From NCBI RefSeq assembly GCF_025837095.1, contig NZ_CP107551.1, forward strand, positions 434,001 to 498,000: a stretch of 64,000 nucleotides of DNA, written 5' to 3'. The notes below the pieces were generated by a model, which saw only the letters and a list, made by a program, of their open reading frames with translations, was not told the DNA's origin and searched no databases. This DNA comes from Rhodococcus sp. Z13. Lineage in GTDB: Bacteria; Actinomycetota; Actinomycetes; Mycobacteriales; Mycobacteriaceae. Made by a program: the position numbers and the translations under genes. Shown piece after piece: positions 1-64,000 of the stretch (the first letter of the stretch is position 1; each line of letters starts with the position of its first letter).

Positions 1-185
1 ACGCGATGATGCGCAAGCTCGAGCCGCGCGGCGTGATCGTCGTGGTCGAGGCCGAGCACCTGTGCATGGCGATGCGCGGCATCCGCAAGCCGGGTGCGAG
101 CACGACCACCTCGGCCGTGCGGGGCCTGTTCCAGACCAGTTCGGCGTCGCGCGCCGAGGCCCTGGACCTCATCCTCCGCCGGTGA
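1..185 (+). CDS. folE: GTP cyclohydrolase I, C-terminal part (cut by window edge)
   Basis: The last 60 codons of GTP cyclohydrolase I, which makes 7,8-dihydroneopterin triphosphate from GTP as the first step of folate synthesis. The reading frame enters at base 3. It shows the family's C-terminal motif EHLCMAMRG, with the Cys that serves as a zinc ligand in this family, followed by RKPGASTTT. The TGA (183-185) overlaps the GTG start of folP in a GTGA overlap, which indicates translational coupling within a folE-folP-folB-folK operon. The N-terminal part lies outside the window, so its start and promoter cannot be seen. Confidence 0.95.
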
Positions 186-1039
186 TCAGCGTCCCCGCCG
201 ATCAGTGGCCCGTCGTGATGGGCGTACTGAACGTCACCAGCGACTCCTTCTCCGACGGCGGCCGATATCTCGATCGTGACGCCGCGATCGCCCACGGTTT
301 CGAGCTGCGTGAACTCGGCGTCGACATCGTCGACGTCGGGGGCGAGTCCACCCGGCCCGGCGCGGTCCGTGTCGACCCGGAGGTCGAGGTCGCGCGGGTG
401 GTGCCGGTCATCGAGGAGCTGTCGAAGGCCGGGATCGCCACCAGCGTCGACACCATGCGCGCCTCCGTCGCCGCCGCCGCCATCGAGGCGGGGGTGTCGA
501 TGGTCAACGACGTCTCCGGGGGCCGCGCCGATCCGGACATGGCGTCGGTGGTCGCCGACGCGGACGTGCCGTGGATCCTCATGCACTGGCGTCCCGCCGG
601 CGGCTTCGTGCACGCCGGTGGGTCCACGCACTACGACGACGTCGTGCGCGAGGTCCGTGAGGAACTGCTCGTGCAGGTCGACGTGGCCGTGTCGGCCGGG
701 GTCGATCCGAGCCGGCTGATCCTCGATCCCGGACTCGGTTTCGTGAAGCAGCCCGACCACAACTGGCAGCTGCTCCACCGCCTGCCCGAGCTCACCGAAC
801 TCGGTTTCCCGGTGCTCATCGGCGCCTCGCGCAAGCGTTTCCTCGGGTCGTTGCTCGCGGCGCCCGACGGCACGATCCGTCCGCCCGACGAGCGGGAGGT
901 CGCGACGGCGGTGATCTCCGCGCTGGCGGCGACCCACGGGGCGTGGGGTGTGCGCGTGCACGACGTGCAGTCCACCCGCGACGCCCTCGCGGTGGTGCAC
1001 GCCTGGCAGCGCGGCAGTTCCGAAGGAGTACGAGCATGA
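182..1039 (+). CDS. folP: Dihydropteroate synthase
   Basis: Joins 6-hydroxymethyl-dihydropterin diphosphate with p-aminobenzoate to give dihydropteroate; this family is the sulfonamide target. The protein is 285 aa, the normal length. Visible motifs in order are [14 protein letters not shown] (residues 14-27), [36 protein letters not shown] and VRVHDV near the end, which form the TIM-barrel pterin and phosphate sites. GTG 182 is chosen because it overlaps the folE stop by 4 nt and leaves the usual short N-terminus. The stop overlaps the folB ATG (ATGA, 1036-1039). It is the folP1-type gene of actinobacterial folate operons. Confidence 0.96.
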
Positions 1040-1404
1040 GCGACCGGATCGAGCTGCGGGGCCTGACGGTCCGTGGCAACCACGGTGTCTTCGACCACGA
1101 GAAGCGCGACGGCCAGGACTTCGTCGTCGACATCGTCGCGTGGCTCGACCTCGCGCCGGCCGCCGCGAGCGACGACCTCACCGACACCCTGCACTACGGC
1201 GAACTCGCCGAGCGGGCCGCCGCGATCGTCGCCGGCCCGAGCCGCGACCTCATCGAGACGGTGGCGGGGGAGATCGCCGACGAGGTGCTCACCGATCCGC
1301 GGGTGTCGCGCGTGGAGGTCACCCTGCACAAGCCGTCGGCGCCCATCCCGCTGAACTTCGGTGACGTCGCCGTCGTGATCGACCGGTCGCGGAGCACCAC
1401 ATGA
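1036..1404 (+). CDS. folB: Dihydroneopterin aldolase
   Basis: Cleaves 7,8-dihydroneopterin to 6-hydroxymethyl-dihydropterin and glycolaldehyde. At 122 aa it has the family's usual single-domain length. Supporting motifs are the N-terminal [15 protein letters not shown], the central [11 protein letters not shown] and the C-terminal [11 protein letters not shown], which carry the conserved pterin-binding residues and the catalytic Lys. The ATG sits inside the folP stop (ATGA) and the stop sits on the folK ATG (ATGA), so three consecutive genes are coupled by 4-nt overlaps. Confidence 0.96.
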
Positions 1405-1928
1405 GCCGCGCGGTGCTGTCGATCGGATCGAACATCGGTGACCGGCTCGCCCATCTCCGCTCGGTGGTCGAGGCCCTCGGCTCCCGCACCGTCGCGGTGT
1501 CCGCGGTCTATTCGACGGCGCCCTGGGGCGGGGTCGAGCAGGAGGACTTCCTCAACGCCGTCGTCGTCGCCGAGGACCCGTCCTTCGGCCCCCGCGACTG
1601 GCTGCTCCTCGGGCAGGAACTCGAGGCGGCCGCCGAACGCGTCCGGATACAGCGGTGGGGGCCGCGCAGCCTCGACGTCGATGTGGTGAGCTGCACCGGC
1701 GCCGACGGCCACGACGTCTGCAGCACCGATCCGGAACTGACGCTGCCGCACCCGCGGGCCCACCTGCGGGCCTTCGTGCTCGTCCCGTGGCTCGACGTCG
1801 AACCCGACGCGGTGCTCACCGCCGACGGCGTCACCCGGCCGATCGCCGACTGGTGCGCCGGGCTCGACGCGGCCGAACGCGACGGGGTGCACCGCACCGA
1901 CCACACGCTGACCGGGCCCACCGGGTGA
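1401..1928 (+). CDS. folK: 2-amino-4-hydroxy-6-hydroxymethyldihydropteridine diphosphokinase
   Basis: HPPK transfers pyrophosphate from ATP to 6-hydroxymethyl-dihydropterin, supplying the FolP substrate. The protein is 175 aa. Recognised motifs are [10 protein letters not shown] at the N-terminus, [11 protein letters not shown], the signature [12 protein letters not shown] with the two metal-binding Asp residues, and [13 protein letters not shown]. The start overlaps the folB stop by 4 nt. It is the last enzyme gene of the folate operon, and the next gene begins 10 nt downstream, so co-transcription is likely. Confidence 0.96.
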
Positions 1929-1938
1929 GGCGGGTCTC

Positions 1939-2415
1939 GTGCTGAGTCAGACCCGGATCCGTGATCTCCTGGCCCTGGCCGCGCTGGCGGCCGCCGCCGC
2001 CTGGCTGCTCGTGCGCAGCATGTACGGCTCGCTGCCCCCGATCCCGGTCTACGCGGGGGCATCGCTGTATCCGGTCGCGGTGATCGAGGTGATCCTCGCG
2101 TTCCTGATCCGCTCGCGGGTCAGCAAGCACGAGATCGGGGACGGGCCGGGCCGGCTGCATCCCATCACTGCGGCCCGCGCAGTCGCCCTCGCGAAGGCGT
2201 CGGCTCTGGTGGGCGCGGCGAGCACCGGCATCTGGGTGGGATTCCTCGTGTATCTGGTGCCGCAGCGCGGGGTCGTGCAGGCCGCCACCGACGACACGTC
2301 GGGTGTGGTCGTCGGGGCCGTGGCCGGCATCGCCCTGACCGCCGCCGCCCTGTGGCTCGAATACTGTTGCAGGACACCGGAGGATCCCGACGAACCCAAC
2401 GAACCGGCGGTCTGA
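1939..2415 (+). CDS. DUF3180 family membrane protein
   Basis: A 158-aa integral membrane protein of unknown function that regularly follows folK in actinobacteria (Rv3605c position). Four hydrophobic segments are visible: residues about 9-26, 37-56, 82-106 and 120-139. The N-terminus LSQTRIRDLLALAALAAAAA and the short charged C-terminal tail fit the family. GTG 1939 has a purine-rich stretch GAGGCGGG just upstream. The 10-nt gap to folK suggests it belongs to the folate operon. No catalytic motif is seen and no function is proposed. Confidence 0.85.
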   Translation: MLSQTRIRDLLALAALAAAAAWLLVRSMYGSLPPIPVYAGASLYPVAVIEVILAFLIRSRVSKHEIGDGPGRLHPITAARAVALAKASALVGAASTGIWVGFLVYLVPQRGVVQAATDDTSGVVVGAVAGIALTAAALWLEYCCRTPEDPDEPNEPAV

Positions 2416-2489
2416 CCTGCGGAACACGGGTCCCCGCCGGGCGTGTCGTCCACGGTCCCGGATCGGGGTTCTGCCAGTACGCTGAAGTC

Positions 2490-3353
2490 ATGGCTTCCTC
2501 GGTGCGAGTGGACAGGAATCGCCGCCCGTGGCGCAGTACCGGATCGACGATCGTGGCCGGCCTGCTCGCACTGGCGATGATCGCCTCGCTGCTCCTGGTC
2601 TTCAGTGAGAGCGTGCAGCTGCTGCGCGTGGGCGTGGTCGTCGCCCTGTGGGCCGCGACCGTGGGAGCCATCGCGATGAACAAGTACCGCCGCGAATCGG
2701 CGCTCGACAAGGCGAAGGCCGACGACCTGAAGATGGTCTACGAGCTGCAGCTCCAGCGCGAGATCGCGGCGCGCCGCGAGTACGAACTGACCGTCGAGGA
2801 GAAGGTCCGTGCCGATCTGCGGCTCGAGGCCGACGAGATGGCGGCTCTGCGTGCCGAGCTCGCCGGTCTGCGCCACACCCTCGAGGTGCTGCTCGACGGG
2901 CGGCTGCCCGACGACCTCGTCGCGCTGGAGGGGCAGGCGGAGCGGCTGCGTGAACTGGACGACGCCGAGCGCGTCACCGCACCCCGGCCGTCCGGCCCGG
3001 CCTTCGCGTCGCCGGACGACGAGCCGCTGACCGCGGAGACCGAGGCCGTCGACGCCGCCGCAGCACGGCAGACCGCCGAGGACGACGACGCCGAGACCGG
3101 GGACGTCGGGACCGAAGACGTCGCGGGTGTCGAGGACGAGCGGGAGACCGAGCCGGAACCCGAGGACACGGCGGAGCCCGGGAACGAGGTGGATCCCGAG
3201 GACACGGCGGAGTCCGGGAACGCCGCGGAGCAGGCCGACGAGGACGACGACGAACCCGCCGGCCGGCGCTCCCGCCGTCGCCGCGCCGACGGCGCCCACG
3301 AGGAGGGCCGTACTGTCGCCGAGATCCTCGCCGCCCTGTCCTCCGAACGCTGA
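2490..3353 (+). CDS. Two-TM protein with coiled coil and acidic tail (Rv3604c-type)
   Basis: A 287-aa protein at the Rv3604c position. It has two membrane helices (residues about 20-40 and 46-63), then a charged helical stretch (about 70-140) that looks like a coiled coil, a Glu/Asp-rich disordered tail (about 165-265) and a basic RRSRRRR patch. ATG 2490 is chosen because a -10-like TACGCT (2478-2483) ends 6 nt before it, which fits a leaderless transcript, and because the frame upstream is not protein-like. The tail contains an in-frame 12-residue duplication (3159-3230). Function is unknown. Confidence 0.75.
   Translation: MASSVRVDRNRRPWRSTGSTIVAGLLALAMIASLLLVFSESVQLLRVGVVVALWAATVGAIAMNKYRRESALDKAKADDLKMVYELQLQREIAARREYELTVEEKVRADLRLEADEMAALRAELAGLRHTLEVLLDGRLPDDLVALEGQAERLRELDDAERVTAPRPSGPAFASPDDEPLTAETEAVDAAAARQTAEDDDAETGDVGTEDVAGVEDERETEPEPEDTAEPGNEVDPEDTAESGNAAEQADEDDDEPAGRRSRRRRADGAHEEGRTVAEILAALSSER
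3159..3230 (+). repeat. In-frame 36-bp tandem duplication in the acidic tail
   Basis: Two 36-bp units, 3159-3194 and 3195-3230, share the 18-bp block CCCGAGGACACGGCGGAG and most of the remainder. They encode PEDTAEPGNEVD and PEDTAESGNAAE. The duplication keeps the reading frame and lengthens the acidic tail of the Rv3604c-type membrane protein. It is probably a recent slippage or duplication event in a segment with no folding constraint. Confidence 0.85.
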
Positions 3354-3492
3354 GACCGCACGCCCGAGCGCGCCGGACCCGAGTCCCGTCCGTCACCCGG
3401 GGCCCTCTGCGTAACGCTCTCACCTGCCCGGATGTCGGTGGTGAGGCGTAGATCACTCGACCGGGCCGTGGCGGCCCGTCGAACGCGCGCGC

Positions 3493-3498
3493 TATTGT
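3493..3498 (+). promoter_or_regulatory. Candidate -10 box for the pantothenate operon
   Basis: TATTGT at 3493-3498 lies 56 nt upstream of the GTG at 3554, in the roughly 200-bp gap after the previous gene. It matches the actinobacterial TANNNT -10 pattern. No convincing -35 was identified, so this is a weak assignment by position and sequence only. Confidence 0.35.
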
Positions 3499-3553
3499 CG
3501 AGCGGAACGTCTGGTACCCGCCGAGCGGGACTGGAACGAACGAGAGGACTCCC

Positions 3554-4489
3554 GTGACCTCCTTCGGGATCACCAATGCGCCGACCCCTGCGCGACTGTC
3601 GGTGGGCATCGTGTCCGCCGGGCGGGTGGGTACCGCACTCGGTGTCGCACTCGAACGTGTCGGCCATGTCGTCGTGGCCTGCGCCGCCGTCTCCGACGCC
3701 TCGCGTCACCGCGCCGCCACGCGCCTGCCCGACTCGCGGATCCTGCCCGTCGACGAGGTCGCCGGCCGCTGCAACCTGCTGCTCCTCGCCGTTCCCGACT
3801 CCGAACTGTCCTCCCTGATCCAGGGCCTGGCCGCCACCGGTGCCGTCGCGCCCGGCACGATCGTCGCGCACGTCTCCGGTGCCCACGGCATCGGCATCCT
3901 CGCCCCGCTCACCGAGCAGGGGACCGTGCCGCTGGCCATCCACCCCGCGATGACCTTCACCGGCCACGACGAGGACATCGACCGGTTGTCCTCGACCTGC
4001 TTCGGGATCACCGCCGCCGACGAGATCGGCTACGCCATCGCGCAGTCCCTCGTGCTCGAGATCGGCGGGGAGCCGGTCCGGGTGTCGGAGCAGATGCGCC
4101 CGCTCTACCACGCGGCGCTGGCCCACGGCAGCAACCACCTGGTCACCCTCGTCGCCGACGCCGTCGAAGCGCTGCGCGCCGCACTGCGCGGGGACGAACT
4201 GCTCGGGCAGCAACTCGTGGACGACGACCCCGGTGGTGTCGCCGAACGGGTCCTGCAGCCGCTGCTGACGGCGGCGCTGGACAACGTGCTGCGCCGCGGC
4301 GCCTCGGCCCTCACCGGCCCGGTCGCGCGCGGCGACGCCGAGGCGGTCGCCACGCACCTGCGGGTGCTCGACGAGGTCGACCCGAAGATCGCTGCGGGTT
4401 ACCGCGCACTGTCGCTGCGATCGGCGCAGCGCACCGGCTCGAAGCCGGAACTGATGGCAATTCTCGAAGGGGCTGAATACGGTGAGTGA
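3554..4489 (+). CDS. DUF2520 / Rossmann-fold protein (Rv3603c-type)
   Basis: A 311-aa protein with an N-terminal NAD(P)-type Rossmann fold (residues about 16-110, [17 protein letters not shown] as nucleotide loop) and a C-terminal helical DUF2520 domain ([13 protein letters not shown] onward). It resembles ketopantoate reductase-like dehydrogenases in overall layout. It sits directly before panC and overlaps it by 8 nt, as in many actinobacteria. A role in pantothenate synthesis is often proposed from this context but is not shown by the sequence. GTG 3554 has GAGAGGA about 7 nt upstream. Confidence 0.85.
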
Positions 4490-5420
4490 TGCAGGACAGC
4501 GTGGATACGTGCGTGGTGAGCTGACCGTCCACCACGATCCCGCGGGCCTGACGAAGGTCACCAAGGCCCTGCGTGGTGTCGGCCGGACGGTGGCGCTGGT
4601 GCCGACCATGGGTGCCCTGCACGCCGGGCACCTCGAGCTGGTGCGGCAGGCGAAGCTCACCGGTGCGGTCGTGGTCGTGTCGATCTTCGTCAACCCGCTG
4701 CAGTTCGGGGCGAACGAGGATCTCGACGCCTACCCGCGCACCCTCGAGGCCGACCTGGAACTGCTCCGCGAGGCGGGTGTGGAGCTCGTCTTCGCGCCGT
4801 CGGTGACGGACATGTACCCGAACGGTCCCCGCACCACGATTCACCCCGGCCCCGTCGGCTCCGAACTCGAAGGTGCTTCGCGCCCCGGGCATTTCGCGGG
4901 GATGCTCACCGTGGTGGCGAAGCTGTTCAACATCGTCGCCCCCAACACCGCCTTCTTCGGCGAGAAGGACTACCAGCAGCTCGTCCTGATCCGCCAGATG
5001 GTCGCCGACCTCAACCTCGACATCCGCATCGTCGGGGTGCCCACCGTCCGTGAACAGGACGGGCTCGCCCTGTCGTCGCGGAACCGCTATCTCGATCCCG
5101 AGCAGCGGGAGATCGCCACGACCCTGTCGGCTGCTCTCGTCGCCGGCGCCCACGCCGCTGCCGGTGGCCCCGAGGCGATCCTGACCGCCGCCCGCGAGGT
5201 GCTCGGGCAGAACCCCCAGCTGGAGGTCGATTACCTCGAGGTGCGCGGCGCCGACCTCGGCCCGGCGCCCGAACGCGGCGACGGCCGGCTGCTCGTCGCG
5301 GCCCGGCTCGGCAGCACCCGCCTCATCGACAACGTCGGGGTGGCCGTCGGCACCGGCTTCCTCGAGCGCGCGACCGGGCCTGTGGACCCGGACGCCGAAG
5401 ACGACCTCCTGAACCGCTGA
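4482..5420 (+). CDS. panC: Pantothenate synthetase
   Basis: Condenses pantoate and beta-alanine with ATP to form pantothenate. The protein is 312 aa. The nucleotidyltransferase HIGH-type motif is [10 protein letters not shown] (residues about 38-47). [23 protein letters not shown] and [10 protein letters not shown] mark the pantoate and ATP sites. The GTG start overlaps the preceding DUF2520 gene by 8 nt, and panD follows after 36 nt with GAGAGAAACCGAGGACG upstream of its ATG. The C-terminal extension beyond residue 285 is acidic and typical of the mycobacterial/rhodococcal enzyme. Confidence 0.97.
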
Positions 5421-5456
5421 CCAGATTTCCCCACGAGAGAGAAACCGAGGACGAGC

Positions 5457-5894
5457 ATGTTCCGCACCATGATGAAGTCGAAGATCCACCGCGCCACGGT
5501 CACGCACGCGGACCTGCACTACGTCGGTTCGGTGACCGTCGATCAGGATCTGATGGACGCCGCGGATCTGCTCGAGGGCGAGCAGGTCTGCATCGTCGAC
5601 ATCGACAACGGCGCCCGGCTCGAGACCTACGTCATCGCCGGTGAGCGCGGCTCGGGCATCATCGGGATCAACGGTGCCGCAGCGCGTCTCGTGAGCCCCG
5701 GCGATCTGGTCATCCTCATCGCCTACGGCGTGATGAACGAGCAGGAGTGCAAGGACTACAACCCGCGCGTGGTGTTCGTCGACGCCGACAACCGCCCCGT
5801 CGAGCTGGGCAGCGACCCGGCCCACGCCCCCGAGGGCTCCGGTCTGATCACCCCGCGGATGCTGTCCACCCTCGACTCGTCCGCCCTGGTGTAA
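5457..5894 (+). CDS. panD: Aspartate 1-decarboxylase (pyruvoyl proenzyme)
   Basis: Makes beta-alanine from L-aspartate for PanC. The 145-aa proenzyme carries the self-cleavage pair Gly24-Ser25 in [10 protein letters not shown]; Ser25 becomes the pyruvoyl group of the alpha chain in this family. [15 protein letters not shown] and INGAAARL are further family signatures. The C-terminal tail (about 20 residues after residue 120) is of the length seen in mycobacterial PanD. It lies between panC and coaX, with only 3 nt before the coaX GTG, so the three genes form one pantothenate/CoA operon. Confidence 0.97.
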
Positions 5895-5897
5895 CAC

Positions 5898-6731
5898 GTG
5901 CTCCTCACCGTCGACGTCCGGAACACCAACATCGTCCTGGGGGTGTTCACGGGCAGTGGCTCGCACGCGAGGTTGTTGCGGGACTGGCGCGTTCGCACCG
6001 ATCCCCTCATGACCGCCGACGAGATCGCGCTGCTGTTCCGCGGACTGCTCGGCGACACGGCCGATCAGGTCACCGGGGTCGCCGCGCTGTCCACCGTGCC
6101 GTCGGTGCTGCGCGAACTTCGGGTCATGCTCGACCGCTACTGGGCGTCGGTGTCGCATGTCGTCGTCGAACCCGGCGTGCGCACGGGCGTCCCACTGCTC
6201 GTCGACAACCCCAAGGAGGTCGGGGCCGACCGCATCGTCAACAGTCTCGCCGCCTACCACTTCTACGGATCCCCGTGCATCGTGGTGGATTTCGGCACCT
6301 CCACGTGTGTGGACGTGGTGTCGGGCAAGGGGGAGTTCCTCGGCGGTTCCATCGCGCCCGGCGTGGAGATCTCGATGGATGCGCTCGCGTCGCGGTCCGC
6401 GGCGCTGCGGAAGGTCGAACTGGCCCGTCCCCGTGCGGTTCTCGGCAAGAACACGGTCGAGTGCATGCAGTCGGGTGCGGTCTTCGGTTTCGCCGGCATG
6501 GTCGACGGCATCGTGCGCCGGATCTGCGCCGAGGTTCCCGGTTTCGACGGCGACGACGTCGCGGTGATCTGCACCGGCGACAGCGCGCCGCTGATCATGC
6601 CGGAGTCGCGGACGCTCGAGCACCACGAACCCGATCTCACGCTCGAGGGACTGCGTCTGGTGTACGAGCGGAACCAGGTGAGACGAGCAGCACGCGGAGT
6701 TGCGGGTTCCGCTCCGCGCCATTCTGTGTAA
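5898..6731 (+). CDS. coaX: Type III pantothenate kinase
   Basis: Phosphorylates pantothenate in the first step of CoA synthesis. At 277 aa it has the N-terminal phosphate loop [14 protein letters not shown], the pantothenate-site motifs [20 protein letters not shown] and [13 protein letters not shown], and [11 protein letters not shown]. The loop has Arg where many bacteria have Gly (DxGNT); as I recall it, the mycobacterial enzyme also has DVRNT, so I read this as a lineage feature. GTG 5898 is 3 nt after the panD stop. The TAA overlaps the -10 region of the cysteine-leader transcript downstream. Confidence 0.95.
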
Positions 6732-6734
6732 AGA
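6729..6734 (+). promoter_or_regulatory. -10 box for a leaderless leader-peptide transcript
   Basis: TAAAGA (6729-6734, within TGTAAAGATG) overlaps the coaX stop codon and ends 8 nt before ATG 6743. A transcript starting at or next to that A would be leaderless, with the leader ORF at its 5' end. No clear -35 is visible, which is common for such actinobacterial promoters. Confidence 0.5.
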
Positions 6735-6742
6735 TGTCTCCC

Positions 6743-6784
6743 ATGACCCGTTGCATGAGCACCCAGGAGTGTTGTCGAGGCTGA
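6743..6784 (+). CDS. 13-aa cysteine-containing leader peptide (attenuator uORF)
   Basis: The ORF reads MTRCMSTQECCRG and then TGA, with Cys at positions 4, 10 and 11 and a tandem TGT TGT at 6770-6775. It starts at what looks like a leaderless ATG and ends 42 nt before the next gene. Short leaderless ORFs rich in Cys codons are known in mycobacteria as cysteine-responsive attenuators placed before sulfur-metabolism genes. This one has the same layout: leader ORF, Cys codons embedded in a hairpin, and then a rhodanese-fold gene whose ribosome-binding site lies in that hairpin. The coding call rests on context, not on conservation, which could not be tested here. Confidence 0.65.
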   Translation: MTRCMSTQECCRG

Positions 6785-6817
6785 CGTTTCCGCCTCGACC
6801 GATGACACATTCCTGGG
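6762..6817 (+). promoter_or_regulatory. Two-stem hairpin sequestering the RBS of the rhodanese-fold gene
   Basis: Outer stem: CCCAGGAGT (6762-6770) pairs with ATTCCTGGG (6809-6817), nine pairs with one G-U. Inner stem: GTCGAGGC (6774-6781) pairs perfectly with GCCTCGAC (6792-6799). The outer 3' arm contains the GGG of the GGGAG Shine-Dalgarno (6815-6819) for ATG 6827, and the outer 5' arm runs through leader codons 7-10. A ribosome paused at the Cys-Cys codons would cover both 5' arms and free the RBS. A ribosome that reaches the stop and leaves would let the RBS be masked. This is an inferred mechanism from the visible pairing. Confidence 0.65.
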
Positions 6818-6826
6818 AGTTCCCTC

Positions 6827-7291
6827 ATGCGCGCAGCGCTTCTTTCCGCTACCTCCGTTTCCTCCGCTCCGGTTTCCGTTGCCGCTCCGGTCTTCTACCC
6901 GCTGACCGTCGAGCGCACCTATCCCACCGAGCTCACCGCCGCGGTGGTCCGCGGCGCCGTGGTCGTCGACATCCGCACCCACGCCGAACGTGCCGAGCAG
7001 GGAACGCTTCCCGGCGCCCTGGCCATCCCGGCCGAACTCGTCGCCGAGCGGCTCGATCCGGTCAGCCCCGGCCGGCTCGCCGCGGCCGTCGACCACGACG
7101 TCGAGTGGATCCTCGTCTCGGCCGACGGCACCCGCTCGCACGGCGCGGTTGCCGCCCTGCTCGCACAGGGTCTGCGCCGGGTCACGCATCTTGTCGGTGG
7201 CTACGCCGCCATCCGCGCCGCACGCCTGGTCGACGCCATCTCCGTGGCGGAGCACGTCGCCGAGGACGTGGCCCGCGTCACCGCCCACTGA
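6827..7291 (+). CDS. Rhodanese-fold protein lacking the catalytic cysteine
   Basis: A 154-aa protein with a single rhodanese-like domain (residues about 28-140): VVVDIRTHAERAEQGTLPGA, then the active-site loop region LVSADGTRSHGA and VTHLVGGYAAIRA. Classical rhodaneses carry the sulfur-accepting Cys at the first loop position; here it is Ser98, and the whole protein has no cysteine. It therefore cannot act as an ordinary thiosulfate sulfurtransferase. It may be a sensor or scaffold. The first 22 residues are Ala/Ser-rich and could be a weak signal or a disordered tail. RBS GGGAG lies 7 nt before ATG 6827, inside the attenuator hairpin. Confidence 0.8.
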   Translation: MRAALLSATSVSSAPVSVAAPVFYPLTVERTYPTELTAAVVRGAVVVDIRTHAERAEQGTLPGALAIPAELVAERLDPVSPGRLAAAVDHDVEWILVSADGTRSHGAVAALLAQGLRRVTHLVGGYAAIRAARLVDAISVAEHVAEDVARVTAH

Positions 7292-7354
7292 CGGCACCGG
7301 TGTCCGCCCTCCCGGACAGGGCGATCTGCCTCCGGGCCGTCCCCGGGTTTCGGA

Positions 7355-7360
7355 TAGTCT
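7355..7360 (+). promoter_or_regulatory. -10 box of lysS
   Basis: TAGTCT at 7355-7360 ends 8 nt before the GTG at 7369. Transcription would begin at or next to the GTG, giving a leaderless mRNA. There is no Shine-Dalgarno-like sequence between the box and the start codon, which agrees with that reading. Confidence 0.5.
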
Positions 7361-7368
7361 GGTAACCC

Positions 7369-8880
7369 GTGAGTGATGCCACCGTTCAGCAGCCCGACGA
7401 CACCCCCGAACAGATGCGGGTCCGCCGCGACAAGCGCGAACGGCTCCTGGCACAGGGCTCGGAACCCTATCCCGTCATCGTTCCGCGGACGCACACCCTC
7501 GCGGAGATCCGCGCCGCGTACCCCGATCTGGAACCCGACACCGCCACCGGCACCATCGTCGGCATCGCGGGCCGGGTCATGTTCTCCCGGAACACCGGCA
7601 AACTGTGCTTCGCGACGCTGCAGGAGGGTGACGGCACCCAGCTGCAGGTCATGCTGAGCCTCGCCGGTGTCGGCGAGGAGGCACTCGCGCAGTGGAAGTC
7701 CGAGGTCGACCTCGGCGACATCGTGTACGTGCACGGCGAGGTCATCAGCTCCCGCCGCGGTGAGCTCAGCGTCATGGCCGACTCGTGGAACATGGCGTCG
7801 AAGGCCCTGCGGCCGCTGCCCGTCGCTCACAAGGAGATGAACGAGGAGACGCGCGTCCGGCAGCGCTACGTCGACCTCATCGTGCGTCCCGAGGCGCGCC
7901 GCAACGCCCGTATGCGTGTCGCGGTGGTGCGGGAGCTGCGCAACGCCCTCGAGCGGCGCGGTTTCCTCGAGGTCGAGACGCCGATGCTGCAGACCCTGCA
8001 TGGTGGCGCGGCCGCCCGCCCGTTCGTCACGCACTCGAACGCGCTCGACATGGATCTGTACCTGCGTATCGCGCCGGAGCTCTTCCTCAAGCGCTGCGTG
8101 GTGGGCGGTATCGAGAAGGTCTTCGAGATCAACCGCAATTTCCGCAACGAGGGCGCCGACTCCACCCACTCGCCGGAATTCTCGATGCTCGAGACCTACG
8201 AGGCGTACGGCACCTACGACGATTCGGCGCGGATGATCCGCGAGATCATCCAGGAGATCGCGATGGCGGTCTTCGGCAGCCACGTGGTGACGCTGTCCGA
8301 CGGCACCGAATACGACCTCGGTGGCGAATGGAAGACCCTGGAGATGTATCCCTCCCTGTCGGAGGCGATCGGCACCGAGGTGACCCCCGACACCACCCTG
8401 GAGGAGCTCACCGCGCTCGCCGACCGGGTGGGTCTGGAAATCCCCGAGGGCAAGGGCTGGGGCCACGGCAAACTCGTCGAGGAACTGTGGGAGCACATGT
8501 GTGGCGACCAGCTGTACGAGCCCACCTTCGTGCGTGACTTCCCGGTCGAGACCTCCCCGCTGACCCGCGACCACCGTTCCGTGCGCGGCGTCACCGAGAA
8601 GTGGGATCTCTACGTCCGCGGTTTCGAGCTCGCCACCGGCTACTCGGAACTCGTCGATCCGGTGATCCAGCGCGAGCGGTTCGTCGACCAGGCGCGCCTG
8701 GCGTCGGCCGGTGACGACGAAGCGATGGTCCTCGACGAGGATTTCCTCGCCGCCATGGAACAGGGAATGCCGCCCACCACGGGTACCGGAATGGGAATCG
8801 ATCGCCTTCTCATGGCGCTCACCGGTCTGGGTATCCGGGAAACAATCCTGTTCCCGATTGTCCGGCCGAACGCCCGTTAA
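7369..8880 (+). CDS. lysS: Lysyl-tRNA synthetase (class II)
   Basis: Charges tRNA-Lys. The 503-aa protein has the N-terminal OB-fold anticodon-binding domain (about 55-165: [20 protein letters not shown]) and a class II catalytic domain. Motif 2 is [20 protein letters not shown] and motif 3 is [15 protein letters not shown] near the C-terminus. The length is that of a plain cytosolic LysRS, so the extra MprF-like membrane domain of the LysX type is absent. GTG 7369 appears leaderless. The position between coaX and lsr2 matches Rv3598c. Confidence 0.97.
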
Positions 8881-8901
8881 TCAGAAAATAGGGTCGCGAT
8901 A

Positions 8902-8929
8902 TTGCGATGTGTTAATCCGCGGGTAGTGT
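8902..8929 (+). promoter_or_regulatory. Promoter upstream of lsr2 in an AT-rich stretch
   Basis: TTGCGA (8902-8907), a 16-nt spacer and TAGTGT (8924-8929) form a good primary-sigma promoter 47 nt upstream of the lsr2 ATG. The surrounding segment 8881-8920 is clearly more AT-rich than its neighbours. That is the kind of DNA Lsr2 binds, so autoregulation is plausible. Confidence 0.5.
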
Positions 8930-8975
8930 AGTTCCCGTCCCACGGGGGGAACGCATGCGAGAGGATTTGCTGCAC

Positions 8976-9335
8976 ATGGCGAAGAAAGTGACCGTGACCC
9001 TGATCGACGACGTGGATCAGGAAACCGCGGCGGACGAATCGGTGGAGTTCGGTCTCGACGGTGTGACCTACGAGATCGATCTTTCCGAGGAGAATGCCGC
9101 GAAGTTGCGCGAGCAACTCGAATTCTGGATCGAGCACGCCCGCAAGGTCGGCGGCCGGAAGCGTGGCAAGGGGGCCGGCGCATCCGCCCCGGCGTCGCGG
9201 AAGGGCTCGTCGGGCGGTTCGAACCGGGAGCAGACGGCCGCCATCCGGGAATGGGCACGGGAGAACAACCTTCCCGTTTCCGCTCGGGGCCGTATCGCGG
9301 CCGAGATCGTCGAGGCCTACAACCGGGAGCACTGA
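8976..9335 (+). CDS. lsr2: Lsr2 nucleoid-associated xenogeneic silencer
   Basis: An H-NS-like protein that bridges AT-rich DNA and silences foreign genes. The 119-aa protein has the N-terminal dimerisation domain (residues 1-60, MAKKVTVTLIDDVDQ), a basic/Ser-Gly linker (61-82) and a C-terminal DNA-binding domain with the AT-hook-like RGR at residues 104-106. ATG 8976 is preferred over an ATG 21 nt upstream because MAKKVTVTLIDD is the family N-terminus. A GAGAGGA lies about 13 nt upstream. It stands alone between lysS and the phospholipase D-like gene. Confidence 0.95.
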   Translation: MAKKVTVTLIDDVDQETAADESVEFGLDGVTYEIDLSEENAAKLREQLEFWIEHARKVGGRKRGKGAGASAPASRKGSSGGSNREQTAAIREWARENNLPVSARGRIAAEIVEAYNREH

Positions 9336-9351
9336 CCCACTCATGCACCGT

Positions 9352-9390
9352 CACGGGGCGCGGTTCGCAGCACGCGGATCGTGCCCCGTG
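9352..9390 (+). terminator. Hairpin downstream of lsr2
   Basis: CACGGGGC (9352-9359) pairs with GCCCCGTG (9383-9390) around a 23-nt loop that can itself fold weakly. It starts 16 nt after the lsr2 stop. A second small GC hairpin, CCCCC-TAC-GGGGG (9407-9419), follows. No U-run is present, so this is a possible actinobacterial I-shaped terminator, not a classical one. Confidence 0.4.
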
Positions 9391-9500
9391 GTCGTGTGCG
9401 GGACCGCCCCCTACGGGGGTGTGACGATTTCCGTATCCACGATATGTGGCGCGTCTCATATCCGCTCCACGCCGCCGAATGCAGGGAGTAATATCCGCGC

Positions 9501-10931
9501 ATGGCCGAGACCGTGCTCGAACCGGGCAATACCTGCTGGCGTATCACCCGAGCGGAACGGTTGACCTGTATCGTCGACGCGGCCGATTATTTTCGTCACG
9601 CGAAGTCCGCGATGCTCCAGGCCGAAAAACGTATCATCCTCATCGGCTGGGACTTCGATACCCGCATCGAGTTCGAACCGGACGGTCCCACGCTCGACGG
9701 TCCGAACAAACTCGGCGATTTCCTGAAATGGCTGATCGACCGGAAGCCCGGTCTCGATATCTACCTTCTCAAGTGGAACATCGGTGCATTCAGCGCTCTC
9801 ACGCGGGGAATGCTGCCGGTGTTCGTCCTCGACCGGCTCACCGACCGGCGTTTGCACATGGAGATCGACGGCGCGCACCCGATCGGGGCGGCCCATCATC
9901 AGAAGATCATCGTCGTCGACGACAGCATCGCCTTCTGCGGCGGCATCGACATGACCGTCGACCGGTGGGACACCTCCGACCATCCGGACCGCAGCCGCTA
10001 CCGGCGGGAACCGACCGGGCGGCGCTACGGCCCCTGGCACGACGTGACGACCGCCGTCGACGGCGAAGCGGCACGCGCCCTCGGCGAGCAGGCCAGGGCA
10101 CGCTGGAAGGCCGCGACCGGGGAGGAACTCGAACCGGTGGGGCAGGCCCGGCCGATCTGGCCCGACGGTCTCGCACCGACCCTGCGGGACGTCGACGTGG
10201 CGATCGCCCGCACCCTGCCCGACTACGGCGACCGGGAGGGCGTGCACGAGATCGAGGCGCTCTACCTGCGGATCATCGAACGCGCGCGGCACACCCTCTA
10301 CCTGGAGAGCCAGTACCTCGCGTCCCGCCCGCTCGCGGAGGCGCTCGCCCGGCGCCTGCGGGAGCCGGACGGCCCGGAGGTCGTGCTGGTGCTGCCGCGC
10401 AACGCGGAGGGCTGGCTCGAACGCAAGGCGATGGACGGAGCCCGCCGCGCGCTGCTGCACCTGCTCTGGGACGCCGACCTGCACGGCCGTTTCGGCGCCT
10501 ACTATCCCGTCACCGCCGGCGGGGACCCCGTCTACGTCCACGCCAAGGTCGTCGTCATGGACGAGCACCTGCTGCGGATCGGATCGTCGAATCTCAACAA
10601 CCGGTCGATGGGGTTCGACACCGAATGCGACCTGGCCATCGAATCGGCCGGGCCCGGCGACGCCGTCGGCCGTGCTGCGGTGGAACTGCGGAACATCCTC
10701 GTCGCCGAACATCTCGGGGTGGAGCCGGAGACGATCGCCGAGCACACCCGCGACGGCGGGTCGCTGCTGGCGACGATCGAGCGCTTCCGCGGACCGGGTC
10801 GTTCGCTCCGGCCGTTCGAGCCGGGTACCGTGGCCGAGGAGGACAGTGTCCTCGCGGAAAGCGATCTGGCCGATCCCGAACGTGCCACGAGGGGCCTCGG
10901 GCGGCGGATCGAGCGGTTCTTCGCTCGGTGA
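9501..10931 (+). CDS. Phospholipase D-like protein with two HKD motifs
   Basis: A 476-aa member of the PLD superfamily. The first HxKx4D is in HHQKIIVVDD (around residue 132), followed by FCGGIDMTVDRWD. The second is in HAKVVVMDEHLLRIGSSNLN (around residue 347). Paired HKD motifs form one active site that hydrolyses or transfers phosphodiester bonds via a phospho-His intermediate. There is no signal peptide or membrane helix, so it is probably cytoplasmic or membrane-peripheral. The substrate is unknown; phospholipid is the default inference. TAATAT (9489-9494) ends 6 nt before ATG 9501, suggesting a leaderless start. Confidence 0.88.
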   Translation: MAETVLEPGNTCWRITRAERLTCIVDAADYFRHAKSAMLQAEKRIILIGWDFDTRIEFEPDGPTLDGPNKLGDFLKWLIDRKPGLDIYLLKWNIGAFSALTRGMLPVFVLDRLTDRRLHMEIDGAHPIGAAHHQKIIVVDDSIAFCGGIDMTVDRWDTSDHPDRSRYRREPTGRRYGPWHDVTTAVDGEAARALGEQARARWKAATGEELEPVGQARPIWPDGLAPTLRDVDVAIARTLPDYGDREGVHEIEALYLRIIERARHTLYLESQYLASRPLAEALARRLREPDGPEVVLVLPRNAEGWLERKAMDGARRALLHLLWDADLHGRFGAYYPVTAGGDPVYVHAKVVVMDEHLLRIGSSNLNNRSMGFDTECDLAIESAGPGDAVGRAAVELRNILVAEHLGVEPETIAEHTRDGGSLLATIERFRGPGRSLRPFEPGTVAEEDSVLAESDLADPERATRGLGRRIERFFAR

Positions 10932-10962
10932 CCGTCCCGGAGCCCGACGGCGGACGGCGTGA

Positions 10963-10980
10963 TGTTCGCTCGTGGCGTAC
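10963..10980 (+). promoter_or_regulatory. Candidate ClgR operator upstream of clpC
   Basis: TGTTCGCTCGTGGCGTAC matches the actinobacterial ClgR consensus WNNWCGCYNANRGCGWWS with one mismatch (G for A in the centre). ClgR is known to activate clp protease genes, including clpC, in corynebacteria and mycobacteria. The site lies 237 bp upstream of the clpC ATG in the 285-bp gap that follows the PLD-like gene. Confidence 0.5.
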
Positions 10981-11084
10981 ATCTTGCGGAAACGTATGCG
11001 AAACGTGCAGCGTTAACCCTTGTGACCGGGTTTTCCCGCCGTCTTTCACGAGGCAGAGGGAAAGCGAGTCGGTAGCGCGCCCAC

Positions 11085-11090
11085 TAGAGT
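11085..11090 (+). promoter_or_regulatory. Candidate -10 box of clpC
   Basis: TAGAGT at 11085-11090 in the clpC upstream region, 126 nt before the ATG. It would give a long 5' UTR. No strong -35 is seen. It is the best TANNNT match downstream of the ClgR-like site. Confidence 0.35.
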
Positions 11091-11216
11091 GAGAAGTGGG
11101 AGCTTGGAACCTCCGTCGGTTCCGACGAACGACTCGAGTGCCGGAGCGAAGAGCGGCGGCAGGATTCGGAACGATCGGCGTACCGGATCTGCAGCCGGAG
11201 AGTGTGAGGGAGTGCG

Positions 11217-13760
11217 ATGTTCGAAAGGTTCACCGATCGCGCGCGGCGCGTCGTTGTCCTGGCTCAGGAAGAGGCCAGGATGCTCAACCACAACTACATC
11301 GGCACGGAGCACATCCTCCTCGGCCTCATCCACGAGGGTGAGGGTGTGGCGGCGAAGTCGCTCGAGTCGTTGGGTATCTCGCTCGAAGGTGTGCGGAGCC
11401 AGGTCGAAGAGATCATCGGCCAGGGTCAGCAGGCACCCTCGGGACACATCCCCTTCACTCCCCGTGCCAAGAAGGTCCTCGAGCTCAGCCTCCGCGAGGC
11501 ACTGCAGCTCGGACACAACTACATCGGCACGGAGCACATCCTCCTCGGCCTCATCCGCGAGGGCGAAGGCGTGGCCGCTCAGGTCCTCGTCAAGCTCGGC
11601 GCCGATCTCAACCGGGTGCGTCAGCAGGTCATCCAGCTGCTGTCCGGCTACCAGGGCAAGGAACCCGCAGAATCCGGCACCAGCCGTGGCGAGACCGGCA
11701 CTCCGTCCACCTCGCTGGTCCTGGACCAGTTCGGTCGCAACCTCACCCAGGCGGCACTCGAGGGCAAGCTCGACCCGGTCATCGGCCGCGCCAAGGAGAT
11801 CGAGCGGGTCATGCAGGTGCTGTCCCGCCGCACCAAGAACAACCCGGTGCTCATCGGCGAGCCGGGTGTCGGCAAGACCGCCGTCGTCGAGGGCCTCGCG
11901 CAGGCCATCGTCAACGGCGAGGTCCCCGAGACCCTCAAGGACAAGCAGCTCTACACGCTCGACCTGGGCTCGCTCGTCGCCGGCAGCCGCTACCGCGGTG
12001 ACTTCGAGGAACGCCTGAAGAAGGTCCTCAAGGAGATCAACAGTCGCGGCGACATCATCCTGTTCATCGACGAGCTGCACACGCTCGTCGGTGCCGGCGC
12101 CGCCGAGGGCGCGATCGACGCCGCGTCGATCCTCAAGCCGAAGCTGGCCCGCGGTGAGCTGCAGACCATCGGTGCGACCACCCTCGACGAGTACCGCAAG
12201 TACATCGAGAAGGACGCCGCGCTCGAGCGTCGTTTCCAGCCGGTGCAGGTCGGGGAGCCGACGGTGGAGCACACCATCGAGATCCTCAAGGGCCTGCGCG
12301 ACCGGTACGAGGCGCACCACCGTGTCTCCATCACCGACAAGGCGCTGGTCTCGGCCGCCACCCTCGCCGACCGCTACATCAACGATCGCTTCCTGCCGGA
12401 CAAGGCGATCGACCTCATCGACGAGGCCGGTGCCCGCATGCGCATCCGCCGCATGACCGCGCCGCCGGACCTGCGCGAGTTCGACGACAAGATCGCCGAC
12501 GCCCGTCGCGAGAAGGAGTCCGCGATCGACGCGCAGGACTTCGAGAAGGCCGCGGCCCTGCGCGACAAGGAGAAGCAGCTCGTCGCGCAGCGCGCCGAGC
12601 GGGAGAAGCAGTGGCGCGCGGGCGACCTCGACGTCATCGCCGAGGTCGACGAGGAGCAGATCGCCGAGGTCCTCGCGAACTGGACCGGTATCCCGGTGTT
12701 CAAGCTCACCGAGGAGGAGACCACGCGTCTGCTCCGCATGGAGGAGGAGCTGCACAAGCGGATCATCGGCCAGGAGGATGCCGTCAAGGCCGTCGCCAAG
12801 GCGATCCGTCGTACGCGGGCCGGCCTGAAGGACCCGAAGCGTCCGTCCGGTTCGTTCATCTTCGCCGGCCCGTCCGGTGTGGGTAAGACGGAGCTGTCGA
12901 AGGCGCTCGCGAACTTCCTGTTCGGCGAGGACGACGCGCTCATCCAGATCGACATGGGCGAGTTCCACGACCGCTTCACCGCGTCGCGTCTGTTCGGTGC
13001 TCCTCCCGGCTACGTCGGCTACGAGGAGGGGGGCCAGCTCACCGAGAAGGTGCGCCGCAAGCCGTTCTCGGTGGTGCTGTTCGACGAGATCGAGAAGGCA
13101 CACCAGGAGATCTACAACACCCTCCTGCAGGTGCTCGAGGACGGCCGTCTCACCGACGGTCAGGGCCGCACGGTCGACTTCAAGAACACCGTGCTGATCT
13201 TCACCTCGAACCTCGGTACGTCCGACATCTCGAAGGCCGTCGGCCTCGGCTTCTCCGCCGATTCCGGCTCGCAGTCGAACTACGAGCGGATGAAGGCCAA
13301 GGTCCACGACGAGCTGAAGAAGCACTTCCGGCCCGAGTTCCTCAACCGCATCGACGACATCATCGTCTTCCACCAGCTGACGCAGGATCAGATCATCCAG
13401 ATGGTCGACCTGATGATCGGCCGCGTGGAGAAGCAGCTGAAGAACAAGGACATGGGCATCGAGCTCACCGACAAGGCGAAGGCGCTGCTCGCCAAGCGCG
13501 GCTTCGACCCGGTGCTCGGCGCTCGCCCGCTGCGCCGCACGATCCAGCGCGAGATCGAGGATCAGCTCTCCGAGAAGATCCTGTTCGGCGAGATCGGCCC
13601 CGGCCACATCGTCCTGGTGGACGTCGAGGGCTGGGACGGCGAGGGCTCCGGCGAGAACGCCCGCTTCACGTTCACGCCGAGCGAGAAGCCGGCCGAGGTG
13701 CCCGACACCCCGGCGGTCGCGCTGGCCAAGTCCGCCGAGGGCGAGACCGACGCGAGCTGA
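11217..13760 (+). CDS. clpC: ClpC ATPase, Clp protease regulatory subunit
   Basis: HSP100 unfoldase that feeds substrates to ClpP1P2. The 847-aa protein has two N-terminal Clp-N repeats (residues about 1-140), AAA+ module 1 with Walker A GEPGVGKT (about 214) and the Walker B region LFIDELH, a middle UVR/coiled-coil segment (about 420-465), AAA+ module 2 with GPSGVGKT (about 550) and [11 protein letters not shown], and a C-terminal D2-small domain. This is the ClpC1 layout that is essential in mycobacteria. ATG 11217 follows GTGAGGGAGTGCG. It is followed by a strong hairpin terminator, so it is probably monocistronic. Confidence 0.97.
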
Positions 13761-13774
13761 TTCCACGGATCCAC

Positions 13775-13806
13775 GGAGGGCGGCACCCGCACGGGTGCCG
13801 CCCTCC
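13775..13806 (+). terminator. Strong terminator between convergent clpC and the DinB-like gene
   Basis: A perfect 14-bp stem, GGAGGGCGGCACCC (13775-13788) with GGGTGCCGCCCTCC (13793-13806), closed by the tetraloop GCAC. It begins 15 nt after the clpC stop and ends 13 nt before the stop of the convergent minus-strand gene, so it can serve both transcripts. Confidence 0.85.
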
Positions 13807-13818
13807 GGCGTTCTCGGG

Positions 13819-14412
13819 TCAGGTGCGGTCCCGGCGCACCCACGGTTCGGAGGCACGCCCGACCCAGTTCGCCAGCCGCTCGGTCGGGCCGGCGTCCGGC
13901 GCGGGCGGCACCGGCGGGTAGAACGGGAAGCCCTCCCGCGGTGATTCGGGTAGCGCGATCCGCATGACCTCGAGTGCCGCCTCGGCGAGCGCCGGGTCGG
14001 CCTCCGCGTCCTGCCCGGTGGCGACGGCGAGGTCCCAGCCGTGCACGAGCAGCTCGTCGAGCTGCACGAACATCGCGACCCGGCCCGGGAAGGTGCCCCA
14101 GGGTGCGGTGACGGGACGGTCGAGCAGAGCGTCGTCGTCCCACACCTGCCAGTAGTGCTCGGCCGCGGTCTCCAGCACCGCCGGCCAGTCGTCGTCCGGG
14201 GCGGTGAGGGATTCCGGGACGGTGAGCGGGTCGCGCCCGGCGCCGATGGCGGCGCTGCGCTCGAGGGTCGAGGCGAGGTGTCCGGCCAGGGCACGGACAT
14301 CGAAGCCGGGACAGGGTGTCGGTGCGGTCAGCTGGTCGGCGCGGACACCACCGACGATACGGCGGGCGCGATCGAGGGCGGCGCGGACGAGGGGACGTGG
14401 GTCCTGTTGCAT
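13819..14412 (-). CDS. TIGR03086-type DinB/mycothiol-dependent maleylpyruvate isomerase-like metalloprotein
   Basis: About 197 aa, with MQQDPRPLVRAALDRARRIV at the start, GFDVRALAGHLAS and LLVHGWDLAVATGQ. These are the metal-binding His positions of the DinB-like fold used by mycothiol-dependent enzymes of actinobacteria. The real substrate cannot be told from sequence. ATG 14412 is preferred because GGGA lies upstream on the minus strand; an in-frame ATG at 14430 is an alternative. The gene ends against clpC across a shared terminator and lies downstream of the tetR gene, with 59 nt between them. Confidence 0.8.
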   Translation of the reverse strand: MQQDPRPLVRAALDRARRIVGGVRADQLTAPTPCPGFDVRALAGHLASTLERSAAIGAGRDPLTVPESLTAPDDDWPAVLETAAEHYWQVWDDDALLDRPVTAPWGTFPGRVAMFVQLDELLVHGWDLAVATGQDAEADPALAEAALEVMRIALPESPREGFPFYPPVPPAPDAGPTERLANWVGRASEPWVRRDRT

Positions 14413-14471
14413 CGCAGTCACGGATCCCATGCTGCGCCCGGCCGTGCCGGGCTGTCGGGACTTTCCCGGAC

Positions 14472-15098
14472 TCACCGGCCGATGCGCGGCATGTGGGTGG
14501 TGAGCGTCGACAGTGTGCTCGCCACGATCTCGGTGAGTTCGTCGGGACGGATGTCGAGGGTGCCGTCGAGCCAGCCGCGCACGAGTTCGACGGCGCCGGC
14601 CATCACCACCATCGCGCACAGTTCCGCCTGACGGTGGTCGAGGCGGGTGCCGATCGCGTCGCTCTGCGCGACGAGTTCGTCCGCCGCGGCCCGGATGAAG
14701 GCGCTCTTGCGTTCGGCCAGCGGCGGGGCGTCGGAGATGAGGAAGCGGCCCTTGCGGGGGTCGCGTTCGACGGCCCCGACGATCGCGCCGACCGCAGCCC
14801 GCGCGCGGGCGTGCAGGTCGTCGGGGGCGGCCTCGATCGCCGCGACCGCGGCGGCCAGCAGTTCGGCGCCGAGCTCGTCGTAGGTGGTGGTGACGAGGTC
14901 GTTCATGTCGGTGAAGCTCTCGTAGAAGAATCGCGGTCCGACACCGGCGCTCGCCGCGACCCTGCGGACCGTCGTGCCCGCCCAGCCCTCCTGGGCGAGG
15001 ACGTCGAGCACCGCGGCTTTGAGGCGTTCCCGTCGCTCGGTCCGGCGTTCGGTGGGGGAGACGCCGCGGTAGGCGCGGGTGTTCTCGGGCTCCGACAC
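14472..15098 (-). CDS. TetR/AcrR family transcriptional regulator
   Basis: A 208-aa regulator. The N-terminal helix-turn-helix is residues about 22-68 (LKAAVLDVLAQEGWAGTTV, VAASAGVGPRFFYESF), followed by an all-helical ligand-binding domain. It is divergent from the DUF2236 gene at 15212. The 113-bp space between them holds two perfect palindromes that overlap the outgoing promoter. The simplest model is that it represses the DUF2236 gene and perhaps itself. The ligand is unknown. The start is GTG 15098 on the minus strand, without a strong RBS. Confidence 0.88.
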   Translation of the reverse strand: MSEPENTRAYRGVSPTERRTERRERLKAAVLDVLAQEGWAGTTVRRVAASAGVGPRFFYESFTDMNDLVTTTYDELGAELLAAAVAAIEAAPDDLHARARAAVGAIVGAVERDPRKGRFLISDAPPLAERKSAFIRAAADELVAQSDAIGTRLDHRQAELCAMVVMAGAVELVRGWLDGTLDIRPDELTEIVASTLSTLTTHMPRIGR

Positions 15099-15137
15099 GG
15101 TTCGAGTCTGGCACAGCGCACGATCGGGAATCTATCA

Positions 15138-15165
15138 ATTCCGGAATCAAGTGTTTACCAATTGG
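15138..15165. promoter_or_regulatory. Two palindromes, likely TetR operator
   Basis: ATTCCGGAAT (15138-15147) and CCAATTGG (15158-15165) are perfect palindromes centred 19 bp apart in the tetR/DUF2236 intergenic region. The second overlaps the -35-like TTTACC (15154-15159). An 18-nt spacer leads to CATAGT (15178-15183) and then GAGGAGGAG before GTG 15212. Binding at either palindrome would block this promoter. Confidence 0.55.
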
Positions 15166-15211
15166 GGTGACGCGTGCCATAGTCGGGAGGACGAGATCCC
15201 GAGGAGGAGAT

Positions 15212-16528
15212 GTGTCGCTCAGTTCCCTGCCGGTGCGCACCCCGTCGACCGCCCGCCTGCACGACCGCTCGGACCGCCTCACGCCGCAACCGATCCTGGG
15301 CGAGGGCGCTCCCCGTCTGGCGATGTCGTTCCTGGCCGGCGACTCCGTACGGCCCACCCTCGCGCAGGCCCTGTCCTTCGCCAAGTTCGCGAACATGTGC
15401 GATCCGGTGGCCGACGATCTCGTCGCGGCCATGCGCCGCGGCGACCGGCGTCGCATCCGGGCGCAGTTCGAGCAGGCCCTCGAACACGGCATCGAGACCG
15501 TCGACGATCCCGCCCCCGAGGTCGCGGCGTTCATCGCCGCCCTCGACGACGTCCCGTACTGGGTGGACTACGACAAGCTCGACCTCGCCGCGCGTGCGAT
15601 CGCCCGCATGCCGCTGAGCACCCTCATGGCCTTCACCACCGCCCTCGCCTTCCCCGCGAGCTACGTCTCCCCGCGCGTCAACGACGTCCTGCTGCGCGGC
15701 GGCGACCTCGAGAAACGCGCCGCCGCCCGCATCGTGGAGACGGTCGCGTGGTCGATGGACTGCACCGCGCCGGGCGGGATGGAACGGTTCGGGGCGGGCA
15801 CCAGGAACACCGCCCGGGTCCGGCTCGTCCACGCCTTCATCCGCGCCGGCATCGACCAGGTCGACGACTGGAACGTCGACACCCACGGCCGCCCGGTCAA
15901 CCAGCTGCACTACTGCGTCACGATGATCCCCATCGCCGGGGTCGCCCTCGCGGTGATGGCCGCCGGGCACTGGTACTCGCGCCGCGAACGGGACGCCATC
16001 GTGCACCTGTACCGCTACGTCGCCCACACCATGGGGGTCACCGCCGAACTCCAGGTGACCTCCCTCGACGAACTCCTGCGCCTGATCTGGCTCGCCACCT
16101 GGTCGGAGGTCGATCCCGACGAGTCCTCCCGGATCCTCACCGACGCCGCCCTGAAGGCCGTGCCCCGCATCTACGGCGTCGACGGTCCCGGGTTCGCGAA
16201 CCGTCTCCGGAGCTGGGGGTACTACCACTTCCACGCCGACCTCGCCCGGCTCGCGCTCGGCCCGGGTTATTCCGACGCCGTGGGCATTCCGCGCCTGAGC
16301 CCGATGGCGGCCCTGTATCCGCTGTGGTTCGCCCGCAATCTCGTCCGCGACCGGCTGAGTGTCGCCGTGCCGGGCGGCGCCCGCCGCGCGGCGCGACGCG
16401 GGCACACCGAACGGATGCGCGGCATCGCGGAGGTGAAGCGACGCCTGCAGACGCGGCCCTACGAACGCGACGAGGCGGTGCAGACCATCAAGGAACGCGA
16501 CCGCGAACTGCGCACCCGCTCCGCCTGA
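15212..16528 (+). CDS. DUF2236 / MpaB-Lcp-like oxygenase family protein
   Basis: A 438-aa protein of the DUF2236 family, whose characterised members include heme-type latex-clearing oxygenase Lcp and MpaB. The signature ARVRLVHAFIRAGI is at about residues 200-213, with the central MTRP-like helix bundle around it (FPASYVSPRVNDVLLRGGDL, NQLHYCVTMIPIAGVAL). No Tat or Sec signal is seen at the chosen start, unlike secreted Lcp, so a cytosolic role is likely. GTG 15212 is chosen for the strong GAGGAG 5 nt upstream. It is divergent from a TetR gene and terminated by a 12-bp hairpin. The substrate is unknown. Confidence 0.8.
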   Translation: MSLSSLPVRTPSTARLHDRSDRLTPQPILGEGAPRLAMSFLAGDSVRPTLAQALSFAKFANMCDPVADDLVAAMRRGDRRRIRAQFEQALEHGIETVDDPAPEVAAFIAALDDVPYWVDYDKLDLAARAIARMPLSTLMAFTTALAFPASYVSPRVNDVLLRGGDLEKRAAARIVETVAWSMDCTAPGGMERFGAGTRNTARVRLVHAFIRAGIDQVDDWNVDTHGRPVNQLHYCVTMIPIAGVALAVMAAGHWYSRRERDAIVHLYRYVAHTMGVTAELQVTSLDELLRLIWLATWSEVDPDESSRILTDAALKAVPRIYGVDGPGFANRLRSWGYYHFHADLARLALGPGYSDAVGIPRLSPMAALYPLWFARNLVRDRLSVAVPGGARRAARRGHTERMRGIAEVKRRLQTRPYERDEAVQTIKERDRELRTRSA

Positions 16529-16543
16529 TCCGGACATCGGGAA

Positions 16544-16573
16544 CGGTCTGCCGCGAACACCCGCGGCAGACCG
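16544..16573 (+). terminator. Terminator after the DUF2236 gene
   Basis: A perfect 12-bp stem, CGGTCTGCCGCG (16544-16555) with CGCGGCAGACCG (16562-16573), and a 6-nt loop AACACC, starting 15 nt after the stop codon. No U-tract follows. It separates the DUF2236 gene from osmC. Confidence 0.75.
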
Positions 16574-16627
16574 CCGAGTCTGCGAACGTGGTCATGACGC
16601 TGCTGCCACAACGCAGAAGGAGAGGTC

Positions 16628-17068
16628 ATGCCTACACGTACCGCGAGGACCGCCTGGAACGGGGATCTGCAGAAGGGATCCGGACAGGTGGAGCTCACCA
16701 GCTCGGGCCGGGGCACCTTCGACGTGTCCTTCCCGAAGCGCGCCGCCGACGACGCGGGCGGCACGACGAGCCCCGAGGAACTGATCGCAGCGGCCCACTC
16801 GTCGTGCTACGCGATGCAGCTGTCGGCCCTCATCGGCGAGGCCGGTGGCACCCCGCAGAGCCTCGAGGTCACCGCCGACGTCTCACTCGGACCCGACCCG
16901 GCGGGCGGCTTCCGGCTCACCGGAATCGCGCTGAAGGTGCGCGGTGAGGTCGAAGGGCTCGACGCGGACGGCTTCACCAAGGCCGCGCAGGACGCCAAGG
17001 CGAGCTGCCCGGTGAACAAGGCCCTCACCGGCGTGGAGATCACCCTCGACGCCGCTCTCGAGAGCTGA
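16628..17068 (+). CDS. OsmC/Ohr family peroxiredoxin
   Basis: A 146-aa thiol peroxidase of the OsmC family that reduces organic hydroperoxides. The two redox cysteines are Cys60 in AHSSCYAMQLS and Cys127 in ASCPVNKAL, at the usual spacing. ARTAWNGDLQKGSG at the N-terminus is characteristic of OsmC proper rather than Ohr. AGAAGGAGAGGTC provides a strong RBS before ATG 16628. It may share stress functions with the DsbA-like gene 63 nt downstream, but they need not be one operon. Confidence 0.93.
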   Translation: MPTRTARTAWNGDLQKGSGQVELTSSGRGTFDVSFPKRAADDAGGTTSPEELIAAAHSSCYAMQLSALIGEAGGTPQSLEVTADVSLGPDPAGGFRLTGIALKVRGEVEGLDADGFTKAAQDAKASCPVNKALTGVEITLDAALES

Positions 17069-17131
17069 GAAGGCACTCCCACGAGGCGGGAGAAGGGAAC
17101 AGGGTCGCGCGGGAGAGGGTTGGATCGGGGT

Positions 17132-17818
17132 ATGAGCATGCCCGACGAACTTCTTCCCACCGCACACATCGAGGTCTGGTCCGACATCGCCTGCCCCTGG
17201 TGCTACATCGGCAAGCGCCGGTTCGCGGAGGCCCTCGACGCCTTCGACGACCGCGCGCGGGTGGAGGTGACCTGGAGGTCGTACCAGCTCTCGCCCGACA
17301 CCCCGGCGGGGCGGCGCGTCCCCGAGATCGAAGCGCTCGTCGCGATGAAGGGCATGCCGGCCGAGCAGGTCCGGCAGATGTTCGCGCAGGTCTCCGACAC
17401 CGCCGCCGCGGTCGGCATCGACATCGACTTCGACACCGTCGTCTCCGCCAACACCTTCGACGCGCACCGCCTGTCGCACCTGGCCGGCGACCGGCGCGAC
17501 GCGGTCCTCGAGGCCCTGTTCCGCGCGCACTTCGTCGACGGGGAAGTCGTCGACGACCGCGACGTCCTGGTGCGGATCGCGTCCGAGGCGGGAATGGATC
17601 CGGAGTGGACGCGCGCGGCCCTCGAAGGGGACGATCCCGCCGGCGAGGCCGCGGCCGACGCCGTTGCCGCCGATCTGCTCGCGGCGCGGGAACTCGGCGT
17701 CCAGGGAGTGCCGTTCTTCGTGGCGAACCGGGCCGTCGCGGTATCCGGTGCGCAGACACCCGAGGTGTTCCTGCGCTTCCTCCGCCGCGCGGTCGACGAC
17801 GTGACGGTCAGCGTCTGA
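17132..17818 (+). CDS. DsbA family (FrnE-like) oxidoreductase
   Basis: A protein of about 228 aa with a thioredoxin fold interrupted by a helical insert (DSBA domain). The redox motif is CPWC in WSDIACPWCYIGKRRF near residue 25; the cis-Pro loop is in LGVQGVPFFVANR near the C-terminus. No signal peptide is present, so it is a cytosolic FrnE-type protein, not a periplasmic DsbA. ATG 17132 or ATG 17138 are both possible starts. The 3' end overlaps the convergent UPF0548 gene by 11 nt, with no terminator between them. Confidence 0.9.
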   Translation: MSMPDELLPTAHIEVWSDIACPWCYIGKRRFAEALDAFDDRARVEVTWRSYQLSPDTPAGRRVPEIEALVAMKGMPAEQVRQMFAQVSDTAAAVGIDIDFDTVVSANTFDAHRLSHLAGDRRDAVLEALFRAHFVDGEVVDDRDVLVRIASEAGMDPEWTRAALEGDDPAGEAAADAVAADLLAARELGVQGVPFFVANRAVAVSGAQTPEVFLRFLRRAVDDVTVSV

Positions 17819-18338
17819 GCGCGTCCAGATAGCGCCGCGCGATCCGGCGCTGCAGCAGGTGCCCGACAGGACCGGCGAGCCGGGTGTACCAGCGGGCCGG
17901 GCGGGAGAAGGCGATCACCGTGCCGGTCACCCGGCCGTCGCCGGCGTGTTCGACGAGGAAGGTCTCCTCGCCGCACTCGGGATGTCCCGGCAGTGTGCCG
18001 TAGGTGAAGCCGCGCCGGCCCTCGTCGTCGACGACCTCGAGCACCCGGCACCCCGCCGTCGCACGCACCGGGCCGATCCCGAAACCGAGCAGCACCTCGA
18101 CGCCGGGGGCGGCGGAGGGAGTGGCGTCCGGTACCGCGATCCCCGCGGCGCGGTGCATCTGCCAGGAGAACAAGCGGGTCGCGGCGACCTCGAACACACG
18201 GTCGCCGCGTCCCAGCTCTTCCCGGATGTGCAGATGCCGGTATCCGGAGGGGAGCGGTGACCCGTCCAGACAGGCCCGCAGGCTCGCACCCACCTCCGGA
18301 TAGGTGGGATCGCGTCCGGGACGACCGGACGCGGGCAT
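17808..18338 (-). CDS. UPF0548 / DUF1990 family protein
   Basis: A 176-aa protein of the DUF1990 (UPF0548) family. Visible blocks are YRHLHIREELGRGDRVFEVA, LFSWQMHRAAGI, GVEVLLGFGIGPVRATAGCR, FTYGTLPGHPECGEETFLVE and FSRPARWYTRLAGPVGHLLQ. The family has no assigned function. The start lies 1 nt beyond the mhuD stop, so it is almost certainly co-transcribed and translationally coupled with the heme-degrading enzyme. A link to heme or iron is possible but only by context. The 3' end overlaps the DsbA-like gene by 11 nt. Confidence 0.85.
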   Translation of the reverse strand: MPASGRPGRDPTYPEVGASLRACLDGSPLPSGYRHLHIREELGRGDRVFEVAATRLFSWQMHRAAGIAVPDATPSAAPGVEVLLGFGIGPVRATAGCRVLEVVDDEGRRGFTYGTLPGHPECGEETFLVEHAGDGRVTGTVIAFSRPARWYTRLAGPVGHLLQRRIARRYLDALRR

Positions 18339-18339
18339 C

Positions 18340-18645
18340 TCAGGACTTCTTGACGTCGAGGACGACCTCGAACTCGAGCAGCGACGCGCCGGTCGCGACG
18401 GGCTTCTTCGCCTCGCCCGCGTGGGCGGCGCGGGCATCGCCGTCTCGCCACGCGGCGAAGGCCTCCTCGGACTCCCACTGCGTCACGACGAAGTACCGGT
18501 TCTCACCGGCCGTGGGACGGAGCAGCTGGAAACCCAGGAAGCCGGGGGAGTTGTCGACGGTGTGCGCACGATTGGCGAACCGCTTCTCCAGCTCGGGGCC
18601 TGCGCCTTCGGGAACCTCGATTGCATTGATCTTCACGACTGCCAT
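18340..18645 (-). CDS. mhuD: MhuD-type heme-degrading monooxygenase
   Basis: A 101-aa ferredoxin-like alpha/beta barrel of the antibiotic-biosynthesis-monooxygenase fold, very close to Rv3592 MhuD. The residues known to matter in MhuD are all in place: Asn7 (KINAIEV), Trp66 (EAFAAWRDG) and the heme ligand His75 (RAAHAGEA). MhuD opens heme to iron and mycobilin without releasing CO. ATG 18645 is preceded by TAGTCT (18653-18658) ending 7 nt away, so it is probably leaderless. It shares an overlapping promoter region with the hydrolase at 18679. Confidence 0.93.
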   Translation of the reverse strand: MAVVKINAIEVPEGAGPELEKRFANRAHTVDNSPGFLGFQLLRPTAGENRYFVVTQWESEEAFAAWRDGDARAAHAGEAKKPVATGASLLEFEVVLDVKKS

Positions 18646-18652
18646 GCGCGAG

Positions 18653-18670
18653 AGACTACTCCGCTAACTT
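18653..18670. promoter_or_regulatory. Overlapping divergent -10 boxes (mhuD and hydrolase)
   Basis: On the minus strand TAGTCT (18653-18658) precedes the mhuD ATG by 7 nt. On the plus strand TAACTT (18665-18670) precedes GTG 18679 by 8 nt. The two boxes are 6 bp apart, so each promoter's -35 region would fall on or near the other gene's start codon. Confidence 0.55.
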
Positions 18671-18678
18671 GATCCATT

Positions 18679-19419
18679 GTGTTGCACGACGAGGGCGGAA
18701 CCGGGCGGCCCATCCTGCTGTTGCACGGCCTCATGGGCAGTGCCCGCACCTGGGGTCGACACGTGGGATGGCTACGCGGACACGGCCACGTGTACACCTT
18801 CGACGCGGCCGGTCACGGACGACCCGCCCCGGCCGAACTCACCACCGAGGCATTCGTCGCCGATCTCGCCGCGCACCTCGACCCGATCACCGAACCGCTC
18901 GTGGTGATCGGGCACTCGATGGGTGCCCTGCACGCCTGGTGCTTCGCCGCCGCACACCCCGATCGGGTCGCCGCGCTGGTCCTCGAGGACATGGCCCCCG
19001 ACTTCCGGGGCCGCACGGCGGCGGACTGGGCCGCGATGGTCTCCCAGTGGCCGCAGCCGTTCCCCAGCGAGGACGCGGTGCTCGACTTCTTCGGTCTCGT
19101 CGCGGGCCGCTACTTCCTCGACTCGTTCACCCGCCGCGACGACGGCTGGTACCTGCACGGCGACGTCGCGACCTTCCGCGACATCTCCGAGGAGTGGGGG
19201 ACGCGGCACTTCTGGGACGAGTGGAACGCCGTCCGGGTGCCGGCCCTGCTCATCGAGGGGGAGTTCACCATCACCCCGGAGGGGCAGATGCGGCGGATGG
19301 CGACGCGCCCCGGCACCGAGTACGCCCGCGTCGAGGGCGCCGGGCACCTCGTGCACGACGACCGGCCCGACGACTACCGCGTGCTGGTCGAGAAGTTCCT
19401 GACCGGCCTGGACCGCTGA
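18679..19419 (+). CDS. Alpha/beta hydrolase (Rv3591c-type)
   Basis: A 246-aa alpha/beta hydrolase. The oxyanion region is ILLLHGLMGSARTW, the nucleophile elbow is VIGHSMGALHAW with Ser as nucleophile, an acidic residue lies in LLIEGEFTITPEG and the catalytic His is in EGAGHLVHDD. There is no signal peptide. Substrate unknown; its conserved place opposite mhuD matches Rv3591c/Rv3592. GTG 18679 appears leaderless. It ends 25 nt before the convergent mutY stop. Confidence 0.9.
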   Translation: MLHDEGGTGRPILLLHGLMGSARTWGRHVGWLRGHGHVYTFDAAGHGRPAPAELTTEAFVADLAAHLDPITEPLVVIGHSMGALHAWCFAAAHPDRVAALVLEDMAPDFRGRTAADWAAMVSQWPQPFPSEDAVLDFFGLVAGRYFLDSFTRRDDGWYLHGDVATFRDISEEWGTRHFWDEWNAVRVPALLIEGEFTITPEGQMRRMATRPGTEYARVEGAGHLVHDDRPDDYRVLVEKFLTGLDR

Positions 19420-19444
19420 CCCACCCGCCGCCGATCCACCCGTT

Positions 19445-20329
19445 TCAGGAGGTCGAGCCCTCCCCGGCGAGGGCGAACCGGCCGTCGTCGGTCTGCTCGA
19501 CGAGCCCGTCCACCAGCAGCGAGTGCAACGCGCGGTCGCGCTGACCCGGATCCGTCGTCCACACGCTGTCGAGGACGGGACGCTCCACCGGGGTGTCGCT
19601 CTCGCGCAGCACCGCCATCAACTTGCCCCGCACCTGCCGATCGGTGCCCGCGAACTTCTGCACCCGCCGCGGCGGCCCGTCGTGGGCCGGCCGGCCGGCC
19701 TCCACCCACGCACACTCGGGCAACGGACAACGCCCACAGTCGGGGGTGCGCGCGGTGCACACGGTCGCGCCGAGCTCCATCAACGCCGCCGAGAAGGTCG
19801 CCGCCCGCGCGCGGGGGCGGGGGAGGAGTTCCTCGACGTCGGCGAGATCGCGCTTGGTCGAAGGATTTCCGGGCTCGGCCCGGCCGTGCACGGCACGGGC
19901 GACGACCCGCCGCACATTCGTGTCCACCACCGGCACCCGCTGCCCGTACGCGAAACACGCCACCGCCCGCGCGGTGTACGCGCCGATGCCAGGCAGGGAG
20001 AGCAGCACGTCGACGTCCTCGGGCACCCGGTCGTCGTGCTCGGCGGCGAGGACACCGGCGCACTCGTGCAGGCGCAGCGCGCGGCGCGGATAGCCGAGCT
20101 TCCCCCACGCCCGCAGCACCTCGGCCTGGCTGGAGGCGGCCATCGCCGACGGGACCGGCCACCGGCGCACCCATTCCTCCCAGATCGGGGCGACCCGGGC
20201 CACCGGTGTCTGCTGCAGCATGACCTCGGACATGAGGATCTGCCAGCCGGTCACCCCGTCGCGTCGCCACGGCAGGTCGCGCGCCTCGGCGGCGTACCAG
20301 CGCAACAACGACGGTGCATCAACCGGCAT
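19445..20329 (-). CDS. mutY: A/G-specific adenine DNA glycosylase
   Basis: Removes adenine mispaired with 8-oxoguanine. At 294 aa, the HhH-GPD domain has the catalytic Glu region SEVMLQQTPVARV, LPGIGAYTARAVACFA and VVDTNVRRV with the conserved Asp. A 4Fe-4S loop follows: Cys-x6-Cys-x2-Cys-x4-Cys in CTARTPDCGRCPLPEC, one residue shorter in the last gap than the Escherichia coli enzyme. The C-terminal region is shorter than the full E. coli 8-oxoG-recognition domain. ATG 20329 is chosen because MPVDAPSLLRWYA is the family start. Confidence 0.93.
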   Translation of the reverse strand: MPVDAPSLLRWYAAEARDLPWRRDGVTGWQILMSEVMLQQTPVARVAPIWEEWVRRWPVPSAMAASSQAEVLRAWGKLGYPRRALRLHECAGVLAAEHDDRVPEDVDVLLSLPGIGAYTARAVACFAYGQRVPVVDTNVRRVVARAVHGRAEPGNPSTKRDLADVEELLPRPRARAATFSAALMELGATVCTARTPDCGRCPLPECAWVEAGRPAHDGPPRRVQKFAGTDRQVRGKLMAVLRESDTPVERPVLDSVWTTDPGQRDRALHSLLVDGLVEQTDDGRFALAGEGSTS

Positions 20330-20427
20330 GTCTCGTCTCTTTCCCTCGGGTCGTGTGAATCCGTACAAACTTCCCACCGGGAGATGCCGCTCGAACACCG
20401 GCATCCGTGCAGGTGAATAATGTACGC

Positions 20428-21075
20428 ATGCCGAACTCGAATCCCATCAATGCCTGGAAAGCTCTCACCGAGGGTAACCAGCGCTTCGTCAGCGGTACCC
20501 CGCTGCATCCGAGCCAGGGGATCGACCGTCGCGCCGAACTGGTCAACGGTCAGCACCCCACTGCGGTCCTGTTCGGCTGCGGTGACTCCCGGGTGGCCGC
20601 AGAGATCATCTTCGATCAGGGCCTCGGCGACATGTTCGTCGTCCGAACCGCGGGTCACGTCATCGACAGCTCCGTGCTCGGTTCCATCGAGTACGCCGTC
20701 GACATTCTCAACGTCCCGCTCATCGTGATCCTCGGTCACGACAGCTGCGGCGCCGTCGCCTCGACGATCAGCGCTCTCGACAAGGGCGTCGTGCCGGGCG
20801 GGCACATCCGAAGCGTCGTCGAGCGCGTGGCGCCGTCGATCCTCCTCGGCCGCGCCGAGGGTCTGGCCACCGTCGACGAGCTCGAGGGCCGCCACGTCAT
20901 CGAGACGGGCAAGCTGCTCACCGACCGCTCGCGCATCATCACCGACCGCATCGCCGCCGGCCGCTGCGCCATTGTGGGCGTGACCTACAAGCTCGAGGAC
21001 GGCCGTGTGACCCTGCAGAGCCACATCGGTGACATCGGCATCGGTGAGGTCGGAGAGGTCACCGAGGTCGCCTAG
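20428..21075 (+). CDS. can: Beta-class carbonic anhydrase
   Basis: Interconverts CO2 and bicarbonate. The 215-aa protein carries the zinc ligands of beta-CAs: Cys and Asp in FGCGDSRV, and His and Cys in ILGHDSCGAV. The Asp-Arg dyad CxDSR is intact. It corresponds to Rv3588c (CanB). ATG 20428 is chosen because MPNSNPINAWKALTEGN is the family N-terminus. AATAAT (20416-20421) could be a -10 for a leaderless message, with AGGTG as an alternative weak RBS. Confidence 0.95.
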   Translation: MPNSNPINAWKALTEGNQRFVSGTPLHPSQGIDRRAELVNGQHPTAVLFGCGDSRVAAEIIFDQGLGDMFVVRTAGHVIDSSVLGSIEYAVDILNVPLIVILGHDSCGAVASTISALDKGVVPGGHIRSVVERVAPSILLGRAEGLATVDELEGRHVIETGKLLTDRSRIITDRIAAGRCAIVGVTYKLEDGRVTLQSHIGDIGIGEVGEVTEVA

Positions 21076-21089
21076 TAGGGCGGTGTGAG

Positions 21090-21162
21090 CACCACCGACA
21101 GCGACACGCCGACGGTGGTGTGGCAGAGCACGCCCCACGCCACATACCGTGGGGGGCGTGCT
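21090..21162 (+). terminator. Two hairpins between canB and the next gene
   Basis: First hairpin: CACCACCG (21090-21097) with CGGTGGTG (21113-21120). Second: AGCACGCCCC (21127-21136) with GGGGCGTGCT (21153-21162), 10 bp. The second arm contains the likely GTG start (21158) of the next gene. They start 14 nt after the canB stop, so the likely role is to end canB transcription and block translation on read-through. Confidence 0.45.
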
Positions 21163-21910
21163 TGAACCGACCGGCCCGCTGCCCCCCGAGATCTACTGGC
21201 GACGACGCGTTCTCGCGCTCGGCGTCGCCGTGGTCGTGCTGGCGTTGGTCATCTGGCTCGTCGTGTCGCTGACCGGCGGCGACGAGGCCGAGCCCGAGCC
21301 CACGGCCGCGGAGGTGAGCACCTCCGCGACGACCACGACCGCCGACGCCTCGGCCGACGCGGCGTCCGCGAGCAGCACCCGCGACGGGGGCGGCGCGTCG
21401 GGTGGGTCGCAGGGCTCCGGCGGCTCGTCGTCCTCGTCCGGGGCGAGCGCGTCCGGCGGCAGCTCGAGCGCGCCCGCGACCACCACGGCTGCGGCCCCCG
21501 CCCCGGTGCTGCCGGGGCAGTGCCCCGACCAGTCGCTCGCGGTGCGGGTGACCTCCGAGGAGCCGAACTACAAGGTCGGATCCGAGCCGGAGTTCACGAT
21601 CGTCATCACCAACATCGGCACAACGCAGTGCGAGCGCGATCTCGGTGCCGGTCTGCAGCAGGTGCTCGTCTACACCCTCGACGGCAACCAGCGGCTGTGG
21701 GCGAACACCGACTGCTTCCCGGAGTCGACCGCCGATGTGCGTTCGCTCGCGCCCGGCGATCAGGCCGCGTACTCGGTGAAGTGGTCGGCGACGACCTCCG
21801 AGCCGGGCTGCGAGACGCCGCGCGAGCCGGTGGGGCCGGGCGCCTACACGGTGGTCGGGCAGCTCGGTGGTGTGCGCAGCGCCCCCGAGCCCTTCAACAT
21901 CGTTCCCTGA
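21158..21910 (+). CDS. Membrane-anchored extracellular protein (Rv3587c-type)
   Basis: About 250 aa. There is a short cytoplasmic N-terminus, one membrane helix (VLALGVAVVVLALVIWLVV, residues about 18-37), a long Ser/Gly/Ala/Thr-rich low-complexity linker (about 40-120) and an extracellular beta-type domain (about 125-250) with two cysteine pairs (GQCPD, TQCERD, NTDCFP, EPGCETP). Function is unknown. GTG 21158 is preferred because TACCGT (21145-21150) ends 7 nt before it; GTG 21149 is an alternative. It is convergent with disA across a shared hairpin. Confidence 0.8.
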   Translation: MLEPTGPLPPEIYWRRRVLALGVAVVVLALVIWLVVSLTGGDEAEPEPTAAEVSTSATTTTADASADAASASSTRDGGGASGGSQGSGGSSSSSGASASGGSSSAPATTTAAAPAPVLPGQCPDQSLAVRVTSEEPNYKVGSEPEFTIVITNIGTTQCERDLGAGLQQVLVYTLDGNQRLWANTDCFPESTADVRSLAPGDQAAYSVKWSATTSEPGCETPREPVGPGAYTVVGQLGGVRSAPEPFNIVP

Positions 21911-21929
21911 GCGGTCACGGTTCCTCGAC

Positions 21930-21961
21930 GAACGCCCATCCGGTTCCCCGGGTGGGCGTTC
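21930..21961. terminator. Bidirectional hairpin between Rv3587c-like gene and disA
   Basis: GAACGCCCATC (21930-21940) pairs with GGTGGGCGTTC (21951-21961): 11 pairs with one G-U and a 10-nt loop. It begins 20 nt after one stop codon and overlaps the stop of disA on the other strand by two bases. Confidence 0.7.
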
Positions 21962-23042
21962 AGTCGTAGTGGTTGATTGCGGCCTCGGCCAGCCGCGACA
22001 GTCCCTCACGGATGTAGCGGGCCCACAACGCCCCGATCCCCTCCACTGCTTGCAGGTCGGCGGCGGTGGCCGCGAGCAGTCCCTGCAGGGTGCCGAACGC
22101 CGCGACCAGCCGATCGATCTGCCGGGTCTGCAGGCGCGGCACCCGGTGCAGCACGCGGTAGCCGCGGGGGCTCATCGAGGTGTCGAGGGCCTCGATGGTG
22201 CCGGAGTACCCGAAGGCACGGGCCAGGGCGGTCAGGTCGAGCAGGTCGACGTCCGTCAGTCCCGCCAACCGCTCCAGCGCCTGGTCGACGTCCTGGGCCG
22301 AGGGAGGCTGCTCGCCGGCGAGATAGTCGCGAACGATGAGCTGGCGGGCGAGCTGGTTGTCGCCTACCAGTTCCTCGAGTTGCAACGCCAGCTGACGTCC
22401 GTCGGTGCCGAGCTCGAGCACGTCCTGCTCGATCTCCACCGACAGCCGGTGCATCATCTCCAGCCGCTGCGCCACCGTCAGCGCGTCGCGCAGGGTGACG
22501 ATGTCCTCGATCTCGACCACGGAGAGCTGGCGGGTCACCTCGTCGAGTCGCGCCTTGTAGCGCTCGAGGGTCGCCACGGCCTGGTTGGCGCGGGACAGGA
22601 TCGTTGCTGAGTCGTTGATGACGTGCCGGCGGCCGTCCACGTACACGCTGACGATGCTCATCGACTGGCTCACCGACACCACCGGGTAGCCGGTCTGGAT
22701 GGCGGTGCGTTCGGCGGCGCGGTGGCGGGTGCCGGACTCGACGGTGGGGATGCTCGGATCGGGCACGAGCTGCACGTTGGCCCGCACGATCCGGCTGCCG
22801 TCGGTGGACACCACGACGGCGCCGTCCATCTTCGACAGCTCGCGCAGCCGGGTGGGGGCGAACTCGACGTCCAGTTCGAAACCGCCGTCGCACAGTGCGG
22901 CGACCTTCTCGTCGAAACCGAGCACGATCAACCCGCCCGTGCGTCCGCGGAGGATCCGCTCGAGACCGTCGCGCAACGCGGTGCCGGGCGCCAGGCGAGC
23001 GATGGTCTCGCTCAGCGTCGAGGCCGGCGCCGACTCGGTCAT
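21960..23042 (-). CDS. disA: Diadenylate cyclase DisA
   Basis: Makes c-di-AMP from two ATP and scans DNA for damage. The 360-aa octamer-forming protein has the DAC domain (residues about 10-145) with the catalytic DGA at 73-75 (KMDGAVVVS) and RHR at 106-108 ([12 protein letters not shown]), a helical spine (about 150-290) and a C-terminal HhH DNA-binding domain ([15 protein letters not shown]). It matches Rv3586 in place and is divergent from the thioesterase at 23138. In many bacteria radA neighbours disA and RadA modulates DisA; here radA is the next gene but one on the same strand. Confidence 0.96.
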
Positions 23043-23137
23043 CTGCGAAATCCCTTCCGTGTGCCGCCTGCGGTCGTCGTCACAAATGCACGGAGTCCGG
23101 AACGACGCCGCGGACCGCGCAACTACATTACTTGCTC

Positions 23138-23701
23138 ATGAGCAGCACCTGGACCCTGCCCGACGACCTCGTCGTTCCCGAACTGCCGGCCGACCATCCA
23201 GGTCCGGGTGCGCCGATCCCGCAGCACTGGGGCCGGTGCTTCGGCTGCGGCGACGACCAGCCGTCGGGCCTGAAGATGGACTTCGTCATCGGGGAGGGGC
23301 TCGAGGTGATCGGCCGGCTCGAGGTCGCCAACCGGTTCCAGGGCGGCCCGGGCTTCATCCACGGCGGCATCCTCATGACCGCCTTCGACGAGGCCCAGGG
23401 CATGGCGTGTAGCGCGGCGCTGCGGGCCGCCGTGGTCACCGGCCACTTCGAGACCGACTTCGCCCGCCCGATCCCGCTCGGCTCGGTCCTCGAGATCCGC
23501 GCGCGCGTCGAGGGCACGGTCCGCCGCAAGGTCTACACCAGCGCCGACGCCCGCATCGTCGACGGCCCGCTCGCCGATCCGGAGGTCGTGGTGGCTTCCT
23601 CGTCCGGCCTGTTCGTCACGGTCGGTCACGAGCACTTCGAGAAGGGCCGCAGGTTCGCCGACGGCCTGCCCGGCCCCGATCGGGACGTCTCCGCCTTCTG
23701 A
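23138..23701 (+). CDS. PaaI-like hotdog thioesterase
   Basis: A 187-aa single-hotdog protein of the acyl-CoA thioesterase (4HBT/PaaI) type. RCFGCGDDQPSGLKM precedes the core FIHGGILMTAFDEAQGM, where HGG and Asp/Glu form the expected active site. It probably hydrolyses an acyl-CoA; the specificity is not visible. TACATT (23124-23129) ends 8 nt before ATG 23138, so the message is probably leaderless. It is inserted between disA and radA and is convergent with radA. Confidence 0.85.
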   Translation: MSSTWTLPDDLVVPELPADHPGPGAPIPQHWGRCFGCGDDQPSGLKMDFVIGEGLEVIGRLEVANRFQGGPGFIHGGILMTAFDEAQGMACSAALRAAVVTGHFETDFARPIPLGSVLEIRARVEGTVRRKVYTSADARIVDGPLADPEVVVASSSGLFVTVGHEHFEKGRRFADGLPGPDRDVSAF

Positions 23702-23750
23702 CGGCAGGCACCTCGGCCCAGCCTTACGGCAGGCACCTCAGCTCAGCGTC
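23701..23750. repeat. 25-bp tandem duplication across the radA stop codon
   Basis: Units 23701-23725 and 23726-23750 match at 21 of 25 positions, with 14 identical at the start (ACGGCAGGCACCTC). The second unit spans the radA stop codon (23738-23740). The first begins at the last base of the thioesterase stop codon. Confidence 0.75.
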
Positions 23751-25126
23751 GACAGGGCCTGGGCGAGGTTCGACACCTCGAAGGTCTTCATGCCCTTGGG
23801 GGCGCCGTCGACGTCGCGCGGCACCACACCCCGGTCGAAGCCGAGGCGGTGCGCCTCCGCCAGCCGCCGGCCCGCACCCGTGACGCGCCGGACCTCCCCG
23901 GCGAGACCGACCTCACCGAGCAGCACCGTGCCCGCCGGAACGGGCCGGTCGCGGACCGCCGACGCGACGGCCAGCGCCAGCGCGAGGTCGGCGGACGGGT
24001 CGGTGATCCGCATGCCCCCCACGGTGGAGGCGTAGACGTCGCAGTTGCCGAGGCGGCCGAGGCCACAGCGCCGCTCGAGCACCGCGAGGACCATCGCGAC
24101 CCGCGCCGAGTCGAGGCCGCTCACCGCGCGTCGCGGTGACGGATTGTGGGTGGGCACGACCAGCGCCTGCAGTTCGCCGAGCAGGGGCCGCTTGCCGTCC
24201 ATCGTGACGGTGACCGCGGTGCCGGGGACGGCCTCGTCGCGGTGCTGCAGGAACAGCCCCGACGGGTCGCTGACGCCGACGATGCCGTCCTCCACCAGCT
24301 CGAAACAGCCCACCTCGTCGGCCGCCCCGAAACGGTTCTTCACGCCGCGGATCATGCGCAGCGTGGAGTGCTTGTCGCCCTCGAAGTGCAGCACCACGTC
24401 GACGAGATGCTCGAGCGAACGCGGACCGGCGACCGCGCCGTCCTTGGTGACGTGGCCGACGAGCAGCACCGGGATTCCGCTCGACTTGGCGAGGGAGGTC
24501 AGGGCGCTGGTCACCGCCCGCACCTGGGTGACACCGCCGGTGACGCCCTCGACGTCGGCGGCGAGCATGGTCTGTACCGAGTCGACGACGAGCAGCGTCG
24601 GCTTCACCTGCTCGACGTGCCCGAAGATCGTCGCGAGGTCGTTCTCGGCGGCGAGATAGACCCGGTCGTGCACGGCGCCGGTGCGGTCGGCGCGCAGACG
24701 CACCTGCCCGGCCGACTCCTCACCCGTGACGTAGAGGGCGCGATCGGCCTCGCCGCGCAGCGCCCACCGGTGGACGACCTCGAGCAGCAGCGTCGACTTG
24801 CCGACGCCGGGTTCACCGGCCAGCAGGACCACGGAGCCGGGGACCACACCGCCGCCGAGCACCCGGTCGAGTTCCGAGATGCCCGTCGGCTTGGCGTGGG
24901 TGGCCTTGCCGTCGATCTGCGACAGGGGAGTGGCCGGGGTGCTCGGCAGCACGGCGGCGGCCCCGGCCCGCGCCAGCGACGTGCCGGCGCGAGAGGCGAC
25001 GGCCACCGGCTGGACGGGGGCCTCGTCCATGGACCCCCAGGTCCCGCACTCGGGGCACCGCCCCACCCACTTGGCGACGGTGTGCGAGCAGTCGGAACAG
25101 CGGTAGAGGGTCTTGGTCTTGGCCAC
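23738..25126 (-). CDS. radA: DNA repair protein RadA
   Basis: A RecA-like helicase/translocase that promotes branch migration in recombination repair. The 462-aa protein has an N-terminal zinc finger with Cys10, Cys13, Cys24 and Cys27, Walker A GEPGVGKS at 104-111, the RadA signature KNRFG ([12 protein letters not shown]) and a C-terminal Lon-like domain (about 300-462). GTG 25126 is chosen because [13 protein letters not shown] is the family N-terminus and TATTCT (25133-25138, minus strand) ends 6 nt before it, fitting a leaderless start. It matches Rv3585. Confidence 0.96.
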
Positions 25127-25183
25127 GGCCGGAGAATAGAGGCTCCCACCGACAGCAGCGGGGAACGACGGTGCAGAACGAAC

Positions 25184-25220
25184 GAGAGACCCGGCCGAGC
25201 GATGCTCGGCCGGGTCTCTC
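25184..25220 (-). terminator. Terminator of lpqE
   Basis: A perfect 17-bp stem, GAGAGACCCGGCCGAGC (25184-25200) with GCTCGGCCGGGTCTCTC (25204-25220), and a 3-nt loop. The flanks continue to pair after a 2-nt bulge. It lies downstream of the lpqE stop on the minus strand and upstream of the radA promoter, so it insulates the two. Confidence 0.8.
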
Positions 25221-25259
25221 ACGTTCGATGTCCGGAATCCTCCGGATCGGTGACCCTCG

Positions 25260-25349
25260 ATCCGGGTCGGATCAGTGACCTTCGATCCGGGTCGGTGACC
25301 TTCGATCCGGGTCGGTGACCTTCGATCCGGGTCGGATCAGTGACCCTCG
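25260..25349. repeat. Four tandem 20/25-bp repeats at the 3' end of lpqE
   Basis: Units are 25260-25284 (25 bp), 25285-25304 (20), 25305-25324 (20) and 25325-25349 (25). The core is ATCCGGGTCGGTGACCTTCG; the 25-bp forms carry a 5-bp insertion (ATCAG). The two 20-bp units are identical. The last unit contains the lpqE stop codon and its final codons, so the array looks like serial duplication of the 3' end of lpqE into its 3' UTR. Confidence 0.85.
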
Positions 25350-25966
25350 CCCTCGACGAGGATGGAGGCCTCGCTGCGGGGCAGTTCCGGGCCGGCGTCG
25401 ACCGGGACCTGGATGGTCACGTCGCCGGCTTCCTCGAAGGTGAAGGTGACGGGGATCGTGAGGCCGGGGCGGACACCCTCGGAGAGGTTCACGAGCTCGA
25501 CGTTGTTGGCAACCGACGCGGGGACCGGCGTGGGGGTCTCCTCGGTGCTGTCGGAGCTCGGCTCCTCCTCGGCGTCCTCGATGAGGGCCGTGGTGGCCTC
25601 GTCGACACCGGCGACGACGGAGGACTGCGCGGGGATCTCGAGGCGCGCACCCGTGACCGAGGCGGCGAAGTCCGTGGAGATGCCGGTCAGCCGGTCGGCG
25701 ACGTAGGGATCCTCGTTGACGATCGTGAAGCCGAGCTGGGCGGTGCCGCCGGGCTCGATGCGGTACTCCTCGGAGTTCGGGTAGAGGATCCGGACGTTGC
25801 GCAGCGAGAGGTTGCCGGCATCGGTGTTCATGCCGTTGATGGCCGCGACCTGCGTGGCCGTCTGGCTGATCTGCCCCGCGCCGCACGCGGACAGCATGAG
25901 CGATGCCCCCGCGGCCAGGGCGAGAGCAGACGCGACTCGGCGAGTCGGCGCTTTGAGAGCAGTCAC
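25337..25966 (-). CDS. lpqE: LpqE-type lipoprotein
   Basis: About 209 aa. A lipoprotein signal peptide ends in the lipobox LSAC (residues about 25-28). The mature part is a beta-rich domain (LRNVRILYPNSEEYRIEPGG to about 105, and LSEGVRPGLTIPVTFTFEEA near the end) separated by an acidic Ser/Glu/Thr-rich loop. Family members are classed near the PCuAC copper-chaperone fold, but no His/Met copper motif is visible here, so copper binding is not supported. GTG 25966 is used because GGAGGAAC lies just upstream. It is divergent from carD, as in Rv3584/Rv3583c. Confidence 0.85.
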   Translation of the reverse strand: MTALKAPTRRVASALALAAGASLMLSACGAGQISQTATQVAAINGMNTDAGNLSLRNVRILYPNSEEYRIEPGGTAQLGFTIVNEDPYVADRLTGISTDFAASVTGARLEIPAQSSVVAGVDEATTALIEDAEEEPSSDSTEETPTPVPASVANNVELVNLSEGVRPGLTIPVTFTFEEAGDVTIQVPVDAGPELPRSEASILVEGEGH

Positions 25967-26210
25967 GGGTTCCTCCACTCGAGTAAGGCTCGCAATCCAC
26001 TAGGCAGAGTAGTAGTTCGGGTGGGCGCCGTGTGCGCCGGGGCCGGATATCGGGCCGATTCGTGTCTTCGGGCCCGGAACGGAAGTCCCTCGCAGAGGTT
26101 CTGTGTCGCACGTCACACGAAGCATGGAACAAGCTGCCTGTCAAGCCCTCCACTCAGCCGTCGATGCCCCTGACCTGCACCGTTGACGCGAGGCCGAGGT
26201 GATCACGTGT

Positions 26211-26732
<522 letters not shown>

Positions 26733-26765
26733 TCAGCGGCGCACGAGACACTCGGCAAACTGCAC

Positions 26766-27473
26766 ATGAACGATCGCAACGGGCCGGTCGTCGGAATCGT
26801 TCCGGCGGCCGGCCGTGGTGTTCGCCTGGGGGAACAGCTCCCCAAGGCATTCGTGGAACTCGACGGACGCACGATGCTCGACCGCTCGGTCGAGGCGATG
26901 CTCGACTCCGGTGTGGTCGACCGCGTCGTCGTGGTCGCCCCACCCGAACTGGCCTCCACCCCTCCCGCTCGCCTCGTCGGTCCCTCCCGGGTCGGGCGCG
27001 TCGTCGTGGTCGCGGGCGGAGCCGAACGCGCCGATTCGGTGCGGGCCGGGCTCGCCGCGGCGACCGGCGCCCGCTTCGTGCTCGTCCACGACGCGGCCCG
27101 CGCGCTCACCCCGCCGGGCCTGTTCGTCCGGGTGGTCGCGGCGCTGCGGGACGGCAGCGACGCCGTGATCCCCGTCCTCCCCGTCGCCGACACCATCAAG
27201 AGCGTCGACGCCGACGGCACCGTGACGGGCACGCCCGACCGCGCGAGCCTGCGGGCCGTGCAGACCCCGCAGGGTTTCGACGTCGACCTGCTGGCCCGGG
27301 CCAATCGGGACGCGGCCGACGCCACCGACGACGCCGGTCTCGTGGAGCGGCTCGGCGAGCGGGTGTCCACGGTGGCGGGCGACCCTCTCGCTTTCAAGAT
27401 CACCACCCCGTTGGACCTGGTCCTGGCGCGTGCCCTGCTCGCGGCGGTCGACCGAAGCGAGAAGGAGGAGTGA
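26766..27473 (+). CDS. ispD: 2-C-methyl-D-erythritol 4-phosphate cytidylyltransferase
   Basis: MEP-pathway enzyme that joins CTP and MEP. The 235-aa protein has the CTP-binding motif [20 protein letters not shown] (residues about 9-28), [13 protein letters not shown] and [12 protein letters not shown], all family signatures. It starts 33 nt after carD. Its stop overlaps the ispF start by 4 nt (GTGA at 27470), so ispD and ispF are coupled. Confidence 0.96.
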
Positions 27474-27955
27474 GCGACGTGCGTGTCGGTATAGGAACGG
27501 ACGTGCATCCGATCGAGGCCGGCCGGCCCTGCTGGATGGCCGGTCTGCTCTTCGAGGACGCCGACGGCTGTGCCGGGCACTCCGACGGCGACGTCGCCGC
27601 GCACGCCCTCTGCGACGCCGTCCTCTCGGCCGCCGGTCTCGGCGACCTCGGCGCCGTCTTCGGCACCGACCGCCCCGAGATGGCCGGTGCCTCCGGCGTC
27701 GCGATGCTCGAGGAGGTGCGGCGGCTGCTCGCCGAGGCCGGCTGGGTCGTCGGGAACGCTGCCGTGCAGGTGATCGGCAACCGGCCCAAGATCGGCCCGC
27801 GCCGCGCGGAGGCGCAGGCGGTGCTGTCCGAGGCGCTCGGCGGACCGGTCTCGGTCTCGGCGACCACCACGGACGGTCTCGGCCTCACCGGCCGCGGCGA
27901 AGGTGTCGCGGCGGTAGCGACCGCACTGGTCCTGGCCCGGAACGACGAGCGGTAG
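27470..27955 (+). CDS. ispF: 2-C-methyl-D-erythritol 2,4-cyclodiphosphate synthase
   Basis: Cyclises CDP-ME 2-phosphate to ME-cPP in the MEP isoprenoid pathway. The 161-aa protein has the zinc ligands in [10 protein letters not shown] (Asp, His) and [18 protein letters not shown], and [12 protein letters not shown] and [14 protein letters not shown] further on. The GTG start overlaps ispD by 4 nt with GGAGGA just upstream. Its TAG stop overlaps the -10 box of cysS. Confidence 0.97.
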
Positions 27956-27966
27956 GATCGACGGTC

Positions 27967-29361
27967 GTGACCTTGCGCTTATACGACACCGAATCGCGGG
28001 CTGTGCGGGATTTCGAACCGCTCGTCCCCGGCCATGCATCGGTGTACCTGTGTGGGGCCACCGTTCAGGGCGAACCCCATATCGGACACGTCCGCAGCGG
28101 CGTCGCCTTCGACGTGCTCCGGCGCTGGCTCACCGCGAACGGCCTCGATGTCGCCTTTGTGAGAAACGTCACAGACATCGACGACAAGATCCTTCGCAAG
28201 GCAGGCGAGGCCGGGCGTCCCTGGTGGGAATGGGCCGCCACCTACGAACGGGCCTTCACCAGGGCATACGACGCTCTCGGCGTGCTCCCGCCGTCCGTGG
28301 AACCCCGCGCGACCGGCCACATCACCCAGATGGTCGAACTCATCCAGCGCCTCATCGACGCCGGCCACGCCTACGCCGCCGACGGCGACGTCTACTTCGA
28401 CGTGCTGAGCTTCCCCGAGTACGGCGCCCTCTCCGGTCACCGGATCGAGGACGTCCACCAGGGCGAGAGCGCCGGGCGCGGCAAGCGCGACCCCCGCGAC
28501 TTCACCCTGTGGAAGGCCGAGAAGCCCGGCGAGCCGTCCTGGCCCACGCCGTGGGGCCGCGGCCGTCCCGGCTGGCACCTCGAGTGCTCGGCGATGGCCG
28601 GGTTCTATCTCGGCGGCACCTTCGACATCCACTGCGGAGGCATGGACCTCGTCTTCCCGCACCACGAGAACGAGGTGGCCCAGTCCCGAGCGGCCGGCGA
28701 CGGCTTCGCCCGCTACTGGCTGCACAACGGCTGGGTGACGATGGGCGGCGAGAAGATGTCGAAGTCGCTCGGCAACGTGCTGTCCATCCCCAACGTGCTC
28801 ACCCGGGTGCGCCCGCAGGAACTGCGCTACTACCTGGGCAGCGCGCACTACCGCTCGATGCTCGAGTACTCCGACGCCGCCCTGCAGGAGGCGGCCGCCG
28901 CGTACCGGGGTCTCGAGCAGTTCGTCCTCAAGACCCGCGACCGCGCGGGGGAGGTTCCGGTCGGCACCTGGACGGACGCCTTCGCCGAAGCCCTCGACGA
29001 CGACCTCGGCGTGCCGAAGGCGCTCGCCGAGATCCACCGGCTCCGCAGCGAGGGCAACAAGGCCCTCGACAACGGCGACCTCGACGAGGCGGTGCAGATC
29101 GCCTCCCGGATGCGCAGCATGCTGGGCATCCTGGGTGTGGACCCGCTCGACGAGCACTGGTGCGACTCCACGGGCACCGGCTCCGCGGCGCTCGAGGCCC
29201 TCGACGTGCTGGTCGCCGCCGACCTCGAACGCCGTGCGACCGCCCGCGCCGAGAAGAACTGGGCGGTGGCCGACGAGGTGCGTGACCGTCTGGCCGCCGC
29301 GGGCATCGAAGTGACCGACACGCCCAACGGACCCGAGTGGTCCTTGAAAGCAGGACAGTGA
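27967..29361 (+). CDS. cysS: Cysteinyl-tRNA synthetase
   Basis: Class I synthetase for tRNA-Cys. The 464-aa protein has the HIGH motif as PHIGH in [11 protein letters not shown], the KMSKS motif in [11 protein letters not shown], and the zinc site Cys (VYLCGATV), Cys (HLECSAM) and His/Glu (FPHHENE). It is CysS, not the MshC mycothiol ligase, judging by the downstream rlmB neighbour and the full C-terminal anticodon domain. GTG 27967 follows TAGGAT (27953-27958) by 8 nt, so a leaderless transcript is likely despite the short gap after ispF. The stop overlaps the next ATG by one base. Confidence 0.96.
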
Positions 29362-30320
29362 TGGCAGGCAATTCTCAGCGTCGCGGCGCAGTACGCAAGG
29401 GCGGGACGAAGAAGGGGCAGGTCGTCGGTTCCGGCGGGCAGCGACGTCGCGGTCTCGAACCGCGCGGCGCCACCCCCAAGGCCGAGGACCGTCCGTACCA
29501 CCCCGCGGCCCGGCGCGCCCGCGCCGCCGCGAAGGCCGCCGACCAGCGCAGCCGCCGTCCCGCCGGCCGTAAGGCCGAGGAGGGGCCGGAGATGGTGCTC
29601 GGCCGGAACCCGGTCGTCGAGTGCCTCCGGGCCGGGGTTCCCGCCACGGCCCTCTACGTCGCGCTCGGCGCCGAGGCCGACGAGCGGCTGAAGGAAGCGG
29701 TGCAGCGTGCCGCCGAGACGGGCATCTCGATCCTCGAGGTGTCGCGCGCCGAGCTCGACCGGCTCTCCGCCAACGGCATGCACCAGGGCATCGGCCTGCA
29801 GGTGCCGCCCTACCGCTACGCGCATCCCGACGACCTGCTCGCGCGGGCCGCGGAGAACCACGAGACGCCGCTGCTGGTGGCCCTCGACAACATCTCCGAT
29901 CCGCGCAACCTCGGTGCCGTGATCCGCTCCGTCGCCGCCTTCGGCGGGCACGGCGTGGTGATCCCGCAGCGCCGGTCGGCGTCGGTGACGGCGGTGGCGT
30001 GGCGCACCAGCGCGGGTGCCGCGGCACGTCTGCCCGTCGCCCGGGCCACCAATCTCACCCGCACACTCAAGGAGTGGCAGAACCGCGGTGTCCGCGTCGT
30101 CGGCCTCGACGCCGGCGGCGACACGAGCCTCGACGACTTCGACGGCACCGATCCCGTGGTCGTGGTCGTGGGTTCGGAGGGCAAGGGTCTGTCGCGACTG
30201 GTGCGCGAGACCTGCGACGCGGTGCTGTCCATCCCGATGGCCGGCGACGTCGAGTCGCTCAACGCCTCGGTCGCGGCGGGTGTGGTCCTCGCGGACATCG
30301 CCCGGCAGCGCCGTATCTGA
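29361..30320 (+). CDS. rlmB: 23S rRNA (guanosine-2'-O-)-methyltransferase RlmB
   Basis: A 319-aa SpoU/TrmH (SPOUT) methyltransferase. It has a basic Gly/Arg-rich N-terminal extension (residues 1-75), an RNA-binding substrate domain ([12 protein letters not shown]) and the trefoil knot with motif 1 [17 protein letters not shown], motif 2 [15 protein letters not shown] and motif 3 [16 protein letters not shown]. The ATG overlaps the cysS stop (TGATG). The long basic extension is typical of actinobacterial members (Rv3579c). Confidence 0.93.
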
Positions 30321-30363
30321 CAACAGCGCCGTATCCGACAGCGCGATACAGCTGAGGAGCACG

Positions 30364-30386
30364 AATCCGGCCGACTCGACCGGATT
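30364..30386 (+). terminator. Hairpin after rlmB
   Basis: AATCCGG (30364-30370) and CCGGATT (30380-30386) form a 7-bp stem with a 9-nt loop, followed by TTCC. It lies between the rlmB stop and the promoter of the next gene. A weak but well-placed terminator. Confidence 0.4.
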
Positions 30387-30414
30387 TCCGGCCACGAGGA
30401 CCTAGTCTGTCCTC

Positions 30415-31464
30415 GTGGCCGACTCATTGCCGTTCCGCACGAAGCTGTTCGCGCTGTTCGAGGGCTTCACGAACAAGCCGATCTCCGAGGTGCCCCCGGA
30501 GGAGATCCCCGCGCGCAGGCGGGCCCGCGCGCGGTTGTTGTCCTCGCCGGTGGGCCGGTTCGTCGCCGGCCGCCCGCATCCGGAGACGCGTATCGAGGAC
30601 CGGTGGGTCGAGCTCGATCCCGTGGAGGTCGACGGGCTGGAGCCGGAGTCCGCACCGGTCACCCTGCGGCTGAGAATCTACCGGCCCGGCGGGGCGAGGG
30701 GCGGTCCGCTTCCGCTCGTGGTCCTGTTCCACGGTGGCGGATGGGTTCTCGGCGATCCCGAGCAGGACGAGTGGTGGGCGAGCCACATGGCGGTGCGCAC
30801 CCCGTGCGTCGTCGTATCGGTGGACTACCGGCTCGCACCCGAACATCCCTATCCCGCAGCGGTTCTGGACTGCTGGTCGTCGCTGCGCTGGATCGTCGGC
30901 CACGCCGCCGGTCTCGGCGGTGATCCGTCCCGCGTGGTGGTGGCCGGCGACAGCGCCGGTGGGAATCTCGCGGCGGTGACGGCCGAACTGGCCGTGCGCT
31001 CCGGCGGTCCCGGCCTCGCCGGCCAGGTCCTGATCTACCCCGCGGTCGAGATGGTGGAGGAGTTCCCCTCCGAACGCGAGTTCGCGGAGGCACCGGTCCT
31101 GACCTCGCGGGGCATGCGGGCGTTCGTGCGCCTGTACATGGGCGACGCCGATCCGTACGCTCCCACCGCGGCGCCGCTGCGCGGTTCGCTCGCGGGCGCG
31201 GTCGTGCCCGCACTCGTGCAGACGGCCGGACACGACCCGTTGCGCGACAACGGGATCCGCTACATCGAGGCCCTGCGGAGCAAGGGTGGGGACGTCACCG
31301 CGACCGACTATCCCGACGCCGTCCACGGCTATCTGAGCCTGCCGGGGATCTCCCCGTCGGCGCCACGGGCCCTGGACGAGGTGATCACCTTCGTCCGGCG
31401 CGTCACCGCCGGGGATCCGGCCTCACCGCACCGCGACGAACCGGACCCGGTCGCCGGGTCGTAA
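30415..31464 (+). CDS. HSL-family alpha/beta hydrolase (esterase/lipase)
   Basis: A 349-aa member of the hormone-sensitive-lipase family. The oxyanion motif HGGG is in VVLFHGGGWVLGD, the nucleophile is in VVAGDSAGGNLAAV, and the catalytic Asp and His are in QTAGHDPLRDNG and DAVHGYLSL. No signal peptide. Substrate unknown. GTG 30415 follows TAGTCT (30403-30408) by 6 nt, so it looks leaderless. Its 3' end overlaps the convergent pxpC gene by 42 nt. Confidence 0.92.
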   Translation: MADSLPFRTKLFALFEGFTNKPISEVPPEEIPARRRARARLLSSPVGRFVAGRPHPETRIEDRWVELDPVEVDGLEPESAPVTLRLRIYRPGGARGGPLPLVVLFHGGGWVLGDPEQDEWWASHMAVRTPCVVVSVDYRLAPEHPYPAAVLDCWSSLRWIVGHAAGLGGDPSRVVVAGDSAGGNLAAVTAELAVRSGGPGLAGQVLIYPAVEMVEEFPSEREFAEAPVLTSRGMRAFVRLYMGDADPYAPTAAPLRGSLAGAVVPALVQTAGHDPLRDNGIRYIEALRSKGGDVTATDYPDAVHGYLSLPGISPSAPRALDEVITFVRRVTAGDPASPHRDEPDPVAGS

Positions 31465-32313
31465 CTGCGCGGCGATCGGCAGATCGGCCTCGACGGCCAC
31501 CGCGATCACCGGATACCCGCCCGTCACCGGGTGATCCGCGAGGAACAGCACCGGATGCCCCTCCGGCGGCACTTGCAGCGACCCGGCCACCATGCCCTCG
31601 CTCGGCAGTTCGCCGTGCCGGGCGCGGTGCAGCGGCCCCGGCCCCCGGAACCGGATGCCCACCCGGTCCAGTTGCGGGGTCACCGTCCACGGCACGTGGA
31701 ACAGCGCCCGCACCGACGGCTCGGTGAACCAGTCGTCCCGCGGGCCGAGCCGCACCCGGATCTCCACGGGATCGTCCATCGGCGGCGGGGGTGGGATCTG
31801 CTCCTCGTCGGGCAGGCCGTCCGCGAGCCCCCCGACGAGCAACCGGTCGCCGGTCCGCACCGGCTCCGGCCCTGTGCCCGAGAGCGTGTCGGTGGACCGG
31901 CTGCCCAGCACCTCGGGCACGTCGAACCCGCCGCGCACCGCGACGTAGGTCCGCAGCCCCTCGGCGGGAACCCCGACCTTCAGCACCTCGCCGTTCGGCA
32001 CGATCACCCGCGCCCAGTCCCCGGCGACCCGGCCCCCGACGGTGACCTCGACGCGGGCACCGGTCACTGCCACCAGCGTCTCTCCGACGCTGCGCAGCGC
32101 GAGACCGCCACCGGTCACCTCGAGGGTCGCGGCCTCGGGGATGTTGCCCACCAACCGGTTGGCGGCGTCGTGCGCCCGCCGGTCCGCGGCGCCGGACCGG
32201 GTGAGCCCGGACGCACCGTGACCGGGACGGCCCCGATCCTGCACCGTCGTCAGCATTCCGCCGGAGATCACCTCGAACCACGCCACGGCTTCATTCTCAC
32301 CCACCGCGCTCAC
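31423..32313 (-). CDS. pxpC: 5-oxoprolinase subunit C (biotin-dependent carboxyltransferase-like)
   Basis: A 296-aa member of the KipA/PxpC family, part of the ATP-dependent PxpABC 5-oxoprolinase that opens pyroglutamate to glutamate. Supporting blocks are ISGGMLTTVQDRGRPGHGAS, GSRSTDTLSGTGPEPVRTGD, VRLGPRDDWFTEPSVRALF and SEGMVAGSLQVPPEGHPVLF. It is separated from pxpB and pxpA by mgtE on the opposite strand, an unusual split. GTG 32313 is the longest start; shorter GTG starts are possible. Confidence 0.88.
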   Translation of the reverse strand: MSAVGENEAVAWFEVISGGMLTTVQDRGRPGHGASGLTRSGAADRRAHDAANRLVGNIPEAATLEVTGGGLALRSVGETLVAVTGARVEVTVGGRVAGDWARVIVPNGEVLKVGVPAEGLRTYVAVRGGFDVPEVLGSRSTDTLSGTGPEPVRTGDRLLVGGLADGLPDEEQIPPPPPMDDPVEIRVRLGPRDDWFTEPSVRALFHVPWTVTPQLDRVGIRFRGPGPLHRARHGELPSEGMVAGSLQVPPEGHPVLFLADHPVTGGYPVIAVAVEADLPIAAQLRPGDRVRFVAVR

Positions 32314-32366
32314 CCTCGTAGCCGGACTCGGCCGACGGACGCGGGATAGGTTGGAGGAGATCGAGG

Positions 32367-33734
32367 ATGGAGGTGATGAGCGTGGATGATGCGAACACCC
32401 GGGCAGCGACGTCCCGTCTGATCGAGAGGGCGGTGGGAGAAGACGATCTCGCCACGGTCCACGATGCGATCGCCGATCTCGACGTCGAGCACATCGTCGA
32501 CGTCCTGGAGCGGCTCGACCGCACCGATCGTGCGGTGCTCTACCGGCTGCTTCCCAAGGACTGCGCGATCGACGTCTTCGAGCGGCTCGATCCGAGCATG
32601 CAGAGCGAACTCGTCCGCGGCCTGCGCGACGACCAGGTCGCCGCGATCTTCGCCGACCTCGAACCCGACGACCGCGTCGAGCTGCTCGACGAACTGCCCG
32701 CCACCGTCGCGTCCTCGCTCATGCGGGGCCTGCCGGCCGCCGACCGGGAACTGACCGCCACCGTCCTCGGCTATCCGCAGCGCGCGATCGGCCGGCGCAT
32801 GAGTCCCACCTTCGTCTCGCTGCGACCGGACATGACGGTCGAGCAGGCGATGGCGGCCGTGCACCGCCGACTCGACGACGCCGAGACCGTCTACACGCTG
32901 CCCGTGGTCGACGACGGCCGCGTCCTCGTCGGCGTGGTCGGGCTGCGCGCGGTGATGAACGCCGACTCCGGCACGCTCGTCGCCGAGGTCATGACGGAGC
33001 CCTACTGGGCGCGTGCCACCGACGACGCGGAGGAGGCCGCCCGCCGGTGCGCGGAACTCCGGCTGCTGGCCATGATGATCGTCGACAACGAGAAGCGGCT
33101 CGTGGGGATCCTGACCGTCGACGACGCACTGCGCATCCTCGAGATCGCCGACAGCGAGGACCAGGCGCGCATGAGCGGTACCGAGCCGCTGCGCAGTCCC
33201 TATCTGGCCACACCCATCGGGAGCCTGGTGCGCTCGCGCGTGGTGTGGCTGCTGGTCCTGGCCCTCGGCGCGACCCTCACCGTCCAGGTCCTCGAGGTCT
33301 TCGAGTCGACGCTCGACCAGGTCGTCACGCTCGCGTTGTTCGTGCCGCTGCTCATCGGCACCGGCGGCAACACCGGAAACCAGGCCGCCACCACCGTCAC
33401 TCGCGCACTGGCCCTCGACGACATCTCACCCCGCGACATCGCCGCCGTCGTCGCGCGGGAATTCCGGGTCGGTCTGTCCCTCGGTCTACTGCTCGGCGGA
33501 GTGGCCTTCGTGCTCACCGCGCTGGTCTACGAGCCGTCGATCGGGGCGGTGATCGGCCTGACCCTCGTGAGCGTGTGCACGCTCGCGGCGACGGTCGGTG
33601 GTGCGATGCCGTTGGTGGCGAGAACCATTCGCGCCGATCCGGCGGTGTTCTCCAATCCCTTCATCACGACCTTCGTCGACGCGACCGGTCTGGTGATCTA
33701 CTTCCTCATCGCGAAGGCGGTGCTGGGGATCTGA
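32367..33734 (+). CDS. mgtE: Magnesium transporter MgtE
   Basis: A 455-aa Mg2+ channel/transporter. It has the cytosolic MgtE-N superhelical domain (residues about 30-130, VLYRLLPKDCAIDVFERLDP), two CBS domains (about 135-260) and five C-terminal membrane helices. The pore signature PLLIGTGGNTGNQAATTVTR follows the second helix. TAGGTT (32347-32352) and GGAGGAGATCGAGG precede ATG 32367; ATG 32376 with its own GGAGG is also possible. It lies between pxpC (divergent) and pxpB (convergent, 7 nt apart). Confidence 0.95.
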   Translation: MEVMSVDDANTRAATSRLIERAVGEDDLATVHDAIADLDVEHIVDVLERLDRTDRAVLYRLLPKDCAIDVFERLDPSMQSELVRGLRDDQVAAIFADLEPDDRVELLDELPATVASSLMRGLPAADRELTATVLGYPQRAIGRRMSPTFVSLRPDMTVEQAMAAVHRRLDDAETVYTLPVVDDGRVLVGVVGLRAVMNADSGTLVAEVMTEPYWARATDDAEEAARRCAELRLLAMMIVDNEKRLVGILTVDDALRILEIADSEDQARMSGTEPLRSPYLATPIGSLVRSRVVWLLVLALGATLTVQVLEVFESTLDQVVTLALFVPLLIGTGGNTGNQAATTVTRALALDDISPRDIAAVVAREFRVGLSLGLLLGGVAFVLTALVYEPSIGAVIGLTLVSVCTLAATVGGAMPLVARTIRADPAVFSNPFITTFVDATGLVIYFLIAKAVLGI

Positions 33735-33741
33735 CGCGGGG

Positions 33742-34350
33742 TCAGAGGGCCACGAACCTCACCGAGTGCCCCGGCCGGAGCAGGGCCGCCGGGGACCGCT
33801 GCGGATCCCACAGCGGCACATCGGTGGTGCCGATCAGCTGCCAGCCGCCCGGCGACCGGCGCGGGTAGACCCCGGAGAACTCACCGGCGAGCCCCACCGC
33901 ACCGGCCGGGACCACGGTGCGCGGAGATTCGCGGCGCGGCACGTGGAGTCGCTCGTCCCCGCCGGTGAGATACGCGAAGCCGGGGGCGAACCCGCCGAAC
34001 GCGACGGTCCACGCGGTGCTCGTGTGCGCGGCCACCACCTCGTCGGTGTCGAGCCCGGTCAGGCGCCCCACCTCCTCGAGATCCGGCCCGTCGTACCGGA
34101 CCCCGATCTCCACCTCGGCGCTCGGTGCGGTGTCCGGCGGCAGCGGCGGGGTGTCGGCGATCCACCGCCGGACCTTCTCTGCGGTGGTCTCCACCGGGTC
34201 GAAGACGACGAGGATCGTGCGGGCGGCGGGCACGAGATCGACGACGCCGCGCAGCCGTGCCTCGTCGAGGGCGCGCCACTGCGCGAGTACCTCGTCGAGC
34301 GACTCGAATTCGGCGAGGAGGGCACTGTCGCCGGCACGGAGGATCCTCAT
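33742..34350 (-). CDS. pxpB: 5-oxoprolinase subunit B
   Basis: A 202-aa KipI/PxpB family protein. Signature blocks are [14 protein letters not shown] at the N-terminus, [15 protein letters not shown], and the [20 protein letters not shown] and [12 protein letters not shown] segments. It works with PxpC as the carboxyltransferase-like part of 5-oxoprolinase. It starts 10 nt after the pxpA stop, so pxpA and pxpB are one transcript. Confidence 0.92.
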
Positions 34351-34360
34351 CGCGAGTACC

Positions 34361-35119
34361 TCACACGAACGATCGGATGTCGATGTTCTCGGCGTCGAGC
34401 CGGGAACGCACGGCGACGGCCATCGCGGTCGCGCCGGGGGAGTCGCCGTGGATGCACACCGACTGCGCGTTCACCGGGACGACGCTGCCGTCGATCGCGA
34501 TGACCGTGCCCTCGGTGACCATGCGCAGCACTCGTTCGGCCACCTCGTCCGGATCGTGCAGCACCGCACCGGGTTCGCGCCGGGAGACGAGGGTGCCCTC
34601 GGGGGTGTAGGCCCGGTCGGCGAATGCCTCGGTGACCACGACCAGCCCGGCGCGTTCGGCCTCCTCGAGCAGCGCCGAACCGGGCAGGCCGAGGAGGGGC
34701 AGCGAGGCGTCGTAGGAACGCACCGCGTCGACGACGGCGCGGGCCTGCTCGCGGTGGTGCACCACCGCGTTGTACAGCGCGCCGTGCGGTTTGACGTAGC
34801 GCACCGACGACCCGGCGACGCGGGCGAGACCGTCGAGCGCACCGATCTGGTAGATGATCTCGGCGGTGAGCTCGTCCGCGGGGATCTCGACGAAGCGGCG
34901 CCCGAATCCGGCGAGGTCGTTGTAGCCCACCTGCGCGCCGATCCGCACCTCCCGCTTCGCCGCACCCCGGCAGGTCTCGAGCAGCGTCGAGGGGTCGCCG
35001 GCGTGGAAACCGCAGGCGACGTTGGCGCTGGTGACGATGTCGAGCATGGTCTCGTCGTCGCCCAGACGCCACTGGCCGTAACTCTCGCCCAGGTCGCTGT
35101 TGAGGTCGATGCGGGTCAC
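34361..35119 (-). CDS. pxpA: 5-oxoprolinase subunit A (LamB/YcsF family)
   Basis: A 252-aa LamB/YcsF protein. Family motifs are [47 protein letters not shown] and [12 protein letters not shown]. It is the subunit proposed to carry the hydrolytic site of PxpABC. On the minus strand TAGACT (35126-35131) ends 6 nt before GTG 35119, so the transcript is probably leaderless. It is the first gene of the pxpA-pxpB unit. Confidence 0.94.
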
Positions 35120-35138
35120 GACCCGAGTCTAGGCCCGA

Positions 35139-36740
35139 TCAGAAGACCGTTCCGACGTCGCGGGTGACGATGTCGTCCATGGCCCGTTCGACGACCGCGG
35201 CGATCGTCATCGACGGGTTGCAGGCGGCGGTGTTGCCCGGCATGAGCGCACCGTCGAGCACGTACAGGCCGCGCTGGCCGAGCACGCGGCCCTCGAGATC
35301 GCAGACGGTGCCCATGCTCGCCCCGCCGAGCGGATGCCAGGTGGACGGGACGATCGCGTTGGTGTCGGTCAGGATGCTCGCCGGTCCCGCGATCCGGCGG
35401 ACGGCCGGGTCGATGTGGCCGGTCTGGATGCCGGCGTCGCCCTCGTACGGCCAGCGCAGCACGGCGTCGTCACGGGCGGCGTCGTAGACGAAGTGACCGC
35501 GGCCGTCGCTGACCCCGTAGCCCACCAGGACGGTGCTGTGCATGTCGATGCCGTGGAAGCCCGGGATGGACGCCTGGACGACGGTGAACGCGGCGTGCGG
35601 GTCGCTCCAGTTCTTGCTGCCGTAGACCACCGGGCCGCCCTGCACGGCACCGAACTGCTCGGCGAGATTCGTCCACAGGTAGATGCGGTCGGCGTTGGAC
35701 CCCCAGCCCTGGCCGACACCGTCGGGCAGGTCGGTGACGAGTCCCTTCGCCGCGGCCTTCACGAGCAGGCGGGTGGTGTTCATGGTGCCGGCGGACAGCA
35801 CCAGCGCGTCGGTGGTGAGGATCTTGTTCTCGAGGACGTTGCCTGCGGTGTCGGTTCGGTTCACGTACACCGTCCACCGCCCGTCCCCGCGACGCTCGAT
35901 GTCGGTGACCTCGTGCTGCGTCGCGACGGTCACCAGCCCGGTGGCCTCCGCCTGCGCGATGTAGGTGACGTCGACGGAGTGCTTGCCGCCGTTGTTGACG
36001 CCCATCGCGCCCGAGCCGTCGGTGTAGGCGGGCGTCATCTCCCCACGCAGTTCGGCGAGCGCGTAGTCCCAGTCGATGGGCATCGGGACCTTGTCGATCG
36101 GGAGCCCGGCCTCGCGGGCGCGGGCGGCGAAGGTGCGCGCCACCTGGTAGTTGGGGCTGTCGACCAGCTCATCCGGAGCCACTGCGAGCTGCAGCATCCG
36201 CGCCACCCGCGGGTAGTGGACGCGGTCCATGCGGGCCCAGTCGAGCTCGTCGGGGAAGTGCGTGTTGAACACCGCCTCGTCGGGTTGCAGCGACATGCCC
36301 TGGTAGACCAGCGACCCGCCGCCGACACCCGAGGCACACAGCGCCGTCATGTTCTCGCCGACGACGGCCTCGACGAGCCCGGTGTACGGCTCGAAGACCA
36401 GCTTGCGGCCGAACACCTCGGGATTGGACCGGTGCCACAGGAACCGCTTGTCGGGATTGTCGACACGCGGGAAGGTGTCGGCGTTCGGTCCCGTGGGCCA
36501 GCGGATCCCGCGTTCGAGCATGTGCACCCGCACCCCGGCCTGCGCCAGCCGCAGCGCGGTGACGCCGCCGCCGAAGCCCGTGCCGATCACCACGACGCGG
36601 TGCTCCTCGTGGGTGAGCGGCACTTTGTTCACGCGGGCCGGGATCCCCGGCACGGCCTGCGCGACGGTGCTTCCGGCGAGCGCCAGACCGGCGGCCGCCG
36701 CAGCCCCGGTCAGGAACGAACGACGTGTGATGTGCTGCAA
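35139..36740 (-). CDS. Class I (GMC-type) cholesterol oxidase, Tat-exported
   Basis: A 533-aa FAD oxidoreductase of the GMC cholesterol oxidase type. It has a Tat signal, TRRSFLTGAAAAAGLALAG (residues 5-23), the dinucleotide fold VVVIGTGFGGGVTALRLAQA, GVGGGSLVYQGMSLQP, and the catalytic region STWHPLGGASMG (His469) with CNPSMT (Asn508). These His and Asn positions correspond to those of the Streptomyces enzyme; its active-site Glu is not obvious here. The reaction is oxidation of 3beta-hydroxysterols to 4-en-3-ones. The start is TTG with GGGGG upstream. A 12-bp palindrome lies at 36766-36777. Confidence 0.85.
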   Translation of the reverse strand: MQHITRRSFLTGAAAAAGLALAGSTVAQAVPGIPARVNKVPLTHEEHRVVVIGTGFGGGVTALRLAQAGVRVHMLERGIRWPTGPNADTFPRVDNPDKRFLWHRSNPEVFGRKLVFEPYTGLVEAVVGENMTALCASGVGGGSLVYQGMSLQPDEAVFNTHFPDELDWARMDRVHYPRVARMLQLAVAPDELVDSPNYQVARTFAARAREAGLPIDKVPMPIDWDYALAELRGEMTPAYTDGSGAMGVNNGGKHSVDVTYIAQAEATGLVTVATQHEVTDIERRGDGRWTVYVNRTDTAGNVLENKILTTDALVLSAGTMNTTRLLVKAAAKGLVTDLPDGVGQGWGSNADRIYLWTNLAEQFGAVQGGPVVYGSKNWSDPHAAFTVVQASIPGFHGIDMHSTVLVGYGVSDGRGHFVYDAARDDAVLRWPYEGDAGIQTGHIDPAVRRIAGPASILTDTNAIVPSTWHPLGGASMGTVCDLEGRVLGQRGLYVLDGALMPGNTAACNPSMTIAAVVERAMDDIVTRDVGTVF

Positions 36741-36765
36741 GCTCGACCCCCGATGTCCGCTGTGA

Positions 36766-36777
36766 ATTCCCGGGAAT
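36766..36777. promoter_or_regulatory. 12-bp palindrome upstream of class I cholesterol oxidase
   Basis: ATTCCCGGGAAT is a perfect palindrome 26 nt before the TTG start. It overlaps a -10-like TAGATT (36776-36781, minus strand). This position suits a repressor site. It is not a KstR box. Confidence 0.45.
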
Positions 36778-36838
36778 CTAGGCAGCGGGCGGGACGAGCG
36801 TCAAGATCACGTTCCGTTCCCTCGCAGGAAGGGTAGGT

Positions 36839-37729
36839 TCACGTCGAGGCGGGCACGGCGACGCGACCGGTGCCGCGCCGGTGGCGGATCGAGCCGATCA
36901 CGCGGCACACCATGTAGACGACGAAGGCGATCGCGGTGATGAAGGCGGACACCGGCACACCCGGCGCGAGGGCGAGCAGGATGCCGCCGACCGCGGCGAT
37001 CTCCGCGAAGACCACCGACAGCACGGTCGCGGCGAGCGGACCGCTCACCACGCGCGCGGCCGCGGCGGCCGGGGTGATGAGCAGGGCCATGACGAGCAGC
37101 GCGCCCACGATCTGCACGCCGAGGGCGGCAGTGACACCGACGAGGACGGCGAACACGATGGACAGTCCCCGCACCGGGACGCCGCGTGCGGCGGCGACCT
37201 CCGGGTCGGTGCTCGCGAACAGCAGCGGCCGGTAGATGACGAGCAGGGTGACGATCACCAGTGCCGCGCACCCGGCGAGCAGCGCGATGCCCGTTCCGCC
37301 GGGGGCGACGATCTGGCCGGTGAGCAGCGAGAAGGCGGCGCCGGTGCGTCCGTCGTAGGCCCACAGCAGCAGCACGGCCAGGCCGAGCCCGAACGCCATG
37401 ACCACACCGATGACCGAATCCCGTTCGCGCACCTTGGTTCCCAGCAGGCCGAAGAGGATCGCGGCGACCACGGCCCCGGCGACCGCGCCGATCCCGACGG
37501 ACACCCCGATGATCAGGGCGGCGGCGGCACCGGTGAGCGACAGTTCGGAGGTGCCGTGCACCGAGAACGCCATCTGGCGGCTGATGATCAGCGGACCGAG
37601 GAGCCCGGCGAGCAGGCCGAGGATGGCACCGGCGGCGAGTGCCTGCTGGACGAAGTCGTACTGCAGGAGTTCGACGGTCGCGTCGATGTCGAACATCCGT
37701 CCCATGGCGTCGGTGAACTTGCCGCTCAT
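36839..37729 (-). CDS. znuB: Metal (zinc-type) ABC transporter permease
   Basis: A 296-aa ABC-3 family permease with eight or more hydrophobic helices. Recognisable blocks are FVQQALAAGAILGLLAGLLG, RQMAFSVHGTSELSLTGAAA and VGALLVMALLITPAAAAARV. The ATG overlaps the ATPase stop (ATGA), so the two are coupled. The His-rich binding protein and ATPase tail upstream argue for zinc, but manganese cannot be excluded. Confidence 0.88.
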   Translation of the reverse strand: MSGKFTDAMGRMFDIDATVELLQYDFVQQALAAGAILGLLAGLLGPLIISRQMAFSVHGTSELSLTGAAAALIIGVSVGIGAVAGAVVAAILFGLLGTKVRERDSVIGVVMAFGLGLAVLLLWAYDGRTGAAFSLLTGQIVAPGGTGIALLAGCAALVIVTLLVIYRPLLFASTDPEVAAARGVPVRGLSIVFAVLVGVTAALGVQIVGALLVMALLITPAAAAARVVSGPLAATVLSVVFAEIAAVGGILLALAPGVPVSAFITAIAFVVYMVCRVIGSIRHRRGTGRVAVPAST

Positions 37730-38592
37730 GCGTGATCCTCGTGATGGTCGTGGTGGACACCTTCGCCGGGTCGCAGACCGCCGGCGCTGCCGAGCGCGTC
37801 GATGGCGTCGCCGGTGCCGACGACCACCAGGCGGCCGCGCATCTCGAGGACCTCGACGTCGGTGCGGTAGAGCTCGGACAGCACCTCGGAGGTCATGACC
37901 TCGGCGGGGGTGCCGATGCGGAACTGGCCGTCGACGAGATAGAGCACCCGGTCGACGAGCGGCAGGATCGGGTTGATCTCGTGGGTGACGAACAGGACGG
38001 CCGTGTCGTGGTCGCGGCGCCGCCGGTCGATCAGCTGCGAGACCAGGTGCTGGTTCGCGAGGTCGAGGCTGAGCAGCGGTTCGTCGCACAGCAGGACCCG
38101 CGGGTCGCCGACGAGCGCCTGGGCGATGCGCAGGCGCTGTTGCTCACCGCCGGAGAGGGTTCCGATGGGGGCCCCGGCGTAGGACTCGGCACCGACCTGC
38201 GCGATGGCGGCCTCCACCGCGGCGAGGCGACGGCGGCGGGTGCGCAGTCCGATGCCCCACCGGTGACCGTCGATCCCGAGACCGACGAGATCGCGGCCCC
38301 GCAGCGGCACGCCCTCGTCGAGGGACTTCTGCTGCGGCACGTAGCCGACGTGGGAGTTGCCGGTGCGCACCGGTTGCCCGGCGATCCTCGCGGTGCCGGA
38401 GGTGAGGGGGAGCTGACCGAGCAGCACCTTGAGCAGCGACGACTTGCCGGCGCCGTTGGGGCCGAGGATCGCCACGAACTCGCCGGGTTGCACGGTGAGG
38501 TCGAGCCCTTCCCAGAGCACGCGGTCGCCGAAGGCCAGTCGGGCGCCGCGCAGTTCGACGACGGGGCTGTGGTCTGGGGTGGAGGATGTCAC
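37726..38592 (-). CDS. znuC: Metal (zinc-type) ABC transporter ATP-binding protein
   Basis: A 288-aa ABC ATPase with Walker A GPNGAGKSS, Q-loop YVPQQKSLDEG, signature LSGGEQQRL, Walker B VLLCDEPLLSLD and H-loop THEIN. The C-terminus ends in a His/Asp-rich tail (VHHDHHEDHA), likely a metal-binding or regulatory tail. GTG 38592 is used. The znuA stop lies 26 nt inside the 5' end (38619), so the genes are tightly packed in the order A-C-B. Confidence 0.88.
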   Translation of the reverse strand: MTSSTPDHSPVVELRGARLAFGDRVLWEGLDLTVQPGEFVAILGPNGAGKSSLLKVLLGQLPLTSGTARIAGQPVRTGNSHVGYVPQQKSLDEGVPLRGRDLVGLGIDGHRWGIGLRTRRRRLAAVEAAIAQVGAESYAGAPIGTLSGGEQQRLRIAQALVGDPRVLLCDEPLLSLDLANQHLVSQLIDRRRRDHDTAVLFVTHEINPILPLVDRVLYLVDGQFRIGTPAEVMTSEVLSELYRTDVEVLEMRGRLVVVGTGDAIDALGSAGGLRPGEGVHHDHHEDHA

Positions 38593-38618
38593 CGGGGTCC
38601 GGTTTCTCGAGCTGGTGG

Positions 38619-39647
38619 TCAGGAGGCTGAATCGAGCGCGGCAGCGAGGGACTCGGCGGTCGCGGACTGCCACTGAATGTAGTCGACGCCCTCGGGCAGG
38701 GTCTCGAAGACCTCGACCACCGGGATGCCCGACGATTCTGCCGCCGAACGGATCTCACGGCTGATCCGGTCCTCGGTCTGCGGGTTGTAGATCAGCACGC
38801 GGACCTGGTCGTCGAGCAGAAGCTGCCGGGTCGTCGCGATGGCCGCGGGGGAGGGGTCGGTGCCGTTCTCGATCGCGTTGGTGAAGTCCGTGGGGGTGCG
38901 GTCGTCGAGACCGGCGCCGAGGACGAGGTAGTAGCCGATGGTCTCGGTCTGGGCGATGGGCGCACCGCCGTGGTTCTTCGAGACGCCCTCGACGACGTCG
39001 GAGACGTAGTGCAGGTTCTCGTGGAAGGCTGCGGCGTTGCTCTCGTAGACGGCGGCGCCCTCGGGGTCGAGCTCGGACAGTTGCTCGGCGATCGCGTGGG
39101 CGACGGCGTCGGCGGTGGCGAGGTCGTACCAGACGTGCTCGTTGACCCCGCTGTGGTCGTGGCCCTCGTGGCCGTGTGCGTCCGGTGCGTCCGCGGAACG
39201 GTCGTGTTCCTCGGTGGTGTCGTGCTCGTCGGACCCGGTGGTGCCGTGATCGTGACCCGCGTGCAGGTCGGAGTGCTCCCCGGATTCGTGCAGCGCGAAC
39301 GCCTCGACGACGGCGGGCCGGTCGTCGCCGGCGGAGTCGAGGATGTCGTCGACGAAGTGGTCGTACCCACCGCCGTTGTAGACGACGAGCGAGGCGTCGG
39401 AGATCGCGGCGGCGTCGAGGGGGCTCGCCTCGTAGGAGTGCGGATCTGCGGAGGGCTCGGTGATCAGGGAACGGACCTCGACGCGGTCGCCGGCGACGGC
39501 CTGGGCGATCGAACCCCACACGTTGGTGGATGCGACCACGCTGAGGGTGTCGTCGCCGGTGTCCGACATGCCGGATCCGCATGCGGCGAGGGTGGTCGCG
39601 CACGCCACCGCGGCGGCAGCGAGTGCAGTGCGGGAGGACAGTCGCAC
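38619..39647 (-). CDS. znuA: Metal (zinc-type) ABC transporter substrate-binding lipoprotein
   Basis: A 342-aa cluster A-I (ZnuA/TroA-like) binding protein. The signal peptide ends in the lipobox LAAC (residues about 20-23). Metal ligands of the fold are recognisable as DPHSYEASP, NEHVWYDLATA and the late IYNPQTEDR region. A very His/Asp-rich loop (about residues 125-165, for example HAGHDHG and GHEGHDHSG) is the hallmark of zinc-type proteins. GTG 39647 has AGGAGAAGGA directly upstream. A perfect palindrome lies at 39719-39731 in its promoter. Confidence 0.9.
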   Translation of the reverse strand: MRLSSRTALAAAAVACATTLAACGSGMSDTGDDTLSVVASTNVWGSIAQAVAGDRVEVRSLITEPSADPHSYEASPLDAAAISDASLVVYNGGGYDHFVDDILDSAGDDRPAVVEAFALHESGEHSDLHAGHDHGTTGSDEHDTTEEHDRSADAPDAHGHEGHDHSGVNEHVWYDLATADAVAHAIAEQLSELDPEGAAVYESNAAAFHENLHYVSDVVEGVSKNHGGAPIAQTETIGYYLVLGAGLDDRTPTDFTNAIENGTDPSPAAIATTRQLLLDDQVRVLIYNPQTEDRISREIRSAAESSGIPVVEVFETLPEGVDYIQWQSATAESLAAALDSAS

Positions 39648-39718
39648 AGTTCCTTCTCCTGATGGTCGGCGCGGGCTTCGGCGAGCGCGGGCCCGGAGCG
39701 ACCGACCCAAACGCTATT

Positions 39719-39731
39719 GGTAACCGTTACC
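39719..39731. promoter_or_regulatory. 13-bp palindrome, candidate metalloregulator operator
   Basis: GGTAACCGTTACC is a perfect palindrome around a central C, 72 nt upstream of znuA. On the minus strand it lies between TGGAAC and TAGCGT, which could be -35 and -10. Its place in a zinc-type importer promoter suggests a Zur-like or MntR-like operator. The sequence is not the standard mycobacterial Zur box, so the regulator is unassigned. Confidence 0.5.
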
Positions 39732-39812
39732 GTTCCACTTTAGCGGACGGAAAACCCCGTTCGCGCCATCCCCGAGTGGTCGTGACCATGCACACAGGAC
39801 TACGGTCCCCTC

Positions 39813-40919
39813 ATGCCCAGGTCTCGTCAGCCCCGCCGACAGGCGACTCTGGCGTCGATCGCCGCCGAGCTGAAGATCTCCCGCACCACGGTCTCCAACG
39901 CCTACAACCGCCCGGACCAACTGTCCGCCGAGCTGCGCGAACGCATCCTCGACGTCGCCAAGCGCCGCGGCTACGCCGGTCCCGACCCGATGGCACGCTC
40001 GCTCCGCACCCGCAAGGCCGGGGCGGTCGGGGTGCTCCTCACCGAGGCCCTGAGCTATTCCTTCCGCGACCCCGCGGCGATGAACTTCCTGTCCGGCCTG
40101 TCCGAGGCGTGCGAGGCCGCCGGGCAGGGGCTGCTGCTCATCCCGGCCGGACCCGGCCGCACCGACACCGAGGCCGCCCAGGTCGTGCACCGCTCCTCCG
40201 TCGACGGCTTCGTCGTCTACTCGGTGCCGCCCGGGGACCCCTATCTCGAGGCCGTCTTCGAACGGCACCTGCCCGTCGTCGCCTGCGACCAGCCGCGCGG
40301 CTTCGAGCACACCCCCGTGGTGGGCATCGACGACCGGCGGGCCATGCGCGACCTCGCGGCGCACCTCATCGAACTCGGCCACCGCGAGATCGGCATGCTC
40401 ACGATGCGGCTCGGCCTCGAACGGCACGACGGTGTCGTCGACCTGTCGACCCTCGATGCCGACACCTTCCACGTCCAGCGCGAGCGGATCTTCGGCGTCC
40501 AGGACGCGATGCGCGCGGCGGGGCTCGACCCCGCATCGCTCACGGTCGTCGAGCGCTACACGCACACCGCCGAGGACGGCATCTCCGCCGCCGCGCAGAT
40601 CATGCGCGTCAACCCACGCATCACCGCGCTGGTGTGCACCACCGACGTCCTCGCGCTCGGCGCCCTGGGCTGGGCGAACCAGATGGGCCTCGACGTCCCC
40701 GGCCACCTGTCGATCACCGGTTTCGACGGCATCGACGAGGCGCTGCGCGAAGGCCTCACCACCGTGAAGCAGCCGCAGAAGGACAAGGGCCGCCGGGCCG
40801 GCGAACTGCTGCTCGCCGCGCCCTCGCACTCCGGCGTCCCTGCCGTCGAGACGCTCGGCACCCAGCTGTGGTTCGGCACGACCTCCGGCCGCGTCGAGAG
40901 CGAGTGGTACGCCGAATAG
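39813..40919 (+). CDS. LacI family transcriptional regulator (Rv3575c-type)
   Basis: A 368-aa regulator. The N-terminal LacI helix-turn-helix is ATLASIAAELKISRTTVSNA (residues about 11-30) with the hinge helix MARSLRTRKAG, followed by a periplasmic-binding-protein-like effector domain and ITGFDGIDEALREGLTTV. It occupies the same place as Rv3575c next to kstR. TACGGT (39801-39806) ends 6 nt before ATG 39813, so the message is probably leaderless. The effector is probably a sugar; the neighbouring trehalose gene makes that a candidate target. Confidence 0.92.
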   Translation: MPRSRQPRRQATLASIAAELKISRTTVSNAYNRPDQLSAELRERILDVAKRRGYAGPDPMARSLRTRKAGAVGVLLTEALSYSFRDPAAMNFLSGLSEACEAAGQGLLLIPAGPGRTDTEAAQVVHRSSVDGFVVYSVPPGDPYLEAVFERHLPVVACDQPRGFEHTPVVGIDDRRAMRDLAAHLIELGHREIGMLTMRLGLERHDGVVDLSTLDADTFHVQRERIFGVQDAMRAAGLDPASLTVVERYTHTAEDGISAAAQIMRVNPRITALVCTTDVLALGALGWANQMGLDVPGHLSITGFDGIDEALREGLTTVKQPQKDKGRRAGELLLAAPSHSGVPAVETLGTQLWFGTTSGRVESEWYAE

Positions 40920-40935
40920 CCGGCTCTCCGGGTTT

Positions 40936-40975
40936 TCAGCGGCGCAGTGCGTTTCGGGCGTGCTCAGCGGCGCAG
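40936..40975. repeat. 12-bp direct repeat across the stop of the OtsB-GH15 gene
   Basis: TCAGCGGCGCAG occurs at 40936-40947 and 40964-40975. The second copy contains the stop codon and the last three codons of the minus-strand fusion gene. The first lies in its 3' flank. Confidence 0.7.
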
Positions 40976-43537
40976 GCTCGCGGGCTCCGATCCGGACAGC
41001 AGCTGGGCGCAGCGCAGCAGGCCGATGTGGCTGTAGGCCTGCGGGTGGTTCCCCAGCGACCGCTCGGCCACCGGGTCGTACTCCTCGCTCAGCAGACCCG
41101 TCGGCCCGGCCGCCGCGACCAGCTGCGCGAACAGCGCCTCCGCGTCGTTGCGCTGCCCCACCAGCAGGTACGCCGCGACCAGCCAGGCGGCGCAGAGGTG
41201 GAAACCGCCCTCGGTGCCGGGCAGGCCGTCGTCGCTGCGGTAGCGGTAGACCGTCGAGCCGCTGCGCAGCTCCCGTTCGGTGGCCTGCACGGTCAGCCGG
41301 AACCGCTCGCTCTGCGGGTCGACGAGACCGGTCAGGCCGATGAACAGCGTCGCCGCGTCGAGGTCGGTGCCGTCGTAGGCCGAGGTGTACGACTGGACGT
41401 CGTCGTTCCAGCCCTTCTCCTTCACCTCTTCGGCGATCTCCTCGCGCAGCGCGGCCCAGCTCTCGCCGGCCGGGCGGCCGAACTTCTCCGCGAGCGTGAG
41501 CGCCCGGTCGACGGTCAGCCAGCCCATGACCTTCGAGTACACGTGGTGCCGCGGCGTGTGCCGGATCTCCCAGATGCCGTGGTCGGGCTCGAACCAGCGG
41601 CGCTCCACCGCCGTGACCATCGAGCACACGAGCTCCCAGTCGCGGTCGGTGAGGGCCTGGTCGTGCGGCACCCCGCGTTCCTCGCGCCGGTGTGCGAGAT
41701 CGGAGATGAGGTCGACGATCGGGCCGAACACGTCGAGCTGCACCTGCTGGTTGGCGGCGTTGCCGACGCGCACCGGGCGCGATCCCGCGTAGCCGGGCAG
41801 GTTGTCGAGCACGGCCTCGGGTGGCAGGGCGCCCCCGGCGAGGGTGTACAGCGGGTGCAGACGCTCGGGTCCGGGCACGGTCTCGAGCACCCGGTGCACC
41901 CAGTCGAGGTAGTTCTCCGCCTCCTCGAGCGAGCCGACGCGCACCAGTGCCTGCGCGGTGAGCGCGGCGTCGCGCAGCCAGCAGTAGCGGTAGTCCCAGT
42001 TGCGGACGCCGCCGATCTCCTCGGGCAGCGAGGTCGTCGCCGCGGCGAGGATCGACCCGGTGGGTTCGTGGACCAGGCCGCGCAGGGTGAGCGCCGACCG
42101 CTTGACGAGATCGGGCTTGAGCGGCGGCAGTTCGAGGGTCGACGCCCACTGGTGCCAGTACGCCTCGGCGGCGGCCCGGCGGTCGACCTCCTCGACCGGA
42201 TGTTCGCCGAGATCATCTGTGCCACAACGCAGTTCAAGAATCACGTCGCCCTCGGTCGGGTCGACGACGGCGTGCGCGGTCTGGTGCACACCGTCGGTGG
42301 TGATCTCCCAGCGGACACCGGGAGAGCGCAGGACGTAGGGCTCGTTGAAGCCCATCACCCGGAGGCCTTCGTCCTCCACCTCGAGGGTGACCTGCCCCTG
42401 CCCGAACTCCGGGCGCGGCGCGAAGGTCACCGCCGCGGTGGCGCGGCCGGTGATCACGCGGGTCAGGTCGGTGCGGCCCGGTTCGACGTCGTGCGGCAGG
42501 TAGTCGATCACCGCGAGCGATGCCCAACGGGTCACCACGGTCATCGTCGAATCCACGTAGCGCTGGCTCAGCGGCAGGGCCGCGCGGGTCGGGCCGATAG
42601 TGAAGTGACCGGCGGCGTCCCCACCGAGCAGGTGCGCGAAGACCGCGGCCGAGTCGGGTTCGGGATGGCACAGCCAGGTGATGGTGCCGTCGGGGGTCAC
42701 CAGTGCCTTGGAGCGGGGGCTGGCGAGCATCGTCAGGCGCTCGATCGGCGCGACGTGCGCGCCGGACAGCCAGGTGCGGCGTTCCTCGAGGAGGAAGGCC
42801 AGTGCGGCAATGACCTCCTCGGTGGTGCGCACCCGGAACTCGGCGTCGGTCTCCCCGTCGCCGATCTTCACGCCGACGTCGGGGCCCTGCAGCGAGCGGA
42901 AGGCCTTCTCGTCGGTGACGTCGTCGCCGAAGAACACCGCCGCGGTGGCGGCCTCCTGGTGTCGGATGATGTCGAGCGCCTTGCCCTTGTCGGTGGGCAC
43001 CACCGACAGCTCGATCACCGACTTGCCCTCGGTGACCTGCACGCCGGGGCGCAGGGCGAGATCGTTGCGGATCACGTCGAGGGCCGCGGCGGCGTCCTCG
43101 GCGCTCGCGTTGCGCACGTGCAGGGCGGCGCTGGCCGGCTTGACCTCCACGTGCACACCGGCGACACGCGCGGCCACGGACCGCATGGCGTCGACGATCT
43201 CCGTCAGCAGTTCCTTGGCGTCGGGGTCGATCTCGTGCACGAATCCGATGTCGAACTCGGAGCCGTGGCTGCCGACGAGTTTCACCTCGATCGGCAGGCG
43301 CGACAGCGCCGCGAGATCCTTCAGTGCGCGACCGGAGATGACGGCGGCCGAGGTCGAGGGGAGTACGGCGAGTCCACGCAGCGCCCGTACCGCCTCGTCG
43401 TGTGGATAGGCCTTCTCCGGGTCGGACACGAGGGGCGAGATGGTGCCGTCGTAATCGGTTGCCACGAGCAGCCGCGGCGTCCGTGCGACAGCCACCAGAG
43501 CACGTCGAAGTTCAATCGGAAGGTCGTGGGCACTCAC
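40964..43537 (-). CDS. Trehalose-6-phosphate phosphatase / GH15 glycosidase fusion
   Basis: An 857-aa two-domain protein. Residues about 1-250 are an OtsB-type HAD phosphatase: ATDYDGTISPL (DxDGT), ISGRALKDLAAL and GDDVTDEKAF. Residues about 260-850 are a GH15 glucan glucosidase/trehalase-type domain with VRNWDYRYCWLRDAALTAQA, the general-acid Glu region DHGIWEIRHTPRHH and the second Glu in LLSEEYDP. One chain could dephosphorylate trehalose-6-phosphate and split the trehalose to glucose. GTG 43537 follows TACCGT (43544-43549, minus) by 6 nt, so it is probably leaderless. It may be a target of the adjacent LacI regulator. Confidence 0.9.
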   Translation of the reverse strand: MSAHDLPIELRRALVAVARTPRLLVATDYDGTISPLVSDPEKAYPHDEAVRALRGLAVLPSTSAAVISGRALKDLAALSRLPIEVKLVGSHGSEFDIGFVHEIDPDAKELLTEIVDAMRSVAARVAGVHVEVKPASAALHVRNASAEDAAAALDVIRNDLALRPGVQVTEGKSVIELSVVPTDKGKALDIIRHQEAATAAVFFGDDVTDEKAFRSLQGPDVGVKIGDGETDAEFRVRTTEEVIAALAFLLEERRTWLSGAHVAPIERLTMLASPRSKALVTPDGTITWLCHPEPDSAAVFAHLLGGDAAGHFTIGPTRAALPLSQRYVDSTMTVVTRWASLAVIDYLPHDVEPGRTDLTRVITGRATAAVTFAPRPEFGQGQVTLEVEDEGLRVMGFNEPYVLRSPGVRWEITTDGVHQTAHAVVDPTEGDVILELRCGTDDLGEHPVEEVDRRAAAEAYWHQWASTLELPPLKPDLVKRSALTLRGLVHEPTGSILAAATTSLPEEIGGVRNWDYRYCWLRDAALTAQALVRVGSLEEAENYLDWVHRVLETVPGPERLHPLYTLAGGALPPEAVLDNLPGYAGSRPVRVGNAANQQVQLDVFGPIVDLISDLAHRREERGVPHDQALTDRDWELVCSMVTAVERRWFEPDHGIWEIRHTPRHHVYSKVMGWLTVDRALTLAEKFGRPAGESWAALREEIAEEVKEKGWNDDVQSYTSAYDGTDLDAATLFIGLTGLVDPQSERFRLTVQATERELRSGSTVYRYRSDDGLPGTEGGFHLCAAWLVAAYLLVGQRNDAEALFAQLVAAAGPTGLLSEEYDPVAERSLGNHPQAYSHIGLLRCAQLLSGSEPASLRR

Positions 43538-43583
43538 TCGACCACGGTAAGCCAGACCGGCAGGGGATTCCCCCGGAGTGGGC

Positions 43584-44276
43584 CTACCCGTTACGTGTTT
43601 CCGGTAACAGGGGCTGTCGGTTGTCGACGGCGACGGTCTTCGCGCCCCGTGAACCCTCGCCGAGCAACAGGTCGACGGTCAGTTCGAGCCGGCGCGCGAC
43701 GTCGGTGGCCGACGAGCGGCGGGTGAGCCAGGCGACGAGGTTCGACAGCCACACGTCGCTGATGACGCGGGCGATGGCGAGTTCCTCCTCGGTGGGTTCA
43801 CCCTCGTTCATCGCCCGGGCGAACAGCCGGTCCATGAGGGTGCCGACCTGATCGACCTCGGCGGCGGCCGAGGCGTCCGCGAACATGAAGGCGCGGGTCA
43901 TGGCCTCGGTGAGCAGTGGGTCGCGCTGCATGGCCTTGGTGATGAGGCCGAGGATGAGGTGCATGCGCTCGAGAGGGCTGCGGCCCGGCGGGATCTTGCC
44001 CTTGCTCTCGATACGGGCGAATTCACGGCCGAGGGCCGAGACGAGCAGGTGGACCTTCGACGGGAAGTACCGGTAGAGGGTTCCCACCGCCACATCGGCG
44101 CGCTCCGCGACGGCACGCATCTGCACGGCTTCGTAACCGCCCTTGGATGCGAGCGCCAGGGTGGCGTCGAGAATCCGCTTCCGGCGTTCCTTCTGGGCAT
44201 TGGAACTGAGATCGTCCTCGGTGAGGGCGGTCAGTGTTCCGTGTCCGTTGGAACGTGAGCGGGACGGGGTGGCCAT
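43584..44276 (-). CDS. kstR: KstR, TetR-family repressor of sterol catabolism
   Basis: A 230-aa TetR protein nearly identical in its core to mycobacterial KstR: RKRILDATLALASKGGYEAV, QMRAVAERADVAVGTLYRYF, PSKVHLLVSALGREF and ARVISDVWLSNLVAWLTRR. KstR represses cholesterol genes and is released by 3-oxo-cholestenoyl-CoA-type ligands. It is divergent from fadE34, with one KstR box between them, so it is autoregulated. The N-terminus has an extra Ser/Arg-rich tail of about 20 residues. GAGGAAA provides the RBS. Confidence 0.96.
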   Translation of the reverse strand: MATPSRSRSNGHGTLTALTEDDLSSNAQKERRKRILDATLALASKGGYEAVQMRAVAERADVAVGTLYRYFPSKVHLLVSALGREFARIESKGKIPPGRSPLERMHLILGLITKAMQRDPLLTEAMTRAFMFADASAAAEVDQVGTLMDRLFARAMNEGEPTEEELAIARVISDVWLSNLVAWLTRRSSATDVARRLELTVDLLLGEGSRGAKTVAVDNRQPLLPETRNG

Positions 44277-44318
44277 AAATTCGTTTCCTCACGCCTTGAC
44301 TCTGAACCGGTGTCATAT

Positions 44319-44332
44319 TAGAACACGTTCTA
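44319..44332. promoter_or_regulatory. KstR operator (kstR/fadE34)
   Basis: TAGAACACGTTCTA matches the known KstR palindrome (core AACNNGTT with outer TAG/CTA arms). It lies 42 nt upstream of kstR and 33 nt upstream of fadE34, so it can control both. Confidence 0.9.
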
Positions 44333-44365
44333 GCAATCGTGTCATTCGGAAGGGCGGAAACCGCT

Positions 44366-46507
44366 GTGAGTATCGCCACGACCGAGGAGCAGCGGGCCGT
44401 TCAGGCGTCCGTGCGGGCCTGGTCACGGGCCGTCGATCCCATCTCGACAATACGACGCACGTCGGAGGCGACGTGGCGCGACGGGTGGACGGCCCTCGCG
44501 GAACTGGGACTGTTCGGAGTCGCCGTGCCGGAGAGCTCGGGTGGACTCGGCGCGACCGCCGTGGACCTCGCCGTCATGCTCGAACAGGCCGCCCACGAAC
44601 TCGCGCCCGGTCCCGTGCTGACCACGGCCGTCGCGGCCCTGGCCTTCGGCCGCGCCGGGGAGCCGGTCGCCAAGACGGCCGAACGTCTCGCCGAGGGAGC
44701 CGTGCCCACCGCGCTGGCCCTCGAGAGCGCGGTGTCCGCCGCGGCGGACGGGGAGGGGTACGTCCTCCGCGGCGACGCCGGCCTCGCGCTCGCGGCCGAA
44801 CCCGGCGTCGCCGTGCTCGTCCGCCTGGACGACGACGGTGACGGGGAGCGCTGGGCGCTGGTCGAGGCCGACGATCCGGGGCTGCACCTCGAACCGCTCG
44901 AGAGCGTGGACCACTCGCGTGCCCTGGCCCGCGTGCGGCTCGACGGCGCGAACGTCACCGCCGAGCGCGTCGCCGCGCTCCCGGCCGGTCTCGTCCGCGA
45001 TCTCACCGCGGGGCTGGCCGCCGCCGAACTCGCCGGCATCGCCGGTTGGGCGCTGACCACCGCCGTCGACTACGCCAGGATCCGCGAACAGTTCGGCAGA
45101 CCCATCGGTTCGTTCCAGGCCGTCAAGCACCTGTGCGCCGAGATGCTGTGCCGCACAGAGAAGATCCGGGCCGTCGCCTGGGACGCCGCGGTCGCCGTCG
45201 ACACCCAGCCCGACGAACTGCCGATCGCCGCTGCGGTCGCCGCCGTCGTGGCCCTCGACGCGGCGGTGCAGACCGCCAAGGACGCCATCCAGGTCCTCGG
45301 CGGGATCGGCTTCACCTGGGAACACGACGCGCACTTCTATCTCCGCCGCGCGGTCGCGACCCGGCAGGGACTCGGCGGTTCCGCCGCCTGGCGGGCGCGG
45401 GCCACGGCACTGGTCCGCGGCGGGGCGCGGCGGCATCTCGGCATCGACCTGTCGGACCGGGAGGACGAACGCGCCCGCATCCGCGCCGAGATCGCGGAGA
45501 TCGCCGCCCGACCCGAATCGGAACGCCGTGTCGCCCTCGCGGAATCGGGATATCTCGCCCCGCACTGGCCGGCTCCCTACGGGCGTGGCGCCGGCGCCGC
45601 CGAGCAACTGATCGTCCAGGAGGAACTCGCCGCGGCCGGGATCGAACGCCCCGATCTGGTGATCGGCTGGTGGGCGGTGCCGACCATCCTCGAGCACGGA
45701 ACCACCGAGCAGATCGAACGTTTCGTGATGCCCACCCTGCGCGGCGACGTGGTGTGGTGCCAGCTGTTCTCCGAGCCCGGTGCCGGTTCGGACCTCGCTT
45801 CGCTGCGCACCACCGCAGAGAAGGTCGACGGCGGCTGGGTCCTGAACGGGCAGAAGGTGTGGACCTCCCTGGCGCAGGAGGCCGACTGGGCGATCTGCCT
45901 GGCCCGCACCGACAAGGACGCACCCAAACACAAGGGCATCACCTACTTCCTCGTCGACATGAGGTCGGCGGGCATCACGGTCTCGCCGCTGCGGGAGATC
46001 ACCGGCGACGCCCTGTTCAACGAGGTCTTCCTCGACTCGGTGTTCGTGCCCGACGACTGCGTGGTGGGCCCGCTCGGCGACGGATGGAAGCTCGCGCGCA
46101 CCACCCTCGCCAACGAGCGCGTCGCGATGGGCGGTAAGTCCTCGCTCGGCCCGCGCATCGAGGAACTGCTCGAACTGTCGGCACCGGGCGATCCCGTCGC
46201 CGACGACCGCATCGCCGTCCAGATCGGTGAGGCGACCGTCGGGTCGCTGCTGGACCTACGGGCCACGCTGGCGCAGCTCCAGGGTCAGGATCCGGGTGCG
46301 GCGTCGAGCGTGCGCAAGCTGATCGGCGTCCGGCAGCGCCAGGACACCGCCGAGCTCGCGATGGACCTCGCGGGGGAGGCCGGTCGCGTGGAGGGGGCCC
46401 TCACGCGCGAGTTCCTCAACACCCGGTGCCTGACGATCGCCGGTGGCACCGAGCAGATCCTGCTCACTGTCGCGGCCGAGCGGCTGCTGGGCCTGCCCCG
46501 CGACTGA
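44366..46507 (+). CDS. fadE34: FadE34-type two-domain sterol acyl-CoA dehydrogenase
   Basis: A 713-aa protein made of two fused acyl-CoA dehydrogenase halves (about 1-360 and 370-713), as in Rv3573c (FadE34/ChsE3), which desaturates sterol side-chain CoA thioesters. The first half has REQFGRPIGSFQAVKHL and IQVLGGIGFTWEHDAHFYL. The second has WCQLFSEPGAGSDLASLRTT, the FAD-binding WTSLAQEADWAIC region and CLTIAGGTEQILL. GTG 44366 has GAAGGGCGG upstream and lies just after the KstR box. It is separated from chsE1 by a second KstR box. Confidence 0.93.
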   Translation: MSIATTEEQRAVQASVRAWSRAVDPISTIRRTSEATWRDGWTALAELGLFGVAVPESSGGLGATAVDLAVMLEQAAHELAPGPVLTTAVAALAFGRAGEPVAKTAERLAEGAVPTALALESAVSAAADGEGYVLRGDAGLALAAEPGVAVLVRLDDDGDGERWALVEADDPGLHLEPLESVDHSRALARVRLDGANVTAERVAALPAGLVRDLTAGLAAAELAGIAGWALTTAVDYARIREQFGRPIGSFQAVKHLCAEMLCRTEKIRAVAWDAAVAVDTQPDELPIAAAVAAVVALDAAVQTAKDAIQVLGGIGFTWEHDAHFYLRRAVATRQGLGGSAAWRARATALVRGGARRHLGIDLSDREDERARIRAEIAEIAARPESERRVALAESGYLAPHWPAPYGRGAGAAEQLIVQEELAAAGIERPDLVIGWWAVPTILEHGTTEQIERFVMPTLRGDVVWCQLFSEPGAGSDLASLRTTAEKVDGGWVLNGQKVWTSLAQEADWAICLARTDKDAPKHKGITYFLVDMRSAGITVSPLREITGDALFNEVFLDSVFVPDDCVVGPLGDGWKLARTTLANERVAMGGKSSLGPRIEELLELSAPGDPVADDRIAVQIGEATVGSLLDLRATLAQLQGQDPGAASSVRKLIGVRQRQDTAELAMDLAGEAGRVEGALTREFLNTRCLTIAGGTEQILLTVAAERLLGLPRD

Positions 46508-46543
46508 CGGGTCCTTCCGCCCGGCCCCGGGGAATGCTACAAC

Positions 46544-46557
46544 TAGAACACGTTCTA
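46544..46557. promoter_or_regulatory. KstR operator (chsE1 side-chain operon)
   Basis: TAGAACACGTTCTA, identical to the kstR/fadE34 box, lies 16 nt upstream of the chsE1 GTG. It gives the igr-type genes their own sterol-controlled promoter. Confidence 0.9.
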
Positions 46558-46573
46558 TTCGAAGGTGGTAACG

Positions 46574-47617
46574 GTGGACTTCGCACGTGACGAAACGCAG
46601 GAGGAGGTCGCCGGCGTCGCTGCCGATCTCCTGGCGCGCGGCCTCGACGACGACGCCCTGTGGACGGCCCTCGCCGACGCCGACCTGCTGTCGCTCGCGT
46701 TGCCCGAACGGCTCGGCGGCTCCGGTCTCGGCATCGCAGAGGCGACCACCGTCCTCACCGAGATCGGCCGCGGCGGCGCACGGACCCCGGCACTCCCCAC
46801 CATCGGCTTCGGCATCCTGCCGATCCTCGCGCTCGCCGACGACGCACAACAGGACGAGCTGCTCGCCGGGATCTCCGAGGGATCGGTCCTCACCGCCGCA
46901 CTCGCCGAACCGGGGCGGGCCTTCCCTGCATCGCCCGGGGCCGTCGCGAAACCGGTCGACGGCGGGCACGCGGTCACCGGCTCCTTCGTCGCCGTCCCGT
47001 ATGCCGACACCGCCCGGGCGATCCTCGTCCCCACCGACGCCGGCGTCGTCGCGCTCACGCCCACCACCGAGGGGGTGACCCTGCGCCCGAGCCCCACCTC
47101 CACCCACGCGCCCGAGTTCTCTCTGCGCGCGGACGGTGCGGTGGGCACCCTGCTCGGCGAGGGCGGCCCCGACGCCGTCGCCACCCTCTACCGTCTCGCG
47201 CTCGCCTCCATCGCGGCCTTCGCCGACGGGCTGCTCTCGGGGGCAACCGATCTCACCGCCAGGCATCTGAGCGAGCGGCACCAGTTCGGCAAGCCGCTGG
47301 CCACCTTCCAGGCCGTGGCCCAGCAGATCGCCGATGTCTACGTCACGTCCCGCACCCTGCACGTCGCGGCCCTCTCGTCGGTCTGGCGCGTCGCCGAAGG
47401 GCTCGACGCCGCAGACGATCTCGACGTCACGGCCTACTGGATCGCCGCGGAGCTGCCCCCGGCGATGCGCGTGCTGCACCACCTGCACGGCGGTATCGGT
47501 GTGGACGAGACCTATCCGCTGCACAAGTATTCGTCCGCCACCAAGGATCTCGCCCGCCTGCTCGGCGGTGCGTCCTACCGACTCGACCTCGTGGGGGCCC
47601 GGTGTTCATCGAACTGA
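46574..47617 (+). CDS. chsE1: Acyl-CoA dehydrogenase FadE28 (ChsE1)
   Basis: A 347-aa ACAD subunit matching Rv3544c. With ChsE2 it forms the alpha2beta2 enzyme that desaturates the three-carbon (propionyl) sterol side chain. Recognisable segments are LALPERLGGSGLGIAEATT, ERHQFGKPLATFQAVAQQIA and HHLHGGIGVDETYPLHKYSS. GTG 46574 is chosen because GAAGG lies 8 nt upstream and VDFARDETQ fits the family start. Its 3' end overlaps chsE2 by 16 nt. Confidence 0.93.
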   Translation: MDFARDETQEEVAGVAADLLARGLDDDALWTALADADLLSLALPERLGGSGLGIAEATTVLTEIGRGGARTPALPTIGFGILPILALADDAQQDELLAGISEGSVLTAALAEPGRAFPASPGAVAKPVDGGHAVTGSFVAVPYADTARAILVPTDAGVVALTPTTEGVTLRPSPTSTHAPEFSLRADGAVGTLLGEGGPDAVATLYRLALASIAAFADGLLSGATDLTARHLSERHQFGKPLATFQAVAQQIADVYVTSRTLHVAALSSVWRVAEGLDAADDLDVTAYWIAAELPPAMRVLHHLHGGIGVDETYPLHKYSSATKDLARLLGGASYRLDLVGARCSSN

Positions 47618-48753
47618 CCGACGAACAGCGCGCGCTGCAAGCCGAACTGCGCCGCTACTTCAGCACTCTGGTCTCCCCGGAGGAGGCCGCGATCATGCGC
47701 ACGGAACGGCACGGCCCCACCTACCGGGAGGTCGTCCGCCGCATGGGCAAGGACGGCTGGCTCGGCGTCGGCTGGCCCGTCGAGTTCGGTGGCCGCGGCT
47801 TCGGCGACGTCGAACAGCAGATCTTCGCCAACGAGGCCGTCCGCGCCGACGTGCCGCTGCCGAGCGTCACCCTGCAGACCGTCGGCCCCACCCTCCAGGT
47901 GTACGGCACCGAGGAGCAGAAGCGGAAGTTCCTGCCGGGCATCCTCGCCGGCGAGATCCACTTCGCGATCGGCTATTCCGAACCCGAGGCCGGCACCGAC
48001 CTCGCCGCCCTGCGCACCACCGCGGTCCGCGACGGCGACCACTACATCGTCAACGGCCAGAAGATCTTCACCACCGGCGGGCACGACGCCGACTACATCT
48101 GGCTCGCCGTCCGCACCGGCACCCCCGAGTCGCGGCACCGCGGCATCTCGGTGCTCATCGTCGACACGAAGGACCCCGGCTTCTCCTGGACGCCGATCAT
48201 CACCTGCGACGGTGCGCACCACGTCAACGCCACCTACTACAGTGACGTGCGGGTGCCGGTGGAGATGCTCGTCGGCGAGGAGAACAAGGGCTGGAAGCTC
48301 ATCACCACCCAGCTCAACCACGAACGCGTCATGCTCGGTCCCGCCGGCCGTGTGGCCGGCATCTACGACCGGCTCGTCGAATGGGTCCGCGCCCACGACC
48401 TGCAGGACCGCCCCGAGGTCCGTCGCGCTCTCGGTGAGATCCACGCGATCGAACGGCTCAACGAACTGCTGAACTGGCAGGTCGCCTCGAGCGGCAACGA
48501 TGCCGTCGACATCGCCGACGCCTCGGCCACCAAGGTCTTCGCCACCGAACGCATCCAGCGCGTCGGGCGTCTCGCCGAGGAGATCGTCGGTGCCTTCGGT
48601 GATCCCGCGGACGAGGACACCGCCGACCTGCTGAGCTGGCTGGACATGATGGCCAAGCGCAACGTCGTCATCACCTTCGGTGGTGGTGTCAACGAGGTGA
48701 TGCGCGAACTCATCGCGACGGCGGGTCTGGGCATGCCCCGGGTGCCGCGGTGA
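47602..48753 (+). CDS. chsE2: Acyl-CoA dehydrogenase FadE29 (ChsE2)
   Basis: A 383-aa ACAD subunit matching Rv3543c, partner of ChsE1. Segments include GWPVEFGGRGFGDVEQQIFA, AIGYSEPEAGTDLAALRTTA, VNGQKIFTTGGHDADYIWLA and NHERVMLGPAGRVAGIYDRL. It overlaps chsE1 by 16 nt at the start and chsH2 by a possible GTGA at the end. Fixed stoichiometry with ChsE1 would be helped by this coupling. Confidence 0.93.
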   Translation: MFIELTDEQRALQAELRRYFSTLVSPEEAAIMRTERHGPTYREVVRRMGKDGWLGVGWPVEFGGRGFGDVEQQIFANEAVRADVPLPSVTLQTVGPTLQVYGTEEQKRKFLPGILAGEIHFAIGYSEPEAGTDLAALRTTAVRDGDHYIVNGQKIFTTGGHDADYIWLAVRTGTPESRHRGISVLIVDTKDPGFSWTPIITCDGAHHVNATYYSDVRVPVEMLVGEENKGWKLITTQLNHERVMLGPAGRVAGIYDRLVEWVRAHDLQDRPEVRRALGEIHAIERLNELLNWQVASSGNDAVDIADASATKVFATERIQRVGRLAEEIVGAFGDPADEDTADLLSWLDMMAKRNVVITFGGGVNEVMRELIATAGLGMPRVPR

Positions 48754-48767
48754 CGGAGGAGAACGGG

Positions 48768-49775
48768 ATGAGCACAGCAGATACCGGTGCGGCAGAACGG
48801 ATCCTGCAGGCGGCGGAGCAGGTCCGCCGCGACGGACCCTCGTCCCCGCGCCCCGGACGCGACCCGGTGAACCTGCCGATGATCCGTAACTGGCTCGAGG
48901 CCATCGGCGACGACAACCCGATCTACACCGACGAATCCGCTGCTCTCGCAGCCGGACACGGAGGCCTCGTCGCACCCCCGGCCATGGCCCAGGTGTGGAC
49001 GATGCGTGGTCTCGGCGCCGAGCGGGAGAAGGACGACCCGCTGGGCCGGATGACGAAGATCCTCGACGACGCCGGATACACCTCCGTCGTCGCCACCAAC
49101 TGCGACCAGATCTACCACCGCTATCTGCGGCACGGTGAACAGGTGACCATCGAGTCCACCCTCGAGGACGTCGTGGGTCCCAAGAGGACCGGGCTGGGGG
49201 AGGGCTGGTTCTTCACCACCCGCAACATCTGGAAGGTGGGCGACGAGGTCGTCGCCGAGATGCTGTTCCGTATCCTCAAGTTCGCGCCCCCCACCGCAGC
49301 GGCGGAGCAGAAGAAGCCCGAGAAAGGTTCGGTCCCGGAGGATCTCGACCCCACCCGGATGCTGCGTCCGTCGGTCTCCCACGACACCCGGTTCTTCTGG
49401 GAGGGCGTCGCCGCGCACGAACTGCGCATCCAGCGCCGCCCCGACGGCAGCCTGCAGCACCCGCCCGTCCCGGCGCTGTGGCTCGACAAGACGGAGACGA
49501 CCGATTACGTCGTGTCCTCCGGTCGCGGAACGGTCTTCAGCTATGTGGTGCACCACGCCCCGAAGGTGCCGGGACGGCAGGTGCCGTTCGTGGTCGCGCT
49601 CGTCGAACTCGAGGAGGGTGTGCGCATGCTCGGTGAACTCCGCGACGTCGACCTCTCCGATGTGCGAATCGGGATGCCGGTCCGCGCAACCTATCTCGAT
49701 TTCCCCGGTGACGACGAGACCGGCGGGCAGCCGTGGACCCTGTACGCCTGGCAACCCCTCGAGGAGAACGCGTGA
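48768..49775 (+). CDS. chsH2: ChsH2: MaoC-like hydratase subunit with C-terminal DUF35 domain
   Basis: A 335-aa protein matching Rv3542c. It has an N-terminal MaoC-like hotdog domain (residues about 25-175, NLPMIRNWLEAIGDDNPIYT) and a C-terminal DUF35 OB-fold (about 215-330, FFWEGVAAHELRIQRRPDGS). The hotdog half pairs with ChsH1 as the sterol 22-enoyl-CoA hydratase; the DUF35 half binds the Ltp2 aldolase. The Cys pairs of a DUF35 zinc ribbon are absent here. ATG 48768 with GGAGGAG 6 nt upstream is preferred; GTG 48750 overlapping chsE2 is an alternative. Confidence 0.92.
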   Translation: MSTADTGAAERILQAAEQVRRDGPSSPRPGRDPVNLPMIRNWLEAIGDDNPIYTDESAALAAGHGGLVAPPAMAQVWTMRGLGAEREKDDPLGRMTKILDDAGYTSVVATNCDQIYHRYLRHGEQVTIESTLEDVVGPKRTGLGEGWFFTTRNIWKVGDEVVAEMLFRILKFAPPTAAAEQKKPEKGSVPEDLDPTRMLRPSVSHDTRFFWEGVAAHELRIQRRPDGSLQHPPVPALWLDKTETTDYVVSSGRGTVFSYVVHHAPKVPGRQVPFVVALVELEEGVRMLGELRDVDLSDVRIGMPVRATYLDFPGDDETGGQPWTLYAWQPLEENA

Positions 49776-50176
49776 GCACACCCACCGTCGCCGCGGGCGA
49801 CACGCTGCCACCGCTGACGATCCACGCCGATCCCACCTTCGTCGTCTCGACGGCGTTGGCCACCAGGGACTTCCAGGACGTCCACCACGACCGCGACAAG
49901 GCGCAGCAACGCGGTTCGAAGGACATCTTCGTCAACATCCTCACCGACACCGGTCTCGTGCAGCGTTACGTCACCGACTGGGCCGGTCCCCGAGCGGTCG
50001 TCCGCTCGATCTCCCTGCGGCTCGGTGTGCCGTGGTACGCCTACGACACCCTCACGCTGACGGGCACCGTCTCCTCGGTCGAGGACGGTCTCGTCACCGT
50101 CGATGTCACCGGAACCAACAGCCTGGGCAAGCACATCACCGCCGTGGCGACGTTCGTGATCGGAGGTGCCGCATGA
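49772..50176 (+). CDS. chsH1: ChsH1: MaoC-like hydratase subunit
   Basis: A 134-aa single hotdog protein matching Rv3541c. STALATRDFQDVHHDRDKAQ carries the hydratase Asp/His pair of MaoC enzymes. With ChsH2 it hydrates the C22 double bond of the three-carbon side-chain CoA ester. The GTG overlaps chsH2 by 4 nt (49772-49775) and the stop overlaps ltp2 by 4 nt (ATGA, 50173-50176). Confidence 0.93.
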   Translation: MSTPTVAAGDTLPPLTIHADPTFVVSTALATRDFQDVHHDRDKAQQRGSKDIFVNILTDTGLVQRYVTDWAGPRAVVRSISLRLGVPWYAYDTLTLTGTVSSVEDGLVTVDVTGTNSLGKHITAVATFVIGGAA

Positions 50177-51342
50177 GCGGACTGTCGGGCAGGGCCGCCA
50201 TCGTCGGCATCGGTGCCACCGACTTCTCGAAGGATTCCGGCCGCAGTGAACTGCGCCTGGCCGCCGAGGCGGTACGGGACGCACTCGACGACGCCGGGCT
50301 GACCCCCGCCGACGTCGACGGCCTGGTCTCCTTCACGATGGACACCAACACCGAGGTTGCGGTGGCCCGCTCCGTCGGCATCCCGGAGATGACCTTCTTC
50401 TCGCGCATCCACTACGGCGGCGGCGCGGCCTGCGCGACCGTCCAGCAGGCGGCCATGGCCGTCGCGACCGGTGTGGCCGACGTGGTGGTCGCCTACCGCG
50501 CCTTCAACGAACGCTCCGGTGCCCGCTACGGGCAGGTCAACACCGCGCTGGCCCAGCAGGTGAACTCGTCGGGCACCGACAACGCCTTCTCGTATCCGCA
50601 CGGGCTGAGCACCCCGGCCTCGTTCGTCGCGATGGTCGCGCAGCGCTACATGCACCTGTCGGGGGCCACGAGCGCCGACTTCGGTGCGGTCGCCGTCGCC
50701 GACCGGGCGCACGCCGCCACCAACCCGAAGGCCTTCTTCCACGGCAGGCCGATCACCCTCGAGGACCACCAGAACTCGCGCTGGATCGCCGAACCGCTGC
50801 ATCTGCTGGACTGCTGCCAGGAATCGGACGGCGGGGTCGCGCTGGTGATCACCAGTGTCGAGCGCGCGAAGGACCTGAAGCAGACCCCTGCGGTGATCAG
50901 CGCGGCGGCGCAGGGCAGTGGGCCGGATCAGTACATCATGACCAGCTACTACCGCGACGAACTCGCGGGACTGCCCGAGATGGGCATCGTCGGTCGGCAG
51001 TTGTGGCAGCAGTCCGGGATCGGCCCCGAGGACGTCGCCACGGCGGTGCTCTACGACCATTTCACCCCCTACGTCCTCATGCAGCTCGAGGAACTCGGCT
51101 TCTGCGGGCGCGGGGAGGCCAAGGACTTCGTCGCCGAGGGCATCGAACTGGGTGGGCGGCTGCCGATCAACACACACGGTGGTCAGCTCGGTGAGGCCTA
51201 CATCCACGGCATGAACGGCATCGCCGAGGGCGTCCGGCAGATCCGGGGCAGTGCGGTCAACCAGGTCGACGACGTCGAGCACGTCCTCGTCACCGCAGGC
51301 ACCGGCGTGCCCACCTCCGGACTGGTGTTGTCGCGCTCCTGA
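50173..51342 (+). CDS. ltp2: Ltp2 thiolase-fold retro-aldolase
   Basis: A 389-aa thiolase-superfamily protein matching Rv3540c. It performs the retro-aldol cleavage that releases propionyl-CoA and leaves the C17-keto steroid, acting with the ChsH2 DUF35 domain. Blocks are GRAAIVGIGATDFSKDSGRS, RIHYGGGAACATVQQAAMAV, YDHFTPYVLMQLEELGFCG and LPINTHGGQLGEAYIHGMNG. It is the last gene of the side-chain operon; the next gene starts 95 nt downstream. Confidence 0.94.
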   Translation: MSGLSGRAAIVGIGATDFSKDSGRSELRLAAEAVRDALDDAGLTPADVDGLVSFTMDTNTEVAVARSVGIPEMTFFSRIHYGGGAACATVQQAAMAVATGVADVVVAYRAFNERSGARYGQVNTALAQQVNSSGTDNAFSYPHGLSTPASFVAMVAQRYMHLSGATSADFGAVAVADRAHAATNPKAFFHGRPITLEDHQNSRWIAEPLHLLDCCQESDGGVALVITSVERAKDLKQTPAVISAAAQGSGPDQYIMTSYYRDELAGLPEMGIVGRQLWQQSGIGPEDVATAVLYDHFTPYVLMQLEELGFCGRGEAKDFVAEGIELGGRLPINTHGGQLGEAYIHGMNGIAEGVRQIRGSAVNQVDDVEHVLVTAGTGVPTSGLVLSRS

Positions 51343-51437
51343 GTTCGGTCCGCCGAGTTCGTTCCGCGCGCACCTCCGCGGATCCGCGCCTACCATGGGC
51401 CCCACCTGGCCGGTGACGAGATCCGCGGAGGGCACCC

Positions 51438-52844
51438 GTGACGGATACGAGCCCACGAGTCGTACATCCCACGCGTGAGCAGCGGATCCAGAACGGCCGG
51501 CTGGCGCGGCGCATCACGCCCGTCGCGTCGCTGGCCGACCTCGCTGAGTCCGACCGCGATCCGGTTGCCCTGCTCGAGAAACAGGCCGGGACCCGAGTCC
51601 CGCAACTCGTCCCCGTCCGGTACGGACGCATGGCGACGGCGTCGTTCGCCTTCCTGCGCGGCGCGGCCCTGGTGATGGCCGACGACCTGTCCCGCACACC
51701 GAACAGCGGGCTGCACACCCAGCTCTGCGGCGACGCGCATGCGAGCAACTTCGGTTTCTTCGCCACCCCCGAGCGCCGGACGGCGTTCGACGTCAACGAC
51801 TTCGACGAGACCTATCCGGGTCCGTTCGAATGGGACGTCAAACGTCTCGTCGCGAGCCTCGAAGTGGCCGGACGCGACAACGGGTTCACCGCGAAGGAGC
51901 GCCGGAAGATCACCAGGGCGTGCGCGGCGGAGTACCGCGAGACCATGCGCAGGCAGGCCGAACTGGGCAACCTCGCGGTCTGGTACTCGCACGTCCAGCC
52001 GTCTGCCGGGAATCTCGGGCAACTCGGGCCGGTCGACACGGTCATGGAGAAGCGCACCCGGAAGGTCCTCGAGAAGGCTGCGCGACGCGACCACCTGCAC
52101 GCCCTCGGCAAACTGACCATCGTCGTGGACGGGCAGCGCCGGATCATCAGCGCACCTCCGCTGCTGGTGCCGGTGGAGGAGGTGTTCGCCGACCTCGACG
52201 CCGACGGGGTCTACGACGAACTGCACCGCCGCCTGCGCTCCTATCGCGCCACGCTGCAATGGGATCGCCGGATCCTGCTCGAACAGTTCGAACTCGTGCA
52301 GGCGGCCCGCAAGGTCGTCGGGGTCGGCAGCGTGGGCACACGGGCCTGGATCATGCTCCTGCGCGGCGCGGACGACGACGATCCGCTCTTCCTGCAGGCG
52401 AAGGAGGCCCAGCGGTCGGTGCTCTCGTACTACGTCGACGGCCCCACCTACGCGAACGAGGGCGAACGCGTCGTGGACGGTCAGCGGCTCATGCAGTCCG
52501 CGAGCGACATCTTCCTCGGCTGGCAGCAGGGTCCAGGCGTTGACGGGGTGGTCCGGGACTTCTACATGCGTCAACTGCACGACGGCAAGGGATCGGTGGA
52601 CATCGAGGAGATGGTGCCCAAGGGCATGAAGCTCTACGGCCGGTTGTGTGCCCGGGTCCTGGCCTTCGCCCACGCCCGGGGCGGCGACCGCGTGGCCCTC
52701 GCGACCTATCTCGGCGACGACGAGGAGTTCGACGAGGCCCTCGCGGCCTTCGCACGCGCCTACGCCGACCGGACCGAGCAGGACCTGCAGGCACTGCGCA
52801 CCGCGATCGAACAGGGGCGCGTGAAGGCGAAAACCGGTCTGTAG
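51438..52844 (+). CDS. DUF2252 family protein
   Basis: A 468-aa protein of the DUF2252 family, which has a kinase-like fold but no established substrate. Typical blocks are QLCGDAHASNFGFFATPERR, FDVNDFDETYPGPFEWDVKR, SYYVDGPTYANEGERVVDGQ, and a C-terminal helical end. GTG 51438 follows a purine-rich GCGGAGGGCACCC; TACCAT (51391-51396) may be the -10. No link to sterol genes is visible beyond its place. Confidence 0.88.
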   Translation: MTDTSPRVVHPTREQRIQNGRLARRITPVASLADLAESDRDPVALLEKQAGTRVPQLVPVRYGRMATASFAFLRGAALVMADDLSRTPNSGLHTQLCGDAHASNFGFFATPERRTAFDVNDFDETYPGPFEWDVKRLVASLEVAGRDNGFTAKERRKITRACAAEYRETMRRQAELGNLAVWYSHVQPSAGNLGQLGPVDTVMEKRTRKVLEKAARRDHLHALGKLTIVVDGQRRIISAPPLLVPVEEVFADLDADGVYDELHRRLRSYRATLQWDRRILLEQFELVQAARKVVGVGSVGTRAWIMLLRGADDDDPLFLQAKEAQRSVLSYYVDGPTYANEGERVVDGQRLMQSASDIFLGWQQGPGVDGVVRDFYMRQLHDGKGSVDIEEMVPKGMKLYGRLCARVLAFAHARGGDRVALATYLGDDEEFDEALAAFARAYADRTEQDLQALRTAIEQGRVKAKTGL

Positions 52845-52929
52845 AAGGACGAATCCCGCCGAAAACGCCGACGGAACCTCGCAGCCCGCCCATAATTCGG
52901 AGGTCATCACCTTCTCGAAAGGGATCGTC

Positions 52930-53385
52930 ATGTCCGAAGATGTGCGTACGAGGCAAACGGGCAGCAGTGCAGAACGGGGAACCGTCGAACAGGGCAGTGT
53001 CAAACAGGGAATCGCGGCCGGTACGTCGCTCGGTGCCGCCGTCATCCTCGTCACCCTCGGTGTGATCACGCTGCTGCAGGGCATTTCGGCGGTGGCGAAC
53101 GACGAGGTGTTCGTCGTCGGTATCGAGTACATCTACAAGTTCGACTTCACCACCTGGGGCTGGATCCACATCGTCATCGGTGCCCTCATGGTCCTCGTGG
53201 GCGCCGCACTCATCGCGGGCGCGACCTGGGCCCGCGTGACGGCGATCGTCCTCGCCGCGCTGTCGATCGTCGCCAACTTCCTGTGGCTGCCCTACTACCC
53301 GTGGTGGTCGATCCTCATCATCGCCCTCGACGTCGTCGTCATCTGGGCGATCGCGACCTGGAACCCGCGGGGCGTCGAGTCCTGA
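52930..53385 (+). CDS. DUF7144-type four-helix membrane protein
   Basis: A 151-aa membrane protein. A polar N-terminus of about 30 residues is followed by four helices (about 33-54, 75-97, 101-121, 126-145). FTTWGWIHIVIGALMVLVG and NFLWLPYYPWWSILIIALD are the family signature of actinobacterial DUF7144 proteins. Function unknown. GAAAGGGATCGTC upstream of ATG 52930 is a good RBS. Confidence 0.85.
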   Translation: MSEDVRTRQTGSSAERGTVEQGSVKQGIAAGTSLGAAVILVTLGVITLLQGISAVANDEVFVVGIEYIYKFDFTTWGWIHIVIGALMVLVGAALIAGATWARVTAIVLAALSIVANFLWLPYYPWWSILIIALDVVVIWAIATWNPRGVES

Positions 53386-53405
53386 TCCCGCACCACGCTG
53401 CGTCC

Positions 53406-54361
53406 TCACGGCTCGTCGTCGTGGGCGGGCCGATCGCCGGGTTCCTCGTCGTTCGTCGTGCCGTCGACCGGATGCCGGGGTAGTCGCCCGGTACCGAACA
53501 GTGCGGCGATCGCGAGGAGCCCGGTGACGGCGAAGCCCGCCTGCAGGGCCTGCAGGCGGGCCTCCGCGTTGACGTCGGTGATCGTCTGCACGGTGTCTCC
53601 GTCGACACCTGCCTCCTCGAGCGCACCCGCGAGCCGGGTGTCGGACAGGAAGGGGACCCCGTCGGCGAGTTCGGTGGTCGCCTGTTGCTGCACCGCTGCC
53701 GGTATCGAGGGATCCTCCTCGATACCGGCCTGAACGGACGACGTGAGTGCCGCGATGAGGATCGAGCCGATCAGCGCGGTACCCAGCGATGCCACGAGAT
53801 CGGTGGTGGTGTTCTGCAGTCCACCGACCTCGGTGCTCCGGGAGTCGGGCACGGCCGACACCGTGATCGCCCCGAGCTGGGAGGCCGGCGCCCCCAGCCC
53901 GGCGCCCATCAGCAGCATCGGTATCGCCACGACGCGCGCGTCGGTACCTGGGTCCATCCCGCGGTGAGGATCAGGATTCCGGTGATCATCGCTCCGAGCC
54001 CGATCCGGACGGTACGACGCGGGTCCGCACCGGGACGCAGCTTCGGGAACCCCACCGCGACGGCCATCGCACCGGCGGCGGCCACGAGTCCGTAGGCCGC
54101 CGAACGACGTTCCGGTGGGAAGTTCGAGGCGACGAGCGAGACGATCGCGGGCATGATCAGGGCCGCGCCGACACCCTCCGGCAGCGACCAGCCCAGGAGC
54201 AGCGTCGCCAGGTTCGGGGCGAGTCCGGTGACGAAGGACCCGACACCGTAGACGATCAGGCCGAGGCCGAACGCCCTGGGGAACCGCCCGGACGCCGGCA
54301 CCGCCGGAACGAGGGACGAACAGGTCCACGCGGCCGGTCCTGCGCGGTGATCGACGCTCAT
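53406..54361 (-). pseudogene. Decayed MFS (DHA2-type) multidrug transporter
   Basis: Remnant of a 14-helix drug:H+ antiporter. The 5' part (54361 to about 53945) still reads VTGLAPNLATLLLGWSLPEG and ALIMPAIVSLVASNFPPERR. The 3' part (to 53406) reads MLLMGAGLGAPASQLGAITV and EVGGLQNTTTDLVASLGTAL, but in a different frame. Three lesions are apparent: the first helices are missing or scrambled; a large internal block is lost near 54046, where AVAVG runs straight into PKLRPGADPRRTVRIG; and a frameshift lies near 53940-53955. About 318 codons remain, where intact relatives have 500 or more. Confidence 0.8.
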
Positions 54362-54545
54362 GGCTCGACTGCTTCCGCTTCACGGGTGGATGGCGGCACG
54401 GCTGGGTGCGGCATCTCCGAGTACAGAACCTCCCTGCGTGCCGTGTGGGGTGCACGCGGAAAAACCGGTCGAAATCTGTCGGTGCACGCGTGCACACTGA
54501 CAGGACTCGACAAGCCGGACGTCACGCCGGAACCTGGGAGGACTC
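54362..54545. other. Divergent spacer between MFS remnant and DrrA-type gene
   Basis: A 184-bp spacer with no ORF that looks coding. It ends in CTGGGAGGACTC, the RBS of the ATPase gene at 54546. No clear operator palindrome or promoter box was identified. Confidence 0.5.
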
Positions 54546-55535
54546 ATGCCCGACGCAATAGTTGCCGAAGGACTGGTCAAGACCTACGGGCAGATCAAGG
54601 CCCTCGACGGAATCGATCTCCGCGTGCCGGAGGGCACGGTCACCGCGCTGCTCGGTCCCAACGGGGCAGGCAAGACCACCACGGTGCGTGTCCTCACGAC
54701 ACTGCTCGTCCCCGACGCCGGCCGTGCCCGGGTCGCGGGGTGCGACGTCGTCACCCAGGCCCGCGAGCTCCGGTCACGGATCGGGGCGTCGGGCCAGTAC
54801 GCCGCCGTCGACGAATATCTCACCGGCTTCGAGAATCTCGAGATGGTGGGCAGGCTCTACCATCTCGGCGCGCGGAGGAGCCGCGAACGGGCGCGGGAAC
54901 TGCTCGCCCAGTTCGACCTCGAAGCGGCCGGCGACCGCCCGGTCAAGGGCTATTCGGGCGGTATGCGCCGCCGGCTCGACCTCGCCGGGGCGATCGTCGC
55001 CGAACCTCCGGTGCTGTTCCTCGACGAACCCACCACGGGCCTCGATCCGCGAGCGCGGCTGGGGTTGTGGGAGGTCATCGAGACACTGGTCGAACGCGGC
55101 ACGACCCTGCTGCTGACCACGCAGTACATGGAGGAGGCCGAGCGCCTCGCCGACAACATCGCCGTCATCGACCGCGGCACCGTCATCGCCCGCGGCACCG
55201 CCGACGAACTGAAGGGTCTCGTCGGCGGCGAACGTATCGAACTGCAGGTCCCCGACCCGCACCAGCGCTCCCGCGCGCTCGAGGAGCTCTCGCTCGTGGC
55301 GTCCGGCGAGATCCAGGTCGACTCCGGCAGCGGCCGCATCACCGTGCCGGTCAGCGAGGACGTATCCGGTTCCGGTTCCGCCCGCCTGGTCGCGGCGCTG
55401 GAGACGCTGTCCCGCGCCGGTGTCCGGGTCGGCGAGGTGGCGTTGCGCAAACCCACCCTGGACGACGTGTTCCTCACGCTCACGGGCCGTGCGGCCGACG
55501 AGGACGAGGAGAGAACCGAGGAGGTCGTGTCGTGA
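54546..55535 (+). CDS. DrrA-type ABC exporter ATP-binding protein
   Basis: A 329-aa ABC ATPase of the daunorubicin-resistance (DrrA) subfamily. Walker A GPNGAGKTTTVR, Q-loop GASGQYAAVDEYLTG, signature YSGGMRRRLDLA, Walker B VLFLDEPTTGLD, H-loop TTQYMEEAERLAD. The C-terminal DrrA domain ends in LRKPTLDDVFLTLTGR. GGGAGGACTC is the RBS. The stop overlaps the permease start by 4 nt (GTGA). Exports a lipophilic drug or lipid; the substrate is not visible. Confidence 0.93.
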   Translation: MPDAIVAEGLVKTYGQIKALDGIDLRVPEGTVTALLGPNGAGKTTTVRVLTTLLVPDAGRARVAGCDVVTQARELRSRIGASGQYAAVDEYLTGFENLEMVGRLYHLGARRSRERARELLAQFDLEAAGDRPVKGYSGGMRRRLDLAGAIVAEPPVLFLDEPTTGLDPRARLGLWEVIETLVERGTTLLLTTQYMEEAERLADNIAVIDRGTVIARGTADELKGLVGGERIELQVPDPHQRSRALEELSLVASGEIQVDSGSGRITVPVSEDVSGSGSARLVAALETLSRAGVRVGEVALRKPTLDDVFLTLTGRAADEDEERTEEVVS

Positions 55536-56335
55536 ACACTCTCGAAACGGTCGCGTCCGACGGCCTGACCATCGCCAAGCGCAACATGATCAAGATCAAG
55601 CGGGTGCCGGACCTCATCGTCTTCACCACGCTGTCGCCGATCATGTTCGTGCTGCTGTTCGCCTACGTGTTCGGCAGCGCCATCGACGTTCCCGGGATGT
55701 CCTATCGGGAATTCCTCATCGCGGGCATCTTCACCCAGACCGTGATCTTCGGTTCCACGTGGACGGGTCTGGGCATGGTGGAGGATCTGCAGAAGGGCAT
55801 CATCGACCGGTTCCGATCGCTGCCCATGGCCCCGTCGGCGGTGCTCATCGGCCGAACCACCACCGACGTGCTCATCAACGTGGTGAGTCTGGTCGTCATG
55901 TCCTTGACGGGTCTGGTGGTGGGGTGGCGGATCAACTCCTCACCACTGGAGGCGCTCGCCGGCTATCTGCTCCTGCTGCTGTTCGCCTACGCGCTGTCGT
56001 GGGTGATGGCCGTGATCGGCATGTGGATCCGCACACCGGAGGTGTTCAACAACGCCAGTTTCATGGTGATCTTCCCGCTGTCGTTCATCGCGAACACGTT
56101 CGTCGACCCGTCGTCGATGCCCACCCTGCTGCGGGTGATCGCCGAGTGGAATCCCATGTCGGCGTTGACCCAGGCGGTGCGCGAGCTGTTCGGCAACACG
56201 AACCCGATGGTGCCGCCGCCGGACGTGTGGCCGTTGCAGCACCCGATCCTGGCGTCGCTGATGTGGACCGCCCTGATGCTGATCGTGTTCGTGCCGTTCG
56301 CGATCCGTCGTTACCAGAAGGCCGTCAGCCGCTGA
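55532..56335 (+). CDS. DrrB-type ABC-2 exporter permease
   Basis: A 267-aa ABC-2 permease with six helices. Characteristic segments are SDGLTIAKRNMIKIKRVPDL, SPIMFVLLFAYVFGSAI, GIIDRFRSLPMAPSAVLIGR and FPLSFIANTFVDPSSMPT. It pairs with the preceding DrrA-type ATPase (4-nt overlap). The pair stands directly beside the decayed MFS pump. It ends 18 nt before the stop of the convergent secreted hydrolase. Confidence 0.93.
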   Translation: MNTLETVASDGLTIAKRNMIKIKRVPDLIVFTTLSPIMFVLLFAYVFGSAIDVPGMSYREFLIAGIFTQTVIFGSTWTGLGMVEDLQKGIIDRFRSLPMAPSAVLIGRTTTDVLINVVSLVVMSLTGLVVGWRINSSPLEALAGYLLLLLFAYALSWVMAVIGMWIRTPEVFNNASFMVIFPLSFIANTFVDPSSMPTLLRVIAEWNPMSALTQAVRELFGNTNPMVPPPDVWPLQHPILASLMWTALMLIVFVPFAIRRYQKAVSR

Positions 56336-56353
56336 CGGATCGGCGGGTGGGGG

Positions 56354-57409
56354 TCAGCCGCGGGCGGCTGCCCACCCGTCGATCGCGGCGGCGAACTCGG
56401 CCGAGACCGGGAACAGCGCGACCGTGTCGACCGGGCTCGACGGCAGCGGGCCGAGTTCCTCGAGTGCGTGGTTCGCGGTGCGGAAGTGCTCGAACCGCAG
56501 GTCGGTGTGCGCGAGTGCGGCGCGCAGCGGCTCGACCTGGTCGCAGGACACCTGGGTGTCCTTGTCGGAGCAGGTGAGCAGCACCTGCGTATCCACCGCC
56601 AGGCGTTGCGCGAGTTCCGGCGGATCGAGACGGTCGGCCTCGGACAGGAACTTCGCGTTGGCCGCGTTCAGGCCGAGCTGGGCGAGAACGGGATGCAGGT
56701 CGGTGGGGACGGTGCCCGAGGTGCGCAGCGACTCCACCGCGCGGGGCAGGTCGGCGCGGACCGCGTCGGCGTCCGGTCCGAGCTGCCCGGAGTCGGCGAG
56801 CGCGGTGAACTGGACGGTGAGCAGGTCGAGATAGCGCATGGGCAGCGGCTGCAGCAGCGCGAAACCGCCACCGATGCCGCGGTCGGCGAGGGCGAGGGTG
56901 GTCAGTGCGCCCTCGCTGTGGCCGAGCACGAGGATGTCGGCTGTACCGACACCGGTGCGTACGGCGAGCAGTTCGGCAGCGGCCGCGGCGTGGTCCACCT
57001 GTTCGGTGAAGCCGTAGTCGCCGATGGTCTCGGGAGTGTACGTACCGAGACCGGTCGCGCCGGCGCCGATCTTGTCGAAGCGCAGGCTCGCGACGCCGCG
57101 GGCGGCGAGTGCGTCCGCGGTGCGCAGCAGGGTGTCGGCGGCGACGCCGGTCTGGTTGCCGTTGCGGTCGGTGGGGCCGCTGCCCGGCAGCAGAAGCGCC
57201 GCACCGGTCGCGGGAACATCGGGGGTGCGCAGGCTGCCGTGGAAGACCGTGCCGCCGGATTCGAAGGTCACGGCCTCGTCGGTGCCCGCGGGCAGGATCA
57301 CCGACCCGGTGTCGGGCAGTGCTGCGGCGGTACCGGTGAGGCCCACGCCTCCGGCCAGGACGACCACCGGTACCGCTGCAGCACACATCCACCGACGCAC
57401 GTTTCGCAT
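56354..57409 (-). CDS. Secreted alpha/beta hydrolase
   Basis: A 351-aa protein with a Sec signal peptide (MRNVRRWMCAAAVPVVVLAG, cleavage likely after ALA/AAA near residue 30) and an alpha/beta hydrolase domain. LLLPGSGPTDRNGNQ is the oxyanion region, VLGHSEGALTTLAL the nucleophile elbow (Ser), and TANHALEEL the His region. It resembles extracellular serine hydrolases acting on small esters; the substrate is unknown. It lies 45 nt downstream of the class II cholesterol oxidase and could be the last gene of the kstD unit. Confidence 0.85.
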   Translation of the reverse strand: MRNVRRWMCAAAVPVVVLAGGVGLTGTAAALPDTGSVILPAGTDEAVTFESGGTVFHGSLRTPDVPATGAALLLPGSGPTDRNGNQTGVAADTLLRTADALAARGVASLRFDKIGAGATGLGTYTPETIGDYGFTEQVDHAAAAAELLAVRTGVGTADILVLGHSEGALTTLALADRGIGGGFALLQPLPMRYLDLLTVQFTALADSGQLGPDADAVRADLPRAVESLRTSGTVPTDLHPVLAQLGLNAANAKFLSEADRLDPPELAQRLAVDTQVLLTCSDKDTQVSCDQVEPLRAALAHTDLRFEHFRTANHALEELGPLPSSPVDTVALFPVSAEFAAAIDGWAAARG

Positions 57410-57454
57410 GAGCCGGACGCTACCAAAACGGGACGTATCCCTCCCGGAGCGTGA

Positions 57455-59200
57455 TCAGGGGAGGAAGCGGTCCATGAAACTGTTGCTGAACACCCGGTGC
57501 GGGTCGAACCGGTTGTACGTCGCGAGAGCGGAATCCCAGTTCTCCCCGGCGGGAACGCCTTCCCGGTAGGTGTCGGGCAGACCCTGGTAGAGGATCTGCT
57601 CGTCGGTGTAGGGCAGGTCGGGGCCGAACGCCCAGCCCTTCGACCACTCGGGCCGGAAGGTCGAGTCGCTGCCGTTGTACCGCTGCCGCATCCACTGTTC
57701 CATCTCGCGGTAGAACGCGAACATGCCCGGGGTGCCCGGCACACCGAGCACGTTGAGCCAGATGGCGGTGTCCCACTCCGGATGGTCGGGGCGCGGGCGG
57801 GTCGCGGCGATGGTCGGGGATCCCGCCGACGGGACCAGCACCTCGTCGGGCTGATCCAGTCCGCAGCAACGGATCTCGACCGGGCCGTTGAGCGGGAACT
57901 GTCCGAGGCTGCGGTAGTGCTCGATGCGCTCGTGGAACCAGTGCGCGAAGTCGTGGATGACATTCGCGATGTTGGCGCGGTTGGTGAGCACCGCACCACC
58001 GCCCTCGGTCAGGCGCAGCGTCGTCGCCTTGATGTAGAACTGCAGGTCCTTCGACCAGCCCCAGATGTCCGACGATCCCGTCGCCGCCAGGCCCGCGACC
58101 GTCACCCCGTAGTAGGTCTGGCCGAAAGCCGGTGCGATGGCGGTGTTCCCGGCGGTCAGCGCGCCGAGCAGGTCGGTGATCGGTTCGGGCACGTTGTCGG
58201 AGAACGGGTAGTTGTACGGTCCGTGGACCTCGCGGGCGGTCGGCGGCTTCTCCGGTGCGAGCGACCAGACCTTCATCCACGGCTTGTCCGTGAACGGGTA
58301 CCAGATCGCCTCGGCGCGACCGGCCGAGCCGATGAACGACTCGAAGGTGCGGCCCGGTGCCCCGGCGGGGGAGAACAGTTCCTGCCAGGTGATGTCGGTG
58401 AAACTCTGGCAGCGCAGCCGGAAGTCGGGCCCGGCCTGCAGGGTGACGGACGTGATGAAGGTGCGTCCGAGATGCGTCAGGAGCGGGGTGATGTCCGGAT
58501 CGGCTCGATCGAAGGTGCGCAGCGTGTAGGCGTTGCCGTCCCACACGACCGCGGTGAGTTCGGTGACGAGATTGCTCAGCGAACCGAAGGTGTGGCCCGG
58601 CATCCGTGCCTCGCCGTCGGCCGGCAGGGCCGCACCGTGCGCATTGACCGCCAGTGCGCCGGCGATGGACAGCACACCCGGGGCGGGGAGGTTGGCGATG
58701 CCGAGGCCGTGCTGGTGCAGGGCGGTGGTGATCGCGTCGAGGGTCGCGCCGGCCCCGGCGCTCACCGTCGCGGGGGAGCCGTTCGGGTTCACGTGCACGT
58801 GGTTCAGATGCACCATCGTGTCGGCGAGGATCACCCGGTCGACCGGGGCACCGTTGACGATCGTCAAGGGCGTCCAGCCGTGCATCGCCCCGCGCGGGCG
58901 GATGGTGTAGCCGTGCTCGTGGGCCCAGTTCACCAGCCGGACCACGTCGTCGGGAGTGCGTGGCGCACACGTCCAGATCGCGTCCAGCATGATCTCCTTC
59001 GACCAGTTCTGGTACGCCTGCTGGTAGAGGTCGATCCCCTCGGGGAAGGCCGGCGGGGTGGGCAGGGTGGAGGCCGCGGATCCGGACGGGACGGCGTGGA
59101 CGGGGGTCCAGCCGCCGAGAGCGGTGAGCGCGAGTGCTCCGGCGCCGGCCGCGATGAAGCCGCGCCGCGACAGTCGCGGCGACGAATCACGAAGTGTCAT
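57455..59200 (-). CDS. Class II (VAO-type, covalent FAD) cholesterol oxidase, Tat-exported
   Basis: A 581-aa flavoprotein of the vanillyl-alcohol-oxidase fold, close to the Brevibacterium sterolicum class II cholesterol oxidase. It has a Tat signal SRRGFIAAGAGALALTALGG (residues 11-30). The FAD domain has RPRGAMHGWTPLT with the His that binds FAD covalently in this class, and GVLSIAGALAVNAHGAALPA. The substrate domain has PYNYPFSDNVPE and NGPVEIRCCGLDQPDE. It oxidises cholesterol to cholest-4-en-3-one with H2O2 release. AAGGAACA is the RBS. It starts 49 nt after the MaoC gene and probably shares the kstD transcript. Confidence 0.92.
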   Translation of the reverse strand: MTLRDSSPRLSRRGFIAAGAGALALTALGGWTPVHAVPSGSAASTLPTPPAFPEGIDLYQQAYQNWSKEIMLDAIWTCAPRTPDDVVRLVNWAHEHGYTIRPRGAMHGWTPLTIVNGAPVDRVILADTMVHLNHVHVNPNGSPATVSAGAGATLDAITTALHQHGLGIANLPAPGVLSIAGALAVNAHGAALPADGEARMPGHTFGSLSNLVTELTAVVWDGNAYTLRTFDRADPDITPLLTHLGRTFITSVTLQAGPDFRLRCQSFTDITWQELFSPAGAPGRTFESFIGSAGRAEAIWYPFTDKPWMKVWSLAPEKPPTAREVHGPYNYPFSDNVPEPITDLLGALTAGNTAIAPAFGQTYYGVTVAGLAATGSSDIWGWSKDLQFYIKATTLRLTEGGGAVLTNRANIANVIHDFAHWFHERIEHYRSLGQFPLNGPVEIRCCGLDQPDEVLVPSAGSPTIAATRPRPDHPEWDTAIWLNVLGVPGTPGMFAFYREMEQWMRQRYNGSDSTFRPEWSKGWAFGPDLPYTDEQILYQGLPDTYREGVPAGENWDSALATYNRFDPHRVFSNSFMDRFLP

Positions 59201-59249
59201 CTGTACTTGTTCCTTCGCAGGGGGAAAGGAGGGGAGGGGTCGCTGCGGA

Positions 59250-60110
59250 TCAGGCGACGGTGAGGACCACGTCGGCGAGGGCGGGAGCGAGATCGCGTTC
59301 GACCACCGCAGCGGTGATCAGTTTGCGGTCGTCCTCGTCCCACACGCGCACCCGCAGCGTCTCGCCGGGGAAGACGACACCGGCGAACCGCGCCCGGAAG
59401 CCCTTCACGCGGGAGGCGTCGGCGTCGAGGAGGGCGTCGGTGACGGCCTTGCAGACGATGCCGTAGGTGCACAGCCCGTGCAGGATCGGTGCGGGGAAGC
59501 CCGCGGCGGCTGCGAACCCGGGGTCGGAGTGCAGGGGATTCCGGTCGCCGCACAGCCGGTACAGCAGGGCCTGTTGCGGGAGGGTGGGCACGTCGAGTTC
59601 GGTGTCGGGGGCCCGGTCGGGCAGCTCCACCGACTCCGACGGACCGCGTTCACCGCCGAAACCGCCCTCGCCACGGGCGAAGATCGACGAGCGCGAGGTC
59701 CACAGCGGGGTGCCGTCGAGATCCTCGGTGACCGACTCCTGCACGATCACCGCGGCCTTGCCCTTGTCCCAGACCTCCGCGATGCGGGTGACGGTGCGGC
59801 CCTTGCCCGACGGCGGGATCGGGCCGTGCACCGTCACCTCCTGGCTGCCGTGCACCACCTTCGCGAGGTCGATCTCGATGCCGGGAAAGGACACCCGCGG
59901 TGGCTCGACCTGATGGAAGGTCGCCGCGACCGTGGCGAAGGTCGGGAGGACCTGCGGCTCCTTGTCGTGGAGATAGCGCAGTTCACCGGGGTCGGTGGGA
60001 CGGGCGCCGGCACCGAGCCCGAGGTGGTAGAGCTGGACGTCGGTGCTGCTCCAGGCGAACTCCTGGGCGGGTAGTTCGGCACCGATGGCGACGGAGGGAT
60101 CGACGGGCAC
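59250..60110 (-). CDS. Double-hotdog MaoC enoyl-CoA hydratase (Rv3538-type)
   Basis: A 286-aa double-hotdog MaoC hydratase very close to Rv3538, an enoyl-CoA hydratase of sterol side-chain beta-oxidation. The active-site hotdog motif is LLYRLCGDRNPLHSDPGFAA followed by PAPILHGLCTYGI. The N-terminal half carries VDPSVAIGAELPAQEFAWSS. GTG 60110 has AAAGGAAC upstream. It starts 72 nt after the kstD stop with no terminator, so KstR control through kstD is likely. Confidence 0.92.
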   Translation of the reverse strand: MPVDPSVAIGAELPAQEFAWSSTDVQLYHLGLGAGARPTDPGELRYLHDKEPQVLPTFATVAATFHQVEPPRVSFPGIEIDLAKVVHGSQEVTVHGPIPPSGKGRTVTRIAEVWDKGKAAVIVQESVTEDLDGTPLWTSRSSIFARGEGGFGGERGPSESVELPDRAPDTELDVPTLPQQALLYRLCGDRNPLHSDPGFAAAAGFPAPILHGLCTYGIVCKAVTDALLDADASRVKGFRARFAGVVFPGETLRVRVWDEDDRKLITAAVVERDLAPALADVVLTVA

Positions 60111-60182
60111 GGGCGGTTCCTTTCTACTGCTCGAACGCGCTTCGGTCGGACTCGGGCACTCGTAGTCGGAAGGTGCTGCGGA

Positions 60183-61895
60183 TCAGCGGGTCTCGGCGGA
60201 CTCGCGCACCGCGTCGTCGTGAGCATCCCGTGTGCGCTCGAGAATGTCGAGAGCTGCGAGATAACCGAAGGTCATCGCGGGGCCGATGGTCGCGCCCGGG
60301 CCGGCGTAGGTGTGGCCCATGACCGGGGAGCTGACGTTGCCGGTCGCGTACAGCCCGTCGATCACGCTGCCGTCCTCGCGCAGCACCCGGCCGGCGACGT
60401 CGGTGACCAGACCACCCTTGGTGCCCAGATCGCCGGGGACCACCTTGAAGGCGTAGAAGGGGGCCTTGTCGACGACGCCGAGACTCGGGTTGGGCTTGTT
60501 GCGCGGATCGCCGTAGTAGTGGTCGTAGTGGGATTCGCCGCGACCGAAGTCCTCGTCCTTGCCCTTGCGAGCGAAACCGTTGAAACGCTCGATGGTCCCG
60601 ACGAGGGCGTCGGCGGGCACACCCAGCTTCTCGGCGAGTTCGGGGATCGTGTTCGCCTTGACCATGACGCCGGCCTCGAGCCAGCGACGGGGGAAGGGCG
60701 TGCGCGGGGTGATGCCCGCGAACGAGTAGCGGTCGCGGTAGCGCTGGTCGAGGATGAGCCAGCACGGGATGTTCTCGGCCGGGCCCTCGCCGCGGCCGTG
60801 CTCGCCGCCGTACATCGCGTGGGTGGCCTCGACGTAGGGGGCGGACTCGTTCACGAACCGCTCGCCGCGGGAGTTGACCATCAGGCAGCCCGGAAGGCTG
60901 CGTTCGGACAGTGCGAACCACGGTCCGCCGGTGAGGGTGAACGACGGTCCCCACCAGGCGTCGTCCATGAAGTCGACTGCGGCTCCCAGTTTCTGACCGG
61001 CGAGGATGCCGTCACCGGTGTTGGCCTTCGCACCGACCGTCCATTCGGTGCCGATGGGCTGACGCTGGTACTTCGCGCGCATCTCGGCGTTGTGCTCGAA
61101 CCCGCCGCTGGCCAGGATCACGCCCTTGCGGGCGCGGATGATGCGCTTCTCACCGTTGGAGACGACCTCCACGCCGCGCACGACGCCGTTCTCGACCACG
61201 AGGTCGGTGAGGGCAGTGTCCAGCAGCAGCGGTACTCCCGCGTCGCGCAGGCCGATGCGCAGGCCGGCCATGAGCGCCTGGCCGCGCACGAGCAGGTGCT
61301 TCTTGGTGAGGTTCGCCCACACGAACCGGGCGCCGACCCGCATGGCGCGCAGGGGACCGCGGGGATTGCGGACGAGCAGGTTCAGCCACTTGTAGTCGGC
61401 CTGGGTGATGACGAAGTTCTTGGGAGCCCGGGCGTAGTCGGGTTCGAGGAGCGCGAGATCGTCGCCGAGCCGGCGGCCGTCGAAGGGGACCGGTTCGACC
61501 GAGCGTCCGCCGGCGCGTCCACCCGGGGCCTCGGGGTAGTAGTCGGAGTATCCGGGCACCCACTGCAGTTCGAGGGCGCTGTTCCTCAGGACGAACGAGA
61601 GCATCTCGGGGCCGCGATCGATGTAGGCGTCGATCTTCTCGGCCGGGACGTCGTCGCCGATGATGCTGTGCAGGTAGGTGCGGGCGGCCTCGGGCGAGTC
61701 GTCGACGCCCGCCGCCTTCAGTGCCTCGTTGTTCGGTATCCACACACCGCCGCCGGAGCGGGCGCTCGAACCGCCGTAGCGCGACGCCTTCTCGATCAGG
61801 ACCACGTCGGCCCCCTTGCGGGCGGCGGTGATGGCAGCGGTCATTCCGCCGGCACCGCTGCCGACGACAACGATGTCGTACTCCTGCTCAGTCAT
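60183..61895 (-). CDS. kstD: 3-ketosteroid delta1-dehydrogenase
   Basis: FAD enzyme that introduces the 1,2 double bond in 3-ketosteroids, the step that with KshA opens ring B. The 570-aa protein has the N-terminal FAD motif DIVVVGSGAGGMTAAITAAR, SRYGGSSARSGGGVWIPN, the mid-chain ASGGFEHNAEMR, and the C-terminal GPGATIGPAMTFGYLAALD. It is placed next to the MaoC gene like Rv3537/Rv3538. ATG 61895 lies 1 nt from the KstR box. No SD is present; TATAAC (61905-61910, minus) is 9 nt upstream, so the transcript is nearly or fully leaderless. Confidence 0.96.
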   Translation of the reverse strand: MTEQEYDIVVVGSGAGGMTAAITAARKGADVVLIEKASRYGGSSARSGGGVWIPNNEALKAAGVDDSPEAARTYLHSIIGDDVPAEKIDAYIDRGPEMLSFVLRNSALELQWVPGYSDYYPEAPGGRAGGRSVEPVPFDGRRLGDDLALLEPDYARAPKNFVITQADYKWLNLLVRNPRGPLRAMRVGARFVWANLTKKHLLVRGQALMAGLRIGLRDAGVPLLLDTALTDLVVENGVVRGVEVVSNGEKRIIRARKGVILASGGFEHNAEMRAKYQRQPIGTEWTVGAKANTGDGILAGQKLGAAVDFMDDAWWGPSFTLTGGPWFALSERSLPGCLMVNSRGERFVNESAPYVEATHAMYGGEHGRGEGPAENIPCWLILDQRYRDRYSFAGITPRTPFPRRWLEAGVMVKANTIPELAEKLGVPADALVGTIERFNGFARKGKDEDFGRGESHYDHYYGDPRNKPNPSLGVVDKAPFYAFKVVPGDLGTKGGLVTDVAGRVLREDGSVIDGLYATGNVSSPVMGHTYAGPGATIGPAMTFGYLAALDILERTRDAHDDAVRESAETR

Positions 61896-61896
61896 G

Positions 61897-61910
61897 TAGA
61901 ACACGTTATA
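61897..61910. promoter_or_regulatory. KstR operator (kstD)
   Basis: TAGAACACGTTATA matches the KstR palindrome with one change in the outer arm. It overlaps the -10-like TATAAC of kstD and ends 1 nt before its ATG, so bound KstR would block RNA polymerase directly. Confidence 0.85.
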
Positions 61911-61968
61911 GAAATGGGGGTGCCGAGTCCATCCCTGAAACCGAACTCGACTGGATGCGAAGCAGAAA

Positions 61969-62003
61969 GGAGCCGGCACCGCTCTGTGAGCGGTGCCGGC
62001 TCC
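61969..62003 (-). terminator. Intrinsic terminator of the kshA operon
   Basis: A 15-bp perfect stem, GGAGCCGGCACCGCT (61969-61983) with AGCGGTGCCGGCTCC (61989-62003), and a 5-nt loop. On the minus strand it follows the small gene's stop and is followed by TTTCTGCTT, a partial U-run. Confidence 0.85.
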
Positions 62004-62051
62004 CGGTGGACCTGTTCTCGATTCGGCCCCGTTGCCGATCGCGCCGGCGGA

Positions 62052-62408
62052 TCAACCCTCCTCGGGCACCGGCAGGACGCCGTCGAGCACGGCCTGCCGG
62101 ATGCTCGCGCGCAGCCGGGGGCACTCCCGGCGGGGTGTGATGGACCGTCCGCGTTCCTCCGCGGTGTCCCGGAAGACCGGGCACACCTCGTCGGGGTCGT
62201 CCTGCCACTGCACGCTGGTGTGGGCCAGGCTGTTCTTGCGCACCAGGACGCACGTGCCGCACTCGCGGCACTGCACCTCGTGCTGACCCGACTCCAGATA
62301 GTTGATCTTGTCGATGGCGGTCTGGGTGGCGACGGCCTCGGCCCGGCCGGGCCACTCGGAGAAGTCCGGGGACTTCGCCCACCTGCTCTGTCGGGTCGAG
62401 GCACTCAT
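62052..62408 (-). CDS. Small five-cysteine protein coupled to KshA
   Basis: A 118-aa soluble protein that I cannot assign to a named family. Five cysteines: a CxxCxxC cluster (VQCRECGTCVLV, Cys47/50/53), Cys76 in DEVCPVF and Cys96 in RRECPRL. The arrangement would suit a zinc site or a small iron-sulfur centre. The N-terminus is Trp/Ser-rich (RWAKSPDFSEWPGR). The ATG lies 2 nt after the kshA stop, so it is translationally coupled to the Rieske oxygenase and shares its KstR box. A role in KshA maturation, electron transfer or regulation is only an inference. Confidence 0.8.
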   Translation of the reverse strand: MSASTRQSRWAKSPDFSEWPGRAEAVATQTAIDKINYLESGQHEVQCRECGTCVLVRKNSLAHTSVQWQDDPDEVCPVFRDTAEERGRSITPRRECPRLRASIRQAVLDGVLPVPEEG

Positions 62409-62410
62409 CG

Positions 62411-63559
62411 TCAGACCTCCGCTTCCTGCTTGCGCTGCTCCTCCTCGCGCCTCTTGCGCGCGAGGTTCTCGGCGACCTCCTTCTCCCAGGCCTCGTTGGC
62501 CTTGGTGGTGTCGACCTCGTACTCGAACCGGGCGGTCATCTTCTCGGTCACGTCGGCCACGTCGACGTAGAACTGCTCGTACCAGCGGCGCAGCTGGTAG
62601 ACCGGGCCGTCCTCGTCGCACAGCAGCGGATTCTCGATCTTGGTCTTGTTCTTCCAGATCTCGACGTCCTGCAGGAAGCCCTCGCCGACACCCTCGGTGA
62701 GCTTGGCGGCGAGCATGTCCGACTGCTCGGGCGACATGCCCTGCGGCTTCTTGACGATGATGCCGTACTGCAGCATGAACGAATCGTGCGTGATCGGGTA
62801 GTGGCAATTGATCAGCACCGATTCGGTCTGGTACCCGCCGTAGCTGTTCTTGAGCGGGTTGATCATGTAGGACGGCCCGTAGTACGCCGCGTACGACTCG
62901 AGGGTCGACTCCAGGCCGTACTGCGTGGCCATCCCCTTGTCGGGCCGACCGCGCGTGTTCAGGTACTGCTCGGCGATGTGCCCCTCGAAGACGTTCTTGA
63001 AGTAGGTCGGGAAGGCGTAGTGGATGTAGAAGAAGTGCGCCATGTCGACGACGTTGTCGATGATCTCGCGACAGTTGGAGCCTTCGATCCGGATCTGGTT
63101 CCAGGTCCAGTCCGTCCACTCGTCCGAGCCGTACTGCTCGATCTCGGGGATGGTGACCTCCGGCGGCGGGGGATTGCCCTCGGGGTCGTTCCACACGAAC
63201 AGCTGACCGTGCTTCTCCATCGTGATCCACGAGCGGGTGCGGGCCAGCGGGGGAACCCGCTTGGCGTACGGGATGTCCGTGCACTTCCCGTTGCCGCCCC
63301 ACCGCCAGTCGTGGAACGGGCACGCAACCGAATCGCCCTTGATCTCGCCCTGCGACAGGTCGCCGCCCATGTGACGGCAGTACGCGTCGAGCACCTTCAG
63401 GTCGCCGTGGCTGTCGGCCCACACGACGAGCTTCGTGCCGAAGGCCTCGACGGCGTGGGGCTTGCCGTCCTTGAACGTGCGACTGAGGCCGAGGCAGTGC
63501 CAGCCTCGCGCGAAACGCGTCCGGACCTGTCCGACGTCGATCTCGCGAATCTGTGCCAT
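62411..63559 (-). CDS. kshA: 3-ketosteroid 9alpha-hydroxylase, oxygenase component
   Basis: A Rieske non-heme iron oxygenase that hydroxylates C9 of 3-ketosteroids, leading with KstD to ring B opening. The 382-aa protein has the Rieske cluster ligands Cys61-x-His63 (AYCRHMGGD) and Cys80-x2-His83 (ACPFHDWRW), and the mononuclear iron motif IIDNVVDMAHFFYIH (Asp172, His175, His180). No reductase (kshB) is in the window. ATG 63559 has GGAAGGAAG upstream, and a KstR box lies 30 nt upstream. The C-terminus is highly charged. Confidence 0.96.
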   Translation of the reverse strand: MAQIREIDVGQVRTRFARGWHCLGLSRTFKDGKPHAVEAFGTKLVVWADSHGDLKVLDAYCRHMGGDLSQGEIKGDSVACPFHDWRWGGNGKCTDIPYAKRVPPLARTRSWITMEKHGQLFVWNDPEGNPPPPEVTIPEIEQYGSDEWTDWTWNQIRIEGSNCREIIDNVVDMAHFFYIHYAFPTYFKNVFEGHIAEQYLNTRGRPDKGMATQYGLESTLESYAAYYGPSYMINPLKNSYGGYQTESVLINCHYPITHDSFMLQYGIIVKKPQGMSPEQSDMLAAKLTEGVGEGFLQDVEIWKNKTKIENPLLCDEDGPVYQLRRWYEQFYVDVADVTEKMTARFEYEVDTTKANEAWEKEVAENLARKRREEEQRKQEAEV

Positions 63560-63589
63560 GTCCGCTCACTTCCTTCCGGAAAACTTCCC

Positions 63590-63603
63590 TAGAACACGTT
63601 ATA
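63590..63603. promoter_or_regulatory. KstR operator (kshA)
   Basis: TAGAACACGTTATA, identical to the kstD box, lies 30 nt upstream of the kshA ATG in the divergent kshA/hsaA region. Confidence 0.85.
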
Positions 63604-63692
63604 GAATTCGAGTCCGCAGGGGAAGCCTTCGGGGACTTTGGTCCCGCCGAACGGATTGTCTACCTGCGAGAGCTCGGAGTCTCGACACGAAT

Positions 63693-63706
63693 AAGAACAT
63701 GTTCTA
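63693..63706. promoter_or_regulatory. KstR operator (hsaA)
   Basis: AAGAACATGTTCTA has a perfect 10-bp core palindrome GAACATGTTC and two changes from TAGAACACGTTCTA. It lies 44 nt upstream of the hsaA GTG. Confidence 0.8.
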
Positions 63707-63750
63707 GTCTCGATGCAAGCGATCAATTCCTGAACAGACGGGAGCGTCCA

Positions 63751-64000
63751 GTGGGTGACCACGACAGCCACGAGGTACTGCAGCGGATCGATGCACTGCT
63801 GCCCACGCTGCGCGAACGCGCGCAGGAGGCCGAGAACTTGCGCCGGGTGCCCGACGACTCGATCAAGGAACTTCAGGAAGCCGGTTTCTTCAAGCTTCTG
63901 CAACCGGCGCAGTGGGGTGGATACGAGGCCGATCCCGTCACCTTCTTCACCGCCGTCCGCAACATCGCGAGCGCGTGCGGTTCGACCGGATGGGTCTCCG
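63751..64000 (+). CDS. hsaA: 3-HSA hydroxylase, flavin monooxygenase (N-terminal part, cut by window edge)
   Basis: The first 83 codons of a protein matching HsaA (Rv3570c), the oxygenase that hydroxylates 3-HSA to the catechol 3,4-DHSA after steroid ring opening. LLPTLRERAQEAENLRRVPD, ELQEAGFFKLLQPAQWGGYE and ASACGSTGWVS are characteristic of the HsaA/acyl-CoA-dehydrogenase-fold monooxygenases. GTG 63751 has CGGGAG upstream. The gene continues beyond the window. It is divergent from kshA with its own KstR box. Confidence 0.9.
   Translation, partial: MGDHDSHEVLQRIDALLPTLRERAQEAENLRRVPDDSIKELQEAGFFKLLQPAQWGGYEADPVTFFTAVRNIASACGSTGWVS

Follow-up and report, generated by a model that had tools for sequence, protein, structure and literature searches.

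A candidate cysteine-responsive leader between coaX and a rhodanese-fold gene in Rhodococcus and related genera

The coaX-lysS locus and its leader

The DNA analysed here, which we call the window, is a stretch of 64,000 nucleotides from Rhodococcus sp. Z13; all features described below lie on its forward strand. At the locus, coaX (type III pantothenate kinase, 5898..6731) is followed by a putatively regulated gene for a 154-residue protein with a rhodanese fold (6827..7291; Pfam PF00581, 33.8 bits against a cut-off of 22.2, the fold being called by profile) and then by lysS (lysyl-tRNA synthetase, 7369..8880). The 95 bases between coaX and the rhodanese-fold gene are occupied by a predicted leaderless leader open reading frame (ORF) of 13 codons, MTRCMSTQECCRG followed by a stop (6743..6784, with the ATG at 6743 and the stop codon at 6782-6784). 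Direct reading bears out the first-pass annotation on this ORF and on its tandem Cys codons, TGT TGT at codons 10-11 (6770..6775); a third Cys codon, TGC, lies at 6752-6754. An extended -10 element, TGTGT plus AAAGAT (6725..6735), has its hexamer at 6730-6735, where it overlaps the coaX stop codon, and ends 7 nt before the leader start codon, not 8 nt as first described.

Three stacked arms would fold this region into one long hairpin that spans the leader stop codon and extends up to the rhodanese start codon. The innermost helix is the perfect 8-bp stem described earlier, between GTCGAGGC (6774..6781) and GCCTCGAC (6792..6799). An outer stem pairs CCCAGGAG(TGT) at 6762..6772 with ACATTCCTGGG at 6807..6817, the latter running into the Shine-Dalgarno sequence GGGAG (6815-6819); pairing onto the Shine-Dalgarno region was thus correctly recognized, although the stem has up to 11 pairs, one of them G-U, in place of the 9 first counted. 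The Cys codons overlap the 5' arms and do not lie exactly between two of them, as had been claimed. A third arm escaped the first reading altogether: GCATGAG (6753..6759) pairs with CTCATGC (6824..6830), which contains the start codon ATG at 6827-6829, and so masks the start codon itself.

The 98-nt leader RNA has a computed folding energy of -43.6 kcal/mol, with a z-score of -4.6 against dinucleotide shuffles, none of 200 being as low. Across eight loci of the genus, the window included, z ranges from -2.7 to -4.9, and shuffles as low as the native fold occurred in 4 of 200 for L017 and 2 of 200 for L010. Folding energy alone cannot carry the claim, because 21% of 2,000 random 95-mers from this 70% GC window fold as stably as the leader; we therefore rejected raw folding energy, which is ordinary for the window's GC content, as evidence. 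A scan for a -10 element followed by a leaderless ORF with two adjacent Cys codons found a single site in the 64 kb against a null mean of 0.1 (40 simulations), a comparison that is partly post hoc in that the stricter -10 pattern used first missed the leader site. Rfam gave no match above the gathering threshold in the window, and at 6700-6860 only mir-2041, far below threshold. Between 6600 and 7450, a sigma-70 scan returned nothing, and there were no terminator-like sites (a GC stem with a U run). Conservation is the strong evidence for the leader, above folding energy.

Conservation, covariation and masking

A protein search recovered an orthologue of the rhodanese-fold protein in all 18 genomes of the genus, and the leader is present at all 18 loci, with TGT TGT and the exact 18-mer GAGTGTTGTCGAGGCTGA in every one. 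In L008, L009 and L014, Cys4 is replaced by Arg and Ser6 by Cys, so three Cys are retained. A covariance model built from these loci (R1) matched 123 of 301 genomes of the family, once per genome, and these spread over 10 of 31 genera. In all 70 loci that were read from end to end (18 recovered by protein and 52 by R1), the leader ends in ECCRG-stop, with terminal codons GAG TGT TGT CGA (64 loci) or CGG (6 loci) GGC and a stop of TGA in 69 and TAG in one; R1 itself rewards the ECCRG motif, so that the invariance of the 52 model-found loci is partly due to the route of discovery. Loci found by protein are free of this circularity in their selection by cysteine dioxygenase-type (CDO) genes: a protein search of the class returned 13 such loci in the family, and in 13 of 13 a short ORF carries tandem Cys codons that end at most two codons from its stop, just three of the loci (L228, L233 and L236) being of the ECCRG type. 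The tandem codons singled out in the first-pass annotation are thus kept wherever the locus was found by protein, 18 of 18 in the genus and 13 of 13 in the family.

In the 13 family CDO loci, 25 of the 26 tandem Cys codons are TGT, which is not the preferred Cys codon of the window, whose 53 long ORFs use TGC 106 times and TGT 23 times. In alignment A4, 21 of the 54 rows have the third base of the first TGT outside a standard pair, so pairing may not be the whole reason for this constancy; a slow codon where sensing would take place could account for it. The third Cys is dispensable, since 86 of 157 distinct leaders carry just two (70 carry three and one carries four). The first codons of the leader are far more variable than its last five.

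The -10 element is also conserved. Of 69 loci, 62 have a hexamer of the form xAxxxT whose last base is separated from the leader start by exactly 7 nt, with the extended -10 bases T at -16 in 58 of 66 and G at -15 in 59 of 66. Because the -10 element is held at this fixed spacing, transcription would start at the leader's own start codon.

Beyond the family, a second model (R2) matched 7 of 249 genomes drawn from the order and 6 of 394 drawn from the class, every one of which falls within the same family, and we accordingly make no claim for the class. An exact-motif scan of named genomes returned at least 119 stretches, 80 of them titled; among the matches listed, the titles are mostly Rhodococcus and Nocardia, with Rhodococcoides, Prescottella, Williamsia and Aldersonia also represented. 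A plasmid search yielded a single distant record, from Nocardia farcinica, and was otherwise uninformative. One stretch titled Kitasatospora arboriphila (L149) carries a leader-rhodanese-lysS segment nearly identical to L193 and close to the Williamsia loci, and this record may be mislabelled or contaminated.

Covariation was assessed in A4, an alignment of 54 sequences that is fitted to the model and hence biased towards it; in it, 85.2% of cells hold standard pairs, compared with 82.2% in column shuffles and at most 50.3% with the partner slid. Cells changed on both sides number 74 against 35 in shuffles. Two weaker measures are the number of pairs changed on both sides (11, reached by 13 of 500 shuffles) and of further pair types (39, reached by 54 of 500). 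The clearest covariation among the leader helices is in the start-codon helix: ACG or GCG stands at leader codon 5 in 9 of 23 leaders with a GTG start and in 1 of 46 with an ATG start (69 leaders), and 10 of the 23 retain ATG at codon 5, which leaves a G-U pair. The first-pass annotation had named conserved Cys codons and compensatory change in both stems as checks on its reading; the comparison came out in its favour, with covariation in the structure overall. In the inner stem compensatory change amounts to one pair, at which 6 rows have CGG for CGA together with C for T, the five pairs of the middle helix show no compensated pair in A4, and within the genus alone (18 loci) no pair is changed on both sides.

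Opening the region from the Shine-Dalgarno sequence to the start codon has a computed cost of 12.1 kcal/mol in the free window RNA (genus mean 14.9), which falls to 7.0 (6.4) with a ribosome at codon 10 and stands at 7.8 (6.8) with a shuffled leader. The gain in opening reaches 3 kcal/mol or more at all 18 loci of the genus and at 47 of the 51 others; L091, with its TAG stop, is outside this set, the search pattern having skipped it. With stems that are kept and covary, these energies support the masking of the ribosome-binding site proposed in the first-pass annotation. They say less about where a ribosome would act. The downstream-only model that yields them does not separate the Cys codons from other codons as ribosome positions. 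When pairing across the ribosome is allowed, exposure of the start codon in the genus is 0.45-0.60 for codons 1-9, about 0.2 for codons 10-12 and about 0 at 13-14, whereas the window gives 0.50-0.51 at codons 9-10, 0.34 at 11-12 and 0.12 at 13-14 and in the free RNA; codons 10-11 are therefore not the best stall points in this model. The mean unpaired probability of the start region, a weak measure, changes only modestly with ribosome position.

Cys-rich short ORFs of other forms also precede CDO genes. Ten CDO loci of the family genera g29 and g9 have ECCR or a near variant (GCCG, RCCR) ahead of them. Genus g29 keeps an ECCR leader before CDO, with masking above the shuffled mean in just three of eight loci (L230, L234 and L240) and clear in L240 alone; in g9 (L238), masking is not above the shuffled mean. 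Such weak masking argues against one RNA mechanism shared by all and favours selection that acts on the codons or on the peptide. A putative leaderless ORF of a different kind, MRCCC-stop, stands before CDO in four of seven loci read (L243 and L246-L248) of f34, a different actinobacterial family; like the GFCGCRACR-stop ORF described below, it came to light only through inspection of the DNA upstream of CDO genes. Its end pairs with the CDO Shine-Dalgarno sequence in all three loci folded (L246, L247 and L248), where opening costs 12.5-13.9 kcal/mol against 7.9-9.2 with shuffled leaders.

Two side observations concern related sequences. A second locus in the genome of the window holds a CDO-like gene (G000:C1:4424489-4424938), preceded by a Cys-rich short ORF ending GFCGCRACR-stop (about 1352-1405 of L258, near 4424351-4424404 of G000:C1), for which opening costs 9.4 kcal/mol against 6.5 with a shuffled leader. 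Separately, the Nocardia-type loci (g23) and part of the R. maanshanensis-type loci (g22), namely L087-L090 and L092-L098, carry two extra mutually complementary segments after the leader stop, and their leaders may switch between alternative hairpins.

The genes behind the leader

The genes that follow the leader were scored in 157 distinct leaders, obtained from 189 loci (70 plus 119) after dropping 31 repeats and L091. A CDO gene, recognized by motif, stands directly behind the leader in 118 of the 157 and was not called in 39. The order in most relatives is leader, CDO, rhodanese second, and then lysS where the stretch extends that far, an arrangement that the first-pass annotation missed. 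Two relatives were scanned by profile and both match Pfam CDO_I (40.3 and 46.2 bits, cut-off 23), CDO at the other loci being called by motif only. The best solved relatives of the protein, 8qfl to 8qfr, are named cysteine dioxygenase; in the alignment, an Arg of the relatives' protein stands opposite a Ser of the 8qfl chain. The relatives' CDO-type gene might instead encode an ergothioneine dioxygenase.

None of the 18 genus loci has CDO directly behind the leader, and the rhodanese-fold gene sits there instead. Its product carries Ser at the position of the catalytic Cys in 18 of 18 genus loci (alignment A6, 24 sequences), a second feature that had gone unnoticed. The two differences go together. 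Of the 118 leaders with CDO, 112 could be scored for the rhodanese, and its active-site Cys is there in every one; where CDO is absent, 28 of 32 scorable cases have Ser (23) or Gly (5) and 4 have Cys, the remaining 7 CDO-less calls being cut by contig ends, at least 4 of them (L133, L152, L160 and L215) at the beginning of a CDO-like gene. Among the scored leader loci, then, every loss of the rhodanese Cys falls at a locus with no CDO behind the leader.

On a midpoint-rooted, single-gene CoaX tree of 136 of 144 loci (8 without usable CoaX were dropped), the minimum is 5 changes for CDO and 3 for the rhodanese Cys, against about 28 and about 25 with shuffled labels. We read these changes as probable losses. 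Each rhodanese Cys loss lies within a CDO-less clade, and 3 of the 5 CDO-less clades, the window's included, have one. In the CDO-less loci L065 and L069, the first codons of the rhodanese resemble the first CDO codons of L064 from the same genus; this resemblance points to a deletion that spared the switch and the start of CDO. A deletion of this kind may also have shaped the window locus itself. A CDO_I match occurs elsewhere in 11 of the 18 genus genomes, including that of the window, and the other 7 have no CDO_I match.

The repeated absence of CDO with loss of the rhodanese Cys, in three of five lineages, links the two proteins and offers a natural experiment on the purpose of the leader. 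Its context is sulfur metabolism throughout, with a rhodanese fold in the window and CDO_I in relatives.

A putative attenuator, its rivals and known systems

The leader is real and under selection. It is probably a ribosome-read, cysteine-responsive translational attenuator that is ON at low cysteine; the first-pass interpretation as a cysteine-responsive attenuator is to this extent supported. Conservation, covariation, masking energy, promoter position and gene order make up the computed support, whereas we infer leader translation, stalling, cysteine as the signal and the ON-at-low-cysteine sign. In the proposed mechanism, transcription would begin at the leader's own start codon. With Cys-tRNA plentiful, ribosomes would complete the 13 codons and leave, and the leader RNA would then fold onto the next gene's Shine-Dalgarno region and start codon, keeping that gene off. 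When Cys-tRNA is short, a ribosome would wait at TGT TGT, or at a Cys codon in position 4 or 6, and cover the 5' arms, so that the start site is freed and the gene turned on. The first gene switched would be CDO in most relatives, with the rhodanese second, and in the window's genus the rhodanese-fold gene directly.

That an enzyme that destroys cysteine should be ON at low cysteine is odd, and a real puzzle. Either the thiol dioxygenase behind this cysteine leader would aid sulfur recovery in starvation or the switch can run in the opposite sense. In Gordonia NB4-1Y, cysteine dioxygenase and four sulfurtransferases are reported to go up when organosulfonates replace sulfate (PMC7661421); this report, which concerns mRNA and a gene not matched to the leader locus, fits the ON-at-low-cysteine sign.

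The sign would be reversed if ECCRG-stop were an arrest peptide that stalls at excess cysteine or oxidised thiol and so induces a cysteine-degrading operon; such a device would mirror the attenuators known to respond to cysteine starvation. CDO behind the leader in 118 of 157 distinct leaders speaks for it, Glu and Arg-Gly-stop are conserved beyond the Cys codons, and ECCR or variants persist in the ten g29 and g9 CDO loci, where masking is mostly weak. Yet the Glu, Arg and Gly codons sit in paired arms, which explains their conservation without any peptide; variation is far greater among the opening codons than among the last five; the leader is intact in 18 of 18 genomes of the genus, with no CDO there; and in Gordonia CDO mRNA is reported to be higher without sulfate (PMC7661421). 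We find this reading doubtful, and hold to the same degree of doubt its fuller form, in which QECCRG-stop would induce the CDO operon and, in CDO-less lineages, the sensor would have been left driving a catalytically altered rhodanese-fold protein whose role is new and perhaps not enzymatic. Control by transcription attenuation or Rho-dependent termination, in which the leader hairpin or untranslated RNA behind it would end transcription unless a ribosome stalls, is unlikely: the strong hairpin across the leader stop codon and the extra complementary segments of the Nocardia-type (g23) loci, which could switch, are compatible with it, but there is no terminator-like U run in 6600-7450, and the conserved pairing targets the Shine-Dalgarno sequence and start codon, which termination does not need.

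Masking by itself would account for the stems if the leader were a constant down-regulating structure or a translational coupling element that senses no cysteine. Such an element would hardly keep tandem Cys codons in all 18 genus loci and all 13 protein-found family CDO loci, nor hold to TGT in the 21 of 54 rows that have the first codon's third base outside a standard pair; and a different Cys leader, MRCCC-stop, stands before CDO in 4 of 7 loci read of f34, with an arm that pairs with the Shine-Dalgarno sequence in 3 of 3 folded. We regard it as very unlikely. A chance ORF beside a chance hairpin would be in keeping with a raw folding energy that is ordinary for the GC content, but it is refuted by conservation, with the leader in 18 of 18 genus genomes and 123 of 301 family genomes, and by covariation, and its probability is negligible.

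Short leader ORFs in which the position of the ribosome sets the RNA fold are familiar from the Trp and His leader-peptide attenuators and from TnaC, an arrest peptide for tryptophan. The putative attenuator described here shares that principle and differs from them in acting by translational masking and in having no Rfam family at threshold.

It also has a short upstream ORF with regulatory codons in common with the ilvB1 leader of Mycobacterium tuberculosis, in which the regulatory codons sense charged tRNA and control runs through a Rho-independent terminator (PMC13236596); unlike ilvB1, the present locus has no terminator visible in 6600-7450.

The closest parallels are the leaderless poly-Cys short ORFs of mycobacteria, and the likeness to them noted in the first-pass annotation is right. 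There, a stalled ribosome is proposed to free a masked downstream start (PMC9031893, a review; PMC9094748, eLife 2022). Attenuation of this kind was proposed for cysA2, Rv0485 and nirA by Shell et al. 2015 (PMC4633059, PLoS Genet), is attributed by citing papers to Canestrari et al. 2020 as poly-cysteine leaderless sORF attenuators, and is described with similar logic in PMC13236596 (Nat Microbiol 2026). Among the matches listed in a search of the open-access literature, from which most subscription journals are missing, no title or abstract places such a leader before CDO or before the window's rhodanese. The common features are a predicted leaderless short ORF with contiguous Cys codons that heads a sulfur-metabolism operon, and RNA structure over the ribosome-binding site of the next gene (here computed, and not clearly present in g29). 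The differences are the locus (coaX, leader, CDO where present, rhodanese, lysS), the two tandem Cys codons, a start codon that is itself paired and covarying, and a CDO target in most relatives. The present element would extend cysteine-responsive leader ORFs to one supported by covariation across many genera of one family, among them Rhodococcus, Nocardia, Rhodococcoides, Prescottella and Williamsia. With its unusual target in relatives and its telling record of gene loss, it adds, on the best reading, a new locus to the poly-Cys leaderless sORF attenuators known from mycobacteria.
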